From positions 1 to 64,000 of the forward strand of contig NZ_VRZC01000004.1 in assembly GCF_016743215.1 (NCBI RefSeq): a stretch of DNA of 64,000 bases, in the 5' to 3' direction. Both the position numbers and the translations under genes were made by a program. The notes under the pieces were generated by a model. The model saw only the letters and a program-made list of their open reading frames with translations, did no database searches and was not told the DNA's origin. This DNA is from Geminocystis sp. GBBB08. GTDB taxonomy: Bacteria > Cyanobacteriota > Cyanobacteriia > Cyanobacteriales > Cyanobacteriaceae. Below are positions 1 to 64,000 of the stretch, in pieces; the first letter of the stretch is position 1, and every line of letters begins with the position of its first letter.

Positions 1-68
1 TTTTTTTGTGGCAAAAGCGTCTTAATTAAATCCCATTCTTCATCTGTGAGACTACTAGAGTAAACCAT
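1..68 (-). CDS. N-terminal end of an IS5-like (DUF4096-type) transposase, runs off the left edge
   Basis: Reverse complement from 68 reads MVYSSSLTDEEWDLIKTLLPQK, the typical N-terminus of IS5-family transposases. Confidence 0.8.
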   Translation of the reverse strand, partial: MVYSSSLTDEEWDLIKTLLPQK

Positions 69-125
69 GATAAAAGTTCTTCCCATTTTCTTCTATTATT
101 GTAATAGATACCAAATGGGTTCTAT
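1..125 (-). mobile_element. Right end of an IS element interrupting cas10/cmr2; terminal sequence GATACCAAATGGGTTCTATA
   Basis: Transposase start codon ~55 bp from a terminus (ACCAAATGGGTTCTATA) that matches the MITE end at 23945-23962; cas10 coding frame starts immediately after. Confidence 0.75.
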
Positions 126-2215
<2,090 letters not shown>

Positions 2216-2216
2216 A

Positions 2217-3017
2217 TTGATGAAAAAAGTCGCTTATTTGTATTTATTGTCACCTTTACACACTGGTGGAGCGAGTCAAGAAGGTAATGTTGTGGCCATT
2301 GCTAGAGAAGTTCATACAGAACTACCTTACGCTCCTTCTAGTACAATGAGAGGAAGATTAAGAGCCACTACGCCTGATGATCAAAAAAATATACTCTGGG
2401 GTAATACCCTTGAAGATGTCACCGCAGGTAATGACGGTAATTTAACTCAGGGGTTATTATGGGTTGGGGACGCTTCAATTTTATGGTTTCCCGTTCCCTC
2501 TTTAAGTCATGGCATCGTTTGGATAACATCACCTTTTTTGTTAAGACGTTGGTTAAGATTAATTGACACAGATTTAAACTTACCCTCAGTTGGTAGTTTT
2601 AGTCATCAAGAAAACAATCAAAATCTTTACCTTAAAGATGCTGTTTTTCAATCTTCTGAATTAACGGGTTGGCATAATTGGCAACAATATATCCCCAATG
2701 GTAATGATGAAGTCGAGACTATTTCTAAAGTTTTAGTACTTTCCGATCAAGATTGCCAAATTTTAATTCAATCTAGTTTGTGGCGACAGGTAAAAATAAA
2801 ACTGGATAACGATAAACAAGTTGATGGTGGTTTCCGTTATGAAGAAGCTATACCCCCAGAAACTTTAATGTTTTTTCCTTGGGGTCTAACGACTGTAGCT
2901 AATGGCAATGCTACTAATGCTATTTCATCTTGTCAAACAATTATTCAAAACAATGATTGGCAATTTGGCGGACAAGAAAGTTTAGGTCGTGGATTTGTTG
3001 AACTATGGAGTAATTAA
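2217..3017 (+). CDS. cmr4: Type III-B CRISPR RAMP protein Cmr4
   Basis: YLYLLSPLHTGGASQEGNVVAIAREVHTELPYAPSSTMRGRLR; operon position. Confidence 0.88.
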   Translation: MMKKVAYLYLLSPLHTGGASQEGNVVAIAREVHTELPYAPSSTMRGRLRATTPDDQKNILWGNTLEDVTAGNDGNLTQGLLWVGDASILWFPVPSLSHGIVWITSPFLLRRWLRLIDTDLNLPSVGSFSHQENNQNLYLKDAVFQSSELTGWHNWQQYIPNGNDEVETISKVLVLSDQDCQILIQSSLWRQVKIKLDNDKQVDGGFRYEEAIPPETLMFFPWGLTTVANGNATNAISSCQTIIQNNDWQFGGQESLGRGFVELWSN

Positions 3018-3032
3018 TTAGGAGTAAAAATT

Positions 3033-3443
3033 ATGTTTTATGATCCTCGCAGTATTTCTAGCAAAGTATATCACAATCTACAGAATTTAAAAGATCAAAC
3101 ACCAACAGCAACAGATCAACAAGAACAAAAAAGCCAAAGTGTAGAACTATATAATTACGTTGCAACTTGGGGATTATTTCGTCTTAAAGCAGAACAAAAA
3201 GCCCTTAATCAAGAACAAAAGAAAAAAGTAGTTAAATGCTTCTTTGAAACTTTAGAGCAAATAGCTTTCCCTGATAATAATAATCAACAATTATCGAGCA
3301 ATTCAGGTTTAAATTATCTTTCCAGTCCGACAATGAATACTTCCAAATATTTAGGATTAACTGGATTAGCTTTACAAGTAGCTCGTGAATTTGCATTTTG
3401 GGCAGAAGCTATTTATCCTAAAGAAAAAAAGAAAAAAAAATAA
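3033..3443 (+). CDS. cmr5: Type III-B small subunit Cmr5
   Basis: Small helical protein with YLGLTGLALQVAREFAFWAEAIYP; between cmr4 and cmr6. Confidence 0.75.
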   Translation: MFYDPRSISSKVYHNLQNLKDQTPTATDQQEQKSQSVELYNYVATWGLFRLKAEQKALNQEQKKKVVKCFFETLEQIAFPDNNNQQLSSNSGLNYLSSPTMNTSKYLGLTGLALQVAREFAFWAEAIYPKEKKKKK

Positions 3444-3490
3444 ATGCAGTTATTTTGTGATTATTAGTTTTTTATTAGTTTTGAGGAATA

Positions 3491-5317
3491 TTGATTATGC
3501 TAAATAAACCTTCTCCGTGGCGAACAGGCGTTGATATAGAACCTAGTAAAGATGCTAGTTTTATTGAATATTTACGCTGGATGCGAGTTAAATCAAATAA
3601 TGGAACAGAAGACAGTGGTACAATTTTGCAATTGTTTGAAAAAATAGAATCTAGCGATTATTCTGAGACTTTAAAAAGATTAACAAAAAGAACTCAAAAA
3701 CTAGCTCATTTGTCTTTAAAAGTGGGATGCCCTTGGCGAATTCGTGTAGGGGGTACAAAAGGAGTTGAATCCATGCTTTTACCCGCTTTTGACGCTTTGG
3801 GAATCCCTTATATTCCTAGTACTACCCTCAAAGGAATTGCACGGGAAATGGCGAAACAAGACAAAAATTTAACCGATAGCGATATTATCAGGATTTTTGG
3901 AGATATTGAGACCGAGTCTTGTATGGGAAACGTTACTTTTTTAGATGCCTACCCTCTGCCTGGAAGTAATAAAAAAGGTGGGTTGTCAGTTGATATGGCT
4001 AATTCTATATGGAAGTGGAATGATAATAGTCCACCACAATATAATACTAATTCAAATACTTTTCTTTCTCTTTTAAAAACAATTTTTGTTATTGGTTTAA
4101 GAAAAAACTCTGACTGTACAGATCAAGATTTTGAGACGGTAAGAGATTTATTGATTAAAGGATTAACTCAAGGAATCGGCTCAAGGGTTAATAGTGGTTA
4201 TGGAACATTGAAAGCTATTGACGAAAAACTGAAATCTAAAATTGTTCCCAAAAAAACTATTATCAAAGTGGGATTTGATTTAGAAGGACAATTAATTCAT
4301 GGTGGACAAAAATTTATTGGTTGGAATCTCACTCAAAATGGTAATAATTGGAAACCACCGGGCAAACCTGAGTCAGAAGTTCGTCCTATTGCTTTTCGAT
4401 CAATGTTACGTTATTGGTTTCGTTGTTTAGCTTTAGGAGTTTTAAATCCATCACAGGTAAAAGATTTAGAAATAGAAATTTTTGGGGATATTGAACCAAA
4501 ATCTAATGATAACCAAGCAAGAGCCACCACTGGTTTATTTCGTTTAGAAACAACTGGAAAAGTAGGACAAAAAGAATCAACTAAAAAAGAATCAGGTTTT
4601 GTTTATGGGAAATTAAGTATTCGTCATAATACCTATTCATATCGTTTAGAAAGAAATAAAAAAGAAGCATTAGAAAATATTTTGCAAAGTCTCACTTGGT
4701 TAATGTTTCATTTAGGCGGAATTGGACAAGGTGCGAGAAGACCATGCTATAAAAGGACAGATGGTAATCCTCCTTGGCGTGGTTCAAATCTAATGCCTCC
4801 AAATTCAGAAATAAAAGAAGGTGATAATTTTTGGAGTTTACCTGCAAACTTATCAGATTTTCAAACACAATTTCGACAGCAATTAAAAACTTTTTATCAG
4901 TCTTTAGCTAGTTTTGGCAATTTACCAATTAATTATAGTCATTCTCAGTTAAAAACTGTCAATTCATCACAAGATTGGATGGAAGCAATCGATAAAAATT
5001 GTTCTATCATTATTTGTAAAGGTAATTCTAGGAATCATAAACCTTTTGCTTTATCTATTTTGCATAGTGAAGATTTTAAAATTGAGAAAACTAGAAAAAG
5101 AAATGGCAAAGAAGAAAAATATTTAGATTATGATCCTCAATTATGTGGTTCAACCCGTCAACCTTCACCTATTTGGATTCGTCAATTAAATTATGTTGAA
5201 GGAATTGACTATCAAGTTGTTACTGTTTTTGGTGCTACAAGTGGAAAAAGACAAGAATTTCTGACTAAATTAAGGGAACAAAGCATTCAATACCATCCAA
5301 TTTTTCCATTAAATTAA
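3491..5317 (+). CDS. Fused Cmr6-Cmr1 RAMP protein
   Basis: N half Cmr6-like (PAFDALGIPYIPSTTLKGIAREMA...GLTQGIGSRVNSGYGTL); C half Cmr1-like (GQLIHGGQ...PIAFRSMLRYWFRCLALG...GGIGQGARRPCYKRT). Confidence 0.8.
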   Translation: MIMLNKPSPWRTGVDIEPSKDASFIEYLRWMRVKSNNGTEDSGTILQLFEKIESSDYSETLKRLTKRTQKLAHLSLKVGCPWRIRVGGTKGVESMLLPAFDALGIPYIPSTTLKGIAREMAKQDKNLTDSDIIRIFGDIETESCMGNVTFLDAYPLPGSNKKGGLSVDMANSIWKWNDNSPPQYNTNSNTFLSLLKTIFVIGLRKNSDCTDQDFETVRDLLIKGLTQGIGSRVNSGYGTLKAIDEKLKSKIVPKKTIIKVGFDLEGQLIHGGQKFIGWNLTQNGNNWKPPGKPESEVRPIAFRSMLRYWFRCLALGVLNPSQVKDLEIEIFGDIEPKSNDNQARATTGLFRLETTGKVGQKESTKKESGFVYGKLSIRHNTYSYRLERNKKEALENILQSLTWLMFHLGGIGQGARRPCYKRTDGNPPWRGSNLMPPNSEIKEGDNFWSLPANLSDFQTQFRQQLKTFYQSLASFGNLPINYSHSQLKTVNSSQDWMEAIDKNCSIIICKGNSRNHKPFALSILHSEDFKIEKTRKRNGKEEKYLDYDPQLCGSTRQPSPIWIRQLNYVEGIDYQVVTVFGATSGKRQEFLTKLREQSIQYHPIFPLN

Positions 5318-5319
5318 CT

Positions 5320-5736
5320 ATGCCTGTTAGAGATATTTACCATAATCCAGTTAAAAATGCTTTAATTAAAGATGGTTGGACAATTACCGATGATCCTTTA
5401 ATATTATCCATTGGCAAAAAAGATGTATTCGTTGATTTAGGGGCAGAAAAATTAATTGCTGCTGAAAAAGAAAATCAAAAAATTGCCGTAGAAATCAAAA
5501 GTTTTATCGGTAAATCCCAAGTTAATGACTTAGAAAATGCGTTAGGGCAATATATTCTATATCACGAAATTTTATTAGAAAATCAAGAGGATAGACTTTT
5601 ATTTTTAGCACTAAAAAAATCAGCCTATGAAGAAATTTTTGAAGAACCGATCGGTAAAATTTTAATAAAAAGAAAGTTACTAAAATTAATTGTTTTTGAT
5701 GAAAATAAGGAGGTGATTTTACAATGGATAAATTAA
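5320..5736 (+). CDS. xisH: XisH family protein (PD-(D/E)XK-like fold)
   Basis: MPVRDIYHNPVKNALIKDGWTITDDPL...DVFVDLGAEKLIAAEK...KIAVEIKSFIGKS; D...ExK pattern visible. Starts 2 nt after the cmr6-cmr1 stop. Confidence 0.88.
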   Translation: MPVRDIYHNPVKNALIKDGWTITDDPLILSIGKKDVFVDLGAEKLIAAEKENQKIAVEIKSFIGKSQVNDLENALGQYILYHEILLENQEDRLLFLALKKSAYEEIFEEPIGKILIKRKLLKLIVFDENKEVILQWIN

Positions 5737-6059
5737 CAGAATTTTATAATATTATTTATCCCATTATTAAAGAATATGCAGATTTACCTTATTATGACAA
5801 AAATCTTCAGCATAAATTAGTTATTAGTGATGATCATAAAGATTATTTATTGATGACTATTGGCTGGAAAAATGACGTAAAAATTCATGGTTGTGTTGTT
5901 CATTTAGAAATTATTAACGATAAAATTTGGATTCATCGAGACGGTTTAGAAGATGGCATTGCTGATGATTTACTAAGGGCAGGTATTCCTAAACATGAAA
6001 TTGTTTTAGCTTTTCATCCCCCAGAAATTAGACATTTAACTGAATTTGCTGTTAATTAA
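5724..6059 (+). CDS. xisI: XisI family protein (copy 1)
   Basis: HGCVVHLEIINDKIWIHRDGLEDGIADDLLRAGIPKHEIVLAFHPPEIR; overlaps xisH by 13 nt. Confidence 0.88.
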   Translation: MDKLTEFYNIIYPIIKEYADLPYYDKNLQHKLVISDDHKDYLLMTIGWKNDVKIHGCVVHLEIINDKIWIHRDGLEDGIADDLLRAGIPKHEIVLAFHPPEIRHLTEFAVN

Positions 6060-6106
6060 TTTTGGGAGTTTTTAATTTTTGATATTAATTCAGAGGAAAT
6101 CGTGCA

Positions 6107-6496
6107 ATGGATACCAGAAATAACTATAGCCAAATAATTAAAAAAATTCTTATTTCTTATACCGAAATACCCTACAATGACCTTAATATTAAATTTGAAA
6201 CAGTTTTTGATACAGAGCAAGATCGTTATTTATTAATGCTTGTAGGTAGCGAACAAGTTAATTATCCATTTCCGACTACTAAAAGAGTGCATGGTTGTTT
6301 AATTCATGTAGATATTATTGATGATAAAATCTGGATTCAAAGGGATGGTACAGAAAGAGGTATCGCTACAGATTTATTAGAAGCAGGTATCCCCAAAAAT
6401 AAGATTGTTCTAGCGTTTTATGCCCCTGAAATTAGGGAAGAAACTGGCTTTGCGTTGCTTAATTTCCTCATTCGCATCAAAATTTATCTATTTTAG
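6107..6496 (+). CDS. xisI: XisI family protein (copy 2, divergent tandem paralogue with altered C-terminus)
   Basis: HGCLIHVDIIDDKIWIQRDGTERGIATDLLEAGIPKNKIVLAFYAPEIREETGFA followed by an atypical tail. Confidence 0.85.
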   Translation: MDTRNNYSQIIKKILISYTEIPYNDLNIKFETVFDTEQDRYLLMLVGSEQVNYPFPTTKRVHGCLIHVDIIDDKIWIQRDGTERGIATDLLEAGIPKNKIVLAFYAPEIREETGFALLNFLIRIKIYLF

Positions 6497-6541
6497 AATA
6501 AATCTTTTATATTAATTAATATCACTAAGGAGAAATAAATT

Positions 6542-8275
6542 ATGACAGACTTACAAAAAGATAAAGCAGTTTTAGTAGCTAATATTGGTACTTCAGACCT
6601 AGAAATTTATTTAAAAGATGAAAAACAAGATTATGGTTATATTCCATTATGGGATCGCAACCAACCGAATAACGCCGAAGATCAACATGAATTAACAGAA
6701 CAAGAAATTAAAAATTGGAATCAACGAGCCAGTCTAATAAAAGATATATTGTGTCGAGAATTGGATGTTTCTACCAGAGAAGGGAAAGGATTACCTTTTG
6801 AATTTGTAGAATTAACTCAAAAAATAAAAGAAGTATATAATCAAAATAAAGAAACATGGGAAAAGCGGATTTTTGCTAGTCGTTTATTAGGTATTGTACA
6901 AGAAGTTCAAAATAGTTTTGCACTGGAAAAAATTCTTATTTTTGTTTCTAAACAAAACCCCATTTTTGAATCTGATACTTTACATCTTTTTGATATTCTA
7001 CAAAAATGGTTTCAGGATAAATATCAAATACAGTTAATTCCTAAATATATTGATCAGGATATTAATTTGAGTCGAGATCAAGATGCTTTATTTGAATACT
7101 ATTACAAAGTTTTTAAATCCTTCAGTTTAGACTATACAATTCTTCTCAGTCTTAAAGGTGGTACTCCAGCTATGCAAACCGCTTTAAGAACACAATCAAT
7201 CACAATTTCTGTAGAAAGACCTATTATTTTAGTTGATACAGAATTATATATTAAACGTGTTTTTTCTGGTCAACCTTCCCCTGCTTATTTTACTTCTTAC
7301 TGTAATTATATCAAAACCCAAAAATACGAATCTGTCCGCCAATTATTAGCAAGATGGGATTTTGATGGTGCGATGACAATTCTTGAAGATTGGAAAAAAT
7401 ATATTAATAATTTAATCAGACAAAATATTGTTGATCAAGATATTAAAAATAATAAGAGTTTCCTAGAATCAATAATTAAAGTTTTAGATATAACTGTTGG
7501 CTATTTTAATTTAGATAGCTCTGGACAATCACGATTTAAAATTAAACCTCAAGATGATTTAGGAGTTTTAAATAACATTAAACATGATTATGATTGTATT
7601 CTTAATCTTTATACCCAATGTCGAATTTATTGGGAAATAAATCAAGTAGCTAATTTTTTAGCTCGTATGACATCTTTTTGTGAAGAAATTTTACATTTTC
7701 TAATCAAAAAGTTAGATGGAGAAAAGTTTTTTGACAAGCAACAATATCCTGATGACTGGTATTTAGATAAGAGAAAATTTACTAATAATTCATCTCAGCT
7801 ATGGCAATATTTTTCTCAATTAGAAAGAGAAACAAGTAGGACATTTAACAATTGGAACTTCGATTTAAAGCCTAAATATAAATTATCAGGACGTTTTAGT
7901 AAATGGAATTTTGTTAGTGCCTTAATTCGATACAGAAATTATGATGAAGAAAAAACTTCATGGGGTAAAATTACTGATTCGCTAAATAAATTAGACTATT
8001 GGATTGATCAACGTAATAAGTTAATTCACAGTGCTGAGGGAGTTTCTAAAGCTAATATGTCAAAATTATTAGAAAATGATCGAGAACAACAAGATGAAAA
8101 TGCTCTAAATGCTTGTAAAAGAGATGAAATTTTATCTAAAATGACTACCATTACCATTGAAATGAGAAAGATATTAAAACTTCCTGAAACTAATTATATT
8201 GCTTTAGATCAGTCTTATTATATTTATTCTGATGTCAAAGAATGGATAATAAATAAGCTCAGAAATGATAGTTGA
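6542..8275 (+). CDS. CARF-HEPN CRISPR-associated ribonuclease (Csm6/Csx1-like)
   Basis: N-term AVLVANIGTSDLEIY and ILLSLKGGTPAMQTAL (CARF-type); C-term RNKLIH (RX4H HEPN motif, aa 491-496). Confidence 0.8.
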   Translation: MTDLQKDKAVLVANIGTSDLEIYLKDEKQDYGYIPLWDRNQPNNAEDQHELTEQEIKNWNQRASLIKDILCRELDVSTREGKGLPFEFVELTQKIKEVYNQNKETWEKRIFASRLLGIVQEVQNSFALEKILIFVSKQNPIFESDTLHLFDILQKWFQDKYQIQLIPKYIDQDINLSRDQDALFEYYYKVFKSFSLDYTILLSLKGGTPAMQTALRTQSITISVERPIILVDTELYIKRVFSGQPSPAYFTSYCNYIKTQKYESVRQLLARWDFDGAMTILEDWKKYINNLIRQNIVDQDIKNNKSFLESIIKVLDITVGYFNLDSSGQSRFKIKPQDDLGVLNNIKHDYDCILNLYTQCRIYWEINQVANFLARMTSFCEEILHFLIKKLDGEKFFDKQQYPDDWYLDKRKFTNNSSQLWQYFSQLERETSRTFNNWNFDLKPKYKLSGRFSKWNFVSALIRYRNYDEEKTSWGKITDSLNKLDYWIDQRNKLIHSAEGVSKANMSKLLENDREQQDENALNACKRDEILSKMTTITIEMRKILKLPETNYIALDQSYYIYSDVKEWIINKLRNDS

Positions 8276-8326
8276 TATTAATTCTAAATATACTTTCAAA
8301 AGTGATGACGTAAAAATAGAAAAACT

Positions 8327-8554
8327 ATGCTTAATATCGAATATTTAACAGATCAAAATGGTAAAACTAAAGCAGTAGTTATTCCTATTGAATTATGGCA
8401 AAAATTATTCTCTAATAATGCTATAAATTTCGATAATTTAGCTGAATTGATCGAAGATTATTGTTTAAATAAAGCAATGGATGAGGCTAAATTAACTCCT
8501 TTATTAGACAGAGAAAAGGCTTTAAAATTTTTAGAGGAGAACATTAAAAATTGA
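8327..8554 (+). CDS. Antitoxin-like small protein, apparently orphan
   Basis: MLNIEYLTDQNGKTKAVVIPIELWQKL; resembles cyanobacterial Phd/YefM-like antitoxins; no intact toxin ORF follows. Confidence 0.5.
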   Translation: MLNIEYLTDQNGKTKAVVIPIELWQKLFSNNAINFDNLAELIEDYCLNKAMDEAKLTPLLDREKALKFLEENIKN

Positions 8555-8603
8555 ATATTGTCAAGTACTGAATTTTATCGTTATTTTTCTTAAAGAATTA
8601 ATT

Positions 8604-10757
8604 ATGTTATGTCACTTTTTAATCGGTATTCCGGGAGCTGGTAAATCAACTTTTGCCCAACTTTTAGCCCAACTTTATCACTGTCAAATTATCTCCACTG
8701 ATGATATTAGAAAGGTGCTTTATGGAGATGAAATTATACAGGGTAATTGGTTAGAAATTGAAGCTGAAGTCATTAACCAAATTCAAAAAGCGATCGCCCT
8801 TAATACTCCAGTTATATATGATGCTACCAACGCTCAACGATCATGGCGGATGGATTTATCACAGAAATTAGAAAGAAATATCGGTAAAATTGACTGGTTA
8901 GCATGGTATCTTAATATAAATCTAGAGACTTGTAAACAATGGAATAGCCAAAGAAAAAGACGAGTGCCAGAGGAGATTCTTGATAAAATGAGAAAAACCC
9001 TCAAACAGTTTCCTCCCCATGTAGCTGAGGGATTTATTGATGTTAAGGTAATTAAAAACCCTCAAGAGTATCAAAAAGAATTTATTGAGCAAAAAATTAA
9101 TTGTTTAAATCGTAGTTTAATTAATCGACAAAACCGTACTAACAACAATAATTTAGTTTTACATTCTTATTCAAGGTTATTAGATTTCGATCGATTAATG
9201 CACCTCATTTCTTTACTGATTAACTATCCAGATTTAGGTAATTTACAGTTTACCAATCCTGATATTTTAGAGCAAATCTTTGGTAAATCCATTAGTTTTG
9301 ATAACTCTTTATCAGAAATTACGGCGATAATGGCAAAACTTAAAGGTACTATTTATGCTGATAAAATATTGATTCAACAAGATTTACAATTTTTAATTAA
9401 TTATGGTTTTATTCGAGATCATAATGCTCCCTTAAAAAATAGTAATTTCTTAGTTAATATAGAAGAAATAACCCCTAATATTCACAAAAATTTGATTACT
9501 CATTACGCTTCCGACAAATATACCTTTGAGCGAATTTTAAACACGATTAAAACCATTACTTATTACCCTTTTTCTCCTAAAATTGAGCCTGAACAATTAC
9601 AAGAAATTCAACCTATTAAAACCAGAAATAAAGATAAACTAAATAATATTCCTAGTGGTACTTTGACTAATTTAGCTTTTGAATTAATTATCCTAGAAAA
9701 TAGCAATGAACGTTATCTAAATACTAGGCGTGATTTACTCAGAAAAGATATTGAATTTATCCTTAATCCTTATCAACTTTTCCCCCATAATATTATGCGT
9801 AACGGTTACTTTTTTGGTACTGGTATTCTCACAGAAAATGAATTAATTCAAACTTTTCGGTTATTACAAACTCAAGCAAAAAATCTTGATGATCCCCTTG
9901 CTTTAGATTTATATAATAAACTTGAAACTAAAATGAAATGGGCTTATTTTGATGAACATTATAGCTATCCTGTGAGATCGATCGCTCATTATTCCATGAT
10001 TGATACTGATTCTTTAGATCAAAAAACTTTAGTTAATCAAACTCATAGAATTGAGGAAATAATCGAACAAAGAAAATTAGTAAAACTCAATAAATTTGCT
10101 AATCGTCCTAATCATGAAGGAGAAAAAATCGGCTCTTTTTCAGCATGGTTATTACAGATAGTTTTTTATAATTTTGCATGGTATTTAGCCTTTGAATATC
10201 ATGGAAGAGAACAGGATGGTTTACTGCGTTTAGAAAGACTCGATCGACTTTATTTAGAGAGTGAATTACCAGAAACTAGAGAGAAAAAAGAACAAGAAAA
10301 AGCCTTAAAAAAATTAACTCAATTATTGTCAGCTAGTGCCGGAATATTTTTAGGGAACGATGCTAGTAAACAAAAAGCCTTTTTAAGTAGCAATAAAGAA
10401 GAACAAAAAACGGCAGAAATAACTATTGAATTATGGTTTAGTGAAAATATTTTTAACTTTATTGCTGAAGGGACAAAAAGATTTCCTCCACAACGAATGA
10501 AGATGACAAAACCATCTAAATCAATATCGAATTTCAGTCATCATCAATCATTATTTACTCTTAACAAAAGTAAGGATATAGAAAAACCCTATCGTTTTCA
10601 AGTAACATTACCACAATGGTCATTGCAAGATTATGATTTACTGCGATGGATTCTCGGTTTTGGAGGACAAGTTAAAGTTCATAAGCCACAAGAACTACAA
10701 GATAAAATTATCCAATTATCTACTAATACCCTCAAAGTATATGAAAAAGTTGTGTAA
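8604..10757 (+). CDS. Polynucleotide-kinase-like P-loop domain fused to wHTH-WYL-WCX regulator
   Basis: Walker A GIPGAGKST and ISTDDIRKVLYGD...VIYDATNAQRSWR (PNK/zeta-like kinase); C half WYLAFEYHGREQDGLLRLERLDRLYLE (WYL) and LRWILGFGGQVKVHKPQEL (WCX-like). Confidence 0.75.
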   Translation: MLCHFLIGIPGAGKSTFAQLLAQLYHCQIISTDDIRKVLYGDEIIQGNWLEIEAEVINQIQKAIALNTPVIYDATNAQRSWRMDLSQKLERNIGKIDWLAWYLNINLETCKQWNSQRKRRVPEEILDKMRKTLKQFPPHVAEGFIDVKVIKNPQEYQKEFIEQKINCLNRSLINRQNRTNNNNLVLHSYSRLLDFDRLMHLISLLINYPDLGNLQFTNPDILEQIFGKSISFDNSLSEITAIMAKLKGTIYADKILIQQDLQFLINYGFIRDHNAPLKNSNFLVNIEEITPNIHKNLITHYASDKYTFERILNTIKTITYYPFSPKIEPEQLQEIQPIKTRNKDKLNNIPSGTLTNLAFELIILENSNERYLNTRRDLLRKDIEFILNPYQLFPHNIMRNGYFFGTGILTENELIQTFRLLQTQAKNLDDPLALDLYNKLETKMKWAYFDEHYSYPVRSIAHYSMIDTDSLDQKTLVNQTHRIEEIIEQRKLVKLNKFANRPNHEGEKIGSFSAWLLQIVFYNFAWYLAFEYHGREQDGLLRLERLDRLYLESELPETREKKEQEKALKKLTQLLSASAGIFLGNDASKQKAFLSSNKEEQKTAEITIELWFSENIFNFIAEGTKRFPPQRMKMTKPSKSISNFSHHQSLFTLNKSKDIEKPYRFQVTLPQWSLQDYDLLRWILGFGGQVKVHKPQELQDKIIQLSTNTLKVYEKVV

Positions 10758-10947
10758 ATAGTTAATGAGGTTCGCAATCCACAAAACCCCTAAAAATTAC
10801 TATTTTATCCTTATATATATAAATAATTGAGGACATAAACTCACTGTTATATCGAACTCAGGTTTGGTTAGGGCGATCGCCTCTTAAAACTAACGCAGTT
10901 TTTCCAGAAAATTGTATATCGAACTTATGGTAAGTAATTTTAAAACA

Positions 10948-12849
10948 TTATTTTAAATAAAATTTATATCTTTCTTCTAGTTGATTAAAAGTTAGATTTT
11001 TTGTCCAAAATTCTACTAAAGCATAACCTAAAGCATAAGCATCATCTTCAGGATTACCATTAGTTTCAATTAATAAAGTCCATAAAGTCAATAAATCAAA
11101 TTGCATTTTATCTTCATTGTTTGTGCTTAATAAAGAGAATAAATCATAGGCTAATTGGAGTTTTCCAATAACTACTGGTAATTGCTCAATGGGTATTTTT
11201 TCTGCTAATAATAAAGCTAAACGAGGGGATCCTGTAGTAAGTGTAGAAATAAACTGTAAAACGGGACTTTTTAATAATGTTGTTAATCCCTGAGAAGTTG
11301 CCATTTGAAAGGAATATTTATCGATAATTTTAGTGGCGGCAAGACTTTTTGCTTCTAAGTTACGGAAAAAACGAGCTAGTCTTATTTGTTTGGCAGGGGC
11401 GATCGCCTCTAAGATATTGATAGCTAAAATATCATCATGCCATGATTGTCTAGAAGTGGGATAATCGGCAGTAACCAGAGGTAAAATGTGAGTGCAAAAT
11501 TCTCCTAAACTTTCTTGACGATATTTGACGGCTTCTCGGATAGAAATTTCTTTAGGTAAATTCCCTGTTAACCAATTATAAGGCGGTTGCCATTCACGAA
11601 TGGGACGAAGGCGATCGACTTGAGTGATAATAGTGAAAAGAGGAATTTTAGGTAAATTTGTAGATAACTTAAGCAAAAAATCCTTATCCATTTGTAAAGC
11701 AGGATCGAGAGCGGGATTTAAAAGTAAGATAATATCAGCATTATAGGCATAATCTAGCACCATTTCTTGATATTGAGGGCGATTAATTTGCTCATATCCG
11801 GGAGTGTCTAAGAGGTTTAAAATTTCTCCGGTGGTGGCTTTCCATTGATAACTTTTTATATCCGTTGTGCTTGGTAAAACGTCAACTTCTGCTGTTTGTG
11901 CATTGAAAAGGGTATTAATTAAACTGCTTTTTCCGGCACCTGTTCTACCTACTAATAAAATATTAATGGGTTTTTGCTCAATTTTTTCAGGGTTTTGAGC
12001 TTGGGTGAGAATTTCCTTTAAAGTCTGAGTTTTTGCCGTTGGTAAAATATTATTATCAGGTTTAAATTTATCCACAGGTAAGGTATCACCGCCGTAGAGT
12101 AAAGCAGTTTGACGGGCAAGATTACGCAAAGCCACTTCTCTTAAAACTTGACTGAGATTGATTAATAATTCTTGATTGGCTTGTTTATTACTTCCTTGAC
12201 TAGCTAATTTTGCGGCGGCAACGGTAGGATTAATAATCCATTGTGCCCAATTCCACACTTGCCATAATTTACGGGCAGATGGTTCAAGTTTGCGATATAG
12301 TTGATAACCTTGATAACCTTGGGCAATGGTAACTTGATTTAAGGCAGGGGATAGATTTTTCATCCATTTATCCATATCATCTACTGTGCCTCGAATTAAT
12401 CCATAGGCTTGAGGGATATAAATATTTAATAATGGATATTCGACTTCAGGATGGTATATTTTGGCAATGGCAGTTACTAAATCTTGGCAACGTTGAAAGA
12501 ATAACTGTAAATCTTCCCAAATAGGTGCATCATCTCTGGTTTGAATAATAATAGTTTGTAAGACTTCTTCTAGTTTGACTATTGTCTCAGGATTATTATT
12601 AAAAGATGAAGGTGTATTTTTTAAATCCTGTTGTGCCTCTAATATAATATTCTCAACATTAGGAAATAGAGGTTTTGTCCATTTTACCAATAACCACCGC
12701 CAACCAACAAACAAAGCGATGAAAACTGCCCATATCCAATTAATATCCCAACTATGGATTTGTAACCCTGTGGCGATCGAAAAAAAAGATATTATTGTGA
12801 TAATAGGTAGAGATAAAATAAGCCACTGCCAAGATTTTAAACGAATCAT
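10948..12849 (-). CDS. Membrane-associated GTPase (Era/YcjF-like, DUF697-type)
   Basis: Hydrophobic N-terminus; G1 LLVGRTGAGKSSLINTLF, G3 LLDTPGYEQ, G4-like TQVDRL. Confidence 0.75.
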   Translation of the reverse strand: MIRLKSWQWLILSLPIITIISFFSIATGLQIHSWDINWIWAVFIALFVGWRWLLVKWTKPLFPNVENIILEAQQDLKNTPSSFNNNPETIVKLEEVLQTIIIQTRDDAPIWEDLQLFFQRCQDLVTAIAKIYHPEVEYPLLNIYIPQAYGLIRGTVDDMDKWMKNLSPALNQVTIAQGYQGYQLYRKLEPSARKLWQVWNWAQWIINPTVAAAKLASQGSNKQANQELLINLSQVLREVALRNLARQTALLYGGDTLPVDKFKPDNNILPTAKTQTLKEILTQAQNPEKIEQKPINILLVGRTGAGKSSLINTLFNAQTAEVDVLPSTTDIKSYQWKATTGEILNLLDTPGYEQINRPQYQEMVLDYAYNADIILLLNPALDPALQMDKDFLLKLSTNLPKIPLFTIITQVDRLRPIREWQPPYNWLTGNLPKEISIREAVKYRQESLGEFCTHILPLVTADYPTSRQSWHDDILAINILEAIAPAKQIRLARFFRNLEAKSLAATKIIDKYSFQMATSQGLTTLLKSPVLQFISTLTTGSPRLALLLAEKIPIEQLPVVIGKLQLAYDLFSLLSTNNEDKMQFDLLTLWTLLIETNGNPEDDAYALGYALVEFWTKNLTFNQLEERYKFYLK

Positions 12850-13042
12850 AAAAATATTAATTTACACAAGAGGTTAATGCTGAATTAATTAGATAAAAGT
12901 TGCCGAAAAATATTCTGATGAGAGTAAGTAATAGGTTTTAATCATTAGAAATTAGCAATTACGCCACAAGATGCCTATTCCACAACTATCAATTAATCAT
13001 CCCCCATTCTTTAATTCTGAACAAGAGGTTTAAACCCCTTGT

Positions 13043-13173
13043 TAATTCCTTATTCCTCATTCTTAATTCCTCATTCCTCATTCCTCATTCTTAATTCCTC
13101 ATTCCTCATTCCTCATTCTTCATTCCTCATTCTTCATTCCTCATTCTTAATTCCTCATTCTTCATTCCTCATT
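13043..13173. repeat. Degenerate tandem repeat of TCATTCCTCATTC(T/C)-type units
   Basis: Directly visible run of ATTCCTCATTC / TTAATTCCTCATTC units in the gap downstream of pgm. Confidence 0.9.
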
Positions 13174-13179
13174 ACCTAT

Positions 13180-14823
<1,644 letters not shown>

Positions 14824-14940
14824 TTAAGTTAATTAATTTTTTTTCTGACCTTAATTTATCAGTAAAGAGTGATAAAACATTACTTAAGGTTGATATTAAG
14901 AGTTGGTAATTAATTTTATAGACAAATGTTCATTTTTTGA

Positions 14941-14992
14941 CTCATTACTTATTACTTATTACTCATTACTCGACTTGGTGCAAGAAGTCTAA
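14941..14992 (+). repeat. Dispersed repeat: (ATTACTY)n + CGACTTGGTGCAAGAAGTCTAA, copy A
   Basis: Matches reverse complement of 37726-37770. Confidence 0.85.
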
Positions 14993-15156
14993 TGATTTAG
15001 GATTGCTATATAAACTTACTTTTTTAGGTGTGATTCTAAAAATGTCTATATTTTTATTGAAATTAAACAATACAAATTAAATATATTTGATGATGTTCAA
15101 AAATCTCCTATTATAATTAAATTATTTGAATCTATTAATTTAACTGTTATTAAATA

Positions 15157-16032
15157 ATGAAAAAATTATCTTTATCAGTAATATCTGCCTTACTTTTATT
15201 AACAGGATGTAGTGGTGGTGGTGAAGACACTGCTAATAATACTTCTATTCCTCCACAAAATCCCACTCCTGTTACTCCTGTTACTCCCGAAACTCCTAAC
15301 AACAATAATATTAATAATAATATCAGTAGTTCTAGCGGGTTAATTCCTTCTACTAATCCCCAAGATAGATTACAACAAATTAATCAAGGTAGAAATGATC
15401 CTTTTAATTCTATCAATCCTCCTCCTGTTATTACCATTAAAACAGATCAATTCATTACGGAATCTCTTACCCGTAATAATGCAATAATCAAGAAGCCACC
15501 GGTAACTAAAGAGGAAACAAGTAATCTGAATAGGGTAACTGCTAATCACGATGTAGCGATGATAAACGGTAAAACTGTCAATGGCAATAATCAAATTGGT
15601 AAAAATAATTCCCCTAGGGAAAAAAATCAGGCTTCTAATCAAGTTACTGGGGAGGGAAATAAATTATCTCCTTTTCAACCTCCAACCTCTCCTCAACCTG
15701 AAGATGCTCGGAATATTACTTTGTCAGGTATATTGAGTTTAAATGGTGAAAATGTGGCATTGATTCAAACTCCTTGGGATAATGCGACTCGCTCTGTGCG
15801 TATTGGTGATGTAATTTCTGATAACAGTTCGGGAATTAGTGTCAGAGTCAAAGATATTAATTTTGGTTATTCTAATACTATTGCTTTATTCGACAATAAT
15901 CAGATAGTTTTGCGTAATCTCAACGATAATAATGCTGTAATTATTTTAGAACAGTTTGGGCAAAGGGTTACTCGTCAAATAGGTGATAATATTGGTGATA
16001 ATAATGCTCAAGAAAATTTAGGTAAATCATAA
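15157..16032 (+). CDS. Secreted lipoprotein of unknown function
   Basis: Signal peptide with lipobox MKKLSLSVISALLLLTGCSGGG; Asn/Pro-rich linker. Confidence 0.6.
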   Translation: MKKLSLSVISALLLLTGCSGGGEDTANNTSIPPQNPTPVTPVTPETPNNNNINNNISSSSGLIPSTNPQDRLQQINQGRNDPFNSINPPPVITIKTDQFITESLTRNNAIIKKPPVTKEETSNLNRVTANHDVAMINGKTVNGNNQIGKNNSPREKNQASNQVTGEGNKLSPFQPPTSPQPEDARNITLSGILSLNGENVALIQTPWDNATRSVRIGDVISDNSSGISVRVKDINFGYSNTIALFDNNQIVLRNLNDNNAVIILEQFGQRVTRQIGDNIGDNNAQENLGKS

Positions 16033-16083
16033 GTAGAAAAATTCTAGTAACAATTAATTTATTTTTGAGGAGGTTAAGAAAAA

Positions 16084-16368
16084 TTGTCGAATACTGTTAT
16101 TAATCAATCAATAAAAAAAATACAACTAACCTGTGAACGATTACCTTTAGCTGTGTATCGTGAAATAGTATCTCATTTAAGACAAATAGAAGGTGTAAAT
16201 GCTGATTTATTGCCTCAAACCTCTAAAGAATTTGATTATTTACAAAGCCAAGTAGGTGGTTTATGGTTAGAATATTCTGCTAATCATGACACGGAAATAA
16301 AAGTCAAAGGGATACTAGCCTATTATGAAAATAAATACAATTCTTGGGTAGTAATTAATAATGATTAA
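16084..16368 (+). CDS. Conserved hypothetical protein
   Basis: 94 aa ORF (non-ATG start), well-formed, in operon-like spacing with flanking genes. Confidence 0.5.
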   Translation: MSNTVINQSIKKIQLTCERLPLAVYREIVSHLRQIEGVNADLLPQTSKEFDYLQSQVGGLWLEYSANHDTEIKVKGILAYYENKYNSWVVINND

Positions 16369-16416
16369 AAAGTATGATTATTCTTTCCTTAACCTATAGA
16401 TAATATTATAAAATTT

Positions 16417-17133
16417 TTGATGAATTCGACTTTAATTGAAAATGAACAAATTTCTGTTTCTAATAGTTTAATTTTCCTAGAAAATATCTATAAAATTTAT
16501 GGTAGTGGTGAGACTGAAGTTCATGCTTTATCAGGGGTAAATCTTACCATTAATTCCGGTGAATATTGTGCCATTATGGGCTCTTCCGGTTCGGGAAAAT
16601 CTACTATGATGAATATTTTAGGTTGTCTCGATCGCCCTACTTCTGGTAGTTATTATCTTAATGGGAAAAATGTTGCTGATTTATCCAGTAAAAAATTAGC
16701 TTCTGTGCGCAATCTACAAATAGGTTTTGTTTTTCAACAATTTCACCTTTTACCCCAATTAACAGCTTTAGAAAATGTCATGCTTCCTATGATTTATGCT
16801 GGTGTTTCTGATGCACAACAAAAAAAACGAGCAATTTCTGCTTTAACTAAAGTTGGCTTATCTCATCGTCTTAATAATAAACCAAATCAGCTTTCGGGAG
16901 GTCAACAACAACGAGTGGCGATCGCCCGTGCTATAGTTAATAATCCCTTAATTTTACTAGCAGATGAACCAACAGGAGCTTTAGATTCTGAAACTACAAA
17001 AGAAGTTTTACAAATATTTCGTGATTTAAATGATGAAAAAATGACTATTATTTTAGTAACCCATGAGCATGATGTCGCCCAAGAAACTAAAAGAATAATT
17101 CGTTTTGGTGATGGTAAAATTATTGATAATTGA
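16417..17133 (+). CDS. ABC transporter ATP-binding protein (MacB/LolD/DevA-like)
   Basis: Walker A GSSGSGKSTMMNILG, LSGGQQQRVAIARAI, Walker B ILLADEPTGALD. Confidence 0.9.
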   Translation: MMNSTLIENEQISVSNSLIFLENIYKIYGSGETEVHALSGVNLTINSGEYCAIMGSSGSGKSTMMNILGCLDRPTSGSYYLNGKNVADLSSKKLASVRNLQIGFVFQQFHLLPQLTALENVMLPMIYAGVSDAQQKKRAISALTKVGLSHRLNNKPNQLSGGQQQRVAIARAIVNNPLILLADEPTGALDSETTKEVLQIFRDLNDEKMTIILVTHEHDVAQETKRIIRFGDGKIIDN

Positions 17134-17301
17134 TCATGCAAAATTAATTGTATAGAAGTAATGCAAGGCAAGGAGTTTAAACCTCTTGTTACCCATTGTT
17201 AATAATTAATAAAAATGGTAAGTTAAATACCTCTTAGCTTATAAGCTCAAAAAACTACTTTTCTTTATTACTAATTATTAAAAAAAGGAGATATTTTACT
17301 G

Positions 17302-17580
17302 ATGAATATTATTGATTTGGTTAAGGAAAAAATGGAAGAGTTACCCCCTGAAAAACAACAAGAAATTTTAAATTTTGTGGAGTTTTTAATGATAAAATAT
17401 CAACGAGAAAATACTAAGAAAAAATATGCAGAACAATTAGCGATCGAACGTATAAAAGATATAGATGATCCTACAAAATGGGAAATAGTAATTGATGTTG
17501 ATGATGAAATTGATGAAAATGCTTTAGAGGAGTGGTTAGAAAAACGTGGGTATAAAACATTATCAAATCAAATTGCATAA
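17302..17580 (+). CDS. DUF2281-like antitoxin
   Basis: ELPPEKQQEILNFVEFLMIKY; overlaps the following toxin ORF. Confidence 0.7.
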   Translation: MNIIDLVKEKMEELPPEKQQEILNFVEFLMIKYQRENTKKKYAEQLAIERIKDIDDPTKWEIVIDVDDEIDENALEEWLEKRGYKTLSNQIA

Positions 17581-17863
17581 TTTAGTAACTCAAGATGATT
17601 TACCAGATTTACCTTTAGAATTGAGAAAAGATCTGATAAAATATCAACAAGTTTTATCTCTTGATCCTCATCACACTAAAGGTATTTTTAGTCATAATTT
17701 AATTGGTGAATTAAAAGGTTATCGAGCCTTAGAAATTGAGTGGAATAATGTTGGTTATCGGCTAGTTTATCGCATTTATGAAAAACCAGCACCAAAAAGA
17801 GTTGTCATTATTAGTTTTGCAGAACATGATCCAGCTTATCAAAAAGCAAAACAGCGAAAATAA
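17546..17863 (+). CDS. RelE/ParE-superfamily toxin
   Basis: LIGELKGYRALEIEWNNVGYRLVYRIYE...RVVIISFAEHD; paired with preceding antitoxin. Confidence 0.7.
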   Translation: MGIKHYQIKLHNLVTQDDLPDLPLELRKDLIKYQQVLSLDPHHTKGIFSHNLIGELKGYRALEIEWNNVGYRLVYRIYEKPAPKRVVIISFAEHDPAYQKAKQRK

Positions 17864-17945
17864 ATGTAACTTATTCTCTTCAAAAAGTCAACTATTTTGA
17901 GCTTAAATTTAACAAGAAAAATCATAACATCTACTAAAAATAACA

Positions 17946-18989
17946 GTGAATTATTCTACCTTTAATCCTCATCAAATAAGCATAAAAAATAATTGCTTTT
18001 TTGGTTTACCTACCACTATTGAAGATAGCAAAATCGTTTTTTTTTCTGTTCCTTGGGACGCTACTGTTTCTTACGGAGAAGGTACAGCTAACGGCCCTCA
18101 AGCCATTCTCGATGCTTCCTATCAATTAGACTGGTATGATTTCGACTTACCTCAAGCATGGGAAAAAGGATACGCCACTATCCCCATTAATACCTACATT
18201 CAAAGCAAAAGTGACACCACACGGGCGATCGCCAAGAAAGTGATAGACTATTTAGAATTAGGAAATGATCTTGATGATCAAACTATCGTTTCAGAATTAG
18301 CAATGGTTAATCAAGAAAGTATAGAGTTAAATGAATGGGTATATGATCAATGCCAAAATTATTTATCCCAAGGAAAATTCATCGCTTTAATTGGCGGTGA
18401 TCATAGTGTGCCTTTCGGTTACATTAAAGCTCTTACGGAACATCATCAACAATTGAGCATTTTACATATTGATGCCCATGCAGATTTACGCAACGCTTAC
18501 GAAGGGTTTACTTATTCTCATGCTTCGATAATGTACAACGTTTTACAACTACCAAATATCAGCAAATTAGTGCAAGTTGGTATTAGAGATTTATGTCAGG
18601 AAGAAATGGATAAAATTAACACCGATGATCGTCTTATTTTATTCGATGATTGGCAATTAAAAAATAATCTTTATCAAGGAATATCATGGCAAAAACAATG
18701 TCAAAATATTATCAATAATTTATCCCCTAAAGTTTATATTAGTTTTGATATTGACGGCTTAAATCAAGGATATTGCCCTAATACTGGCACTCCTGTTGCT
18801 GGTGGTTTAGATTTTAATCAAGCTATTTATTTAATCCAAACTTTGGTTAAATCAGGGAAAAAAATCATTGGGTTTGATCTTTGTGAAGTTTCTCCTAGTA
18901 AAGACATTGAAAATCAATGGGATGGAAATATTGGTGCTAGATTACTTTATAAACTGACAAATTTAATGTACCTTTCTCATTACCAATAA
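17946..18989 (+). CDS. Agmatinase/arginase (ureohydrolase) family protein
   Basis: GGDHSVPFGYIKAL, HIDAHADLRNAYEGFTYSHASIM, SFDIDGLNQGYCPNTGTPVAGGL. Confidence 0.9.
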   Translation: MNYSTFNPHQISIKNNCFFGLPTTIEDSKIVFFSVPWDATVSYGEGTANGPQAILDASYQLDWYDFDLPQAWEKGYATIPINTYIQSKSDTTRAIAKKVIDYLELGNDLDDQTIVSELAMVNQESIELNEWVYDQCQNYLSQGKFIALIGGDHSVPFGYIKALTEHHQQLSILHIDAHADLRNAYEGFTYSHASIMYNVLQLPNISKLVQVGIRDLCQEEMDKINTDDRLILFDDWQLKNNLYQGISWQKQCQNIINNLSPKVYISFDIDGLNQGYCPNTGTPVAGGLDFNQAIYLIQTLVKSGKKIIGFDLCEVSPSKDIENQWDGNIGARLLYKLTNLMYLSHYQ

Positions 18990-19060
18990 TTAATCTAAAA
19001 AAGAACAGATAAACTATTGACAGTTTTAAAAGTTTTTGTTATTATAAAGATATAAAATAA

Positions 19061-19115
19061 AAGCCACCTTTTCTTGAGCCGTAGCGCTCGGGGGGAGGTG
19101 GCTTGTCTTTTTTTT
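19061..19115 (+). terminator. Candidate Rho-independent terminator / structured RNA between the ureohydrolase gene and chlH
   Basis: AGCCACCT...AGGTGGCT stem with nested GAGC/GCTC stem, followed by TTTTTTTT. Confidence 0.65.
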
Positions 19116-19273
19116 CTATTACCTAGTAAAGATTTTGTTTTCTCTCGCAAAGGCGCAAAGACGCAAAGGTTTATTGGTTATCCTCATGATTGGTATTAAG
19201 TGAAGTTTTTTCATCACCTGTTAAAATGGTTTACATTACTTAACAAAAAGTTATTCTTGAGAAAGCAAAGCCG

Positions 19274-22200
19274 ATGAAACGTATCGTATTAATTACAGGA
19301 TTTGAGACTTTTAATAGTGCTTTATATCGTCAATCAGCTACTCTCGCTACATCTCGCTGTGAAGGTTTAGAAGTTACCGTTTTTACCGATGCGGATATTA
19401 ATACTCAAAGGGAAAATGTCGAATCTGCCTTAAAAACTGCTGATGTTTTTTTTGCCAGTCTGCTTTTCGATTATGATCAAGTAATGTGGTTAAGGGAAAA
19501 AGTTGCCCATATTCCCATTCGTCTTGTTTTCGAGTCGGCTTTAGAATTAATGAGTTTGACTCAGATAGGCAAATTTTCGATTGGCGATAAGCCTCAAGGG
19601 ATGCCTAAACCTGTACAATTCATCTTGAGTAAGTTTACCAATAGTAAAGAAGAAGATAAACTTGCAGGATATATTAGCTTTTTAAAAACAGGACCTAAAT
19701 TATTAAAATACATTCCTGTCAAAAAAGTTCAAGATTTACGCAATTGGTTGATTATTTACGGTTATTGGAATGCAGGAGGGGTAGAAAATGTTGCCTCTAT
19801 GAATTGGTTTATTGCAGAAAATTATCTCGGCTTAAAGGTATCAGAAATTCCTCCTCTTATCGAAACTCCTAATATGGGGTTACTCCATCCTGACTATAAG
19901 GGTTATTTTACCTCTCCTAGGGAATATATTAATTGGTATTTGAGGAATGATCCCCCCCAACCCCCCTTAATAAGGCAGGAGAAAAATTCGGATAAATTAC
20001 CTTTAATCAAAGAGAAAGTTGTTGACAACGAAAATAGTATTTCCCCTCTTGCTAACGAAAATTATACTTCCCCCTTTGCTAAGGAGGGGCGATCTCAATT
20101 AACTCCTGTTGTTGGTATATTGTTATATCGTAAGCACGTTATTAGCAAACAACCTTATATCCCTCAACTGATTCGTTACTTTGAAGAAGCAGGATTGATT
20201 CCCTTACCTATTTTTATTAATGGAGTAGAAGGTCATGTTGCTGTAAGGGATTGGATTACAACAGATTATGAGCAAGAAAATATTAACAATCGGTTTAAAC
20301 CCATTGCCTCTTTATCTAAACCTATTGCCTCTTTATCAAAAGATGCGGTTAAAGTAGATGCGGTTATCTCTACCATCGGATTTCCGTTAGTGGGCGGACC
20401 TGCTGGTAGTATGGAAGCAGGAAGACAGGTAGAAGTGGCAAAACGTATCTTAACGGCGAAAAACATTCCTTACATTGTGGCTGCGCCTCTGTTAATCGAA
20501 GATATTCATTCATGGATAAGAAAGGGTATCGGTGGTTTGCAAAGTGTGGTATTATACGCTTTACCTGAGTTAGATGGTGCGATCGATACTATACCATTGG
20601 GTGGTTTAGTGGGTGAAGATATATACCTTATTCCTGAAAGGGTTAAGCGTCTTACTGGTAGAGTCAATAATTGGATTAAGTTAAGAAGAAAACAGAAGTT
20701 CGATCGAAAAGTTGCTATTATCTTATATGGTTTTCCCCCTGGATACGGGGCAACTGGCACAGCCGCCTTATTAAATGTGCCTAAATCCCTCCATAAACTC
20801 TTACACGCCTTAAAAGAAGAAGGCTATAACGTTGATAATATTCCCGAAGACGGCGAAGAAATTCTTAAACAAGTCAAAACCGCCGATGATTTCATCTCCT
20901 ATTCAGGAAAGGCAGAAGGCAGAAGGCAGAAGGCAGAAGGTGATTCAATAACTATTGACAAGTCACTATTAACTATTAACTCTAATACCGTTGATGTAAA
21001 AATCCTCGATCGATGGTTAGGGTATATACTGATTAATAAAATCCAAAAACAATGGGGAAATCTCACTCAAACAGGCATTAAAACCATCGGTGATAAATTC
21101 CAAATCGGCGGTATTCAACTCGGTAACGTCTGGATTGGAGTACAACCACCTCTTGGTATAGCGGGAGATCCGATGCGACTCATGTTTGAAAAGGATTTAA
21201 CACCCCATCCCCAATATACAGCCTTTTATAAATGGTTGCAAAACGACTTTCAAGCCGATGCGATTATCCACTTCGGAATGCACGGCACAGTAGAATGGTT
21301 GCCCGGTAATCCTTTAGGTAATACTGGTTACTCGTGGCCAGATGTACTATTAGGCAATATTCCTAACCTCTACATTTACGCCGCCAACAACCCCAGTGAA
21401 TCCATGTTAGCAAAAAGAAGGGGTTATGGTGTGATTATCTCTCATAATGTGCCTCCTTACGGTAGGGCAGGGTTATATAAAGAGTTAATGGCATTAAAAG
21501 AGTTAATTAACGAGTATCGAGAAGATACAGAGAAAAATCAGCTATTAAAAGGGGATATTATCCAAAAAATAGTCGATAGTGGCTTATATAAAGACTGCAA
21601 ATTTACCGAAGGGGAAAAACTAGGTATCGAATTTACCGATGAAAATGCTAAATTATTTAGTAACCAAGCCCTTAATGATTATTTTGTCCAAATTTATGAC
21701 TATTTGCAAATTGTCGAGCAAAGATTATTTTCCTCTGGTTTACACATCTTAGGAGAAAAACCCACCCCAGAGCAACTACAATCTTACCTTGAGGCTTATT
21801 TTAATGATACTTATAGTCAACAAAACTTCGCCCAAGAGTTAAGCAATAGTGATTTATTTGCCAGAGTGGAGAAGAAAGCGGAAAAAGAGGAAGAATTAAA
21901 GCAACGTTTTGCACAACAACAGCTAATCACTGACTTGTTAATGCAGACAGAAGACGAATTGACTAACTTATTAAGAGGCTTAAACGGTGAATATATCCCC
22001 CCTGCGCCGGGAGGTGACTTACTCAGAGATGGTGCTGGAGTTCTTCCTACAGGTCGTAACATTCACGCATTAGATCCCTATCGGATGCCTTCTCAGGGTG
22101 CGTATCTAAGAGGTAGAGAGATTGGTAAGAAGATTATTGAGCAGAATTTGGCGGAAAATGGTTGTTATCCTGAGACTGTCGCCGTTATGTTATGGGGATT

Positions 22201-23224
22201 GGATGCTATTAAGACTAAGGGTGAGTCTATTGGTATTTTACTAGAGTTAGTGGGTGCTCAACCTGTGAAAGAAGGCACAGGGCGCATAGTAAGATATGAG
22301 TTAATGCCATTGGAAAAAGTAGGGCATCCCCGCATTGATGTTTTAGGCAATTTATCAGGGATTTTCCGAGATACTTTTTTGAATATTATCGAATTGTTAG
22401 ATGATTTATTTTACCGTGCTTCGATCGTCGATGAATCTCCCGAAAATAACTTTATTCGGAAACATTATCTTGAATTAAAGGAAAAAGGAATAGATAATCC
22501 TTCCGCACGACTGTTTTCTAATCCTAACGGCGATTTTGGCTCGTTAGTAAATGATCAAGTTGTGGATGGTAACTGGGATTCTGGTGATGAGTTAGCAGAT
22601 ACATGGAAGAGTCGCAATGTTTTCAGCTACGGTAGGAAGGATAAAGGAGAGACGCGCCCCGAAATTTTAGATAAACTATTACAAACTAGCACAACCGTTG
22701 TGCAGGAAATCGACTCGGTGGAGTATGGCTTAACGGATATTCAGGAATATTATGCTAACACGGGAGGCTTGAAACGGGCGGCGGAGAAACAAAGTGGTAG
22801 GAAGGTAACGGCTAGTTTTGTGGAAAGTTTCTCTAAGGATACCACTCCCCGTAAATTAGAGCAGGTTTTAAGGATGGAATACCGCACTAAGTTACTTAAC
22901 CCCAAATGGGCGAAAGCTATGGCTGATCAAGGTTCGGGCGGTGCTTACGAAATCTCTCAGCGAATGACGGCTTTAATCGGTTGGGGAGGCACAACAGATT
23001 TTACCGATAATTGGGTATATGATCAAGCGGTTGATACTTATGTATTGGATCAAGAGATGGCGAATAAGTTGAGGGAAGCGAATCCCGAAGCCTTCCGTAA
23101 TATTGTGGGGAGAATGTTGGAAGCTAATGGGCGCGGTTTTTGGGATGCGGATGAGGAGAAATTGGAGAAAATTAGAAGTCTTTATGAGATGACGGAGGAT
23201 GAATTAGAGGGAGTTACTGTTTAG
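19274..23224 (+). CDS. chlH: Magnesium chelatase subunit H
   Basis: 1316 aa; LIIYGYWNAGGVENVASMNW, TVEWLPGNPLGNTGYSWPD, GGAYEISQRMTALIGWGGT. Confidence 0.96.
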   Translation: MKRIVLITGFETFNSALYRQSATLATSRCEGLEVTVFTDADINTQRENVESALKTADVFFASLLFDYDQVMWLREKVAHIPIRLVFESALELMSLTQIGKFSIGDKPQGMPKPVQFILSKFTNSKEEDKLAGYISFLKTGPKLLKYIPVKKVQDLRNWLIIYGYWNAGGVENVASMNWFIAENYLGLKVSEIPPLIETPNMGLLHPDYKGYFTSPREYINWYLRNDPPQPPLIRQEKNSDKLPLIKEKVVDNENSISPLANENYTSPFAKEGRSQLTPVVGILLYRKHVISKQPYIPQLIRYFEEAGLIPLPIFINGVEGHVAVRDWITTDYEQENINNRFKPIASLSKPIASLSKDAVKVDAVISTIGFPLVGGPAGSMEAGRQVEVAKRILTAKNIPYIVAAPLLIEDIHSWIRKGIGGLQSVVLYALPELDGAIDTIPLGGLVGEDIYLIPERVKRLTGRVNNWIKLRRKQKFDRKVAIILYGFPPGYGATGTAALLNVPKSLHKLLHALKEEGYNVDNIPEDGEEILKQVKTADDFISYSGKAEGRRQKAEGDSITIDKSLLTINSNTVDVKILDRWLGYILINKIQKQWGNLTQTGIKTIGDKFQIGGIQLGNVWIGVQPPLGIAGDPMRLMFEKDLTPHPQYTAFYKWLQNDFQADAIIHFGMHGTVEWLPGNPLGNTGYSWPDVLLGNIPNLYIYAANNPSESMLAKRRGYGVIISHNVPPYGRAGLYKELMALKELINEYREDTEKNQLLKGDIIQKIVDSGLYKDCKFTEGEKLGIEFTDENAKLFSNQALNDYFVQIYDYLQIVEQRLFSSGLHILGEKPTPEQLQSYLEAYFNDTYSQQNFAQELSNSDLFARVEKKAEKEEELKQRFAQQQLITDLLMQTEDELTNLLRGLNGEYIPPAPGGDLLRDGAGVLPTGRNIHALDPYRMPSQGAYLRGREIGKKIIEQNLAENGCYPETVAVMLWGLDAIKTKGESIGILLELVGAQPVKEGTGRIVRYELMPLEKVGHPRIDVLGNLSGIFRDTFLNIIELLDDLFYRASIVDESPENNFIRKHYLELKEKGIDNPSARLFSNPNGDFGSLVNDQVVDGNWDSGDELADTWKSRNVFSYGRKDKGETRPEILDKLLQTSTTVVQEIDSVEYGLTDIQEYYANTGGLKRAAEKQSGRKVTASFVESFSKDTTPRKLEQVLRMEYRTKLLNPKWAKAMADQGSGGAYEISQRMTALIGWGGTTDFTDNWVYDQAVDTYVLDQEMANKLREANPEAFRNIVGRMLEANGRGFWDADEEKLEKIRSLYEMTEDELEGVTV
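19950..20091 (+). repeat. CCCCCC-type palindromic repeat sequence within the chlH coding frame
   Basis: TCCCCCCCAACCCCCCTTAATAAGGCAGGAG ... TTCCCCCTTTGCTAAGGAGGGG, translated as a low-complexity linker. Confidence 0.6.
20909..20940 (+). repeat. Heptanucleotide (GGCAGAA)n repeat in-frame inside chlH
   Basis: aaggcagaaggcagaaggcagaaggcagaagg visible in sequence, encoding KAEGRRQKAEG. Confidence 0.9.
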
Positions 23225-23483
23225 TATCATAATGGTAGCGACAAGATATAATGATAATGGAATCATCATCAACTTGATAGACTAATCGATGTTCTTGATT
23301 GATTCTTTTTGACCAATATCCTTGTAATTCATGTTTTAAAGGTTCTGGTTTACCCAATCCAGTAAAAGGATTTTTTTGTGTATCCTTTAATAATAATAAA
23401 ATCTTTTTAAATATTTTCTTGTCTGTATTTGCCCAATAATTAAATTGTTCAAATGCGTTAATTTCAAAGGTTATTTTTCTCAT
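23214..23483 (-). CDS. yoeB: YoeB/Txe family toxin
   Basis: KNPFTGLGKPEPLKHELQGYWSKRINQEHRLVYQV...IISCRYHYD. Confidence 0.93.
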   Translation of the reverse strand: MRKITFEINAFEQFNYWANTDKKIFKKILLLLKDTQKNPFTGLGKPEPLKHELQGYWSKRINQEHRLVYQVDDDSIIIISCRYHYDTKQ

Positions 23484-23715
23484 AATCTTCTAAATTTATC
23501 GACACAATTTTACCCTGTTTTACATTTTCGATCGACTCTAATAACTGTTTTTTATTGGCTTCTGATTTTAATAAATAAGTTGTTTCATCTTCAATTTCTG
23601 TAGAGTTATTGACAATGATAACTTCCACAGAAGCACCTTCTTTAAATTGACTTTGAGAAATTTCTATTTTGCCATTTTTGCCTACGATGGCTTTTTGTCT
23701 GATTGTACTAACCAT
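23464..23715 (-). CDS. Antitoxin paired with YoeB (AbrB-like N-term, YefM-like C-term)
   Basis: Immediately upstream of and overlapping yoeB; 83 aa, TIRQKAIVGKNGKIEISQSQFKEGASVEVIIV. Confidence 0.75.
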   Translation of the reverse strand: MVSTIRQKAIVGKNGKIEISQSQFKEGASVEVIIVNNSTEIEDETTYLLKSEANKKQLLESIENVKQGKIVSINLEDYEKNNL

Positions 23716-23768
23716 TTTTTGCTTAAATTAATACTGACTATAATTGATAATTTTAACAAATTTCCTAA

Positions 23769-24186
23769 ATGATAGTTTTCTTGACTTTAAAATACTAACT
23801 TATTGATCGTTATGCAGAAACGGGTTTAAGATTTTGGTATAGAACCTATTTGATATTTACGCCTGTAACCCAAATAACAAAAGGCTTTGACGAGATTAAA
23901 GTATTTCTTCTGAAATCATTATTATGTAACCATTCTAAAAAAGATACCAAATGGGTTCTATAAGATTACAAGCCAAAGTCAATGGCAACATTTTAATGAT
24001 GTTCGTCTAACTTTCCCTACTGCTGACTTAGTAGGGCAACTAACGGTTTTTAACATTTGTGGAAATAATTATAGACTGATTACGAAGATTAATTTTTCTA
24101 GGGGAAAAGTCTATATTCGGGCAGTTTTAACTCATTTGGAGTACGATAAAAAGAAATGGAAAAAAGACTCTTGGTTTTCTAAGTAA
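23769..24186 (+). pseudogene. higB: higB toxin gene split by a MITE, with an additional in-frame stop
   Basis: 5' part MIVFLTLKY*LIDRYAETGLRFWY; after the insert KITSQSQWQHFNDVRLTFPTADLVGQLTVFNICGNNYRLITKINFSRGKVYIRAVLTHLEYDKKKWKKDSWFSK*. Confidence 0.85.
23838..23962. mobile_element. ~125 bp MITE with ~22 bp imperfect TIRs
   Basis: Left end TATAGAACCTATTTGATATTT vs reverse complement of right end TATAGAACCCATTTGGTATCTT; no coding capacity. Confidence 0.85.
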
Positions 24187-24318
24187 TAGTCTAGTTTAGA
24201 TTTAATCTTAGATTAATAATAAAGTTATACATTTCAATCATTTTGTTTTCCTTTACATCATAATTCAGGGTGGTTTTATTCAATTAATTTTATTTTCCTT
24301 TTAAGTTATTTAAGATAT

Positions 24319-24738
24319 ATGATAGTCACAGAAAAATATCTCGAACTTGTTAACCAATTTCCTCCTCGCCCCATTGTCACTGATGATGATTTAGAAATGA
24401 CTCAAGAAGTTATGAATCAATTGCTTGATAAATCATCTCTTACTCCAGCAGAAGAAGATTATTTGGAAGTTTTAGGCACTTTGGTATATAACTATGAGCA
24501 AAAACAAGGGGATTTAATTCCCGATATTTATGGAGTTGATTTGTTAAAAGTTCTTATGGAAGAGCATAATTTAAAACAAAAAAATCTTGTTTCTATTTTT
24601 AAAACGGAGTCTATTATCTCAGATATTTTAAAGGGAAAACGTCAATTAACTAATCGTCATATTCAAGAGTTAGCTGAATTTTTCCATGTTTCTCCTGCGG
24701 TGTTTTTTCCTATTAAAAGTATAGCAATAGCACAATAA
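24319..24738 (+). CDS. higA: HigA-type antitoxin with XRE HTH
   Basis: YNYEQKQGDLIPDIYGVDLLKVLMEEHNLKQKNLV...ISDILKGKRQLTNRHIQELAEFFHVSPAVFF; downstream of higB remnant. Confidence 0.88.
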   Translation: MIVTEKYLELVNQFPPRPIVTDDDLEMTQEVMNQLLDKSSLTPAEEDYLEVLGTLVYNYEQKQGDLIPDIYGVDLLKVLMEEHNLKQKNLVSIFKTESIISDILKGKRQLTNRHIQELAEFFHVSPAVFFPIKSIAIAQ

Positions 24739-24769
24739 GCAATAATAGGTTATTAAGAGAAATTTAACT

Positions 24770-24968
24770 ATGATGAATAAACAAATACAAATTATATCTG
24801 ATGACGAAAATATCTCGATCGATGAGTTAGTATCGCTTTATCAAATCAATTATCTTCTATTGGGAAAAATTATTTAGCGGAAAGAGCGAAAAAAGGTAGT
24901 TGGAAAAAATTCCAAAAAGTACTTAGCAAAGTTTCTGATCAACAACCAGAGGAGTTCGATCGAATTTA
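24770..24968 (+). pseudogene. Frameshifted VapB-like antitoxin remnant without a toxin partner
   Basis: Frame 1 MMNKQIQIISDDENISIDELVSLYQ..., then a second frame IGKNYLAERAKKGSWKKFQKVLSKVSDQQPEEFDRI*. Confidence 0.55.
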
Positions 24969-25032
24969 AGAGAAAAAATAATAATTTAAACACTAAAAAG
25001 AGAGGATATTATTTTATGAAAAATAAGGGTGA

Positions 25033-25554
25033 TTAAATTGCTACCAATTCTTGAGCTTGTTTTAAAATTTGATCATTAGCTTTTTTTGTTTCTAAGGTGA
25101 GATTAATATTTCGGGATAATTTGGCTATTTCTAATAATTTAAAATCAACTTTTTTTTCATTTTTAATCCAAAACCATTCTAACACCTCATCTAAGTGCCA
25201 AATAGCCTGATGGCTTTTAAAAAATGAGTTAGGAAATGTATCTTTATTAATGTATTTTTGAACATTTTGTTTACTACATTCCAAAATTTCTGATAATTCT
25301 AGTACTCCCACTAAATCAGGGGAAACTTGTATTAAAAAGGCGGTGGGAATAACCGATTTTACTTGTTGAATGGCACTATAAACGGCTTGATAAGCTGATT
25401 CTGATTCTCTCATAAAATCTAGTACGATCGATCCTTTCTGCCCCATGCCAACTATAGCATCTCCGCATCCTGCTTCATATAATGCGTCTAAATACATTTC
25501 AATATTTTTTTCTATATTGAAATTAAAAATGTAACTAAAATCATAGTAATTCAT
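25033..25554 (-). CDS. Putative DNA-binding regulator (HTH-like C-terminal part)
   Basis: LELSEILECSKQNVQKYINKDTFPNSFFKSHQAIWHLDEVLEWF; probable start MNYYDFSYI inside the ORF. Confidence 0.5.
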   Translation of the reverse strand: MNYYDFSYIFNFNIEKNIEMYLDALYEAGCGDAIVGMGQKGSIVLDFMRESESAYQAVYSAIQQVKSVIPTAFLIQVSPDLVGVLELSEILECSKQNVQKYINKDTFPNSFFKSHQAIWHLDEVLEWFWIKNEKKVDFKLLEIAKLSRNINLTLETKKANDQILKQAQELVAI

Positions 25555-25664
25555 CTGTATTTTCCTCACTATAGATACATTTATCAATAACTCTTTTAAG
25601 AGAAATAATAAAATTCGATGTTAAAAGCTATAATTTCTATAGAACTTATAAAAACAATAGAAAC

Positions 25665-26012
25665 ATGGCAGGTAAAACACTTTCGGCTCACGTTGATCTA
25701 GAAACGGCAGAGCGTATAACTTCTGTCTCTAAACTGGAAAATCGATCTCTATCTCAAATTGCCAGTGCTTCCATTAAGTTGGGTTCTATTTTACCATCTA
25801 ATGCTTGGTCAGTATTATTACAACTAAGTAATACTGCATCAAAAGCACAATGGCAAGAAATTGCTCAAGATATTACCAGAGTATTGTTAGATCATCAATA
25901 TAAACTAGCGGAAGAAAAAATCAGTCAAAATATTGATCGAGACTGGTTAAATACTTTAGAAACAGAAGATGATATTTTATTAGCCTCCATTGAATTAACT
26001 CGTGATGTGTAA
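25665..26012 (+). CDS. RHH-like antitoxin
   Basis: MAGKTLSAHVDLETAERITSVSKLENRSLSQIASASIKLG; overlaps the PIN ORF. Confidence 0.65.
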   Translation: MAGKTLSAHVDLETAERITSVSKLENRSLSQIASASIKLGSILPSNAWSVLLQLSNTASKAQWQEIAQDITRVLLDHQYKLAEEKISQNIDRDWLNTLETEDDILLASIELTRDV

Positions 26013-26514
26013 ACCTTTACGATTATGTCTTGATCTTAATATTTGGTGTGCTGCGCTATTAGCAGATATTAAAGGAAATAAAAATTCTGCTTGTCAAAGC
26101 ATAGTAAATTTGGTTCGTTGTGGCAAATATGCTTCAGGAAAAATAGAGTTAGTTATTTCTTGGGGGATGTTAAATCGTTTGGAAAAGGTACTATTAAGAT
26201 TAACTCCTCTGGCGAAAGATGCTTCTTTTTATGTGAGTGCGATCGCCAATTATGCACCTCAACTAACCCTCGGAGGCACTGGGGTGATTGCGATCGATGA
26301 CATTGAAGATCAAATGGTTTTAGAAACAGCTTTAGCAGGAAAAGCGGATATGTTAATCACAGCTAATTTTCAAGATTTTCTCAATAAAGATGTAGAAATT
26401 ATTATTCCCCAAAAACATGGAATTTATCATTCGCCAAATCATAATATTAATATTATTCATCCCTATTTAGCTATCCAGTGGCTAAATCAAGGAAATATTC
26501 CTTCATTACACTAA
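26002..26514 (+). CDS. PIN-domain toxin (VapC-like)
   Basis: LRLCLDLNIWCAALL...DIEDQMVLETALAGKADMLITANFQDF. Confidence 0.75.
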   Translation: MMCKPLRLCLDLNIWCAALLADIKGNKNSACQSIVNLVRCGKYASGKIELVISWGMLNRLEKVLLRLTPLAKDASFYVSAIANYAPQLTLGGTGVIAIDDIEDQMVLETALAGKADMLITANFQDFLNKDVEIIIPQKHGIYHSPNHNINIIHPYLAIQWLNQGNIPSLH

Positions 26515-26545
26515 AATGGTAGTAATTTATGGGAGAAATGAAATT

Positions 26546-26770
26546 ATGAGTTATAGAGATATTACCACCGTCGAAGCTGGTAAACGAGGAGGAAAACCTT
26601 GTATCCGCAATATGCGTATAACTGTCTATGATGTTTTAGGTTGGTTAGCGGAGGGAATGACGATAGAGGAAATTATCGATGATTTTCCAGAGTTAACCCA
26701 AGAGGATATTAAGGCTTGTTTAGCTTTTGCCGCCGATCGAGAACATCGTTTAGTATCAATGGTAGGGTAA
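26546..26770 (+). CDS. DUF433 antitoxin
   Basis: YRDITTVEAGKRGGKPCIRNMRITVYDVLGWLAEGMTIEEIIDDFPELTQEDIKACLAFAADRE. Confidence 0.92.
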   Translation: MSYRDITTVEAGKRGGKPCIRNMRITVYDVLGWLAEGMTIEEIIDDFPELTQEDIKACLAFAADREHRLVSMVG

Positions 26771-26773
26771 AGA

Positions 26774-27106
26774 GTGAGATTACTTTTTGATCAAAATTTG
26801 AGTAGAAAATTAGTCGGAAGACTGGCTGATATTTTTCCTAACTCTACTCATGTTCAATTTTTAGAGATGACATCTGCAAATGATAATGAAATTTGGGAAT
26901 TAGCAAAATTGTCAGGTTTTATAATTGTGACACAAGATGCTGATTTTGCTGAAAAAAGTCGTCTCTACGATTCACCTCCAAAAGTAATTTGGTTAAGAGG
27001 TGGAAATACTACCACAAATAAGGTTGAGTTTATTCTACGTTCTAGGATAGAAGTAATTAAAGAATTATCTGAAAATCCGATCCTTCATTGTTTGGAGTTA
27101 TATTAA
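26774..27106 (+). CDS. DUF5615 PIN-like toxin
   Basis: MRLLFDQNLSRKLVGRLADIFPNSTHV...DFIIVTQDADFAEKSRL-type motif; paired with DUF433. Confidence 0.9.
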   Translation: MRLLFDQNLSRKLVGRLADIFPNSTHVQFLEMTSANDNEIWELAKLSGFIIVTQDADFAEKSRLYDSPPKVIWLRGGNTTTNKVEFILRSRIEVIKELSENPILHCLELY

Positions 27107-27160
27107 ACGTTATTTAACACTCCTTTTGTTGAATTTGGTGAACAATGCCCATCCTACGAA

Positions 27161-27454
27161 TTAGCTAAGTTTAATCACAGGGTAATTTTTATGGGTTAAT
27201 TTACCTGTTTTTAAATCTTTTGCAGTAATTAATAATCGTTTATTTCCGTCGATCGAAAACTCAATTTGAAAACATTTTTCTCCCCTTTTTACTGAGGTAT
27301 TATTCGTTAAAAAAGTCGGTGATTCTTCATTCATCCAAAAATAATTCCTCTCCTCTTGCTTATCAGGAGTCATGGCACTCAAACGGGCTGAACCATTGGG
27401 ATCAAACACCAATTCAATGTTATTATTACTGTTACTCTGATACTGTTTAAACAT
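27161..27454 (-). CDS. Hypothetical protein
   Basis: 97 aa ORF (MFKQYQSNSNNNIELVFDPNGSARLSAMTPDKQEERNYFWMNEESP), sensible composition. Confidence 0.45.
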   Translation of the reverse strand: MFKQYQSNSNNNIELVFDPNGSARLSAMTPDKQEERNYFWMNEESPTFLTNNTSVKRGEKCFQIEFSIDGNKRLLITAKDLKTGKLTHKNYPVIKLS

Positions 27455-27513
27455 AGTACTATATTAATATATTGATAAACTTTAACTAATTTTATTTTAT
27501 TTAAACAAATATC

Positions 27514-28842
27514 ATGACAAAAAAATTACCTCCTAATTATCTTTTACCACCAGGAAGTTTCGGTTTACCTATTATCGGAGAAACTTTAAATTTTATTAGT
27601 GATCCTAATTTTGGTGATAAAAAACAAGCACAATATGGCTCAATTTTTAAGACGAATATTTTAGGAAAACCTACGGTAATGATGTGCGGTGCTCAAGCAA
27701 ATCGTTTTATTTTACAAACTCATTTTGATCATTTTTCGTGGGAAAAAGGTTGGCCTAAAACTTTTCATGAATTACTGGGAAGATCTTTATTTTTACAAGA
27801 TGGTGATGAACATAAACGCAACCGTAAATTGTTGATGCCGAGTTTTCATGGAAGTGCTTTAAATAATTATTTTGATACGATGTTAAATATTATTCAAAGT
27901 TATTTAGAAAAATGGGAAAAACAAAAAAATTTTACATGGTTTACTGAACTTAAACAAATGACTTTTGAAATTGCTAGTGTGTTATTATTAGGTAGTGAAA
28001 GAGGTGAAAATATAACTTATTTATCGAAACTTTTTAGTCAATTAAGTTCTGGTTTATTTAGTTTTCCTATTAACATTTTAGGAACAAAATATCATAAGGC
28101 TTTAAAAAGTAGAGATTTATTATTATCTCATTTAGAAAAAGAAATCTTAAAAAGACAAGAAAAACCTAAGAATGATGCTTTAGGTTTATTGATTCAAACT
28201 AAAGATGAAGAAGGTAACGGTTTAAGTATAGAAGAAATTAAACTTCAAGCCTTATTAATGTTGTTTGCTGGTCATGAAACTACTACTTCGATGTTGACTT
28301 CTTTGTGTTTAGCTTTATCCCAAAATATTGATGTTTTAAGTAAGGCTAAAGAAGAACAAAATAAGTTAAATCAAGAAGATAATTTAAACTTAAATCAACT
28401 AAAACAAATGCCTTATTTAGACCAAGTTTTAAAGGAAGTTGAAAGATTATATCCTCCTGTTGGTGGTGGTTTTAGAGGAGTTGTAAAACCTTTTGTTTTT
28501 AATGGTTATTATGTGCCTGAAGGTTGGCAAGTTTTATATCGAATTGAATCAACTCATAAGGATAAAAATATCTATTCTGATCCTTTATTTTTTGATCCTG
28601 AACGCTTTAATAAAGAAAGAGAAGAACATAAAAAAATAGACTTTAGTTTAGTAGGTTTTGGTGGTGGTTCACGTTTTTGTTTAGGTTATGCTTTTGCTCA
28701 GATGGAAATGAAAATTTTTGCTTCATTATTATTGCGTAATTATACTTGGCAATTAGCAAAAAACCAAAATTTAAGTTTAGATAATATTCCTAGTTTGCAT
28801 CCAAAATCTGGTTTAAAAATAGTAAATTTATCTCGTATTTGA
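27514..28842 (+). CDS. Cytochrome P450 (CYP120-like)
   Basis: I-helix FAGHETTTS, ExxR KEVERL, heme loop FGGGSRFCLGYAFAQMEMKIF. Confidence 0.93.
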   Translation: MTKKLPPNYLLPPGSFGLPIIGETLNFISDPNFGDKKQAQYGSIFKTNILGKPTVMMCGAQANRFILQTHFDHFSWEKGWPKTFHELLGRSLFLQDGDEHKRNRKLLMPSFHGSALNNYFDTMLNIIQSYLEKWEKQKNFTWFTELKQMTFEIASVLLLGSERGENITYLSKLFSQLSSGLFSFPINILGTKYHKALKSRDLLLSHLEKEILKRQEKPKNDALGLLIQTKDEEGNGLSIEEIKLQALLMLFAGHETTTSMLTSLCLALSQNIDVLSKAKEEQNKLNQEDNLNLNQLKQMPYLDQVLKEVERLYPPVGGGFRGVVKPFVFNGYYVPEGWQVLYRIESTHKDKNIYSDPLFFDPERFNKEREEHKKIDFSLVGFGGGSRFCLGYAFAQMEMKIFASLLLRNYTWQLAKNQNLSLDNIPSLHPKSGLKIVNLSRI

Positions 28843-28995
28843 AAATTTTAGATTATAATGAAGTGAATAAAATCTACGCATAATACCATAAAATATTTAC
28901 GAAAAATCATAAAAATATGTAGAATGTGAGTTAATAAGCCTATGATGAAAGTCAAAGCCCTCTTGATAATCATACCGTTAAAAAATTGTTAAAAG

Positions 28996-31900
28996 ATGCA
29001 ACCATTATCAAACGGTAATAATTTAAAAAAAATACATTTTCCGAATCTTTCTCTTCAATGGGTATTAATTATCCCTTTTGTAGTGCAAATTGTCGTTGCG
29101 ATGAGTTTTGTCGGTTATATTTCTTATCTTAGTGGGCAAAAAGCGGTAAAAAATATTACTGATAAATTAATGACAGAAATTGGGGAAAAAATAGAACATC
29201 GTCTCAATAATTACTTAGATGTTGCACAACAAATTAATCAAATTAATAAGCAAGTAATTGAATCAGAATTAATTTCGCCTCAAGACTTTGATAAATTAAG
29301 TAAATATTTTTGGCAACAACTACAAAATCATGATTTTACTTATATTAATTATGGTAATGAAAAGGGCGAATTTATTGGTGTTGGTTATGCTGAGGGTAAT
29401 CTTGAAATAGCGGAAATAAAACAGCCTAATCTTGACATTCTTTACAGTTATAAACCTGATGAAAAAGGTAATAAAATTTATCCGCCTATGATCTTCAAAG
29501 GACAAAATCCTAACGATGCTAACTGGTATTCTCAAGGGATAAAAGCGGGTAAACCTATCTGGAGTAATATTTATAATTGGGCTGATATACCGACAGAAGT
29601 AGCTATTTCTGCTAGTGCGCCTGTTTATAATTCATCTAATCAGATTATGGGGGTTGTGGGTATTGATTTAAGTTTGTCGAAAATAAACACTTTTTTGCAA
29701 GGATTAAAAGTGGGAAAAACAGGAAAAGTTTTTATCGTGGAAAAATCAGGTTTATTAGTAGCAAGTTCTACGACCATAAAGCCTTATAAATCAATAAAAG
29801 GTAAATCTGAGCGTCTTTCTGTTAAAGAAATTGATGATTCTTTACTTAAAAAAAGTCTGAAAATTATTAATGATCAATTTGCTAATATCGCCTTAATTTC
29901 TGGAGCGGAAAATCATATTTTTCTTGCTGATAATAATACTTTTGTTCAAGTTATTTCCTATCACAATAATTATGGTATTGATTGGTTAATTATTATTGCT
30001 ATCCCTCAGTCAGATTTTACAGCAGAAATTAAACAAAATATTACAAATACTATTTTATTTTGTTTTTTAACTTTAATCATTGCTATTGTTATAAGTATTT
30101 GGACTACTAAATGGATTAATCGTCCAATTTTACGTCTGTGTTTAGCTAGTGAATCTCTCGCCCAAGGAAATTTTAATTATTGTTTATCTGAAGATACAAA
30201 AATACTTGAACTAAATATTTTAGCAAAATCTTTTAATTTAATGACAAAGCAAATTCAACAAACTGTTAACGAATGTGAAAGTCGTTATCATCAATTAGTT
30301 GAACAACAAACAGATTTTATTTTGCGATCGCTACCTGATACGACAATTACTTTTGCCAATGATTCTTTATGTCATGCTTTAGGTTGTAAATTAGAAGAAA
30401 TAATGGGACAAAAATGGGTAAATTTTGCTGATGAAGAAGATTTAGAAAGTATCTTAGAACAAATATCATTACTGACTCCTGAAAATAATAACTTTATGGC
30501 GGAAAATCGAGATCAAAGAAGCAATAAAGAGATAGGTTGGACCCAGTGGATTAATCAAGGTATTTTTAATGAACAAGGAAAATTAATCGAAATTCAATCG
30601 GCTGGAAGGGATATTACTAAACTGAAAGAAATTCAATTAGCGTTACAAGAAAGTGAAACTAGATTTCAAAAAATTGCCGTATCATCTCCCGGAATTATTT
30701 ATATTGTAGTGCAACGTCCTGATGGTTCACAATATTTTGAGTACATTAGTTCGGTAGTCGAAGAAATATTAGAAATTACCCAAGAAGAAGTATTAAGAAA
30801 TCCTGAGAGTTTTTTCAATCAATTTCACCCTGATGACATCGCTGGTTTTGAACAAGCAGTATTAGAGAATATTCATACTATGTCACCCTTTCATTATGAA
30901 TGGCGTATGATAACTCCTAGTGGTAAACTAAAATGGTTACAAGCCAATGACCGACCAGAATTAAGAAAAGATGGTAATGTAGCATGGGCGGGAGTGATGT
31001 TAGATATAACCGACACCATTGAGTCAAAATATCGCTTGGAAAAACTAGCGAATCAAATACCGGGGGTAATTTATCAATATCGTTTATCTGTTGATGGTAA
31101 GTCATCTTTTCCTTATGCTAGTCGAGGTATTGAAGATATTTATGGAGTTACTCCTGAAGATGTAAAAGATAGTGCTGATAAAGTTTTTGAAGTACTTCAT
31201 CCCGATGATCAAAATATGATTTTAGATAGTATTCTTGAATCTGCCAGTAATTTAACCCCTTGGTATTGTGAATATAGAGTTTGTCATCAAGATGGTACAG
31301 TTATTTGGGTTTTAGGGCATTCAATACCACAAAAAGAAATTGATGGCAGTATCATTTGGCATGGCTATATTACTAATATTACTGAACGTAAGCAAATAGA
31401 AATTGATTTAGAACAAGCCAAAAAAGAAGCAGAAGCTGCCACAAAAGCCAAAAGTCAATTTTTAGCTAATATGAGTCATGAAATTCGCACTCCGATGAAT
31501 GGCGTGGTAGGGATGGTGCAACTTCTTTCTCTGACTGAATTAACCAATGAACAAGCAGATTTTGTTAATACTATTAAAAAAAGGGCTGATACTCTGTTAA
31601 CTGTTATTAATGATATTCTTGATTTTTCTAAAATTGAATCGGGGATGATGGAAATAGAAGAACATCCTCTCATGTTAGAAGATATAATTAAATCGGTGAG
31701 TCGTCTTTTTTGTAAACAGGCTCTCGATAAAGGCGTTAATCTTAACTATGAAATTGATGATTGTGTTCCTAGTCAGATTTTAGGAGATAGTTCTCGTTTA
31801 CAGCAAGTTTTACTTAATATTATTGGTAATGCCCTTAAATTTACGGAAAAAGGCGAAATTTTAATTTTTGTGAATGTTATCTCTCCTCTATCTCCCCTTC

Positions 31901-32676
31901 ACAAAAGAAGAAGTAACCCCCCTCAATCCCCCCTAAAAATGGGGGAAGGTAATAAAACAGAAGATAAATTGTTGATTATTAGTATCAAAGATGATGGTAT
32001 TGGTATTAGTGGCGATCGCATCAATAAATTATTTAAACCTTTTACCCAAGCGGATGCTTCCATTAACCGTCAATACGGAGGTACTGGTTTAGGATTAGTT
32101 ATCAGTAAAAACTTAGTTGAATTAATGGGGGGAAAAATGTGGGTAGAAAGTCAAGGCAATATTGGGGGTAATCCTCCTGATAATTGGATTTTAAAATCGA
32201 CAACGAAAGGCTCAACTTTTTATTTTACCCTTCCTATCAAAGAAGTTTTTAATAATGAAAAAGAACTAAAAATAATATCAGAAAACCTTTTTACCCAACC
32301 CAAAATCAAAAAATCAAATCTGAAAATACTTCTTGCTGAAGATAACAAAGTTAATCAAAAAGTAGCCTTATTAACCCTGAAAAAATTAGGTTATAAAGCG
32401 GATGTTGCTAATAATGGTTTAGAAGTTTTAGCAATGTTAGAAACACAATTTTATGACGTGATTTTAATGGATATGCAAATGCCTCAAATGGATGGTGTCA
32501 CTGCGACACAAATTATCCGTGAATCTTCAAAACTACAGCCTTATATTATTGCTTTAACCGCTAATGCCTTAGAAAGTGATCGTCAATTATGTTTTAAGGT
32601 AGGAATGAATGATTATCTTAGCAAACCTATTGCCATGGCACAATTACAAGAGGCGTTAGAAAATGTCAAAATATAG
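28996..32676 (+). CDS. Hybrid sensor histidine kinase (Cache-HAMP-PASx3-HisKA-HATPase-REC)
   Basis: FLANMSHEIRTPMNGVVGM, GTGLGLVISKNLVELMGG, ILLAEDNKVNQKVALLTLKKLG...VILMDMQMPQMDG. Confidence 0.93.
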   Translation: MQPLSNGNNLKKIHFPNLSLQWVLIIPFVVQIVVAMSFVGYISYLSGQKAVKNITDKLMTEIGEKIEHRLNNYLDVAQQINQINKQVIESELISPQDFDKLSKYFWQQLQNHDFTYINYGNEKGEFIGVGYAEGNLEIAEIKQPNLDILYSYKPDEKGNKIYPPMIFKGQNPNDANWYSQGIKAGKPIWSNIYNWADIPTEVAISASAPVYNSSNQIMGVVGIDLSLSKINTFLQGLKVGKTGKVFIVEKSGLLVASSTTIKPYKSIKGKSERLSVKEIDDSLLKKSLKIINDQFANIALISGAENHIFLADNNTFVQVISYHNNYGIDWLIIIAIPQSDFTAEIKQNITNTILFCFLTLIIAIVISIWTTKWINRPILRLCLASESLAQGNFNYCLSEDTKILELNILAKSFNLMTKQIQQTVNECESRYHQLVEQQTDFILRSLPDTTITFANDSLCHALGCKLEEIMGQKWVNFADEEDLESILEQISLLTPENNNFMAENRDQRSNKEIGWTQWINQGIFNEQGKLIEIQSAGRDITKLKEIQLALQESETRFQKIAVSSPGIIYIVVQRPDGSQYFEYISSVVEEILEITQEEVLRNPESFFNQFHPDDIAGFEQAVLENIHTMSPFHYEWRMITPSGKLKWLQANDRPELRKDGNVAWAGVMLDITDTIESKYRLEKLANQIPGVIYQYRLSVDGKSSFPYASRGIEDIYGVTPEDVKDSADKVFEVLHPDDQNMILDSILESASNLTPWYCEYRVCHQDGTVIWVLGHSIPQKEIDGSIIWHGYITNITERKQIEIDLEQAKKEAEAATKAKSQFLANMSHEIRTPMNGVVGMVQLLSLTELTNEQADFVNTIKKRADTLLTVINDILDFSKIESGMMEIEEHPLMLEDIIKSVSRLFCKQALDKGVNLNYEIDDCVPSQILGDSSRLQQVLLNIIGNALKFTEKGEILIFVNVISPLSPLHKRRSNPPQSPLKMGEGNKTEDKLLIISIKDDGIGISGDRINKLFKPFTQADASINRQYGGTGLGLVISKNLVELMGGKMWVESQGNIGGNPPDNWILKSTTKGSTFYFTLPIKEVFNNEKELKIISENLFTQPKIKKSNLKILLAEDNKVNQKVALLTLKKLGYKADVANNGLEVLAMLETQFYDVILMDMQMPQMDGVTATQIIRESSKLQPYIIALTANALESDRQLCFKVGMNDYLSKPIAMAQLQEALENVKI
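31881..31950 (+). repeat. C/G-rich palindromic repeat embedded in HATPase coding region
   Basis: CTCTCCTCTATCTCCCC...AACCCCCCTCAATCCCCCCTAAAAATGGGGGAAGG, translated SPLSPLHKRRSNPPQSPLKMGEG. Confidence 0.7.
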
Positions 32677-32800
32677 GAATGAGAAGAAATTTAATTATGA
32701 TTAAATCTTGTAAAATGAATTTTACACCTAACAAATAACTTTAATTGAAGTAAAGTAAAAACTTAATAAAATACAAGTATATTTTTTTTTCAAAGCTATA

Positions 32801-32844
32801 GTAACAAAAAAGTAACAAAAAGGTAACAAAAAGATAACAAAGAG
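32801..32844 (+). promoter_or_regulatory. Four 11-bp direct repeats (GTAACAAAAAG) upstream of second kinase
   Basis: GTAACAAAAAA GTAACAAAAAG GTAACAAAAAG ATAACAAAGAG, exact 11-bp phase. Confidence 0.6.
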
Positions 32845-32979
32845 TTTCAAGCCTTTGCCTTATATTACTTCTATACAATTAATTTTGCATTAGTATTACT
32901 ACTAACATTGATTTTATAAGTAATTAACCAAACTTGATATTTATTATTTATTTCAGCGATAATTTTATGGTTTTACACA

Positions 32980-35900
32980 ATGCAATCACCATCAAAAGAT
33001 CATAATTCAAAAAAACCTCGTTTTCCGAGTATCTCTCTGCAATGGGTGTTAATTGTTCCCTTTGTAGTGCAAATTGTCGGGGCAGTGGGATTAGTAGGTT
33101 ATTTGTCATATCGTAGTGAACAACAATCCCTTCAAAAATTAATCCTAGAAATTCACCGACAAACCACTGATAACGTAGTTCAGTATTTAGATAACTATTT
33201 AGCCACCCCCACGTTGATAAATCGCATTAATGCTGACGCTTTTCGTTTAGGATACCTGAATCTTAAGAATACATCTCAATTAAGGCAATATCTTTATTTT
33301 CAATTACAACAGTTTCCTACGGTTAGTCATATTATGGTAGGTACGGAAGAAGGTGTTTTTCAAGTAGCAAATCGTAATCCTTTTCCCACTATCCTAGAAA
33401 CAAATACGGATAATCCTTCCGAACTTAAGATTTATAGTGTTAATTATCGGGGGGAAAAATTAGCTTTAATTGATACTATTAAAAATTTTCATCTCAAATC
33501 TCGCCCTTGGTATGAAACTGCGGTAAAAACAGGCAAACCAATATCAATACCGATTTTTCAATTAGCAGATAATACTGATTTTTCTCTTAATAATAGCCGT
33601 CCTATTTATGATGAGAAAACTGGTAAATTATTAGGGGTTTTTTCCGCCGCAGTGGATTTAACTTTTTTTCGTCATTTTATTTCTAGTTTACAGATTGGTA
33701 AAAATGGTCGAGTATTTATTGTTGATAAAAATGGCTTTTTAATTGGTACTTCTAGTCATAATTTGCCCTTTCGGAAAAAAGAAAAAAATGGTGAAATTAT
33801 CCTCGAAAAAATTAAAGCTATAGAAAGTGAAGATCCGTTAATTCAAGCTACAAGTCGTTATTTATTGAGTCAATTTAATGATTTTAAAAAGCTCAATCAA
33901 AAGTTACAATTAGATTTTTTAAAAGATGATGATCAACGTCGGCAATTTGTACAAGTTGTTCCATATCACGGTGGTTTAGGATTAGATTGGTTAATTGTCA
34001 CAGTTGTACCAGAAGGGGATTTTACTGCAAAAATAATAGAAAATAATCAACGGACAATTTTATTATCTTTAATGACTTTTATCACGGCAATAGTCATAGG
34101 AATTTTAACAATTCGTAGTATTAATCGTCCTATTTTAAACATAAGTAAAGCTAGTCAATCTTTAGCAGAAGGAGAATTTAATGAACCTTTATCAGAAGAT
34201 AATATTATTACTGAAATTCGGACTTTATCAATATCTTTTAATCAGATGTTAGCACAAGTTTCTCAATCTTTTGATCAAGTTGAAGTTGCTTTACAAGAAT
34301 CTCAAGAAAAATATCAAATTCTCTTTGAAATTTTACCCATTGGTATTTTAATTACCGATGAAGATGGTAAATTAATCGAAGGAAATCCGATTTTAGGAGA
34401 GATTTTAGGAGTTTCTCCCCAAGAATATATGGAAAATTTAGAAAATAGTCATCCTTCTTGGCAAGTAATTCATGGAGATGGTACTATAATGTCTATATCA
34501 GAATTTGCCAGTGTGAGAGCATTAAGGGAAAATTGCTTTATTCATGATGTAGAAAAAGGTATTGTTCAACCTGATGGTAGTATTCACTGGTTAAGTGTTA
34601 GTGCTGCCCCTATTCCTCTACCTCATTATGGGGTAGCTATTGCTTATATAGATATTACGAACCGGAAGAAAACCGAATTAGCACTACAAAAAAGTGAAAC
34701 TAGATTCCGTCGATTAAGCGAAAATATACCCGGTATGATTTATCAATATGTAAGAGATACAAATGGCATTGATAAATTTACTTATGTAAGTAGTAAATCC
34801 TTAGAAATTTATGAAGTTGAGCCTGAAAAAGCAATAGAAAACTCTGGTTATATATGGGAAAAAATACATCCAGATGATGTACCAGGATTACAAAAAGAAG
34901 TAAATATGTCTGTCATAGAGTTAAAGCCTTTTTTTTCGCAACATCGGTTAATTATGCCTAATAACCACATAAAATGGATTCAAGTCATCGCTCAACCTTA
35001 CAAAGATGCTCCCGGAAATGTTTTTTGGGATGGTGTCATTTTTGATATTACCGATCGCAAAGCGACAGAATTAGAGTTACAAAATAGTGAAGCAAAATAT
35101 CGTCATCTTATCGAATATTTACACGCTGGAGTAGTTGTTCATACAGAAGATAGTAGTATAATTTTATGCAATGCTATGGCTTGTGACTTATTAGGCTTAA
35201 CTTCTGAACAAATGTTAGGTAAATCAAAAATTGATCCTATTTGGCATTTTTTCTTAGAAAATGGTGATATTATGCCTGTAGAGTGTTATCCTGTTCATCA
35301 AGTTTTAAAAACTCAACAACCTCTGAAAAATTATATTGTCGGTATCAATAGAGAAGATAATTCAAGGGTTTGGGTTTTAGTTAATGCTTTTCCTGAGTTT
35401 GATAATGATGGAGAAATTAAGCAAGTAATCGTCACCTTTATTGATATAACTGATCGAAAATTAGCAGAAAAAGAACTAATTATTGCCAAAGAAACTGCGG
35501 AAAAAGCCACAAAAGCTAAAAGTGAATTTTTGGCGAATATGAGTCACGAAATCCGCACTCCCATGAATGGAGTCATCGGTATGGCACAGTTATTATCGAT
35601 GACACCTTTAAATAATGAACAAAAAGATTTACTTAATACCATTCAAGATAGTAGCGATGCACTTTTAACTATTATTAATGATATTTTGGATTTCTCGAAA
35701 ATTGAGTCAGGCAAATTGGAATTAGAAAAACATCCTTTTATTTTAAAAGACATCCTTAAATCTTTGTGTAATTTACTCTCGAAACAAGCCACAGATAAAA
35801 GTATCAATCTTGACTACGAAATTAGTAATAATTTACCAACAACTTTTTTAGGTGATGCTTCTCGCCTTCGTCAAATCATTTTAAATCTGATAAGCAATGC

Positions 35901-36753
35901 CCTTAAATTTACCGATAATGGAGAGATTTTGATTTGTGTGGATGTTACCTCCCCTAACTCCCCCTTAAAAGAGGAGAATCAATGGAAAAATCCTCCTCAA
36001 TCCTCCCCTCAAAGGATGGGAAGTAATGGAAGACAGGAAGAATATGAGTTGTTGATTAGTATTAAAGATACTGGTATTGGGATAGATAGCGATCGCATTA
36101 ATAAATTATTTCAACCTTTTACCCAAGCGGATGCTTCCATTAACCGTAAATATGGTGGCACTGGTTTAGGGTTAGCTATAAGTAAAAATTTAGTAGCTTT
36201 AATGGGGGGTAAAATGTGGGTAGAAAGTTTTGGTAATATTGGGGGAAATCCTCCTGAAAATTGGATTTTTAAATCTCAAGACAAAGGTGCAACTTTTTAT
36301 TTTACTGTCAATCTTCAAGTAGTTACTGATAGTGAAATTAGCACAGAAAAATCTTCCCTCAAATCAGCACAATTAAACTCAGAAATTTCTTTGTTAAAAA
36401 TTCTTTTAGCTGAAGATAATAAAGTTAATCAAAAAGTAGCTTTATTAATCCTCAAAAAAATTGGCTATACTGCTGATATTGCTAACAATGGTTTAGAAGT
36501 TTTACAGATGTTAGAAAAACAATTTTATGACGTAATTTTAATGGATATGCAAATGCCAGAAATGGACGGAATTACCACTACAAAAATGGTTCGTAAATTG
36601 TCAAAACCGCAACCTTATATTATTGCTTTAACTGCTAATGCTTTAGAAGGCGATAGACAATTATGTTTAAATGCTGGGATGAATGATTATATAAGGAAAC
36701 CTATTGCTATAGATGAACTTAAAAAAGTGTTAGAAAATATTAAAATAAATTGA
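32980..36753 (+). CDS. Hybrid sensor histidine kinase, tandem paralogue of the preceding gene
   Basis: Shared N-term (FPSISLQWVLIVPFVVQIV vs FPNLSLQWVLIIPFVVQIV), HisKA FLANMSHEIRTPMNGVIGM, REC domain. Confidence 0.93.
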   Translation: MQSPSKDHNSKKPRFPSISLQWVLIVPFVVQIVGAVGLVGYLSYRSEQQSLQKLILEIHRQTTDNVVQYLDNYLATPTLINRINADAFRLGYLNLKNTSQLRQYLYFQLQQFPTVSHIMVGTEEGVFQVANRNPFPTILETNTDNPSELKIYSVNYRGEKLALIDTIKNFHLKSRPWYETAVKTGKPISIPIFQLADNTDFSLNNSRPIYDEKTGKLLGVFSAAVDLTFFRHFISSLQIGKNGRVFIVDKNGFLIGTSSHNLPFRKKEKNGEIILEKIKAIESEDPLIQATSRYLLSQFNDFKKLNQKLQLDFLKDDDQRRQFVQVVPYHGGLGLDWLIVTVVPEGDFTAKIIENNQRTILLSLMTFITAIVIGILTIRSINRPILNISKASQSLAEGEFNEPLSEDNIITEIRTLSISFNQMLAQVSQSFDQVEVALQESQEKYQILFEILPIGILITDEDGKLIEGNPILGEILGVSPQEYMENLENSHPSWQVIHGDGTIMSISEFASVRALRENCFIHDVEKGIVQPDGSIHWLSVSAAPIPLPHYGVAIAYIDITNRKKTELALQKSETRFRRLSENIPGMIYQYVRDTNGIDKFTYVSSKSLEIYEVEPEKAIENSGYIWEKIHPDDVPGLQKEVNMSVIELKPFFSQHRLIMPNNHIKWIQVIAQPYKDAPGNVFWDGVIFDITDRKATELELQNSEAKYRHLIEYLHAGVVVHTEDSSIILCNAMACDLLGLTSEQMLGKSKIDPIWHFFLENGDIMPVECYPVHQVLKTQQPLKNYIVGINREDNSRVWVLVNAFPEFDNDGEIKQVIVTFIDITDRKLAEKELIIAKETAEKATKAKSEFLANMSHEIRTPMNGVIGMAQLLSMTPLNNEQKDLLNTIQDSSDALLTIINDILDFSKIESGKLELEKHPFILKDILKSLCNLLSKQATDKSINLDYEISNNLPTTFLGDASRLRQIILNLISNALKFTDNGEILICVDVTSPNSPLKEENQWKNPPQSSPQRMGSNGRQEEYELLISIKDTGIGIDSDRINKLFQPFTQADASINRKYGGTGLGLAISKNLVALMGGKMWVESFGNIGGNPPENWIFKSQDKGATFYFTVNLQVVTDSEISTEKSSLKSAQLNSEISLLKILLAEDNKVNQKVALLILKKIGYTADIANNGLEVLQMLEKQFYDVILMDMQMPEMDGITTTKMVRKLSKPQPYIIALTANALEGDRQLCLNAGMNDYIRKPIAIDELKKVLENIKIN
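35947..36025 (+). repeat. C-rich repeat embedded at the homologous HATPase site of the paralogue
   Basis: CCTCCCCTAACTCCCCCTTAAAAGAGGAG...CCTCCTCAATCCTCCCCTCAAAGGATGGGAAG. Confidence 0.65.
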
Positions 36754-36802
36754 AGTGGGAAATAATTATAATGAAAAAATCATATACTATTTATGCTGAT
36801 CT

Positions 36803-37308
36803 TTGTTGTTTAAATACTTATATTTTTCTTTGGACGACCTAATTTTGGCCCACTCATTCTTATCCCTTTTTCTTGACAGTATTTTCGATTTTCTTTCGTT
36901 CTATAAATTTTATCTACATGTATCGATTCTGGATAATATCCCCACATTTTATAATATTTTTCTACTTGCTTTTTTAAGTATTTTGCCGAGGCAAAATTTG
37001 ACCATTCTACCTACATAGTCTAAAAATATATATCCTTCTACATAAGATACTGATATTTTCGCTCCAAATTCTACTGATACTCTTGCTTTACCTCTTACTA
37101 TTGGTCTAATATGAGGCTGTTCTATACTTACTATTCTATTTTCTATTGTCTGTTTATTTTCTGAGTACATTTGCAATTGTTGTCTATATAATTCTTTGAC
37201 TACTTCTATTTTTTCTCTTTCTTTTCTTGACAATATTTCTTCTTCATTTACTTTTGTTTTAACGATTATTTTCATCCAAGTGAAAACCGTTGGGAAATTG
37301 AAAATCAC
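36803..37308 (-). pseudogene. Degraded IS5/IS1182-like transposase remnant (frameshifted)
   Basis: Reverse strand: IEQPHIRPIVRGKARVSVEFGAKISVSYVEGYIFLD (frame 1) then KMWGYYPESIHVDKIYRTKENRKYCQEKGIRMSGPKLGRPKK (frame 2). Confidence 0.85.
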
Positions 37309-37725
37309 TGATAGTATTGTGTAAATGTTCAGTCTTGCGATACATAAAAGTGCGGGGTTTTTTGGTGATTATAACTCCTAAAGACTCATTTTATGAGCAA
37401 TGTAGTGTATCTAAACCGTTGTTTTTTATAGCTTTCTGAGTTATTCAGCAAACCCTAAGTATGGGTTGCTCAAAAAGTATTTTCGTGAGGTAGGTATTAG
37501 CCGTCAGCTATCAGCTTAAAGAAGACTAGGAGATAAGGAGAGTTAAACATGATTAAAATTGATTTTCGATAATTATTGATCAAATTTAATTCAGATGTTT
37601 GAGTCATTTTGACAACAATCTCCCCCTCTCCTTCTCACCCCCCTCCTTCCTGTCTTGCCTCTATCAGCTTATTAAAGTCTAACTTCAGGTAATCTAAAGC
37701 CCCCGCTGCAAAAAACACTCTTAAT

Positions 37726-37770
37726 TAGACTTCTTGCACCAAGTCGAGTAATAAGTAATAAGTAATGAGT
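37726..37770 (-). repeat. Dispersed repeat, copy B (inverted orientation)
   Basis: TTAGACTTCTTGCACCAAGTCGAGTAATAAGTAATAAGTAATGAG. Confidence 0.85.
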
Positions 37771-37962
37771 TAAAAAATCAACATTTTTCACCAACAGATT
37801 TTACTTTGAATTTTGCACTCGTGTCTATTATTGTTTCAACTTTCAAAATAATCAAAAATAATCAAACCTAACACCTACTACCTGCCACCTTTTATTTAGT
37901 TTTTATTTATTGATGTAAGCAAGATCTCAGATTAATAAAATTAAGTTATACTCTATTCGCAA

Positions 37963-39510
37963 TTACTTATGTGTAGCTCCAAAATTGGAAATCAATAAAT
38001 CTTTCAATACTGATTTGAGATCGTCACAAGGGATACTTTTCTGAGCAACAACACCTAAATGAGCATCTTTACCAACTTTTCCTCCAGTAAATAAATTAAC
38101 TCCTTCTACTACTTGTCCATTTTTTTTCGCTTTTGTACCCATTAAACCTATATCACCTGCTTGAGCTTGTCCGCAAGAGTTGGGGCAACCAGTCCAATGA
38201 ATACGAACTCTTTCAGGTATATTTAATTCGGCATCTAATTCTTGGGCTAATTTTAAGCCTCTTTCTTTGGTTTCTACTAAGGCAAAGTTACAATAACGAG
38301 CACCTGTGCAGGAAATTAGCGATCGCACAAGAGGAGTAGGATTGATCGGATATTTTTGTAATACTGGATCAGCTAAAAAAGATTCTACTTTCTCGTCAGC
38401 GACAAAAGGAATGATAAAATTTTGTTCTACTGTTGCCCGAATTTCACCCTTACCATAAACGTCAGCTAAACGAGCAATATCATACATTCCTTGAGCATCT
38501 AAACGGCCAACGGGGATATGAATACCAATATAATTATAACCCTCTTGGATTTGGGGATGGACACCTAAATGATCTCGTTTTTCCATGGTATATTCATCTT
38601 TAGAAGCGGCAAAATACAGAGATTTCCCTAACATTTTTTCCACTTCTATGCGAAATCGATTCATACCCCATTTATCCACTAACCACATTAAACGAGATTT
38701 ACCCCGATTCTCCCTCAAACCTTCCTCTAAGCCATTTTCACTATAAACCTTTAAAATAGCCGCACTTAACTCAATAACTTCATCATTCGGTTTTACCCAC
38801 ACATCCATCGAGATAGACTCTGCACAACGTTGAGCGGATAAATAACCACCAATTAAGACATTAAAGCCAAATTCACCATCTTTAAAAGCTGGAATAAAAG
38901 CAATATCATTAATTTCTGCGTGAATAGAATTATCTCTAGCACCGTCAATAGCTATATTTAACTTTCGAGGTAAATTACTAAATTCGTAACTACCTTGACC
39001 TTTATTTGTAATTAAATCTTGTAACTTTTGGTTTAATTCCCTCGTATCAAATAATTCATCAGGATCTATTCCCGCTACAGGTGAACCGGTTAAGTTACGC
39101 ACATTATCCATGCCAGATTGAACGGAAGTCATACCTACGGCTTCAAGTTTTTGGAAAATTTCAGGAATGTCCTGTAAATGTACACCTCTTAATTGTATAT
39201 TTTGACGGGTAGTAACATCAGCACTACCATCATCTCCATAACGTTCAATAATTTCCGCTAAAGTCCGCATTTGTTTGCTAGTAAGAATACCGTTAGGCAT
39301 ACGCAATCGTAACATAAATTTACCCGGAGTTACTGGGCGGAAAAAGATACCTAACCATTTCAATCTTACAATTAAATCATCTTCTTCCATAGCCTCCCAA
39401 CCGATATTAGCAAAATTTTCTAACTCTTGTTTTACATCTAAACCATGTTTAGCAACTTTAACTTTTTCGATTTTATTTAATTTAATTTTTGTATCAGTAG
39501 CAATAATCAT
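37963..39510 (-). CDS. nirA: Ferredoxin-nitrite reductase
   Basis: RPVTPGKFMLRLRMPNGILTSKQMR, VTTRQNIQLRGV, SISCTGARYCNFALVETK-type siroheme/4Fe-4S motif and HWTGCPNSCGQAQAGDIGL. Confidence 0.92.
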   Translation of the reverse strand: MIIATDTKIKLNKIEKVKVAKHGLDVKQELENFANIGWEAMEEDDLIVRLKWLGIFFRPVTPGKFMLRLRMPNGILTSKQMRTLAEIIERYGDDGSADVTTRQNIQLRGVHLQDIPEIFQKLEAVGMTSVQSGMDNVRNLTGSPVAGIDPDELFDTRELNQKLQDLITNKGQGSYEFSNLPRKLNIAIDGARDNSIHAEINDIAFIPAFKDGEFGFNVLIGGYLSAQRCAESISMDVWVKPNDEVIELSAAILKVYSENGLEEGLRENRGKSRLMWLVDKWGMNRFRIEVEKMLGKSLYFAASKDEYTMEKRDHLGVHPQIQEGYNYIGIHIPVGRLDAQGMYDIARLADVYGKGEIRATVEQNFIIPFVADEKVESFLADPVLQKYPINPTPLVRSLISCTGARYCNFALVETKERGLKLAQELDAELNIPERVRIHWTGCPNSCGQAQAGDIGLMGTKAKKNGQVVEGVNLFTGGKVGKDAHLGVVAQKSIPCDDLKSVLKDLLISNFGATHK

Positions 39511-39594
39511 GACGTTATCTCTTTAAATATAAATTGACGATATTGATTCAATAATTAATTTATGAATTAAATTAGTAGATCTTATGCAAAACAG

Positions 39595-39634
39595 ATTATA
39601 AATTTAATTCTTAATATTTTGTAACTTTTAATAC
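39595..39634 (-). promoter_or_regulatory. NtcA-activated promoter of nirA: GTA-N8-TAC plus TATAAT -10
   Basis: Reverse strand GTATTAAAAGTTAC (39634-39621), 20 nt spacer, TATAAT (39600-39595); TAATCT as TAN3T gives 22 nt spacing. Confidence 0.75.
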
Positions 39635-39700
39635 TGAATACTCTGAGACTAACTACTATTGCATAACTTTTATGGTTTTTTTACATTTTAAGTTAAGTAA

Positions 39701-40981
39701 TTATGTTATTTCTGTTTCGATAAATGCTTCCTCTAACTTTGCTTTCCTCGTTTTACCATCCACTAAGGCACTAACAGTCATATCTCCCATTACATTTATA
39801 GCGGTACGACATCGATCAAGAAACCAATCAACGGTAACTAAAATAGCGATATATTCCGTAGGTAATCCAACGGAGGTAAACACCAGTGTCATGGTAACTA
39901 AACCAGCTTCAGGGATTCCGGCCGCACCCACTGAAGCGATAATAGAAGTTAGCATCACCATAATTTGTTGAGTTAAGGTTAATTGTTGATTGAGAATTTG
40001 GGAGATAAATAAAGCTGACATTGCTTCATATAAAGCTGTGCCATCATTATTAAAATTACTGCCCACCAACGCCCCTAAAGAAGCAGAGGATTCTCTTAAA
40101 CCTATTTTCTCAATTAAAACCTTGAAAGTTATAGGCATGGTTGCCGTAGAAGAAGCCGTAGAAAATGCTGTAATTAAAGCATCTGAACCTTTTTTGAGAA
40201 GATCAATAGGATGTACCCACGAACCAAAATAAACACGAGTTAAATAATACATTGCCTGTAAAATTAAAGCAATAATTACCGCAATTACGAAAAATCCTAG
40301 AGATTTAAAAGGGGCAAATCCTTTCAGGGCGATCGTTTGTGATACTATCCCAAAAACAGCAAAAGGAACAAGTTTTATTACCCAATGAACAATAATAATA
40401 ACTGCTTCAAATAATACCGTTATTAACTTTTCAATGGGGAAATAATCAGTATTATTTTCTTCAATAAATTTAGTTTTTAATCCCCTTAAAACAATAGCAA
40501 AAGATAAAGCAACAATAATTAATTGAATAACATTATTATCTACTAAAGGTTTTACTATTGAATCTGGAATAAGATCCTGTAATAATCCCCAAGGATCTAA
40601 GGTTTTTTCCGATGGTTTTGTATCTATTCCTAACTCTAAAGTACCATGACTACCGGGTTGTAAAATATTTGCTACTAATAATCCAATAATAATTGCTACA
40701 AGAGTATTAGTAATTAATAAAACTGCTAATTTTTTACCTGATTGACTAGGAATTTCCGCAGTTAAAAAAGTATGAATAATTGCCAAGAAAATTAAAGGTG
40801 TAGCTAAAGTTCTAAGAGCTTTTAAAATTAAGGTACAAGGTAAAGCTAAATGTTCTATTAATGAAGGATCAATAATAGGGTTTCCCGCACCTAAAATAAT
40901 TCCTAATATAACAGCTAAAATAAGAGCAAAAACAATTTGTATATAGAGGGGAAATTGACTAATTTTATTAAAAATATTCAT
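39701..40981 (-). CDS. Dicarboxylate/amino acid:cation symporter (GltS/DAACS-like)
   Basis: IFLAIIHTF, STASSTATMPITFKVL, GSNFNNDGTALYEAMSALF, ILVTVDWFLDRCRTAINVMGD. Confidence 0.92.
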   Translation of the reverse strand: MNIFNKISQFPLYIQIVFALILAVILGIILGAGNPIIDPSLIEHLALPCTLILKALRTLATPLIFLAIIHTFLTAEIPSQSGKKLAVLLITNTLVAIIIGLLVANILQPGSHGTLELGIDTKPSEKTLDPWGLLQDLIPDSIVKPLVDNNVIQLIIVALSFAIVLRGLKTKFIEENNTDYFPIEKLITVLFEAVIIIVHWVIKLVPFAVFGIVSQTIALKGFAPFKSLGFFVIAVIIALILQAMYYLTRVYFGSWVHPIDLLKKGSDALITAFSTASSTATMPITFKVLIEKIGLRESSASLGALVGSNFNNDGTALYEAMSALFISQILNQQLTLTQQIMVMLTSIIASVGAAGIPEAGLVTMTLVFTSVGLPTEYIAILVTVDWFLDRCRTAINVMGDMTVSALVDGKTRKAKLEEAFIETEIT

Positions 40982-40999
40982 AAAATAATCATCATAATT

Positions 41000-42337
41000 T
41001 TAAGTTATGCTTGAAACATTAATCAACCAGCTTACAGTTTGAGGAAAAATAATCACAATTAATAACACAATAAATTGCAAAATCATGAACGGAATAGCAC
41101 TTTTATGTATGTCTAGTGTACTAACTTCTTTAGGGGCAACACTTTGTAAATAAAATAAAGAAAAGCCCACTGGTGGGGAAATAAAAGCAGTCTGTAAATT
41201 AATTGCCATTACTACCCCAAACCAAACCATATCAATACCCAAGGCTTGAGCCGCTGGTACAAATAAAGGCATGGCAATAAAGCAAATTTCAATAAATTCC
41301 AGAAAAACTCCTAACGCAAAAATGGCTAAGTTACTGACAATTAAAAAGCTAACGTAACCGCCGGGTAAGCCAGTGAGTAAATTGGTAATTAAAGTTTTAC
41401 CCCCTAAAGCATCAAAGACTAAACTAAATAAAGAAGAACAAAATAAAATCATTACCACTAAAGCAGTAATTACAGCAGTGGAATGAGAAGCATCTTTAAT
41501 TAGTTGTGGTGTCAAACGTTTATTTAATCCAGCCAACAGACAAGCACCAACAGCACCAACAGCACCAGCTTCTGTCGGGGTAGCGATACCAAAGAAGATA
41601 CTTCCTAATACGGCAAAAATGAGTATAATCGGTGGTACAACGGCTTTGAAGATTTGTTTAACTAATTTATTACCTTTAGGTATCAGTATATCAGCAGGTA
41701 AAGCAGGTACTTTTTCGGGTTTTATAATAGCTAGTCCTAAAATATAAAGTATATATGACCCTGATAACATTAACCCCGGTATTAACGCCCCTAAAAATAA
41801 ATCTCCTACGGATACGCCAATTTGATCACTGAGAATGACTAAGACTAAACTAGGAGGGATTAATTGAGCTAAAGTACCAGAAGCGACTATAACTCCTGAT
41901 GCTAATTGTTTATCATAACCATAACGTATCATTAAAGGTAAAGATAACATCCCCATAACGATTACCGTGGCGGCAACTACTCCAGTGGTAGCGGCTAATA
42001 CTGTACCAACTAACACCACTGCTAAGGCTAATCCTCCTCGAATACGACTTAAAATAATGCCGATGGTTTCTAATAATTCTTCTGCTAATCCTGATTTTTC
42101 CAAAACAGCCCCCAGAAATACAAAAAAGGGGATAGCAAGGAGAGTAAAATTAGACATCGTGCCAAACCAAATATTTGGTAACAATAGCAAACGGCTGGGA
42201 TTAAATGCACCCACTAACATCCCAATTATGCCAAAAACAAAGGCTGTACCTGCGAAGGAAAAAGCGACAGGATACCCACTCATTAAGATAAAGAAAAAGC
42301 CAACAAACATTAAGATGGCTAACCATTCAAAGCCCAT
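41000..42337 (-). CDS. TRAP transporter large permease (DctM)
   Basis: [28 protein letters not shown]...[19 protein letters not shown]-track N-terminal extension overlaps repeat DNA. Confidence 0.92.
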
Positions 42338-42451
42338 AATTTCTCTTATATCAGGTTCGATTAAATAGTTATAGTAAAATTTCACGCAAAGGCGCTCGTG
42401 TCGCAAAGAAGTTCGCCAATTTTTATTATCAGTAATCATCCAAACTTGATA

Positions 42452-43075
42452 TTATTCAATGTTAATATGTTCTGATGTTTCTAAACGTAAGCGATCTAAT
42501 ATTGCAGGATAATCTAATAAGACTGCTAAATATTTTATGGCTTGAGAAAAACTTTGTAAAAGTAAGAATAATAACGCCACGGGAATCATCGTTTTAATCG
42601 GTGCTCGAGGTAATCCATTGGCATCAGAGGACATTTCCCAATTTCCCCAACTACCGTCATTTTGAAGCCCCCAAGATTGTAAAACAGGATTCCATGTCAC
42701 CCAAATTCCGAGAATACAAAAGGGAATTAAAAATAAAATTGTGCCGATAAAATCAATTAAAGCCTGTCTTTTTTCGCTCATATTCGTATATAAAAAGTCA
42801 ACCCGTACATTTTCTCCGTGACGTAAAATATAAGCAAATCCGAATAAAAAAGTAAGAGAAAACAAATACCATTGCAACTCTAATAGAGCATTACTAGATA
42901 ATTGTGTTCCGACAAAGCGTCCTACATAACGAGCTACGACATTGAAAAAACCAACGCTAACAGTAAGTAATACTAGCCAGTTACTAAGCCATCCCAATTT
43001 ATCGGTAAAATTATCAATTATTTGGGAAATTTTTAATAATTTTTGAATTAAATAAATTCTTTTTCGGTGAGCCAT
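42452..43075 (-). CDS. TRAP transporter small permease (DctQ)
   Basis: 4-TM protein upstream of DctM; ENVRVDFLYTNMSEKRQALIDFIG. Confidence 0.88.
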   Translation of the reverse strand: MAHRKRIYLIQKLLKISQIIDNFTDKLGWLSNWLVLLTVSVGFFNVVARYVGRFVGTQLSSNALLELQWYLFSLTFLFGFAYILRHGENVRVDFLYTNMSEKRQALIDFIGTILFLIPFCILGIWVTWNPVLQSWGLQNDGSWGNWEMSSDANGLPRAPIKTMIPVALLFLLLQSFSQAIKYLAVLLDYPAILDRLRLETSEHINIE

Positions 43076-43213
43076 TTTTTATTAAAGAAACTTTGCTCCT
43101 TTGAGTCTTTTCGAGATATTTAATAATAACTCAACTATTATCATTTTTCTCAATTCCCTCACTTCATCTATAATTTTTGGGTATCAAGATCTAAAATAAT
43201 AATAATTTTTAAA

Positions 43214-44338
43214 ATGAAACGTCGTAATATTATTAAAAGTATATCTCAAGGTGCGATCGCAGCTACTACTGTGGGTGTTGTGGGCGGTTGTCAGAAAGCA
43301 CAAAATCAGGCAGTAAACGCCGACACTAACAATTTACCAAATGTAAACTGGCAAATGGCAACCAGTTGGCCTCTTTCTTTAGATACTATCTTTGGAGGTG
43401 CGAAAGTGTTAGCCGATCGAGTTAAAAGTCTTACTAATGGTAAATTTATTATAGAACCTCGTGCGGCAGGGGAAATAGCTCCCGGATTAGAAGTTTTAAA
43501 CGTAGTTTCTCAGGGTGCAGTACAATGTGGACATACTGCGGCTTATTATTATATTGGCAAAAGTCCTGCCGTTGCTTTTGGTACGGGTTTACCTTTCGGT
43601 TTGACGGCACAACAACAGAATGCTTGGTTATACGAAGGGGGAGGTTTGACAAAGTTACAAGAAATTTATGCTACTAAGTTTAATGTGATTCAATTTCCTG
43701 CAGGAAATACGGGAGCACAGATGGGAGGTTGGTTTCGGAAGGAAGTTAATACTGTCAATGATTTACAAGGCTTAAAAATGCGGATTCCGGGGTTGGGAGG
43801 TCAAGTTATGGCAAAATTGGGAGTAACAGTGCAAAATCTTCCGGGGGGTGAAATATTTCAAGCATTACAAACAGGTGCAATCGATGCGGCAGAATGGGTT
43901 GGCCCTTATGACGATGAAAAGCTAGGATTAAACAAGGTAGCAAAATACTATTATTATCCCGGATGGTGGGAACCCGGACCAACTTTGGAGGTACAAATTA
44001 ATTTAGATGAGTGGAATAAATTACCTCCTTCTTATCAAAGTGCTTTAGAAGTGGCATCTTTCGAGTCTAATGTCACCATGTTAGCCCGTTATGATGCCCG
44101 TAATAATGAGGCCTTAGAGCGTTTATTACAAGTAGGAGTACAATTACGTCCTTATAGTCAAGAAATTTTAGAGGCCGCAGAAAAGGCATCCTTTGCTTTA
44201 TATGATGAATTTTCGGGTAAAGATGCTGATTTTAAGACTGTTTATGAGCAATGGAAAACTTTTCGCAATCGTATTTATGCTTGGAATAATCTTAATGAAG
44301 GTAGTTTTAGTCGTTATATCTATAATAAGTTAAGTTAA
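43214..44338 (+). CDS. TRAP transporter substrate-binding protein, Tat-like lipoprotein signal
   Basis: [46 protein letters not shown]...[45 protein letters not shown]. Confidence 0.92.
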
Positions 44339-44712
44339 TTTTTTGAAAATTTGCTAAAGACATAAATATAATTTCAAAAAAAATTTTATACTTTTTCAAC
44401 AATTCCGAAAATAAGGGCTTTAGCCCTCACTAGGAGCTTATATAAATATTTTCTCGAGATGTCTATTTTAACCCATATTCTGCGCTTGATTTTGTATTTA
44501 AAAAGAAATCATGAATTGTATTTGGGGAAAATAATCAAAAATAAGCCCTAAAAGACAGACTACAAACATACAGATAATTTTGTTTACCTATTTTTAATTT
44601 AACCTATTTTTAATAACATTTTTGGTAATAACCTGTTTACAAATGCCATAGGAGTGCAAGATTTAAGTAAAATAGATTGATCAAATGAAAATAAAAAAAG
44701 AAGGAGACAATT

Positions 44713-46020
44713 TTGGTTAATACCGTATCATTTAAAACGACAAAGTCTGAACAAATTTTTGCCGCCGCTCAAAAACTCCTGCCGGGTGGAGTAAATTCTC
44801 CGGTGAGAGCGTTTAAATCCGTTGGTGGGCAACCTATTGTTTTTGATAGAGTGAAAGGAGCTTATATATGGGATGTGGATGATAATCAATATATCGATTA
44901 TGTCGGTTCTTGGGGACCGGCAATTTGTGGACACGCTCACCCTGAAGTTATTAGTGCATTACATGAAGCCTTAGAAAAAGGCACAAGTTTTGGGGCTCCT
45001 TGTGTCTTAGAAAATGTTCTTGCTGAGATGGTTATTGATGCCGTGCCTAGTATTGAGATGGTACGTTTTGTTAATTCAGGTACGGAGGCTTGTTTATCTG
45101 TGCTACGGTTAATGCGCGCTTATACCGGCAAAAATAAAATTATCAAATTTGAAGGATGTTATCATGGTCATGGTGATATGTTCTTAGTACAAGCAGGTTC
45201 TGGTGTTGCTACTTTAGGTTTACCTGATTCTCCGGGTGTACCTAAATCTGTCACTGCTGATACTTTAAACGCTCCCTATAACGACTTAGAAGCGGTGAAA
45301 AAACTATTTGCCGAACATAAAGGGGAAATTGCTGGGGTTATTTTAGAACCAGTGGTAGGAAATTCTGGGTTTATTCCTCCTGATGCTGGTTTTCTTGAAG
45401 GTTTAAGAGTTATTACTCAAGAAAATGATGCTTTATTAGTTTTTGATGAAGTAATGACTGGTTTTCGTATTGCTTACGGTGGTGTTCAAGAAAAATTTGG
45501 TGTTATTCCTGATTTAACTACTTTAGGTAAAGTTATCGGCGGTGGGTTGCCCGTTGGTGCTTATGGTGGTAAAAAGGAAATTATCGAATTAGTAGCACCA
45601 TCAGGTCCTATGTACCAAGCTGGAACTTTATCGGGTAATCCTTTAGCCATGACGGCAGGTATTAAAACTTTAGAATTATTGCAAAAACCCGGCACTTACG
45701 AATATTTAGAAAAAATTACTCATAAATTAATTACGGAATTATTAGACATCGCTAAAAAAGCAGGTCATGAGGTGACAGGTGGTAATATTAGCGGTATGTT
45801 TGGAATATTTTTCACAGGTAATCCCGTCCATAATTATAGTGATGCAAAACAAGCTGATACTGTAAAATTTGGACGCTTTCACCGAGGAATGTTAGAAAGA
45901 GGCGTTTATTTAGCACCTTCTCAATTTGAAGCAGGTTTTACTTCGATCGCCCATACAGACGCTGACATTCAACAAACTTTAACTGCCGCCGAAGAAGTGC
46001 TTAATTTAATTAAAAATTAG
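44713..46020 (+). CDS. hemL: Glutamate-1-semialdehyde 2,1-aminomutase
   Basis: [57 protein letters not shown]. Confidence 0.97.
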
Positions 46021-46069
46021 GAATGAAGAATTAGGAATTAAAACCACTGTGAAATTGATTTTAAGGTAG

Positions 46070-46759
46070 TTATAAACAATTTTGAGATTCTGTAGTTAAA
46101 ACTTCTACTTTTTCATAACCAGCCGTTTGCATTAATTGGCTAATTAAAATTACCGCTTTTTCGTTAGCTTGATCTAATATTTTTTGCTGACAGGCGGTTT
46201 CTTTTATTTTTGCTAAAGTTTGACGTTGCGCTTGAGTCTGTAATTCTGAGGCAACATCTGGCCCTAAATTTAAAAAACCTCGATCATAATCATATACTTG
46301 AGATTGATTCACGTCGATTTTCTCGTCTAAAATTTCTGGTGCCGGTAATCTGATTTGAAGTTTATCCCCTTTTATCTCAATATCATCGGCGGTGATTTTA
46401 CTTAAATCTAATCCTGCTTTTACTTCTCCCCTGGCAACATAAAGCAAATTTGTTTCACCGATGACCATATTACCTAGTTTACGACTAGAAGAAGTGGGAA
46501 CGATGGCATCCATGATAAACTTTGTGGTGGTTAATTCACTAACGCCTTGAATTTGTTTAACGATTAAATGAGGGTTATTTATTTGTGGTGGCGTAATTTC
46601 CTGATGAAAAATCTCTGTTATCCCGTGTACAATATTATTTACTATTCTGCCTACACCCAAAACACCAAAAATAATTATCAAGGTTAAACTACCGCTAGTT
46701 ATCAAGGCAGTATTTTTGAAGATACGAGAATTGAAAATAAATAGTTTAGAAGTGTTCAT
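46070..46759 (-). CDS. DUF4230 family protein
   Basis: TKFIMDAIVPTSSSRKLGNMVIGETNLLYVARGEVKAGLDLSKITADDIEI; start at MNTSKLF preferred. Confidence 0.75.
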   Translation of the reverse strand: MNTSKLFIFNSRIFKNTALITSGSLTLIIIFGVLGVGRIVNNIVHGITEIFHQEITPPQINNPHLIVKQIQGVSELTTTKFIMDAIVPTSSSRKLGNMVIGETNLLYVARGEVKAGLDLSKITADDIEIKGDKLQIRLPAPEILDEKIDVNQSQVYDYDRGFLNLGPDVASELQTQAQRQTLAKIKETACQQKILDQANEKAVILISQLMQTAGYEKVEVLTTESQNCL

Positions 46760-46949
46760 CACAGCAATGGGGTACTTTTTGTCTATCAGAATATTATACA
46801 AGGTATTTTCGTTTACAAAATCAGTAACTACACTTGAGTAGTAAAATATTTGAAGAGAATTATCAAAACCTATAAAATAAAAACTTGCTAATTCGCATAA
46901 TATAAATCGATTAAGTTCTCTATTTTGAGAGAATATATACTAAATTTTT

Positions 46950-47777
46950 ATGATAACTGAAAAAATTTTTGGGAAACAAAATCCTATTATTGGTGTCGTT
47001 CATTTATTACCTTTACCTACTTCCGCTAGATGGGGAGGTAGTTTAAAGGAAGTAATGCGAAGAGCTGAACAAGAAGCTACTGCTTTAGCCGCTGGTGGAG
47101 TTGATGGTATTATTATCGAAAATTTTTTTGATGCCCCTTTTTCTAAGGATAATGTAGATCCTGCTGTAGTTAGCTCTATTACCTTGATTGTTGATCGCAT
47201 TATGAATTTAGTTATGTTACCTATTGGCTTAAATGTCCTACGAAATGACGCTAGAAGTGCTTTGGCGATCGCAGCTTGTGTTGGTGCAAGTTTTATTCGA
47301 GTTAATGTCTATACAGGTGTAATGGCAACAGATCAAGGTTTAATTGAAGGAAAAGCTCAAGAAATCCAAAAGTATCGCCGAGAATTAGGAGAAGATATAG
47401 CTATTTTTGCGGATGTTTTAGTGAAACATGCTCGTCCTTTGGGGACACCAAATTTAACTATAGCAGTACAAGATACCATAGAAAGAGGATTAGCCGATGC
47501 AGTAATTTTATCAGGTTGGGCAACAGGTTTACCACCTAGTAAAGAAGATTTAGAATTAGCACAATCCGCAGCTAAAGGTACACCAGTATTAATAGGTAGT
47601 GGTGCGACACCAGAAAATATAGCAGATTTGATGACTTTTGCTAATGGTGTGATTGTCTCAAGTTCTTTGAAACGTCATGGTAAGATTGATGAAACGATTG
47701 ATCCTAGTAGGGTTTCCCAGTTTATAGAAGCTACCCAAACTCGTCTAATTAGGAGTAAAGAGTTATTTCTTGAGTAG
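46950..47777 (+). CDS. btpA: Photosystem I biogenesis protein BtpA
   Basis: PIIGVVHLLPLPTSARWGGSL, GGVDGIIIENFFDAPF, FADVLVKHARPLG. Confidence 0.92.
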   Translation: MITEKIFGKQNPIIGVVHLLPLPTSARWGGSLKEVMRRAEQEATALAAGGVDGIIIENFFDAPFSKDNVDPAVVSSITLIVDRIMNLVMLPIGLNVLRNDARSALAIAACVGASFIRVNVYTGVMATDQGLIEGKAQEIQKYRRELGEDIAIFADVLVKHARPLGTPNLTIAVQDTIERGLADAVILSGWATGLPPSKEDLELAQSAAKGTPVLIGSGATPENIADLMTFANGVIVSSSLKRHGKIDETIDPSRVSQFIEATQTRLIRSKELFLE

Positions 47778-47880
47778 TGAATAATGTAGGACTTAATATA
47801 TTTAGCCTTGACTGAGTGAGGAGTAAAAACTGCTATTATGAAAATATGAAAATCATAAGGCACAAATTTATTATATTCTT

Positions 47881-48162
47881 ATGGCACAAATAAAGACGAT
47901 CGGGAGTAATGGACAAATTTCTTTAGGGAAAGAGTTTGCAGGGGAAAATGTTTTAATTGATAATCCTGAATATGGTGTTTGGACTATTAAAATCGGTAAA
48001 TTTATTCCCCATAATGAACAATGGTTATTGGAAAAAGATAATGCCACTAAACTTGATGATGCTTTAGATTGGGCTAGTAAAAATAAACCCTCTCACACTG
48101 ATTTAATGGAGTTAGAAAATTCTTTATCTACTCACTTTAATGTCAATGATGATAATGATTAA
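47881..48162 (+). CDS. Antitoxin-like protein of a putative TA pair
   Basis: MAQIKTIGSNGQISLGKEFAGENVLID; 22-nt gap to next ORF. Confidence 0.5.
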   Translation: MAQIKTIGSNGQISLGKEFAGENVLIDNPEYGVWTIKIGKFIPHNEQWLLEKDNATKLDDALDWASKNKPSHTDLMELENSLSTHFNVNDDND

Positions 48163-48183
48163 AGATTTTTTTATATTAATTGA

Positions 48184-48510
48184 ATGGCTAATATTTTGCT
48201 GGATTTAAACTCCCCTATTTTCCAAAAAGATTTATTTTCTTTGAGTAAGGAAGATGCCTATAGTGTCTTAAATACTTTAAAAAAAATAATTAAAATGGAT
48301 TGGGATAGTCTCTATAAAAGTAAAGGGTTAAAGTGGGAATTAATCTACTCTAAAAAAGGAAATAATGGCGAAAATATTTATAGCTTTCGTATTAATCAAA
48401 AGTTTAGGGCAACGGCTTTAAGGGACGGTAATTATTTGAGGGTGCTTAGTTTACATTTAGACCACGATTCTACAAAACCTTATGTTATTCAAAATCAATG
48501 GAAATGTTAA
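48184..48510 (+). CDS. RelE-like toxin of the pair
   Basis: ENIYSFRINQKFRATALRDGNYLRVLSLHLDHDS resembles the RelE core. Confidence 0.5.
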   Translation: MANILLDLNSPIFQKDLFSLSKEDAYSVLNTLKKIIKMDWDSLYKSKGLKWELIYSKKGNNGENIYSFRINQKFRATALRDGNYLRVLSLHLDHDSTKPYVIQNQWKC

Positions 48511-48668
48511 AGTATTCTATTTCACTATTGATTCACTATCTAAAATTTAAAGATGTACCAATTCCGTTTCGCTCCTAGAGAAGATGTGCTTTAACTCATT
48601 TTCATACTCAAAATCAGCAACGCCGTAAATTCTAAATTCTTATAGCTTCCTGATTAATTCAGTAGCCC

Positions 48669-51410
48669 CTAAATAGAATAATTTTTGCTAATAAAATCTT
48701 TTGCTTCTTGAGAATTACTGATTTTTCCGTCTAAATATAAACCTTGTATAATAGTTAACATTTCTTTATATTGTTTACTTGGTTTATAGCCTAATTTTTT
48801 CAAATCATCACCATTTAAAAGAGGTTTAATCTTACTCCATTTCATTAAATATTGCCAGATAATATTTCTGATTTGTTTATTATTTTTTAAAGCGATAAGT
48901 AATAAAGTTATAGATTGATAAGATGCTAAAAAATTGACCTTTTCACTTATATATTGAAAAGAGGGTAATTTCTTTTTAATTATTTTTTCATTAATTGACA
49001 AATATTTTAATCTTTCGATACTTTCTTTTGGTAATAGTAAATTTTCAGCTACTTTTATGCCTTCCTCAAAAGAAGCTAAAATAATTTCTAGTCTAACTAA
49101 CCAAGAAGATGCTTTTTGATTTTCTTCATCTAAATAATAATATTTTAACCATCGATCAAGACAACGAATTTGCCACCATAATTGAGGAGTTAATTGACAA
49201 TGACGATGTAAACAAGTTAAAGCACCGACTTCATTTAATAATTTTAAGGCAGGTTTCCAATATTGGGCTTGGAGAATATAACTTAATTCACCTTTAAGGC
49301 GAGTTGTCAAAGCAGGAATAGAGGTTTTTTCAAGGGAAACTCTTTCATAAACTCCGCTCGAAATAGCATAGTTAATATATTCTCTCGTTTGTGCTTCAAT
49401 AGTGAAATTTAATCTCACAGCAAATCTAACAGCTCGAAAAATTCTGGTAGGATCTTCAATAAAGCTATTAGGATGCAAAACTCTGATATTATGCGATCGT
49501 AAATCCTGTAAACCTCCGAAAAAATCCAACAATTCACCTCCACGAGGATTAGTCAGACGTATAGCTAAAGCATTAATAGTAAAGTCTCGACGATATAAAT
49601 CTTGGCGAATGGAGGAAGATTCCACTTCTGGATTTGCGGCTGGATAAGGATAAAATTCTGTGCGCGCGGTAGCAATATCTAACCATAGTGAACCTAAATA
49701 CTTATCTTTATGCCATAATAACGCAGCAGTCTGAAACTCTCCATGAATACTGAGACGCACTTGAGGATAAAAACTTTGTAATGCTTTGGCTAACTTTACC
49801 CCCGCTTCCCTTATGGCTGTGCGATGAAAACCATCTACCACTAAATCAATATCTTGTAATGAGAGAGTCTCTGATTCTTCTATCAAAAATAAATCTCTGA
49901 CACCACCTCCGACTAAATAAAGATGCCATCCTTGACTTTGGGCATAAGTTGCCGCTTGTTGTAATAACTTCCAGACAGCCGGATGTAAATGCTTTGCTAA
50001 GGAAGGAAAAAGACAAGACAAAAGGGGCAAATTTTCTTTATCATCGGAGTTACTAAAATTTAATCTATTTTGATGAAGATGCCGTAAAACATCCGTGCGA
50101 GTAACAATACCCCGTAACTCATTATCATCAATAACAGGTAATCTGCCAATATCATTATTTACCATCAAACTTTCAATTTCATTTAAAGAAGTATCAGGGT
50201 TAATTATTTGCACATTTTTCGTCATATAACCCTTAACAGGTGCATGGGAAAAACCATGATGTAAAGCTAAATCAATATCACGTCGAGAAATAACCCCTTG
50301 TAATTTTCCTTCTCCATTCACCACAAATAAACCCGAATGTCCATAACGTAATAAAATTCGTTGAGCTTCTTCTATAGTAGTAGAAGGGCGAATTGTCCTC
50401 ACAGGAGAAGACATTAAATCTGTTGCGGTAAGAGGAGGAGGAATTAAATGTTTAATGCGATTTAAGAGATTATCCATCACATTTTGAGGATTATCACAGC
50501 GTAAACAAAAAGAAGCGGCACTACTATGACCACCGCCACCAAAATTTGTAAAAATAGAACCTAAATTGACAGATTCTAACTTACTACGCCCAATTATCGT
50601 CAATTTTCCTATTTTCTTGTCTTCCTGACTTCTTGACTTATCCTCATCTTCACCTCCTGCCTTTTGATAAAAATGTCCGAATAAGAAGACATCAATATCT
50701 ACTAAATTTCTAATTCTTTCGGTTAAGTTAGACAATCCAGCGATGAAATTAGGTGTTTTTAAAACAATCCAAACAACACAACTACCATTAATCATTTCTG
50801 TTTGTAAATTTTTTAATACTTCGGGAAATAACTTCTGTAACTGTGGTGATAAACTTGGCTCAACATACTCCCCTAAACTACGAATATTTATCCCCTGATT
50901 CATTAACCATGCTAATGCTAAAGCATCTCTAGGGGTAGTTTGTTCAAAAGTAAGTGAACCGGTATCAACATGAATACCTAAAGCCATAACCGTAGCTTCT
51001 ATCTTATTGAGAGTGATTAAGTTTTGTTGCAAAAGTTCACAAATAATCGTGGAACAAGCCCCTACTTTTTCGATATATTTAAAAGTACCCTCACTAATAG
51101 ACTCATTTTGAGGGTGATGATCATAAATAGTAATGGATTCTAAACTTTTTAACTCTAACCATTGTGCGGCTTTTCCTAATCGATCTCTATCTTGAGTATC
51201 GACAATAAATAAACGGCAGATTTTTTGAGGGTTAACGCTACGAAATTCGATTAAATTGAATTCATCTCGATGTAAAGCAAGGAAACGTTTTACGGAAGGA
51301 TGAGCACCTCCTGTTAAGACAATTTTTGCCCTTTGATATAATTTTGTTAAACCTACCGCCGCCCCTAAAGCGTCAAAATCTGCAGTTTGATGGCATAAAA
51401 TTATGTCCAT
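48669..51410 (-). CDS. DHH-CBS-CBS-tRNA nucleotidyltransferase (A-adding/CCA-type)
   Basis: MDIILCHQTADFDALGAAVGL, DHHPQ, GGGGHSSAASF, two CBS domains, YLVGGGVRDLFL, DIDLVVDG, RRDFTINALAIRL. Confidence 0.93.
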   Translation of the reverse strand: MDIILCHQTADFDALGAAVGLTKLYQRAKIVLTGGAHPSVKRFLALHRDEFNLIEFRSVNPQKICRLFIVDTQDRDRLGKAAQWLELKSLESITIYDHHPQNESISEGTFKYIEKVGACSTIICELLQQNLITLNKIEATVMALGIHVDTGSLTFEQTTPRDALALAWLMNQGINIRSLGEYVEPSLSPQLQKLFPEVLKNLQTEMINGSCVVWIVLKTPNFIAGLSNLTERIRNLVDIDVFLFGHFYQKAGGEDEDKSRSQEDKKIGKLTIIGRSKLESVNLGSIFTNFGGGGHSSAASFCLRCDNPQNVMDNLLNRIKHLIPPPLTATDLMSSPVRTIRPSTTIEEAQRILLRYGHSGLFVVNGEGKLQGVISRRDIDLALHHGFSHAPVKGYMTKNVQIINPDTSLNEIESLMVNNDIGRLPVIDDNELRGIVTRTDVLRHLHQNRLNFSNSDDKENLPLLSCLFPSLAKHLHPAVWKLLQQAATYAQSQGWHLYLVGGGVRDLFLIEESETLSLQDIDLVVDGFHRTAIREAGVKLAKALQSFYPQVRLSIHGEFQTAALLWHKDKYLGSLWLDIATARTEFYPYPAANPEVESSSIRQDLYRRDFTINALAIRLTNPRGGELLDFFGGLQDLRSHNIRVLHPNSFIEDPTRIFRAVRFAVRLNFTIEAQTREYINYAISSGVYERVSLEKTSIPALTTRLKGELSYILQAQYWKPALKLLNEVGALTCLHRHCQLTPQLWWQIRCLDRWLKYYYLDEENQKASSWLVRLEIILASFEEGIKVAENLLLPKESIERLKYLSINEKIIKKKLPSFQYISEKVNFLASYQSITLLLIALKNNKQIRNIIWQYLMKWSKIKPLLNGDDLKKLGYKPSKQYKEMLTIIQGLYLDGKISNSQEAKDFISKNYSI

Positions 51411-51581
51411 TAGACAATTCCTCCTAAAATACAATCTTTTATTTCCTTTTCAAGCGCAAAATGACGTGGGCAATTTGAGTATTAAATTTTGGTTCTAAAT
51501 ATGCCAACTTTGTCATTTGTAACTTTTGTACACTATAAAAAAATTCAGTCAACCTAAGATTACGATCGAGGCTCTAAATTT

Positions 51582-51788
51582 AGTTACTATCGCTCCATTC
51601 CTGAACTACAGGAGTATATTCTTATTGACTAATATAGTGTTAAGGTTAAACAGTTTACTAAAAATAGTCAAGGGCAATGGCTACTAACAGAATACGAAAC
51701 AGCAAACGCAAGTATATTTGTAGAATCATTAAATTTATAGTTGGAGATTGGCGGTATTTATGAACAGGTAAAATTTGAGAAGTATTAA
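51582..51788 (+). pseudogene. C-terminal remnant of a Uma2/DUF820-family endonuclease-like protein
   Basis: SYYRSIPELQEYILID*YSVKVKQFTKNSQGQWLLTEYETANASIFVESLNL*LEIGGIYEQVKFEKY*; two internal stops. Confidence 0.7.
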
Positions 51789-51929
51789 TTTCAATTTTGT
51801 TTTTTAAAATTATCATCAAAGTCAAAAGACTTGATATACATTGTTTTCAGCTTCATTGTTACATTTAACTCAGGTATTACTATAATTACTTGATATATTA
51901 AGAGCATTAAGTGTTAAATTGAATTACTT

Positions 51930-52178
51930 ATGGATAACCAACAATATTTAACTACCGAAGAATCTTTAGAAGTAGAAAAAGCCTTACTTACATCGTCAGA
52001 AAAATTTTTGACTCGTTTAACGATTTCTTCTTTAAGACTTTTACAAGTTATCGCTCAAGATTTGAGTGTCTCTATAGATACTTTAACTACCAATGATATT
52101 ATTCGATGGATGGAAAAAGATAGTAAAACTAGAAAAGAACAAGGAAAAGATCATGCTGTACTAAAATGGGAAAATTAA
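51930..52178 (+). CDS. Small conserved hypothetical protein
   Basis: 82 aa ORF MDNQQYLTTEESLEVEKALLTSSEKFLTRLTISSLRLLQVIAQ. Confidence 0.5.
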   Translation: MDNQQYLTTEESLEVEKALLTSSEKFLTRLTISSLRLLQVIAQDLSVSIDTLTTNDIIRWMEKDSKTRKEQGKDHAVLKWEN

Positions 52179-52268
52179 CCTTCTGCTAATTGAGACCTTA
52201 TAAGTTTTCATCTTGCCAGAATCGTTCAATAATAGAATAAAGTAATTAAATTTAAAAGTAATTAATTC

Positions 52269-53720
52269 ATGACCTCCATAAATGAGTTACATCAACAGAT
52301 AAAAAGTAAACAACGTTCTGCCTTAGAAATTACGGAAGAATATTTAAAGACTATTGAAAAATTAGAGCCACAAATTAAGAGTTTTTTGTGCGTCACCAAA
52401 GATTTAGCCTTAGAAACGGCGAAAAAAGTCGATGAAAAAGTTGCCAGAGGAGAAGAAATTACCTCTTTAGAAGGTATCCCCATTGCTATTAAGGATAATA
52501 TGTCCACTAAAGGTATTCCTACCACTTGTGCATCCAAAATTTTAGAGAATTTTATCCCTAGTTATGAATCTACCGTCACCCAAAAATTAAGAGATCAAGG
52601 TGCAGTAATTTTAGGTAAAACTAATTTAGATGAGTTTGCTATGGGTAGTTCAACTGAAAACTCTGGTTATCAAGTCACTGCTAATCCTTGGGATATTACA
52701 AGAGTACCTGGTGGTTCTTCTGGCGGCTCTGCCGCTGCTGTTGCCGCTAATGAATGTGTAGTATCTCTTGGCTCTGACACGGGAGGCTCAATTCGTCAAC
52801 CTGCTTCTTTATGTGGTGTGGTGGGCTTAAAACCTACCTATGGTTTAGTGTCTCGTTTCGGTTTAGTTGCCTATGCTTCTTCTTTAGATCAAATTGGTCC
52901 TTTTGCTTATACTGTCGAAGATACCGCTATTTTATTACAGGCGATCGCCGGATATGACAGTAAAGACTCTACCAGTTTAAAAGTAGAAATTCCCGACTAT
53001 ACAAAATTATTTACCACCGACTTAAAAGGCTTAAGAGTAGGCATTATTCAAGAAACTTTTGGAGAAGGATTAGATAACGTCGTTGCCGAAAGCGTTAATC
53101 AAGGTATCAAAGAATTAGAGAAATTAGGGGCACAAGTAACAGAAATCTCTTGCCCACGTTTCCGTTATGGTTTACCTATTTATTACATAATTGCTCCTTC
53201 GGAAGCATCCGCTAATTTAGCTCGTTATGATGGTGTTAAATACGGCATTAGAAACGAAGCTGATAATTTATTAAAAATGTACACCAGTACTAGATCTCAA
53301 GGATTTGGTGCAGAAGTAAAACGTCGTATCATGTTAGGTACTTATGCTTTATCTGCTGGTTATTATGATGCTTATTACCTCAAAGCCCAAAAAGTGCGTA
53401 CTCTTATAAAAGAAGACTTTGATAACGCTTTTGCTGACGTTGATGTGTTAATTTCTCCTACTGCACCAACCACGGCCTTTAAAGCTGGAGAAAAAACCGA
53501 TGATCCCCTTAGTATGTATTTATCAGATTTAATGACAATTCCCGTGAATTTAGCTGGTTTGCCCGGTATGAGTATTCCCTGTGGTTTTGATAATCAAAAT
53601 TTACCCATCGGAATGCAATTAATTAGTAATGTTTTAAGGGAAGATGTATTATTTAAAGTCGGTTACGCTTATCAACAAGCGACAAATTGGCATACAAAAC
53701 GCCCTAATTTAACCTCATAA
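52269..53720 (+). CDS. gatA: Glutamyl-tRNA(Gln) amidotransferase subunit A
   Basis: [68 protein letters not shown]. Confidence 0.97.
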
Positions 53721-54296
53721 TTGAAATAAAAACTAAAAAAAAACAGTTGGAAGTAAAAGCCTTAAATATTAACATTAAGAGCTATAAAATTTTACCTCAG
53801 TTCGATGTCAGAAACCTTTAAAAATCAGGGTTTAAGAGTCTTAGTTGACGAAATTTTACCCACCTAAAAGAATTAAATTTAGCAAATAATTGTCGAAAAT
53901 CAATTTTAATAATGTTTAAGTGAATTTTCTCCTAGTCTTCTAGTCCGCTAGTCCCCTAGTCTCATCTTCACCGATAATTTTATGTCGAACTTAGATCTTG
54001 CATCTATATCATCAATTCTCGATGAGGATACGGAAGAGGGAAGAGGGAAGAGGGAAAAGTAATCAGAATTGATTTTAAAACTCCTAAAATTGATTTTTCC
54101 CGTTTTATTTTATTGGTATTATTGTATTGGTGCAAGATCTGAGTCGAACTCAGGTAAAATTTTGGGTAGGGGAAAAGTGTTGCGGTATGGAGTGCTGGGG
54201 TATGGCAAGGGGTTTAAACCCCAAGAAACAAGAATTCATCAAAAATATATCTTAATTGATTTTCTTATTTTCAATTCGAGAATTGACTAATCATCG

Positions 54297-57200
54297 TTAA
54301 ACTAATAAACTCTCAAAAGCTAAACCCTCAAAATTAAAACTATTGGCATAATTAGTAATTACATTATTTGTTTCTGGTTGCCCCGTATAAAGATAAGCCC
54401 CTCCGGTGTTATTCTGAAAACGGGTAATATTATCCGCCATTTGAGAATCAGCACCATAAGCATAAAAAGCGATACCCTCCTCTATAAACTGGGGATAGTT
54501 AGCACGAATTGACTCACTTTCAGTCTCTCCGGCATAAATATAACCTACTAGGCTACTATTACGGAAGCGATTGAAGGCAATTAAACCATCTTCTGGAGTA
54601 TCAGACACATAAAAAGCTAATCCCTCCTCAATAAAATTATTAGAGTAATTACTGAGTATAGATTCTCTTTCTTCCTCACCCACATATAAATAACTACCTT
54701 GGGTATCAAGACTGCGGAAACGATACATAGGCGTATCTAACAAAATTTCTGGAGTCTCCCCATTGCTGAAAAATCCTCGCTTAAAGGCTAAACCGTTTTC
54801 TACTCCATCAAGATCAAATTTATCACCATCTTGAAGATGTAAAATTACTCCCTCATACTTATTATCACCATCTTCATCGAAAAATTCTGCTCCTGTTGTA
54901 CCGTTAAAGGTGAAAGGCTCATATTTTTGGGTTTCGTTGTTTAAGATGTAATAACTATTAAATTCTTTCTCTCCCTCAAAGTAAAGTTTTATCTCCCCTT
55001 TGCCTTCGGTAGTGGTGACACGAAATTCTAAAATTCCTCCCATAATGCTATGGGGTTGCTCTTTGATGATATGATTCCAATTACGGATTTGTCCATCACT
55101 GGGATTAACATAGAGATTAAATTCATCGGTTAATGGGGTATGGCTTTCTTTTTCCTTAGTGACGAGTAAACCAAATTCCCTTGTGCCAGTATAAACATCA
55201 TCTAAGGGTAAAACAACAGAGATGGTTTTACTGCTTTCCCCTGGTTGAAAAACTGCCCTTCCTAACACGGGGTGATAATCACTTCCTGCTTTTCCTCGTC
55301 CATCTTGAGTGATATAGTGAAATTGAACATATTTATCTAAATTACCCGTGCGTTGAATCACAAACTCTATCTTACCATCAGCTTCGTTAGCAATGGGATT
55401 AGATACAGATAAACGAGTGGGAGTATTATTAATATTATCACTACTGGAGAGGGAAGTAGAAACCGCGCCGATATTTCCTGATTCATCCATAGCGAATAAA
55501 GCAGTATTTTGTTTTTGTGAGGAGATTTGAGAGGAAACTTCGGGGTTAAGTATTGGTTGGGGGGTATTAGTTAAAGGTGCATTAAAAGTCACATTGGCAA
55601 TCACTTCTCCTTCAGAAATCAGAGATTGATTATTGAGTAACTCTTGTTGTTGACTAAAAGTCACAAAATCAGTGATGTTAGCATTACCAGTATTGAGGGT
55701 AGTTAATATTTCTCCTGCTGAATTTTTAATGTATAAACCACCATCAGCACCTAATTGTAAATATCCACCCGGATTACCCACTGTATCAGATGCCCATAAA
55801 GCAAATTCTGCGTCACCCGGTACGTCAACAGGTTGTAAAGTATTATAAAGGACAAAATTACCATCGGTTTGCATGAGGACTTGAACTGCATCTGTAACTT
55901 GTTGTCCATCTTTTTCTGCTGTCCAAATTTGCTCCCCTGATTCAGATAGTAAGACGAGGCTACCTTCTTCATTGAGTAATAATTGAACTGTATTAGTTTG
56001 CTCTACATGACGATTTAAGAGTACTTTTGCGGAGGATTGAGAGGAGGTATATTGATAAAATGTTTGATTGTCTTGATAAATTGTGTCGTTATAGGAAAAG
56101 TCAGCACTAAGATTAACAATATCGTTTTCATCCATTAACACAGTGATGGTGTTAGTAGAAGAAAGTTGAGTTACGGTAAGGGAGTTGAGAGTTAAGGTAT
56201 TTGCACCATAGTTTTCAATATCCAAAATCTCAAAGTTGCCTAAACGACTACTGGGGGAGAGGGTAGTTAAATCCCAGTCTTGCCCGTTATAACCATTAAA
56301 TTTTAAAGTATCAATGCCCGTGCCACCATCTAAGCGCCGAAAATAGGTATCATGGACAGTAACGAAATCATCTCCTTGACTGGCATAAACTACGTCAATA
56401 CCGCCGTTAGTGTAAATTTTATCATTCCCTTCACCCCCTAAGAAACTTTCTCCTGTTAGTGTACCAATCATTCTATCATTGCCGATCGTACCTGTTTGAT
56501 TGACAGTGTTATTAAAATCGCTACCAAAAATCACATAGGTTAAGTTATCGTTGTTACCAGGGGCACCGATGGTAAAATCACTAAATCCATCACCGTTAAC
56601 ATCTTCTCCTCCACTCATGGAAATTCCCGCCTGAGATGAGGGTAAACCAGTAATTAAAAAACCATTAACATTACTACCATTAGACTGATTAGTACTAAGA
56701 CTGCCTAAGTTAAAAGGATTAGTAGCAGAATAAGTGGATTGCCAATTTGAACTTCCAAACACCACAAAGATAGAACCTTCGTTACTGTTGGTAGTGGGAG
56801 AGGCAATAGCTATATCATCATAACCGTCAGCGTTGATGTCTCCTATGGGAGTAAAACTATTGATTTCATAGAAAAGAGATTTACTATCCGTAACCGGTGG
56901 ATTGACTAAAACCACATCAGGTTGAGCAGAATTACTAATACCATTGACGTTACCATAGTAAATGAGAATTGCACCCTGATTATTTTTTAGTACATTGTTC
57001 TCCATAATGCCTAAATTTGCAATATAACCAGAGGCAAGTACAGCAAAATCTTCGATACCATCTCCATTAAAATCACCGATACTATGTAATTGTTGCCCTA
57101 ATTGTTGAGTTTGGTTAGTGTTATAAATAGGATTAGAGACACTCACTGATAAGGGATTATTACTTTCTGCTTGTGAACTAAATCCTACATAAATATTTTC

Positions 57201-60200
57201 TTTGAAGAAAACCGCCGAAGCACCTAAATTTAAAAGCTGATTTGGTATTGCTTCACTACTACTCCAAGTATTTCCTCCATCGGTTGAAGTGACATACCGT
57301 AAATCGTTGGGGTTGGTAGCCTCATAAAACACATAGACTGTATTGTTTACAGTGACGGAAGAAGGGCCATCAGTGGTTTCTTGATTGGGGATAGTTTTAC
57401 CACTACTCCAACTCGATCCATTAAAGGTGGTAACATAAATAGACTCTCCTCTACTATCTTTATACGTCACCAAGAGATTTCCTGCACCATTATTGGCAGA
57501 GCTGGGTATTACTGTTACTCCAACTTTATCATAAGATTGTTGACCACTGATATGATTAAATTCATCATAACCATACTCCGTCACATTGGCAGGATCAGAA
57601 AGGGTGATATAGTTAATCTGATCATCTCCTTCAGCAATGTAAAAAATATATACTTTATTGTTGAATACCACTGGAGTGGGAGACGTACCAGCATTTGTAA
57701 TTAAAGCAGTATATTGACCAAAACTAATTGATTCGTCATCTCCAGTAAAGGGAGTTATGTAGATAGTCTCATTGGTGGTATGAATTAAATATAGTTGATC
57801 ATCAAAAACAACTAAAGATGGACTATAAGGAGTATTTAAGCTGGTAAGTACGACTTCATCTTCCCAATTAAAACCATCTTTGCTTCTCATGACATAGATG
57901 GAGTTGTTAGTATTCCCTTTAAATGTCATGTATAAATAGCCTTGATATACTGCAAATCCGGGAGGGGCGGGGGATTGTTGGTTAGGTATATCAAAGGAAG
58001 ACCAATTATTATTATTTAAGGTATCAGAAAGAGAATTTGTCGAGGGTGGTACAATTATATTTGTGGTGGGATTTACCGATGGGTTTGAGCCTAAATAGGT
58101 GGTGAATTGTCCACTAAAACCATCTTGAATAGTAAGATTACTTTGGGCAAAACCTGTACCAATATCTTTATAACCATCTCCATTAATATCGCCAATGCCT
58201 TCTAAGCTAATTTTGTCAAGATTATTAGGTAATGAACCATTAACAATAATGGTAAACTGTACATTGTGATCAAAATTACCGTCACTGTTGCCTAAAATTA
58301 TTTTAGAACTATTATCACTGGAAACTATTCCGACATCATCATAACCGTCACCGTTATAGTCTCCTACGGCAAAAGCTTGATCGAGCCCTGTGAGGTTAGG
58401 ATTAGATAAAGATAAAGTGCCTAAACTGTTGAGATTACTAGAGCCTAATTGTAGATAAAAATTATTGCCCTCGTCAACCACGCCAAAATCTTGTAAACCA
58501 TCCCCGTTAAAATCTCCCAAAGAGATAATATCTTTCAGTGAATAACTAAAGGCAGAGATAATTAAGTCATTACTAAGACTTCCATCGAGTAAATTTTTAG
58601 TGCTACTGCCAAAAACGATAACTCCCCCGTCATCACCACCAGAGAAAACATCAGCAAAACCATCACCGTTAATGTCTCCTAATATCTCGGTAATTGTGCC
58701 ACCTCCAATTAAGACATAAGGAAGCCCTGAAGAAGTGATCTCGATCGCGCTGTTAGTGTCAGCAGAAGCTATAATAAGTTCATCATCTAAAACTGTAGCT
58801 GTTGGACTGAAAGATGTGAGTTGATTAGGTATATTGTTAAATAAAGACCAATTATTGCCATTAGTGGACTTTCCTACATAAATTTTGTTATTAATGTCTC
58901 TGTAGGTGAGATAGAGATTTTCGTCATCAGAAGTTAAGCCAATTTGCCCTGTTGCCTTAATGCTGGTTTGCTCAGACACATTCCATGATAAATTATCAAG
59001 ATTAGTTCCATTGCTTGAGGTGATATAATTATTATTTGGACTGGTAGAAGTGCCTCCTTGATAACCAATATAAAGAGTATCATCTAACACTGTGGCACTC
59101 AAGGCACTAGGAGAAGTTTGATTTCCACTACCTGATTGGGTAAGAATGTTAACACTGGATGACCAAGAATTGCTAGACTGGGGGTTATTTGAATGAACAT
59201 AAACAAGACGACTACCAGAATCATTAGAAGTAAATAGGGTTAGTAATTCCCCTTGATAGACAACTAAAGTGGGGGTAGTTTGAGTGGTTTGCCCAGAAAT
59301 TTGATATTGATTACTCCACGTTTGCCCATTATCGGTACTGTAAGTTATATTGATGTCATTGTTATCTATTCCCTGATAAGCTAGGTATAATACTCCATTA
59401 TAAAATGTGATCGAAGGTGGTGAAGTAGTTGTCATTCCAGAGGGTAATCCTATGGCAGGATTCCAAGTTTGACCATTATCGCTACTGGTGGTTAAATAAA
59501 TGTTATTGTTGTCATTGCCCTTATAAGCAAGATAAAGAATCCCATTATTACTGGTGAGAGACGGAGTAGTGTTTAATTGTTGTTGATTAACAGGAATATC
59601 CGTTGAGGTAAAGGTATTATAAAGATCACCATCAATGACAAAACCGTTATCGCTAGAAATATCCGCCAGTTTGATACTAACATCATCCGCTAACCATGGA
59701 TGTCCATAAACAACGTATAATTGTTGAGCATTGGGTGCAGTTATCATGAAATCATCCAGAGTATCGTTATTCACATCTCCAATGGCAGTTGCAGAAGAAC
59801 CCACCGACTGATAAGGTTGATTACTATTAAGTAGAAAAGTCTTTTTATTGTCAGTAGCAGTGACATTCAAATCGAATAAAGTACCGACATCATTCAAGTT
59901 GAGAGGGCCAAATAATACATAACCTTGCCCTGCACCCATTGCCCCTTGAGGTGCTGTAATTAAAAAATCCTCATAGGTATCCCCATTGACATCTCCAGCA
60001 GAAGTGATAACGCTACCTGCTTCCCCAAACTGCAAACCCCCTAATATAATCAAATTGCTGATATAGTCTAAATCTCCAGAGGTGACACTTCCCCCTTTTA
60101 ATACATAGACTAAACCATCATTAGTATCTGAACCGGGGGCGGATATAGCTAAATCTTTGATAGCATCACCATCCCAATCATCACTAGCCAAAGCGCTACC

Positions 60201-63200
60201 CGTAAAAGAATTTTCTGCTGTGCCGTTAGATGAGGGTAAAATTGAGCCAGTGAAAGAATAGAGAGGATTGATATTGTTATTGGCAAAAACATAAACCTTG
60301 CCTACGGATGCCGATGTGTTGCTAGGGAATAAATTTTGATTGTCTTGAGGAAAAGAGTCAACTCCTACCCATTGATTAGCAACACTAGCTTGAAAAGAGG
60401 GTGCACCCACAATTAAGTCATCCACAAGGGTATTTTTAGAAAAACTTTGCCCACCCTTTGCCTTAGAAACGGTTAAAGCATACCCAAGATTTTCTTTACC
60501 TGTGCCAGTATAAAAAGTCGTTGCCGTAGTGTCACCATCATAGGCAATGGAAACTAAACCATCTCCATTATTCGCCCCCGGAGTGCCAATAGCAATATCT
60601 GCATTACCAGTGCCATTGAAGTTACCTACCGCCACTGCTAAACCAAAATACCCTCCCTCTACAGGGGGATTAATCACATAACCGATATTACTGGAATTGT
60701 TACTACCATCAGAAAAGCTATTGTCAGAATTGATAGTAATAGTTTTACCTCTATTATTGGCTAAATAACTGCTTTTGATAACATAGACAACCCCCTTGTT
60801 GGGCGCACCAATAATTAAATCGTCTTTACCATCACCATCTACATCACCCGTAGCTAAACTCATGGGAAAGTCACTATTGGCTTGTCCACCATCAATGATA
60901 CCATTGATCAAAATACCGTTAGGATTGCCTGATAAGTCTGTGGTAGTAAGAGGGTTATTTTCCTTACCGGCTAAAACATTACTATCACCGAATAGTATCT
61001 GAATTGTGCCATTATTGAGAATGGATCCATCACTCTTGGTATAACCTCGATTACCCACGATAACATCTATTGTGCCGTCTCCATCTAAATCACCGTTACT
61101 GAGGATATAACCGATGGAAGGGTTATCGGTATTGATGATAACACCACTGTCGATAAGGGCTAAACTAGAATCGTTAGCTTCGGTAATTGTGGCGATACCT
61201 AATACTTGATTCGAGTTAACGGTTGTGGGTTCGCTGGTGACATCTGCACTGTTGATACTTTGGGGAGTGCTACCATTGATAGAATACTGAAAGTTAGAGA
61301 GATTGCTATTACTACCATCGATAAATAAGTCAAGGTTAACATTGGGGCTTAAAATGGTGTAGTCAAATTCGCCATCGGGATTGAGAGGATTAAGTAATGT
61401 TTCTCCTTGCACAACTCCTAACTGATTACTTTTAGTATTGCCAACACTATTATTGCCAACACTCCAAGTTAAGGTATTCCCATTACTATCTTGAGCGGTA
61501 ATTTCGATCGAAATTATTTTAGTACCAGTTTGCTGATTTTGTAAATTGAGGGGTAGGTAAATATCTGGGATGCCGTTGGGATAAATATAACTATTCTTGT
61601 TAGCAGACAAATTAGAAACAATATCCCATTGTGGTTTATTAGCGTCTGATAGTTGAGTAGCGGTTACTTTATAGTTAGGGATGATTTGACTAGGGGTGTC
61701 GGTTTCGTCATCGATGAAGGCATAATAAGTATTTGGTCCGGGGGGCAAAGGTGCGATATACTGAGCAGAATATTTACTGCCAATATCTGTACCATCCCCA
61801 GATAAGATACTAATTAATTGTTCTCCTGTTAAGCTAGGGATATTATTACTATTCAAGTCACTAGGAATAAAATCGCTATAGTCGAGAATTTTGTTATAAA
61901 AGGCTACCTCATCAAGATAAAGATTATCGTTACCTCCTCCTAGGGTTAAGTTAGTAGTAGAGGGAAGGGTAAAGTCAATATTATTTTGAGTAACTACAGG
62001 TTGCCCATTGAGATATAAAATTACTGTATCACTTCGTCCATCATAGGTGGCAACAAAATAATTCCATGTGTTGAGGTTAATAAGGGAGTCAGGAGAGATA
62101 TTTTGATTGTCGATGTTAAGGGTTAACTCTAAGGATTGACTGAGACTTAAACTAAATAACCCCTCCATAGAAGCAATATTGAGAGTCTCATTGGGATTAT
62201 TAGGAATTTTGAACCATAGTTCGATCGAGAAAGAATTACCACTAATCAAATCTAAGTCTTCTGCAAGGGTAAGACTACTACCATTATTAAACAAAACAGC
62301 AGGGTTTTTATCCCCCTTATTCGTAGTAGTGTTTTCTAATGCTCCTGTCTGATTATAATTAACTGTATCATTATAAATGCCGTTGCCCCCTGCTCCCCAA
62401 GTTCCGCTATTATTAGCTACAGTGCCAGTGTTTTCAGCAAGACGAAAATATAAAAGAGGGTTTCCTTGCAAGGTTAACTCACTATAGGATACTTGTTGAG
62501 TTTCTGTCCAAAAAATGGCAGTTTTGCCGTTTATATTAGCAATTTCTAACTCCGTTAAAGGATCGGGTGTCGCATCTTGATATAATAATTGTGGCTCACT
62601 CCAGATACCATTACCCTGACTATTGTATGCTAAACTTGACCAATAAATATTAGTGTCCTCATCGGTATAGTTTAACCATGCGGCGATGAGTTGATTATTT
62701 TCCCCCATACCTAAAACTATCTTACCTTCTGAGCCTTCTTGGGATACTAAAGGAGAAGCGATACTCCATTGTTGGGTATTGGCGTTATAAATAGAGTAGT
62801 AAATATCGGATTGACTTAAACTCTCGTTGATAACATCTATTTGATTATCGCTGTAAAATTCGCCCGGGGTTAAGCTAGTGGGAATATCACTCATATCCGC
62901 ATTAACCCACATCACCACATTATTACCGTTTTGATCTAATCCTGCAACGGGATTAAAATTCAAGCCTTTTGAGCCGATAATACTGCTAAGATTTGATAGT
63001 AAAGCATCCCCTGAAGGTGTGAAGCCATATTTTATGACTGTGGTGGGAGTAGTAGGAGAAGTAATAACAGGTTGATTATTAAAGTTGGTAACAGTGCCGT
63101 GATTACCTGTTAATTGTTGTTGCGGTGAGACGGGATTGCCGTTAATGGTGGTGGTATAGTCAACCGTTACTAAATCTCCAGCACCGATTAAGTTACTTCC

Positions 63201-64000
63201 TGACGGAGGAATCACGTTTAATGTTACTGTGTTACCATTGACGGTGGGTTCGTTAAATAATTGATAGTTAACGCCGTTATTTTCAATGGTGAATTGACTT
63301 TCAATGGGGTTGCCGGTTAATGCTTGGTTAAATACTAAGGTAATTCGATTCAAGTTTTGTCCACTGACATTGGCCACGATGCTCCCCGCCCCTAGTAAAA
63401 TGGGAGGATTAGTCTTATTAGTGGTGTTGGTGAGATTTAAGTCGGTAAACTCGTTAATCCATAGATTTGTATTGGTGGCATCTGTTAAGTATAAATTGCC
63501 CGTGTTGCTAGTTGATGATAGGCTATAACTAATTTGAATTTGGGCATCTTCTGGTATAGTTTCATCGAGGATTAAGGTGATACTATTACCTGAAATAGAG
63601 GGTGCACCATCAACATTGTAAGTGTTTCCTTGGGTATCAGTAACGGTAAATTGACTGGCTTGAGGTATAGAATCGGCTTGAAGATTCTCCACGAAATTAA
63701 GAGTTATTATATCCCCATTAATGAAACCGCCAATAGGTTCGATCGGTGGTACTTCTGCCACCCAAGCCATTAATACCTCTCCTGTTTTTGTTAAGGAAAG
63801 AGTGGGGTTGCTATCTTGCCCTAAATCCGCTTCAATATTACCGAGAATGGATTGAGTGTTAAATTGCGGAGGCTCGATTCCTGTCACTAAAGAATTTATT
63901 TTAATCTCATTACCGTTATTTTGATAGTCAATGACAACATTTTCATTATCCGTGAGATTCTCATTAATAATTAACTCTACTCCTTGAGATTTTATTCTTA
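54297..64000 (-). CDS. Giant multidomain surface/secreted protein: SwmB-like repeats, LamG, many FG-GAP repeats, BNR-like repeats, RTX-like patch, bulb-lectin-like domain, Calx-beta, C-terminal triplicated repeat; 5' end beyond window
   Basis: ORF 54297..63887 continues open to 64000 (..RIKSQGVELIINENLTDNENVVIDYQNNGNEIKINSLVTGIEPP). GDVDGDGKDDLIIGAP-type repeats, SIELWFKIP...GGGNDNLYLDEVAFYN, DGNFVLYN...LWASD, Calx-beta GKAGSDYHPVLGRAVFQPGESSKTISV. Confidence 0.88.
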   Translation of the reverse strand, partial: RIKSQGVELIINENLTDNENVVIDYQNNGNEIKINSLVTGIEPPQFNTQSILGNIEADLGQDSNPTLSLTKTGEVLMAWVAEVPPIEPIGGFINGDIITLNFVENLQADSIPQASQFTVTDTQGNTYNVDGAPSISGNSITLILDETIPEDAQIQISYSLSSTSNTGNLYLTDATNTNLWINEFTDLNLTNTTNKTNPPILLGAGSIVANVSGQNLNRITLVFNQALTGNPIESQFTIENNGVNYQLFNEPTVNGNTVTLNVIPPSGSNLIGAGDLVTVDYTTTINGNPVSPQQQLTGNHGTVTNFNNQPVITSPTTPTTVIKYGFTPSGDALLSNLSSIIGSKGLNFNPVAGLDQNGNNVVMWVNADMSDIPTSLTPGEFYSDNQIDVINESLSQSDIYYSIYNANTQQWSIASPLVSQEGSEGKIVLGMGENNQLIAAWLNYTDEDTNIYWSSLAYNSQGNGIWSEPQLLYQDATPDPLTELEIANINGKTAIFWTETQQVSYSELTLQGNPLLYFRLAENTGTVANNSGTWGAGGNGIYNDTVNYNQTGALENTTTNKGDKNPAVLFNNGSSLTLAEDLDLISGNSFSIELWFKIPNNPNETLNIASMEGLFSLSLSQSLELTLNIDNQNISPDSLINLNTWNYFVATYDGRSDTVILYLNGQPVVTQNNIDFTLPSTTNLTLGGGNDNLYLDEVAFYNKILDYSDFIPSDLNSNNIPSLTGEQLISILSGDGTDIGSKYSAQYIAPLPPGPNTYYAFIDDETDTPSQIIPNYKVTATQLSDANKPQWDIVSNLSANKNSYIYPNGIPDIYLPLNLQNQQTGTKIISIEITAQDSNGNTLTWSVGNNSVGNTKSNQLGVVQGETLLNPLNPDGEFDYTILSPNVNLDLFIDGSNSNLSNFQYSINGSTPQSINSADVTSEPTTVNSNQVLGIATITEANDSSLALIDSGVIINTDNPSIGYILSNGDLDGDGTIDVIVGNRGYTKSDGSILNNGTIQILFGDSNVLAGKENNPLTTTDLSGNPNGILINGIIDGGQANSDFPMSLATGDVDGDGKDDLIIGAPNKGVVYVIKSSYLANNRGKTITINSDNSFSDGSNNSSNIGYVINPPVEGGYFGLAVAVGNFNGTGNADIAIGTPGANNGDGLVSIAYDGDTTATTFYTGTGKENLGYALTVSKAKGGQSFSKNTLVDDLIVGAPSFQASVANQWVGVDSFPQDNQNLFPSNTSASVGKVYVFANNNINPLYSFTGSILPSSNGTAENSFTGSALASDDWDGDAIKDLAISAPGSDTNDGLVYVLKGGSVTSGDLDYISNLIILGGLQFGEAGSVITSAGDVNGDTYEDFLITAPQGAMGAGQGYVLFGPLNLNDVGTLFDLNVTATDNKKTFLLNSNQPYQSVGSSATAIGDVNNDTLDDFMITAPNAQQLYVVYGHPWLADDVSIKLADISSDNGFVIDGDLYNTFTSTDIPVNQQQLNTTPSLTSNNGILYLAYKGNDNNNIYLTTSSDNGQTWNPAIGLPSGMTTTSPPSITFYNGVLYLAYQGIDNNDINITYSTDNGQTWSNQYQISGQTTQTTPTLVVYQGELLTLFTSNDSGSRLVYVHSNNPQSSNSWSSSVNILTQSGSGNQTSPSALSATVLDDTLYIGYQGGTSTSPNNNYITSSNGTNLDNLSWNVSEQTSIKATGQIGLTSDDENLYLTYRDINNKIYVGKSTNGNNWSLFNNIPNQLTSFSPTATVLDDELIIASADTNSAIEITSSGLPYVLIGGGTITEILGDINGDGFADVFSGGDDGGVIVFGSSTKNLLDGSLSNDLIISAFSYSLKDIISLGDFNGDGLQDFGVVDEGNNFYLQLGSSNLNSLGTLSLSNPNLTGLDQAFAVGDYNGDGYDDVGIVSSDNSSKIILGNSDGNFDHNVQFTIIVNGSLPNNLDKISLEGIGDINGDGYKDIGTGFAQSNLTIQDGFSGQFTTYLGSNPSVNPTTNIIVPPSTNSLSDTLNNNNWSSFDIPNQQSPAPPGFAVYQGYLYMTFKGNTNNSIYVMRSKDGFNWEDEVVLTSLNTPYSPSLVVFDDQLYLIHTTNETIYITPFTGDDESISFGQYTALITNAGTSPTPVVFNNKVYIFYIAEGDDQINYITLSDPANVTEYGYDEFNHISGQQSYDKVGVTVIPSSANNGAGNLLVTYKDSRGESIYVTTFNGSSWSSGKTIPNQETTDGPSSVTVNNTVYVFYEATNPNDLRYVTSTDGGNTWSSSEAIPNQLLNLGASAVFFKENIYVGFSSQAESNNPLSVSVSNPIYNTNQTQQLGQQLHSIGDFNGDGIEDFAVLASGYIANLGIMENNVLKNNQGAILIYYGNVNGISNSAQPDVVLVNPPVTDSKSLFYEINSFTPIGDINADGYDDIAIASPTTNSNEGSIFVVFGSSNWQSTYSATNPFNLGSLSTNQSNGSNVNGFLITGLPSSQAGISMSGGEDVNGDGFSDFTIGAPGNNDNLTYVIFGSDFNNTVNQTGTIGNDRMIGTLTGESFLGGEGNDKIYTNGGIDVVYASQGDDFVTVHDTYFRRLDGGTGIDTLKFNGYNGQDWDLTTLSPSSRLGNFEILDIENYGANTLTLNSLTVTQLSSTNTITVLMDENDIVNLSADFSYNDTIYQDNQTFYQYTSSQSSAKVLLNRHVEQTNTVQLLLNEEGSLVLLSESGEQIWTAEKDGQQVTDAVQVLMQTDGNFVLYNTLQPVDVPGDAEFALWASDTVGNPGGYLQLGADGGLYIKNSAGEILTTLNTGNANITDFVTFSQQQELLNNQSLISEGEVIANVTFNAPLTNTPQPILNPEVSSQISSQKQNTALFAMDESGNIGAVSTSLSSSDNINNTPTRLSVSNPIANEADGKIEFVIQRTGNLDKYVQFHYITQDGRGKAGSDYHPVLGRAVFQPGESSKTISVVLPLDDVYTGTREFGLLVTKEKESHTPLTDEFNLYVNPSDGQIRNWNHIIKEQPHSIMGGILEFRVTTTEGKGEIKLYFEGEKEFNSYYILNNETQKYEPFTFNGTTGAEFFDEDGDNKYEGVILHLQDGDKFDLDGVENGLAFKRGFFSNGETPEILLDTPMYRFRSLDTQGSYLYVGEEERESILSNYSNNFIEEGLAFYVSDTPEDGLIAFNRFRNSSLVGYIYAGETESESIRANYPQFIEEGIAFYAYGADSQMADNITRFQNNTGGAYLYTGQPETNNVITNYANSFNFEGLAFESLLV

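Follow-up and report, generated by a model that had tools for sequence, protein, structure and literature searches.

The window analysed here, a stretch of 64,000 nucleotides, forms the left end of contig C270 in a 4.1-Mb draft cyanobacterial genome (G000). It carries a type III-B CRISPR-Cas neighbourhood whose genes all lie on the forward strand, in the order cmr2 (C-terminal part), cmr3, cmr4, cmr5, cmr6/1, xisH, two xisI genes, a CARF-HEPN gene, a RelB-like ORF and a fusion of a kinase with a WYL protein:

135..1091, + strand: C-terminal fragment of cas10/cmr2, truncated by the end of an insertion sequence at ~107-127
1073..5317, + strand: cmr3, cmr4, cmr5 and cmr6/cmr1 of the type III-B operon
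6461..6483, + strand: putative operator AATTTCCTCATTCGCATCAAAAT (PWM score 26.8); csx1 starts 81 nt downstream
6508..6513, + strand: TATATT, candidate -10 box after the operator, from the sequence
6542..8275, + strand: csx1-like CARF-HEPN effector, first gene of a predicted operon (PADLOC PDLC01808 CARF1--CARF_HEPN, E=2e-167)
8327..8554, + strand: RelB-like antitoxin ORF of 75 aa, separating csx1 from the fusion (Pfam PF18506, E=6e-17)
8604..10757, + strand: kinase-wHTH-wHTH-WYL-WCX fusion of 717 aa, an intact ORF without internal stop
8604..9098, + strand: P-loop polynucleotide-kinase-like domain, residues 1-165 (GIPGAGKS, STDDIR, DATN, lid RKRRVP)
9150..9479, + strand: first wHTH-like domain, residues 183-292 (hhalign homology to the second)
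9489..9833, + strand: second wHTH-like domain, residues 296-410 (hhalign homology to the first)
10011..10718, + strand: WYL and WCX, residues 470-705, with W526 Y527 L528 (PADLOC, Pfam, conservation)

The fusion lies downstream of the cmr genes in a predicted operon, csx1(CARF-HEPN)-relB-like-fusion, whose co-directional genes are separated by gaps of ~50 nt. The initial annotation had placed it next to a CARF-HEPN effector in a type III-B locus, and these are indeed its neighbours, except that the RelB-like ORF, for which no toxin is evident (8327-8554), intervenes. Upstream, the cas10 fragment borders at 107-127 on the end of an insertion sequence, whose terminal sequence, TATAGAACCCATTTGGTATC, is matched at 28 places in the genome; the N-terminal portion of cas10 is found on a different contig (C158), with a gap between the two. 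The cas10 gene appears to be interrupted by an insertion sequence, and if the assembly is correct here, this strain may have a defective III-B complex. Elsewhere in the window, xisH and the two xisI genes occupy 5320-6496, between cmr6/1 and csx1 (xisH/xisI are also close to another III-B locus, L197), an array of ATTCCTC-like 7-nt repeats lies between two genes at 13024-13184, and two long repeats, ~80% identical and ~4 kb apart, span 28989-36696 and are probably tandem paralogous large genes.

Full-length homologues of the fusion in related genomes are 60-65% identical to it. Its N-terminal domain matches Pfam AAA_33 over residues 5-134 (E=1e-19), and a profile search of the PDB, started from an alignment of 24 family members, returned the kinase domain of Clostridium thermocellum PnkP (CthPnkp) first (4gp6, E=1.8e-16), followed by PSTK (4e-14) and then T4 Pnk (5e-5). 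An AlphaFold2 model of the domain reached a pLDDT of 93.4 and has CthPnkp as its best Foldseek match (TM 0.80, 2.3 Å), with lower TM-scores for PSTK (0.67-0.76) and mammalian PNKP (0.63-0.67), so that structure prediction, too, favours a PnkP-type fold for the P-loop kinase initially annotated at the N-terminus of this 717-aa protein. At the level of substrate class the sequence appears ambiguous between polynucleotide kinases and PSTK-like kinases, as the NCBIfam models for PSTK (42 bits) and PnkP (36 bits) both score below cut-off. The active site is retained: the P-loop GxxGxGK[ST] and the general-base D-x-x-R are present, with G8, K14, D33 and R36, as well as D73, R82 and N114, kept in 57/57 aligned cyanobacterial fusions, G13 near-invariant, and the lid arginines R117/R119 found in 98% of them. 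Such near-invariance indicates that the predicted kinase is under selection. Domain profile searches identified no phosphatase or ligase (adenylyltransferase) domain in the fusion protein.

At the C-terminus, the WYL and WCX-like part proposed earlier is recovered by the PADLOC WYL model on residues 470-705 (E=8e-17) and by Pfam WCX (25.0 bits; cut-off 23.9). The literal W526-Y527-L528 is kept in 93-100% of the 57 homologues, W526 and Y527 in 98-100%. What had been described as one central wHTH-like segment resolves into two domains of ~110 residues (183-292 and 296-410) that are homologous to each other (hhalign probability 96%, E=1e-9; controls ~1%), and whose wHTH class we infer from their pattern and the WYL architecture around them. 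The second wHTH half also persists, without the kinase, in a 459-aa WYL protein of retron locus L176. A full-length AlphaFold2 model built from nine sequences was too shallow to be used (pLDDT 46), and the wHTH and WYL assignments therefore rest on sequence profiles.

Across 386 cyanobacterial genomes we counted 53 full-length fusions, 21 of which have cmr4 at a distance of no more than 10 kb (0.24 expected); two further ones adjoin cmr/cas10 genes where cmr4 is lost or on another contig. At the genome level, cmr4 is carried by 31 of 47 genomes with a fusion versus 46 of the 339 others (p=1e-13). The remaining fusions are lone copies or members of RT-effector-fusion retron operons, and the genomic setting switches at least ten times across the fusion tree. 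With 21/53 copies near cmr4, the fusion is not CRISPR-specific, nor is it a core component of type III CRISPR-Cas systems; the CRISPR setting of the initial annotation is thus not supported in the form given, and its CRISPR-specific version, for which a fusion found mostly outside CRISPR loci had been named as the counter-evidence, is roughly half refuted by this survey. In the viral contigs searched, we found stand-alone kinases only, none of them fused, and in phage records matches to the kinase only. The same family also includes a stand-alone kinase ~5.5 kb beyond the III-B cas10 on Synechocystis pSYSA (L045:11986-12501), with AlkB close by.

Picosynechococcus PCC 7002 holds two closely related fusions, SYNPCC7002_RS14620 on pAQ5, in a retron, and RS14880 on pAQ6, in a III-B locus, and both precede a methyltransferase-AlkB pair (MTase, PADLOC C3a159; L043:14147-15671 and L044:14151-15675). 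The methyltransferase occurs in 1/194 sampled genomes, a Picosynechococcus, and is therefore not a general partner of the fusion.

The retron operons found in relatives consist of an ncRNA, an RT, an effector with an Rx4H motif and the fusion. The RT is a PADLOC retron RT (E=1e-138) that scores best against the XI/XII/I-C models, not IX, and is preceded by a conserved region of 250 nt with a long terminal pairing, AAATCACTTG...CAAGTGATTT, in six loci (a1/a2 inverted repeats). Such a1/a2 pairing is a hallmark of retron ncRNAs, and by their retron RT and the predicted structured ncRNA upstream of it we class these operons as retrons; a search of the ncRNA against Rfam returned no family. In the effector, the Rx4H motif, typical of HEPN RNases, is invariant in 14/14 family members, and because Pfam gave no named family, the HEPN label rests on this motif. 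Cyanobacterial retrons with this effector form a group for which there is no PADLOC model (L040, L044, L110, L111, L115, L116, L117, L170, L171 and L182). The genome of the window itself carries a second, stop-broken fusion that follows a retron RT and an effector with Rx4H; this copy is split over contigs C3 (L168) and C131 (L104) and has kept the operator before its ncRNA.

The feature that joins these settings is a DNA site. While no simple inverted repeat was found in common among the regions upstream of the fusion, TTCGTGATTCGCTTGAAAAC emerged from an alignment of divergent cas10-fusion intergenic regions, and a pattern and then a PWM derived from it led to the consensus aTTTCGTCATTCGCATgAAAA. 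The element, aTTTCGTCATTCGCATgAAA, lies mostly 73-109 nt before the starts of the fusion, cas10, csx18-cas1-cas2, csx1 and the MTase-AlkB pair; on both pAQ5 and pAQ6 of PCC 7002, the same site precedes the methyltransferase by 84 nt. On pAQ5, sites lie at 19055-19072 and 23422-23439. In retron loci it is found 259-293 nt before the RT, directly before the ncRNA, a distance that leaves room for the latter. In the average over sites, a weak -35-like signal starts 25 nt downstream of the first motif position, with a -10-like signal at 17-nt spacing behind it, which places the site just upstream of the -35, a position that would suit an activator. In the window, the site at 6461-6483 still scores 26.3 when only other loci are used to train the PWM. 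It lies just before the stretch of 6.5-8.6 kb that had been proposed as the promoter region to examine, and lends support to the earlier suggestion that the fusion may regulate its own locus. With up to two mismatches allowed, the 4.1-Mb genome contains three sites, all beside its two fusion copies (at csx1 in the window, at the retron ncRNA and at a gene in the retron neighbourhood), and all three have the TTTCCTC variant rather than TTTCGTC.

The site co-occurs with the fusion well beyond the loci that defined it. A PWM from Nostocales and Picosynechococcus loci only, with hits required to exceed 12 and to lie before the fusion or an operon gene, detects the site in 18 of the 32 fusion loci held out from training (0.35 expected). 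In III-B loci without a fusion, 2/533 control windows contain it, and in both cases the genome has an unlinked fusion. Similarly, upstream of 64 cas10/csx1 genes from loci without a fusion, a single region scores above 12, and it belongs to a fusion-carrying genome. A strict pattern run over the 386 genomes gives 24 matches, versus 1 for the reversed pattern, in genomes with a fusion or a fragment of one, and 12 versus 14 in the others. The site also stands before cas10 in the unlinked III-B loci of two genomes (G226 and G146), which suggests that the putative regulator acts in trans. It was not found at lone Cyanobium-type fusions and some other fusion loci. A WYL protein of genome G131 lacks the kinase and keeps the site, so that the kinase seems dispensable for the association with the site and would be an input or output module rather than the DNA reader. 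Near retrons, operators also lie 73-90 nt upstream of two unknown families, one of ~200 aa (L115:16984-17592, L117:13811-14452, L176:5698-6288) and one of ~280 aa (L040:13471-14304, L115:11273-12085, and near 6187 on contig C3 of G000), whose member in L040 precedes a restriction enzyme gene.

Taken together, we consider it likely that the fusion is a 'trigger enzyme', a transcription regulator of the WYL family that incorporates an enzyme of the polynucleotide-kinase type, and that it controls a defence regulon spanning several systems. Its predicted regulator role is well supported by sequence comparison: tandem wHTH domains would be a good fit for the direct repeat TTCG-N3-TTCG, the site accompanies the fusion in unrelated defence systems, and short WYL proteins without a kinase occupy similar places in III-B loci, rarely together with the fusion, as expected if the latter is a WYL regulator that gained a kinase. 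The tandem wHTH-like domains would bind TTCGTCATTCGC just upstream of the -35 in defence promoters, probably for activation rather than repression, and thus control the expression of csx1 and of the fusion itself in the home locus; in relatives, cas10-cmr, csx18-cas1-cas2, MTase-AlkB and retron operons would be controlled through the same site. For the kinase, our best guess from its fold and from the HEPN-type neighbours in both settings is that its substrates are RNA or ssDNA with 5'-OH ends. The WYL domain would read a nucleic-acid ligand, and the breakage of nucleic acids, by infection or by HEPN activation, would thereby be coupled to transcription. WYL domains bind ssDNA or ssRNA, and ssDNA is a ligand of the PafBC WYL domain (PMC11804915).

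The same neighbours could point to a more direct task, in which the kinase phosphorylates HEPN-made 5'-OH ends for religation or degradation and the WYL-wHTH part serves as a tether or for autoregulation. We regard this as possible, though doubtful. Such a repair of 5'-OH RNA ends would agree with a closest fold that is that of a bacterial RNA-repair polynucleotide kinase, with the AlkB and methyltransferase that follow the fusion in PCC 7002, and with a HEPN-type neighbour in both settings (CARF-HEPN in 21/27 III-B loci with a fusion, Rx4H in 14/14 retron effectors). However, CARF-HEPN is also found in 23/40 III-B loci without the fusion, a difference that is not significant (p=0.12), the annotated windows yielded no ligase, phosphatase or Hen1, many fusion copies are lone, and the common promoter site indicates a regulatory role regardless. 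Cas10 and the CARF effectors of III-B loci would instead fit a kinase that phosphorylates linear or cyclic oligoadenylate products, with the WYL domain as their sensor, but the same fusion and site recur in retron operons, which have no cyclic oligoadenylate synthase, making this very unlikely.

As binding of the site by the fusion is predicted from their co-occurrence, the site might be bound by another conserved regulator or a sigma factor, with the fusion merely co-inherited; one genome (G310) has a III-B locus with the site before cas10 and no fusion detected in its assembly. Against this stand the near absence of the site from the control regions and the match between its direct repeat and the tandem wHTH-like domains, and we think it unlikely. 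Quite unlikely as well is that the fusion modulates the HEPN effector or the retron complex directly, in the manner of the winged-helix DNA-binding protein of type IX retrons, which is encoded next to the RT together with a HEPN protein (PMC13405049). The operon in cyanobacteria likewise pairs a HEPN-like protein with a wHTH-WYL one, but its RT is not best matched by type IX, and homologous retrons (L170, L171 and L182) have the HEPN-like gene without the fusion.

Within the preferred reading of a WYL trigger-enzyme regulator, a stronger version would make it a new class, in which the kinase works on 5'-OH ends generated during infection or by HEPN RNases, its product is sensed by the WYL domain, and one operator switches on a shared regulon of type III-B interference and adaptation, CARF-HEPN effectors, retrons and MTase-AlkB; we offer this tentatively, as rather unlikely to hold in every part. 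In the open-access literature (subscription papers were outside the scope) we found no description of the kinase-WYL fusion, the site, or a regulon of CRISPR and retrons. It is largely an open question how several immune systems are coordinated in bacteria, and here one regulator family and one site appear to join III-B CRISPR, cas1-cas2, CARF-HEPN and retrons into one regulon, an idea made directly testable by the two fusion copies of PCC 7002. The question of WYL ligands also gains a handle, as the attached enzyme limits which ligands are possible.

A functional precedent for such an arrangement is provided by NadR and BirA, trigger-enzyme regulators in which a catalytic domain is fused to a DNA-binding domain, although the enzymes, folds and ligands of the fusion differ from theirs. 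With the kinase domain of CthPnkp (PDB 4gp6/4gp7/4mde) the fusion shares the fold (TM 0.80), the P-loop, D-x-x-R and the lid arginines, but in place of phosphatase and ligase-like domains it carries wHTH-WYL-WCX. Type IX retrons resemble the retron operons in combining an RT, a HEPN-like effector and a wHTH protein (PMC13405049); the cyanobacterial RT, in contrast, belongs to another clade, the effector has a canonical Rx4H, and the wHTH protein is the kinase-WYL fusion. Closer in context are the short WYL proteins (~400 aa) of cyanobacterial III-B loci, which correspond to its wHTH-WYL-WCX half, have a similar place near cas genes and, lacking the kinase, are found in 12/40 loci without the fusion versus 1/27 with it (p=0.01); the shared site was not found in their III-B loci. 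WYL regulators are known near CARF and CRISPR loci (PMC4012209), and the WYL protein BrxR controls BREX (PMC9122601). Like PafBC, DriD, BrxR and Sll7009, the fusion combines predicted wHTH, WYL and WCX domains in a context of defence or damage, with a candidate DNA site near promoters, but it differs from them in its N-terminal kinase, its second wHTH-like domain, and one site common to CRISPR, retron and other defence operons.
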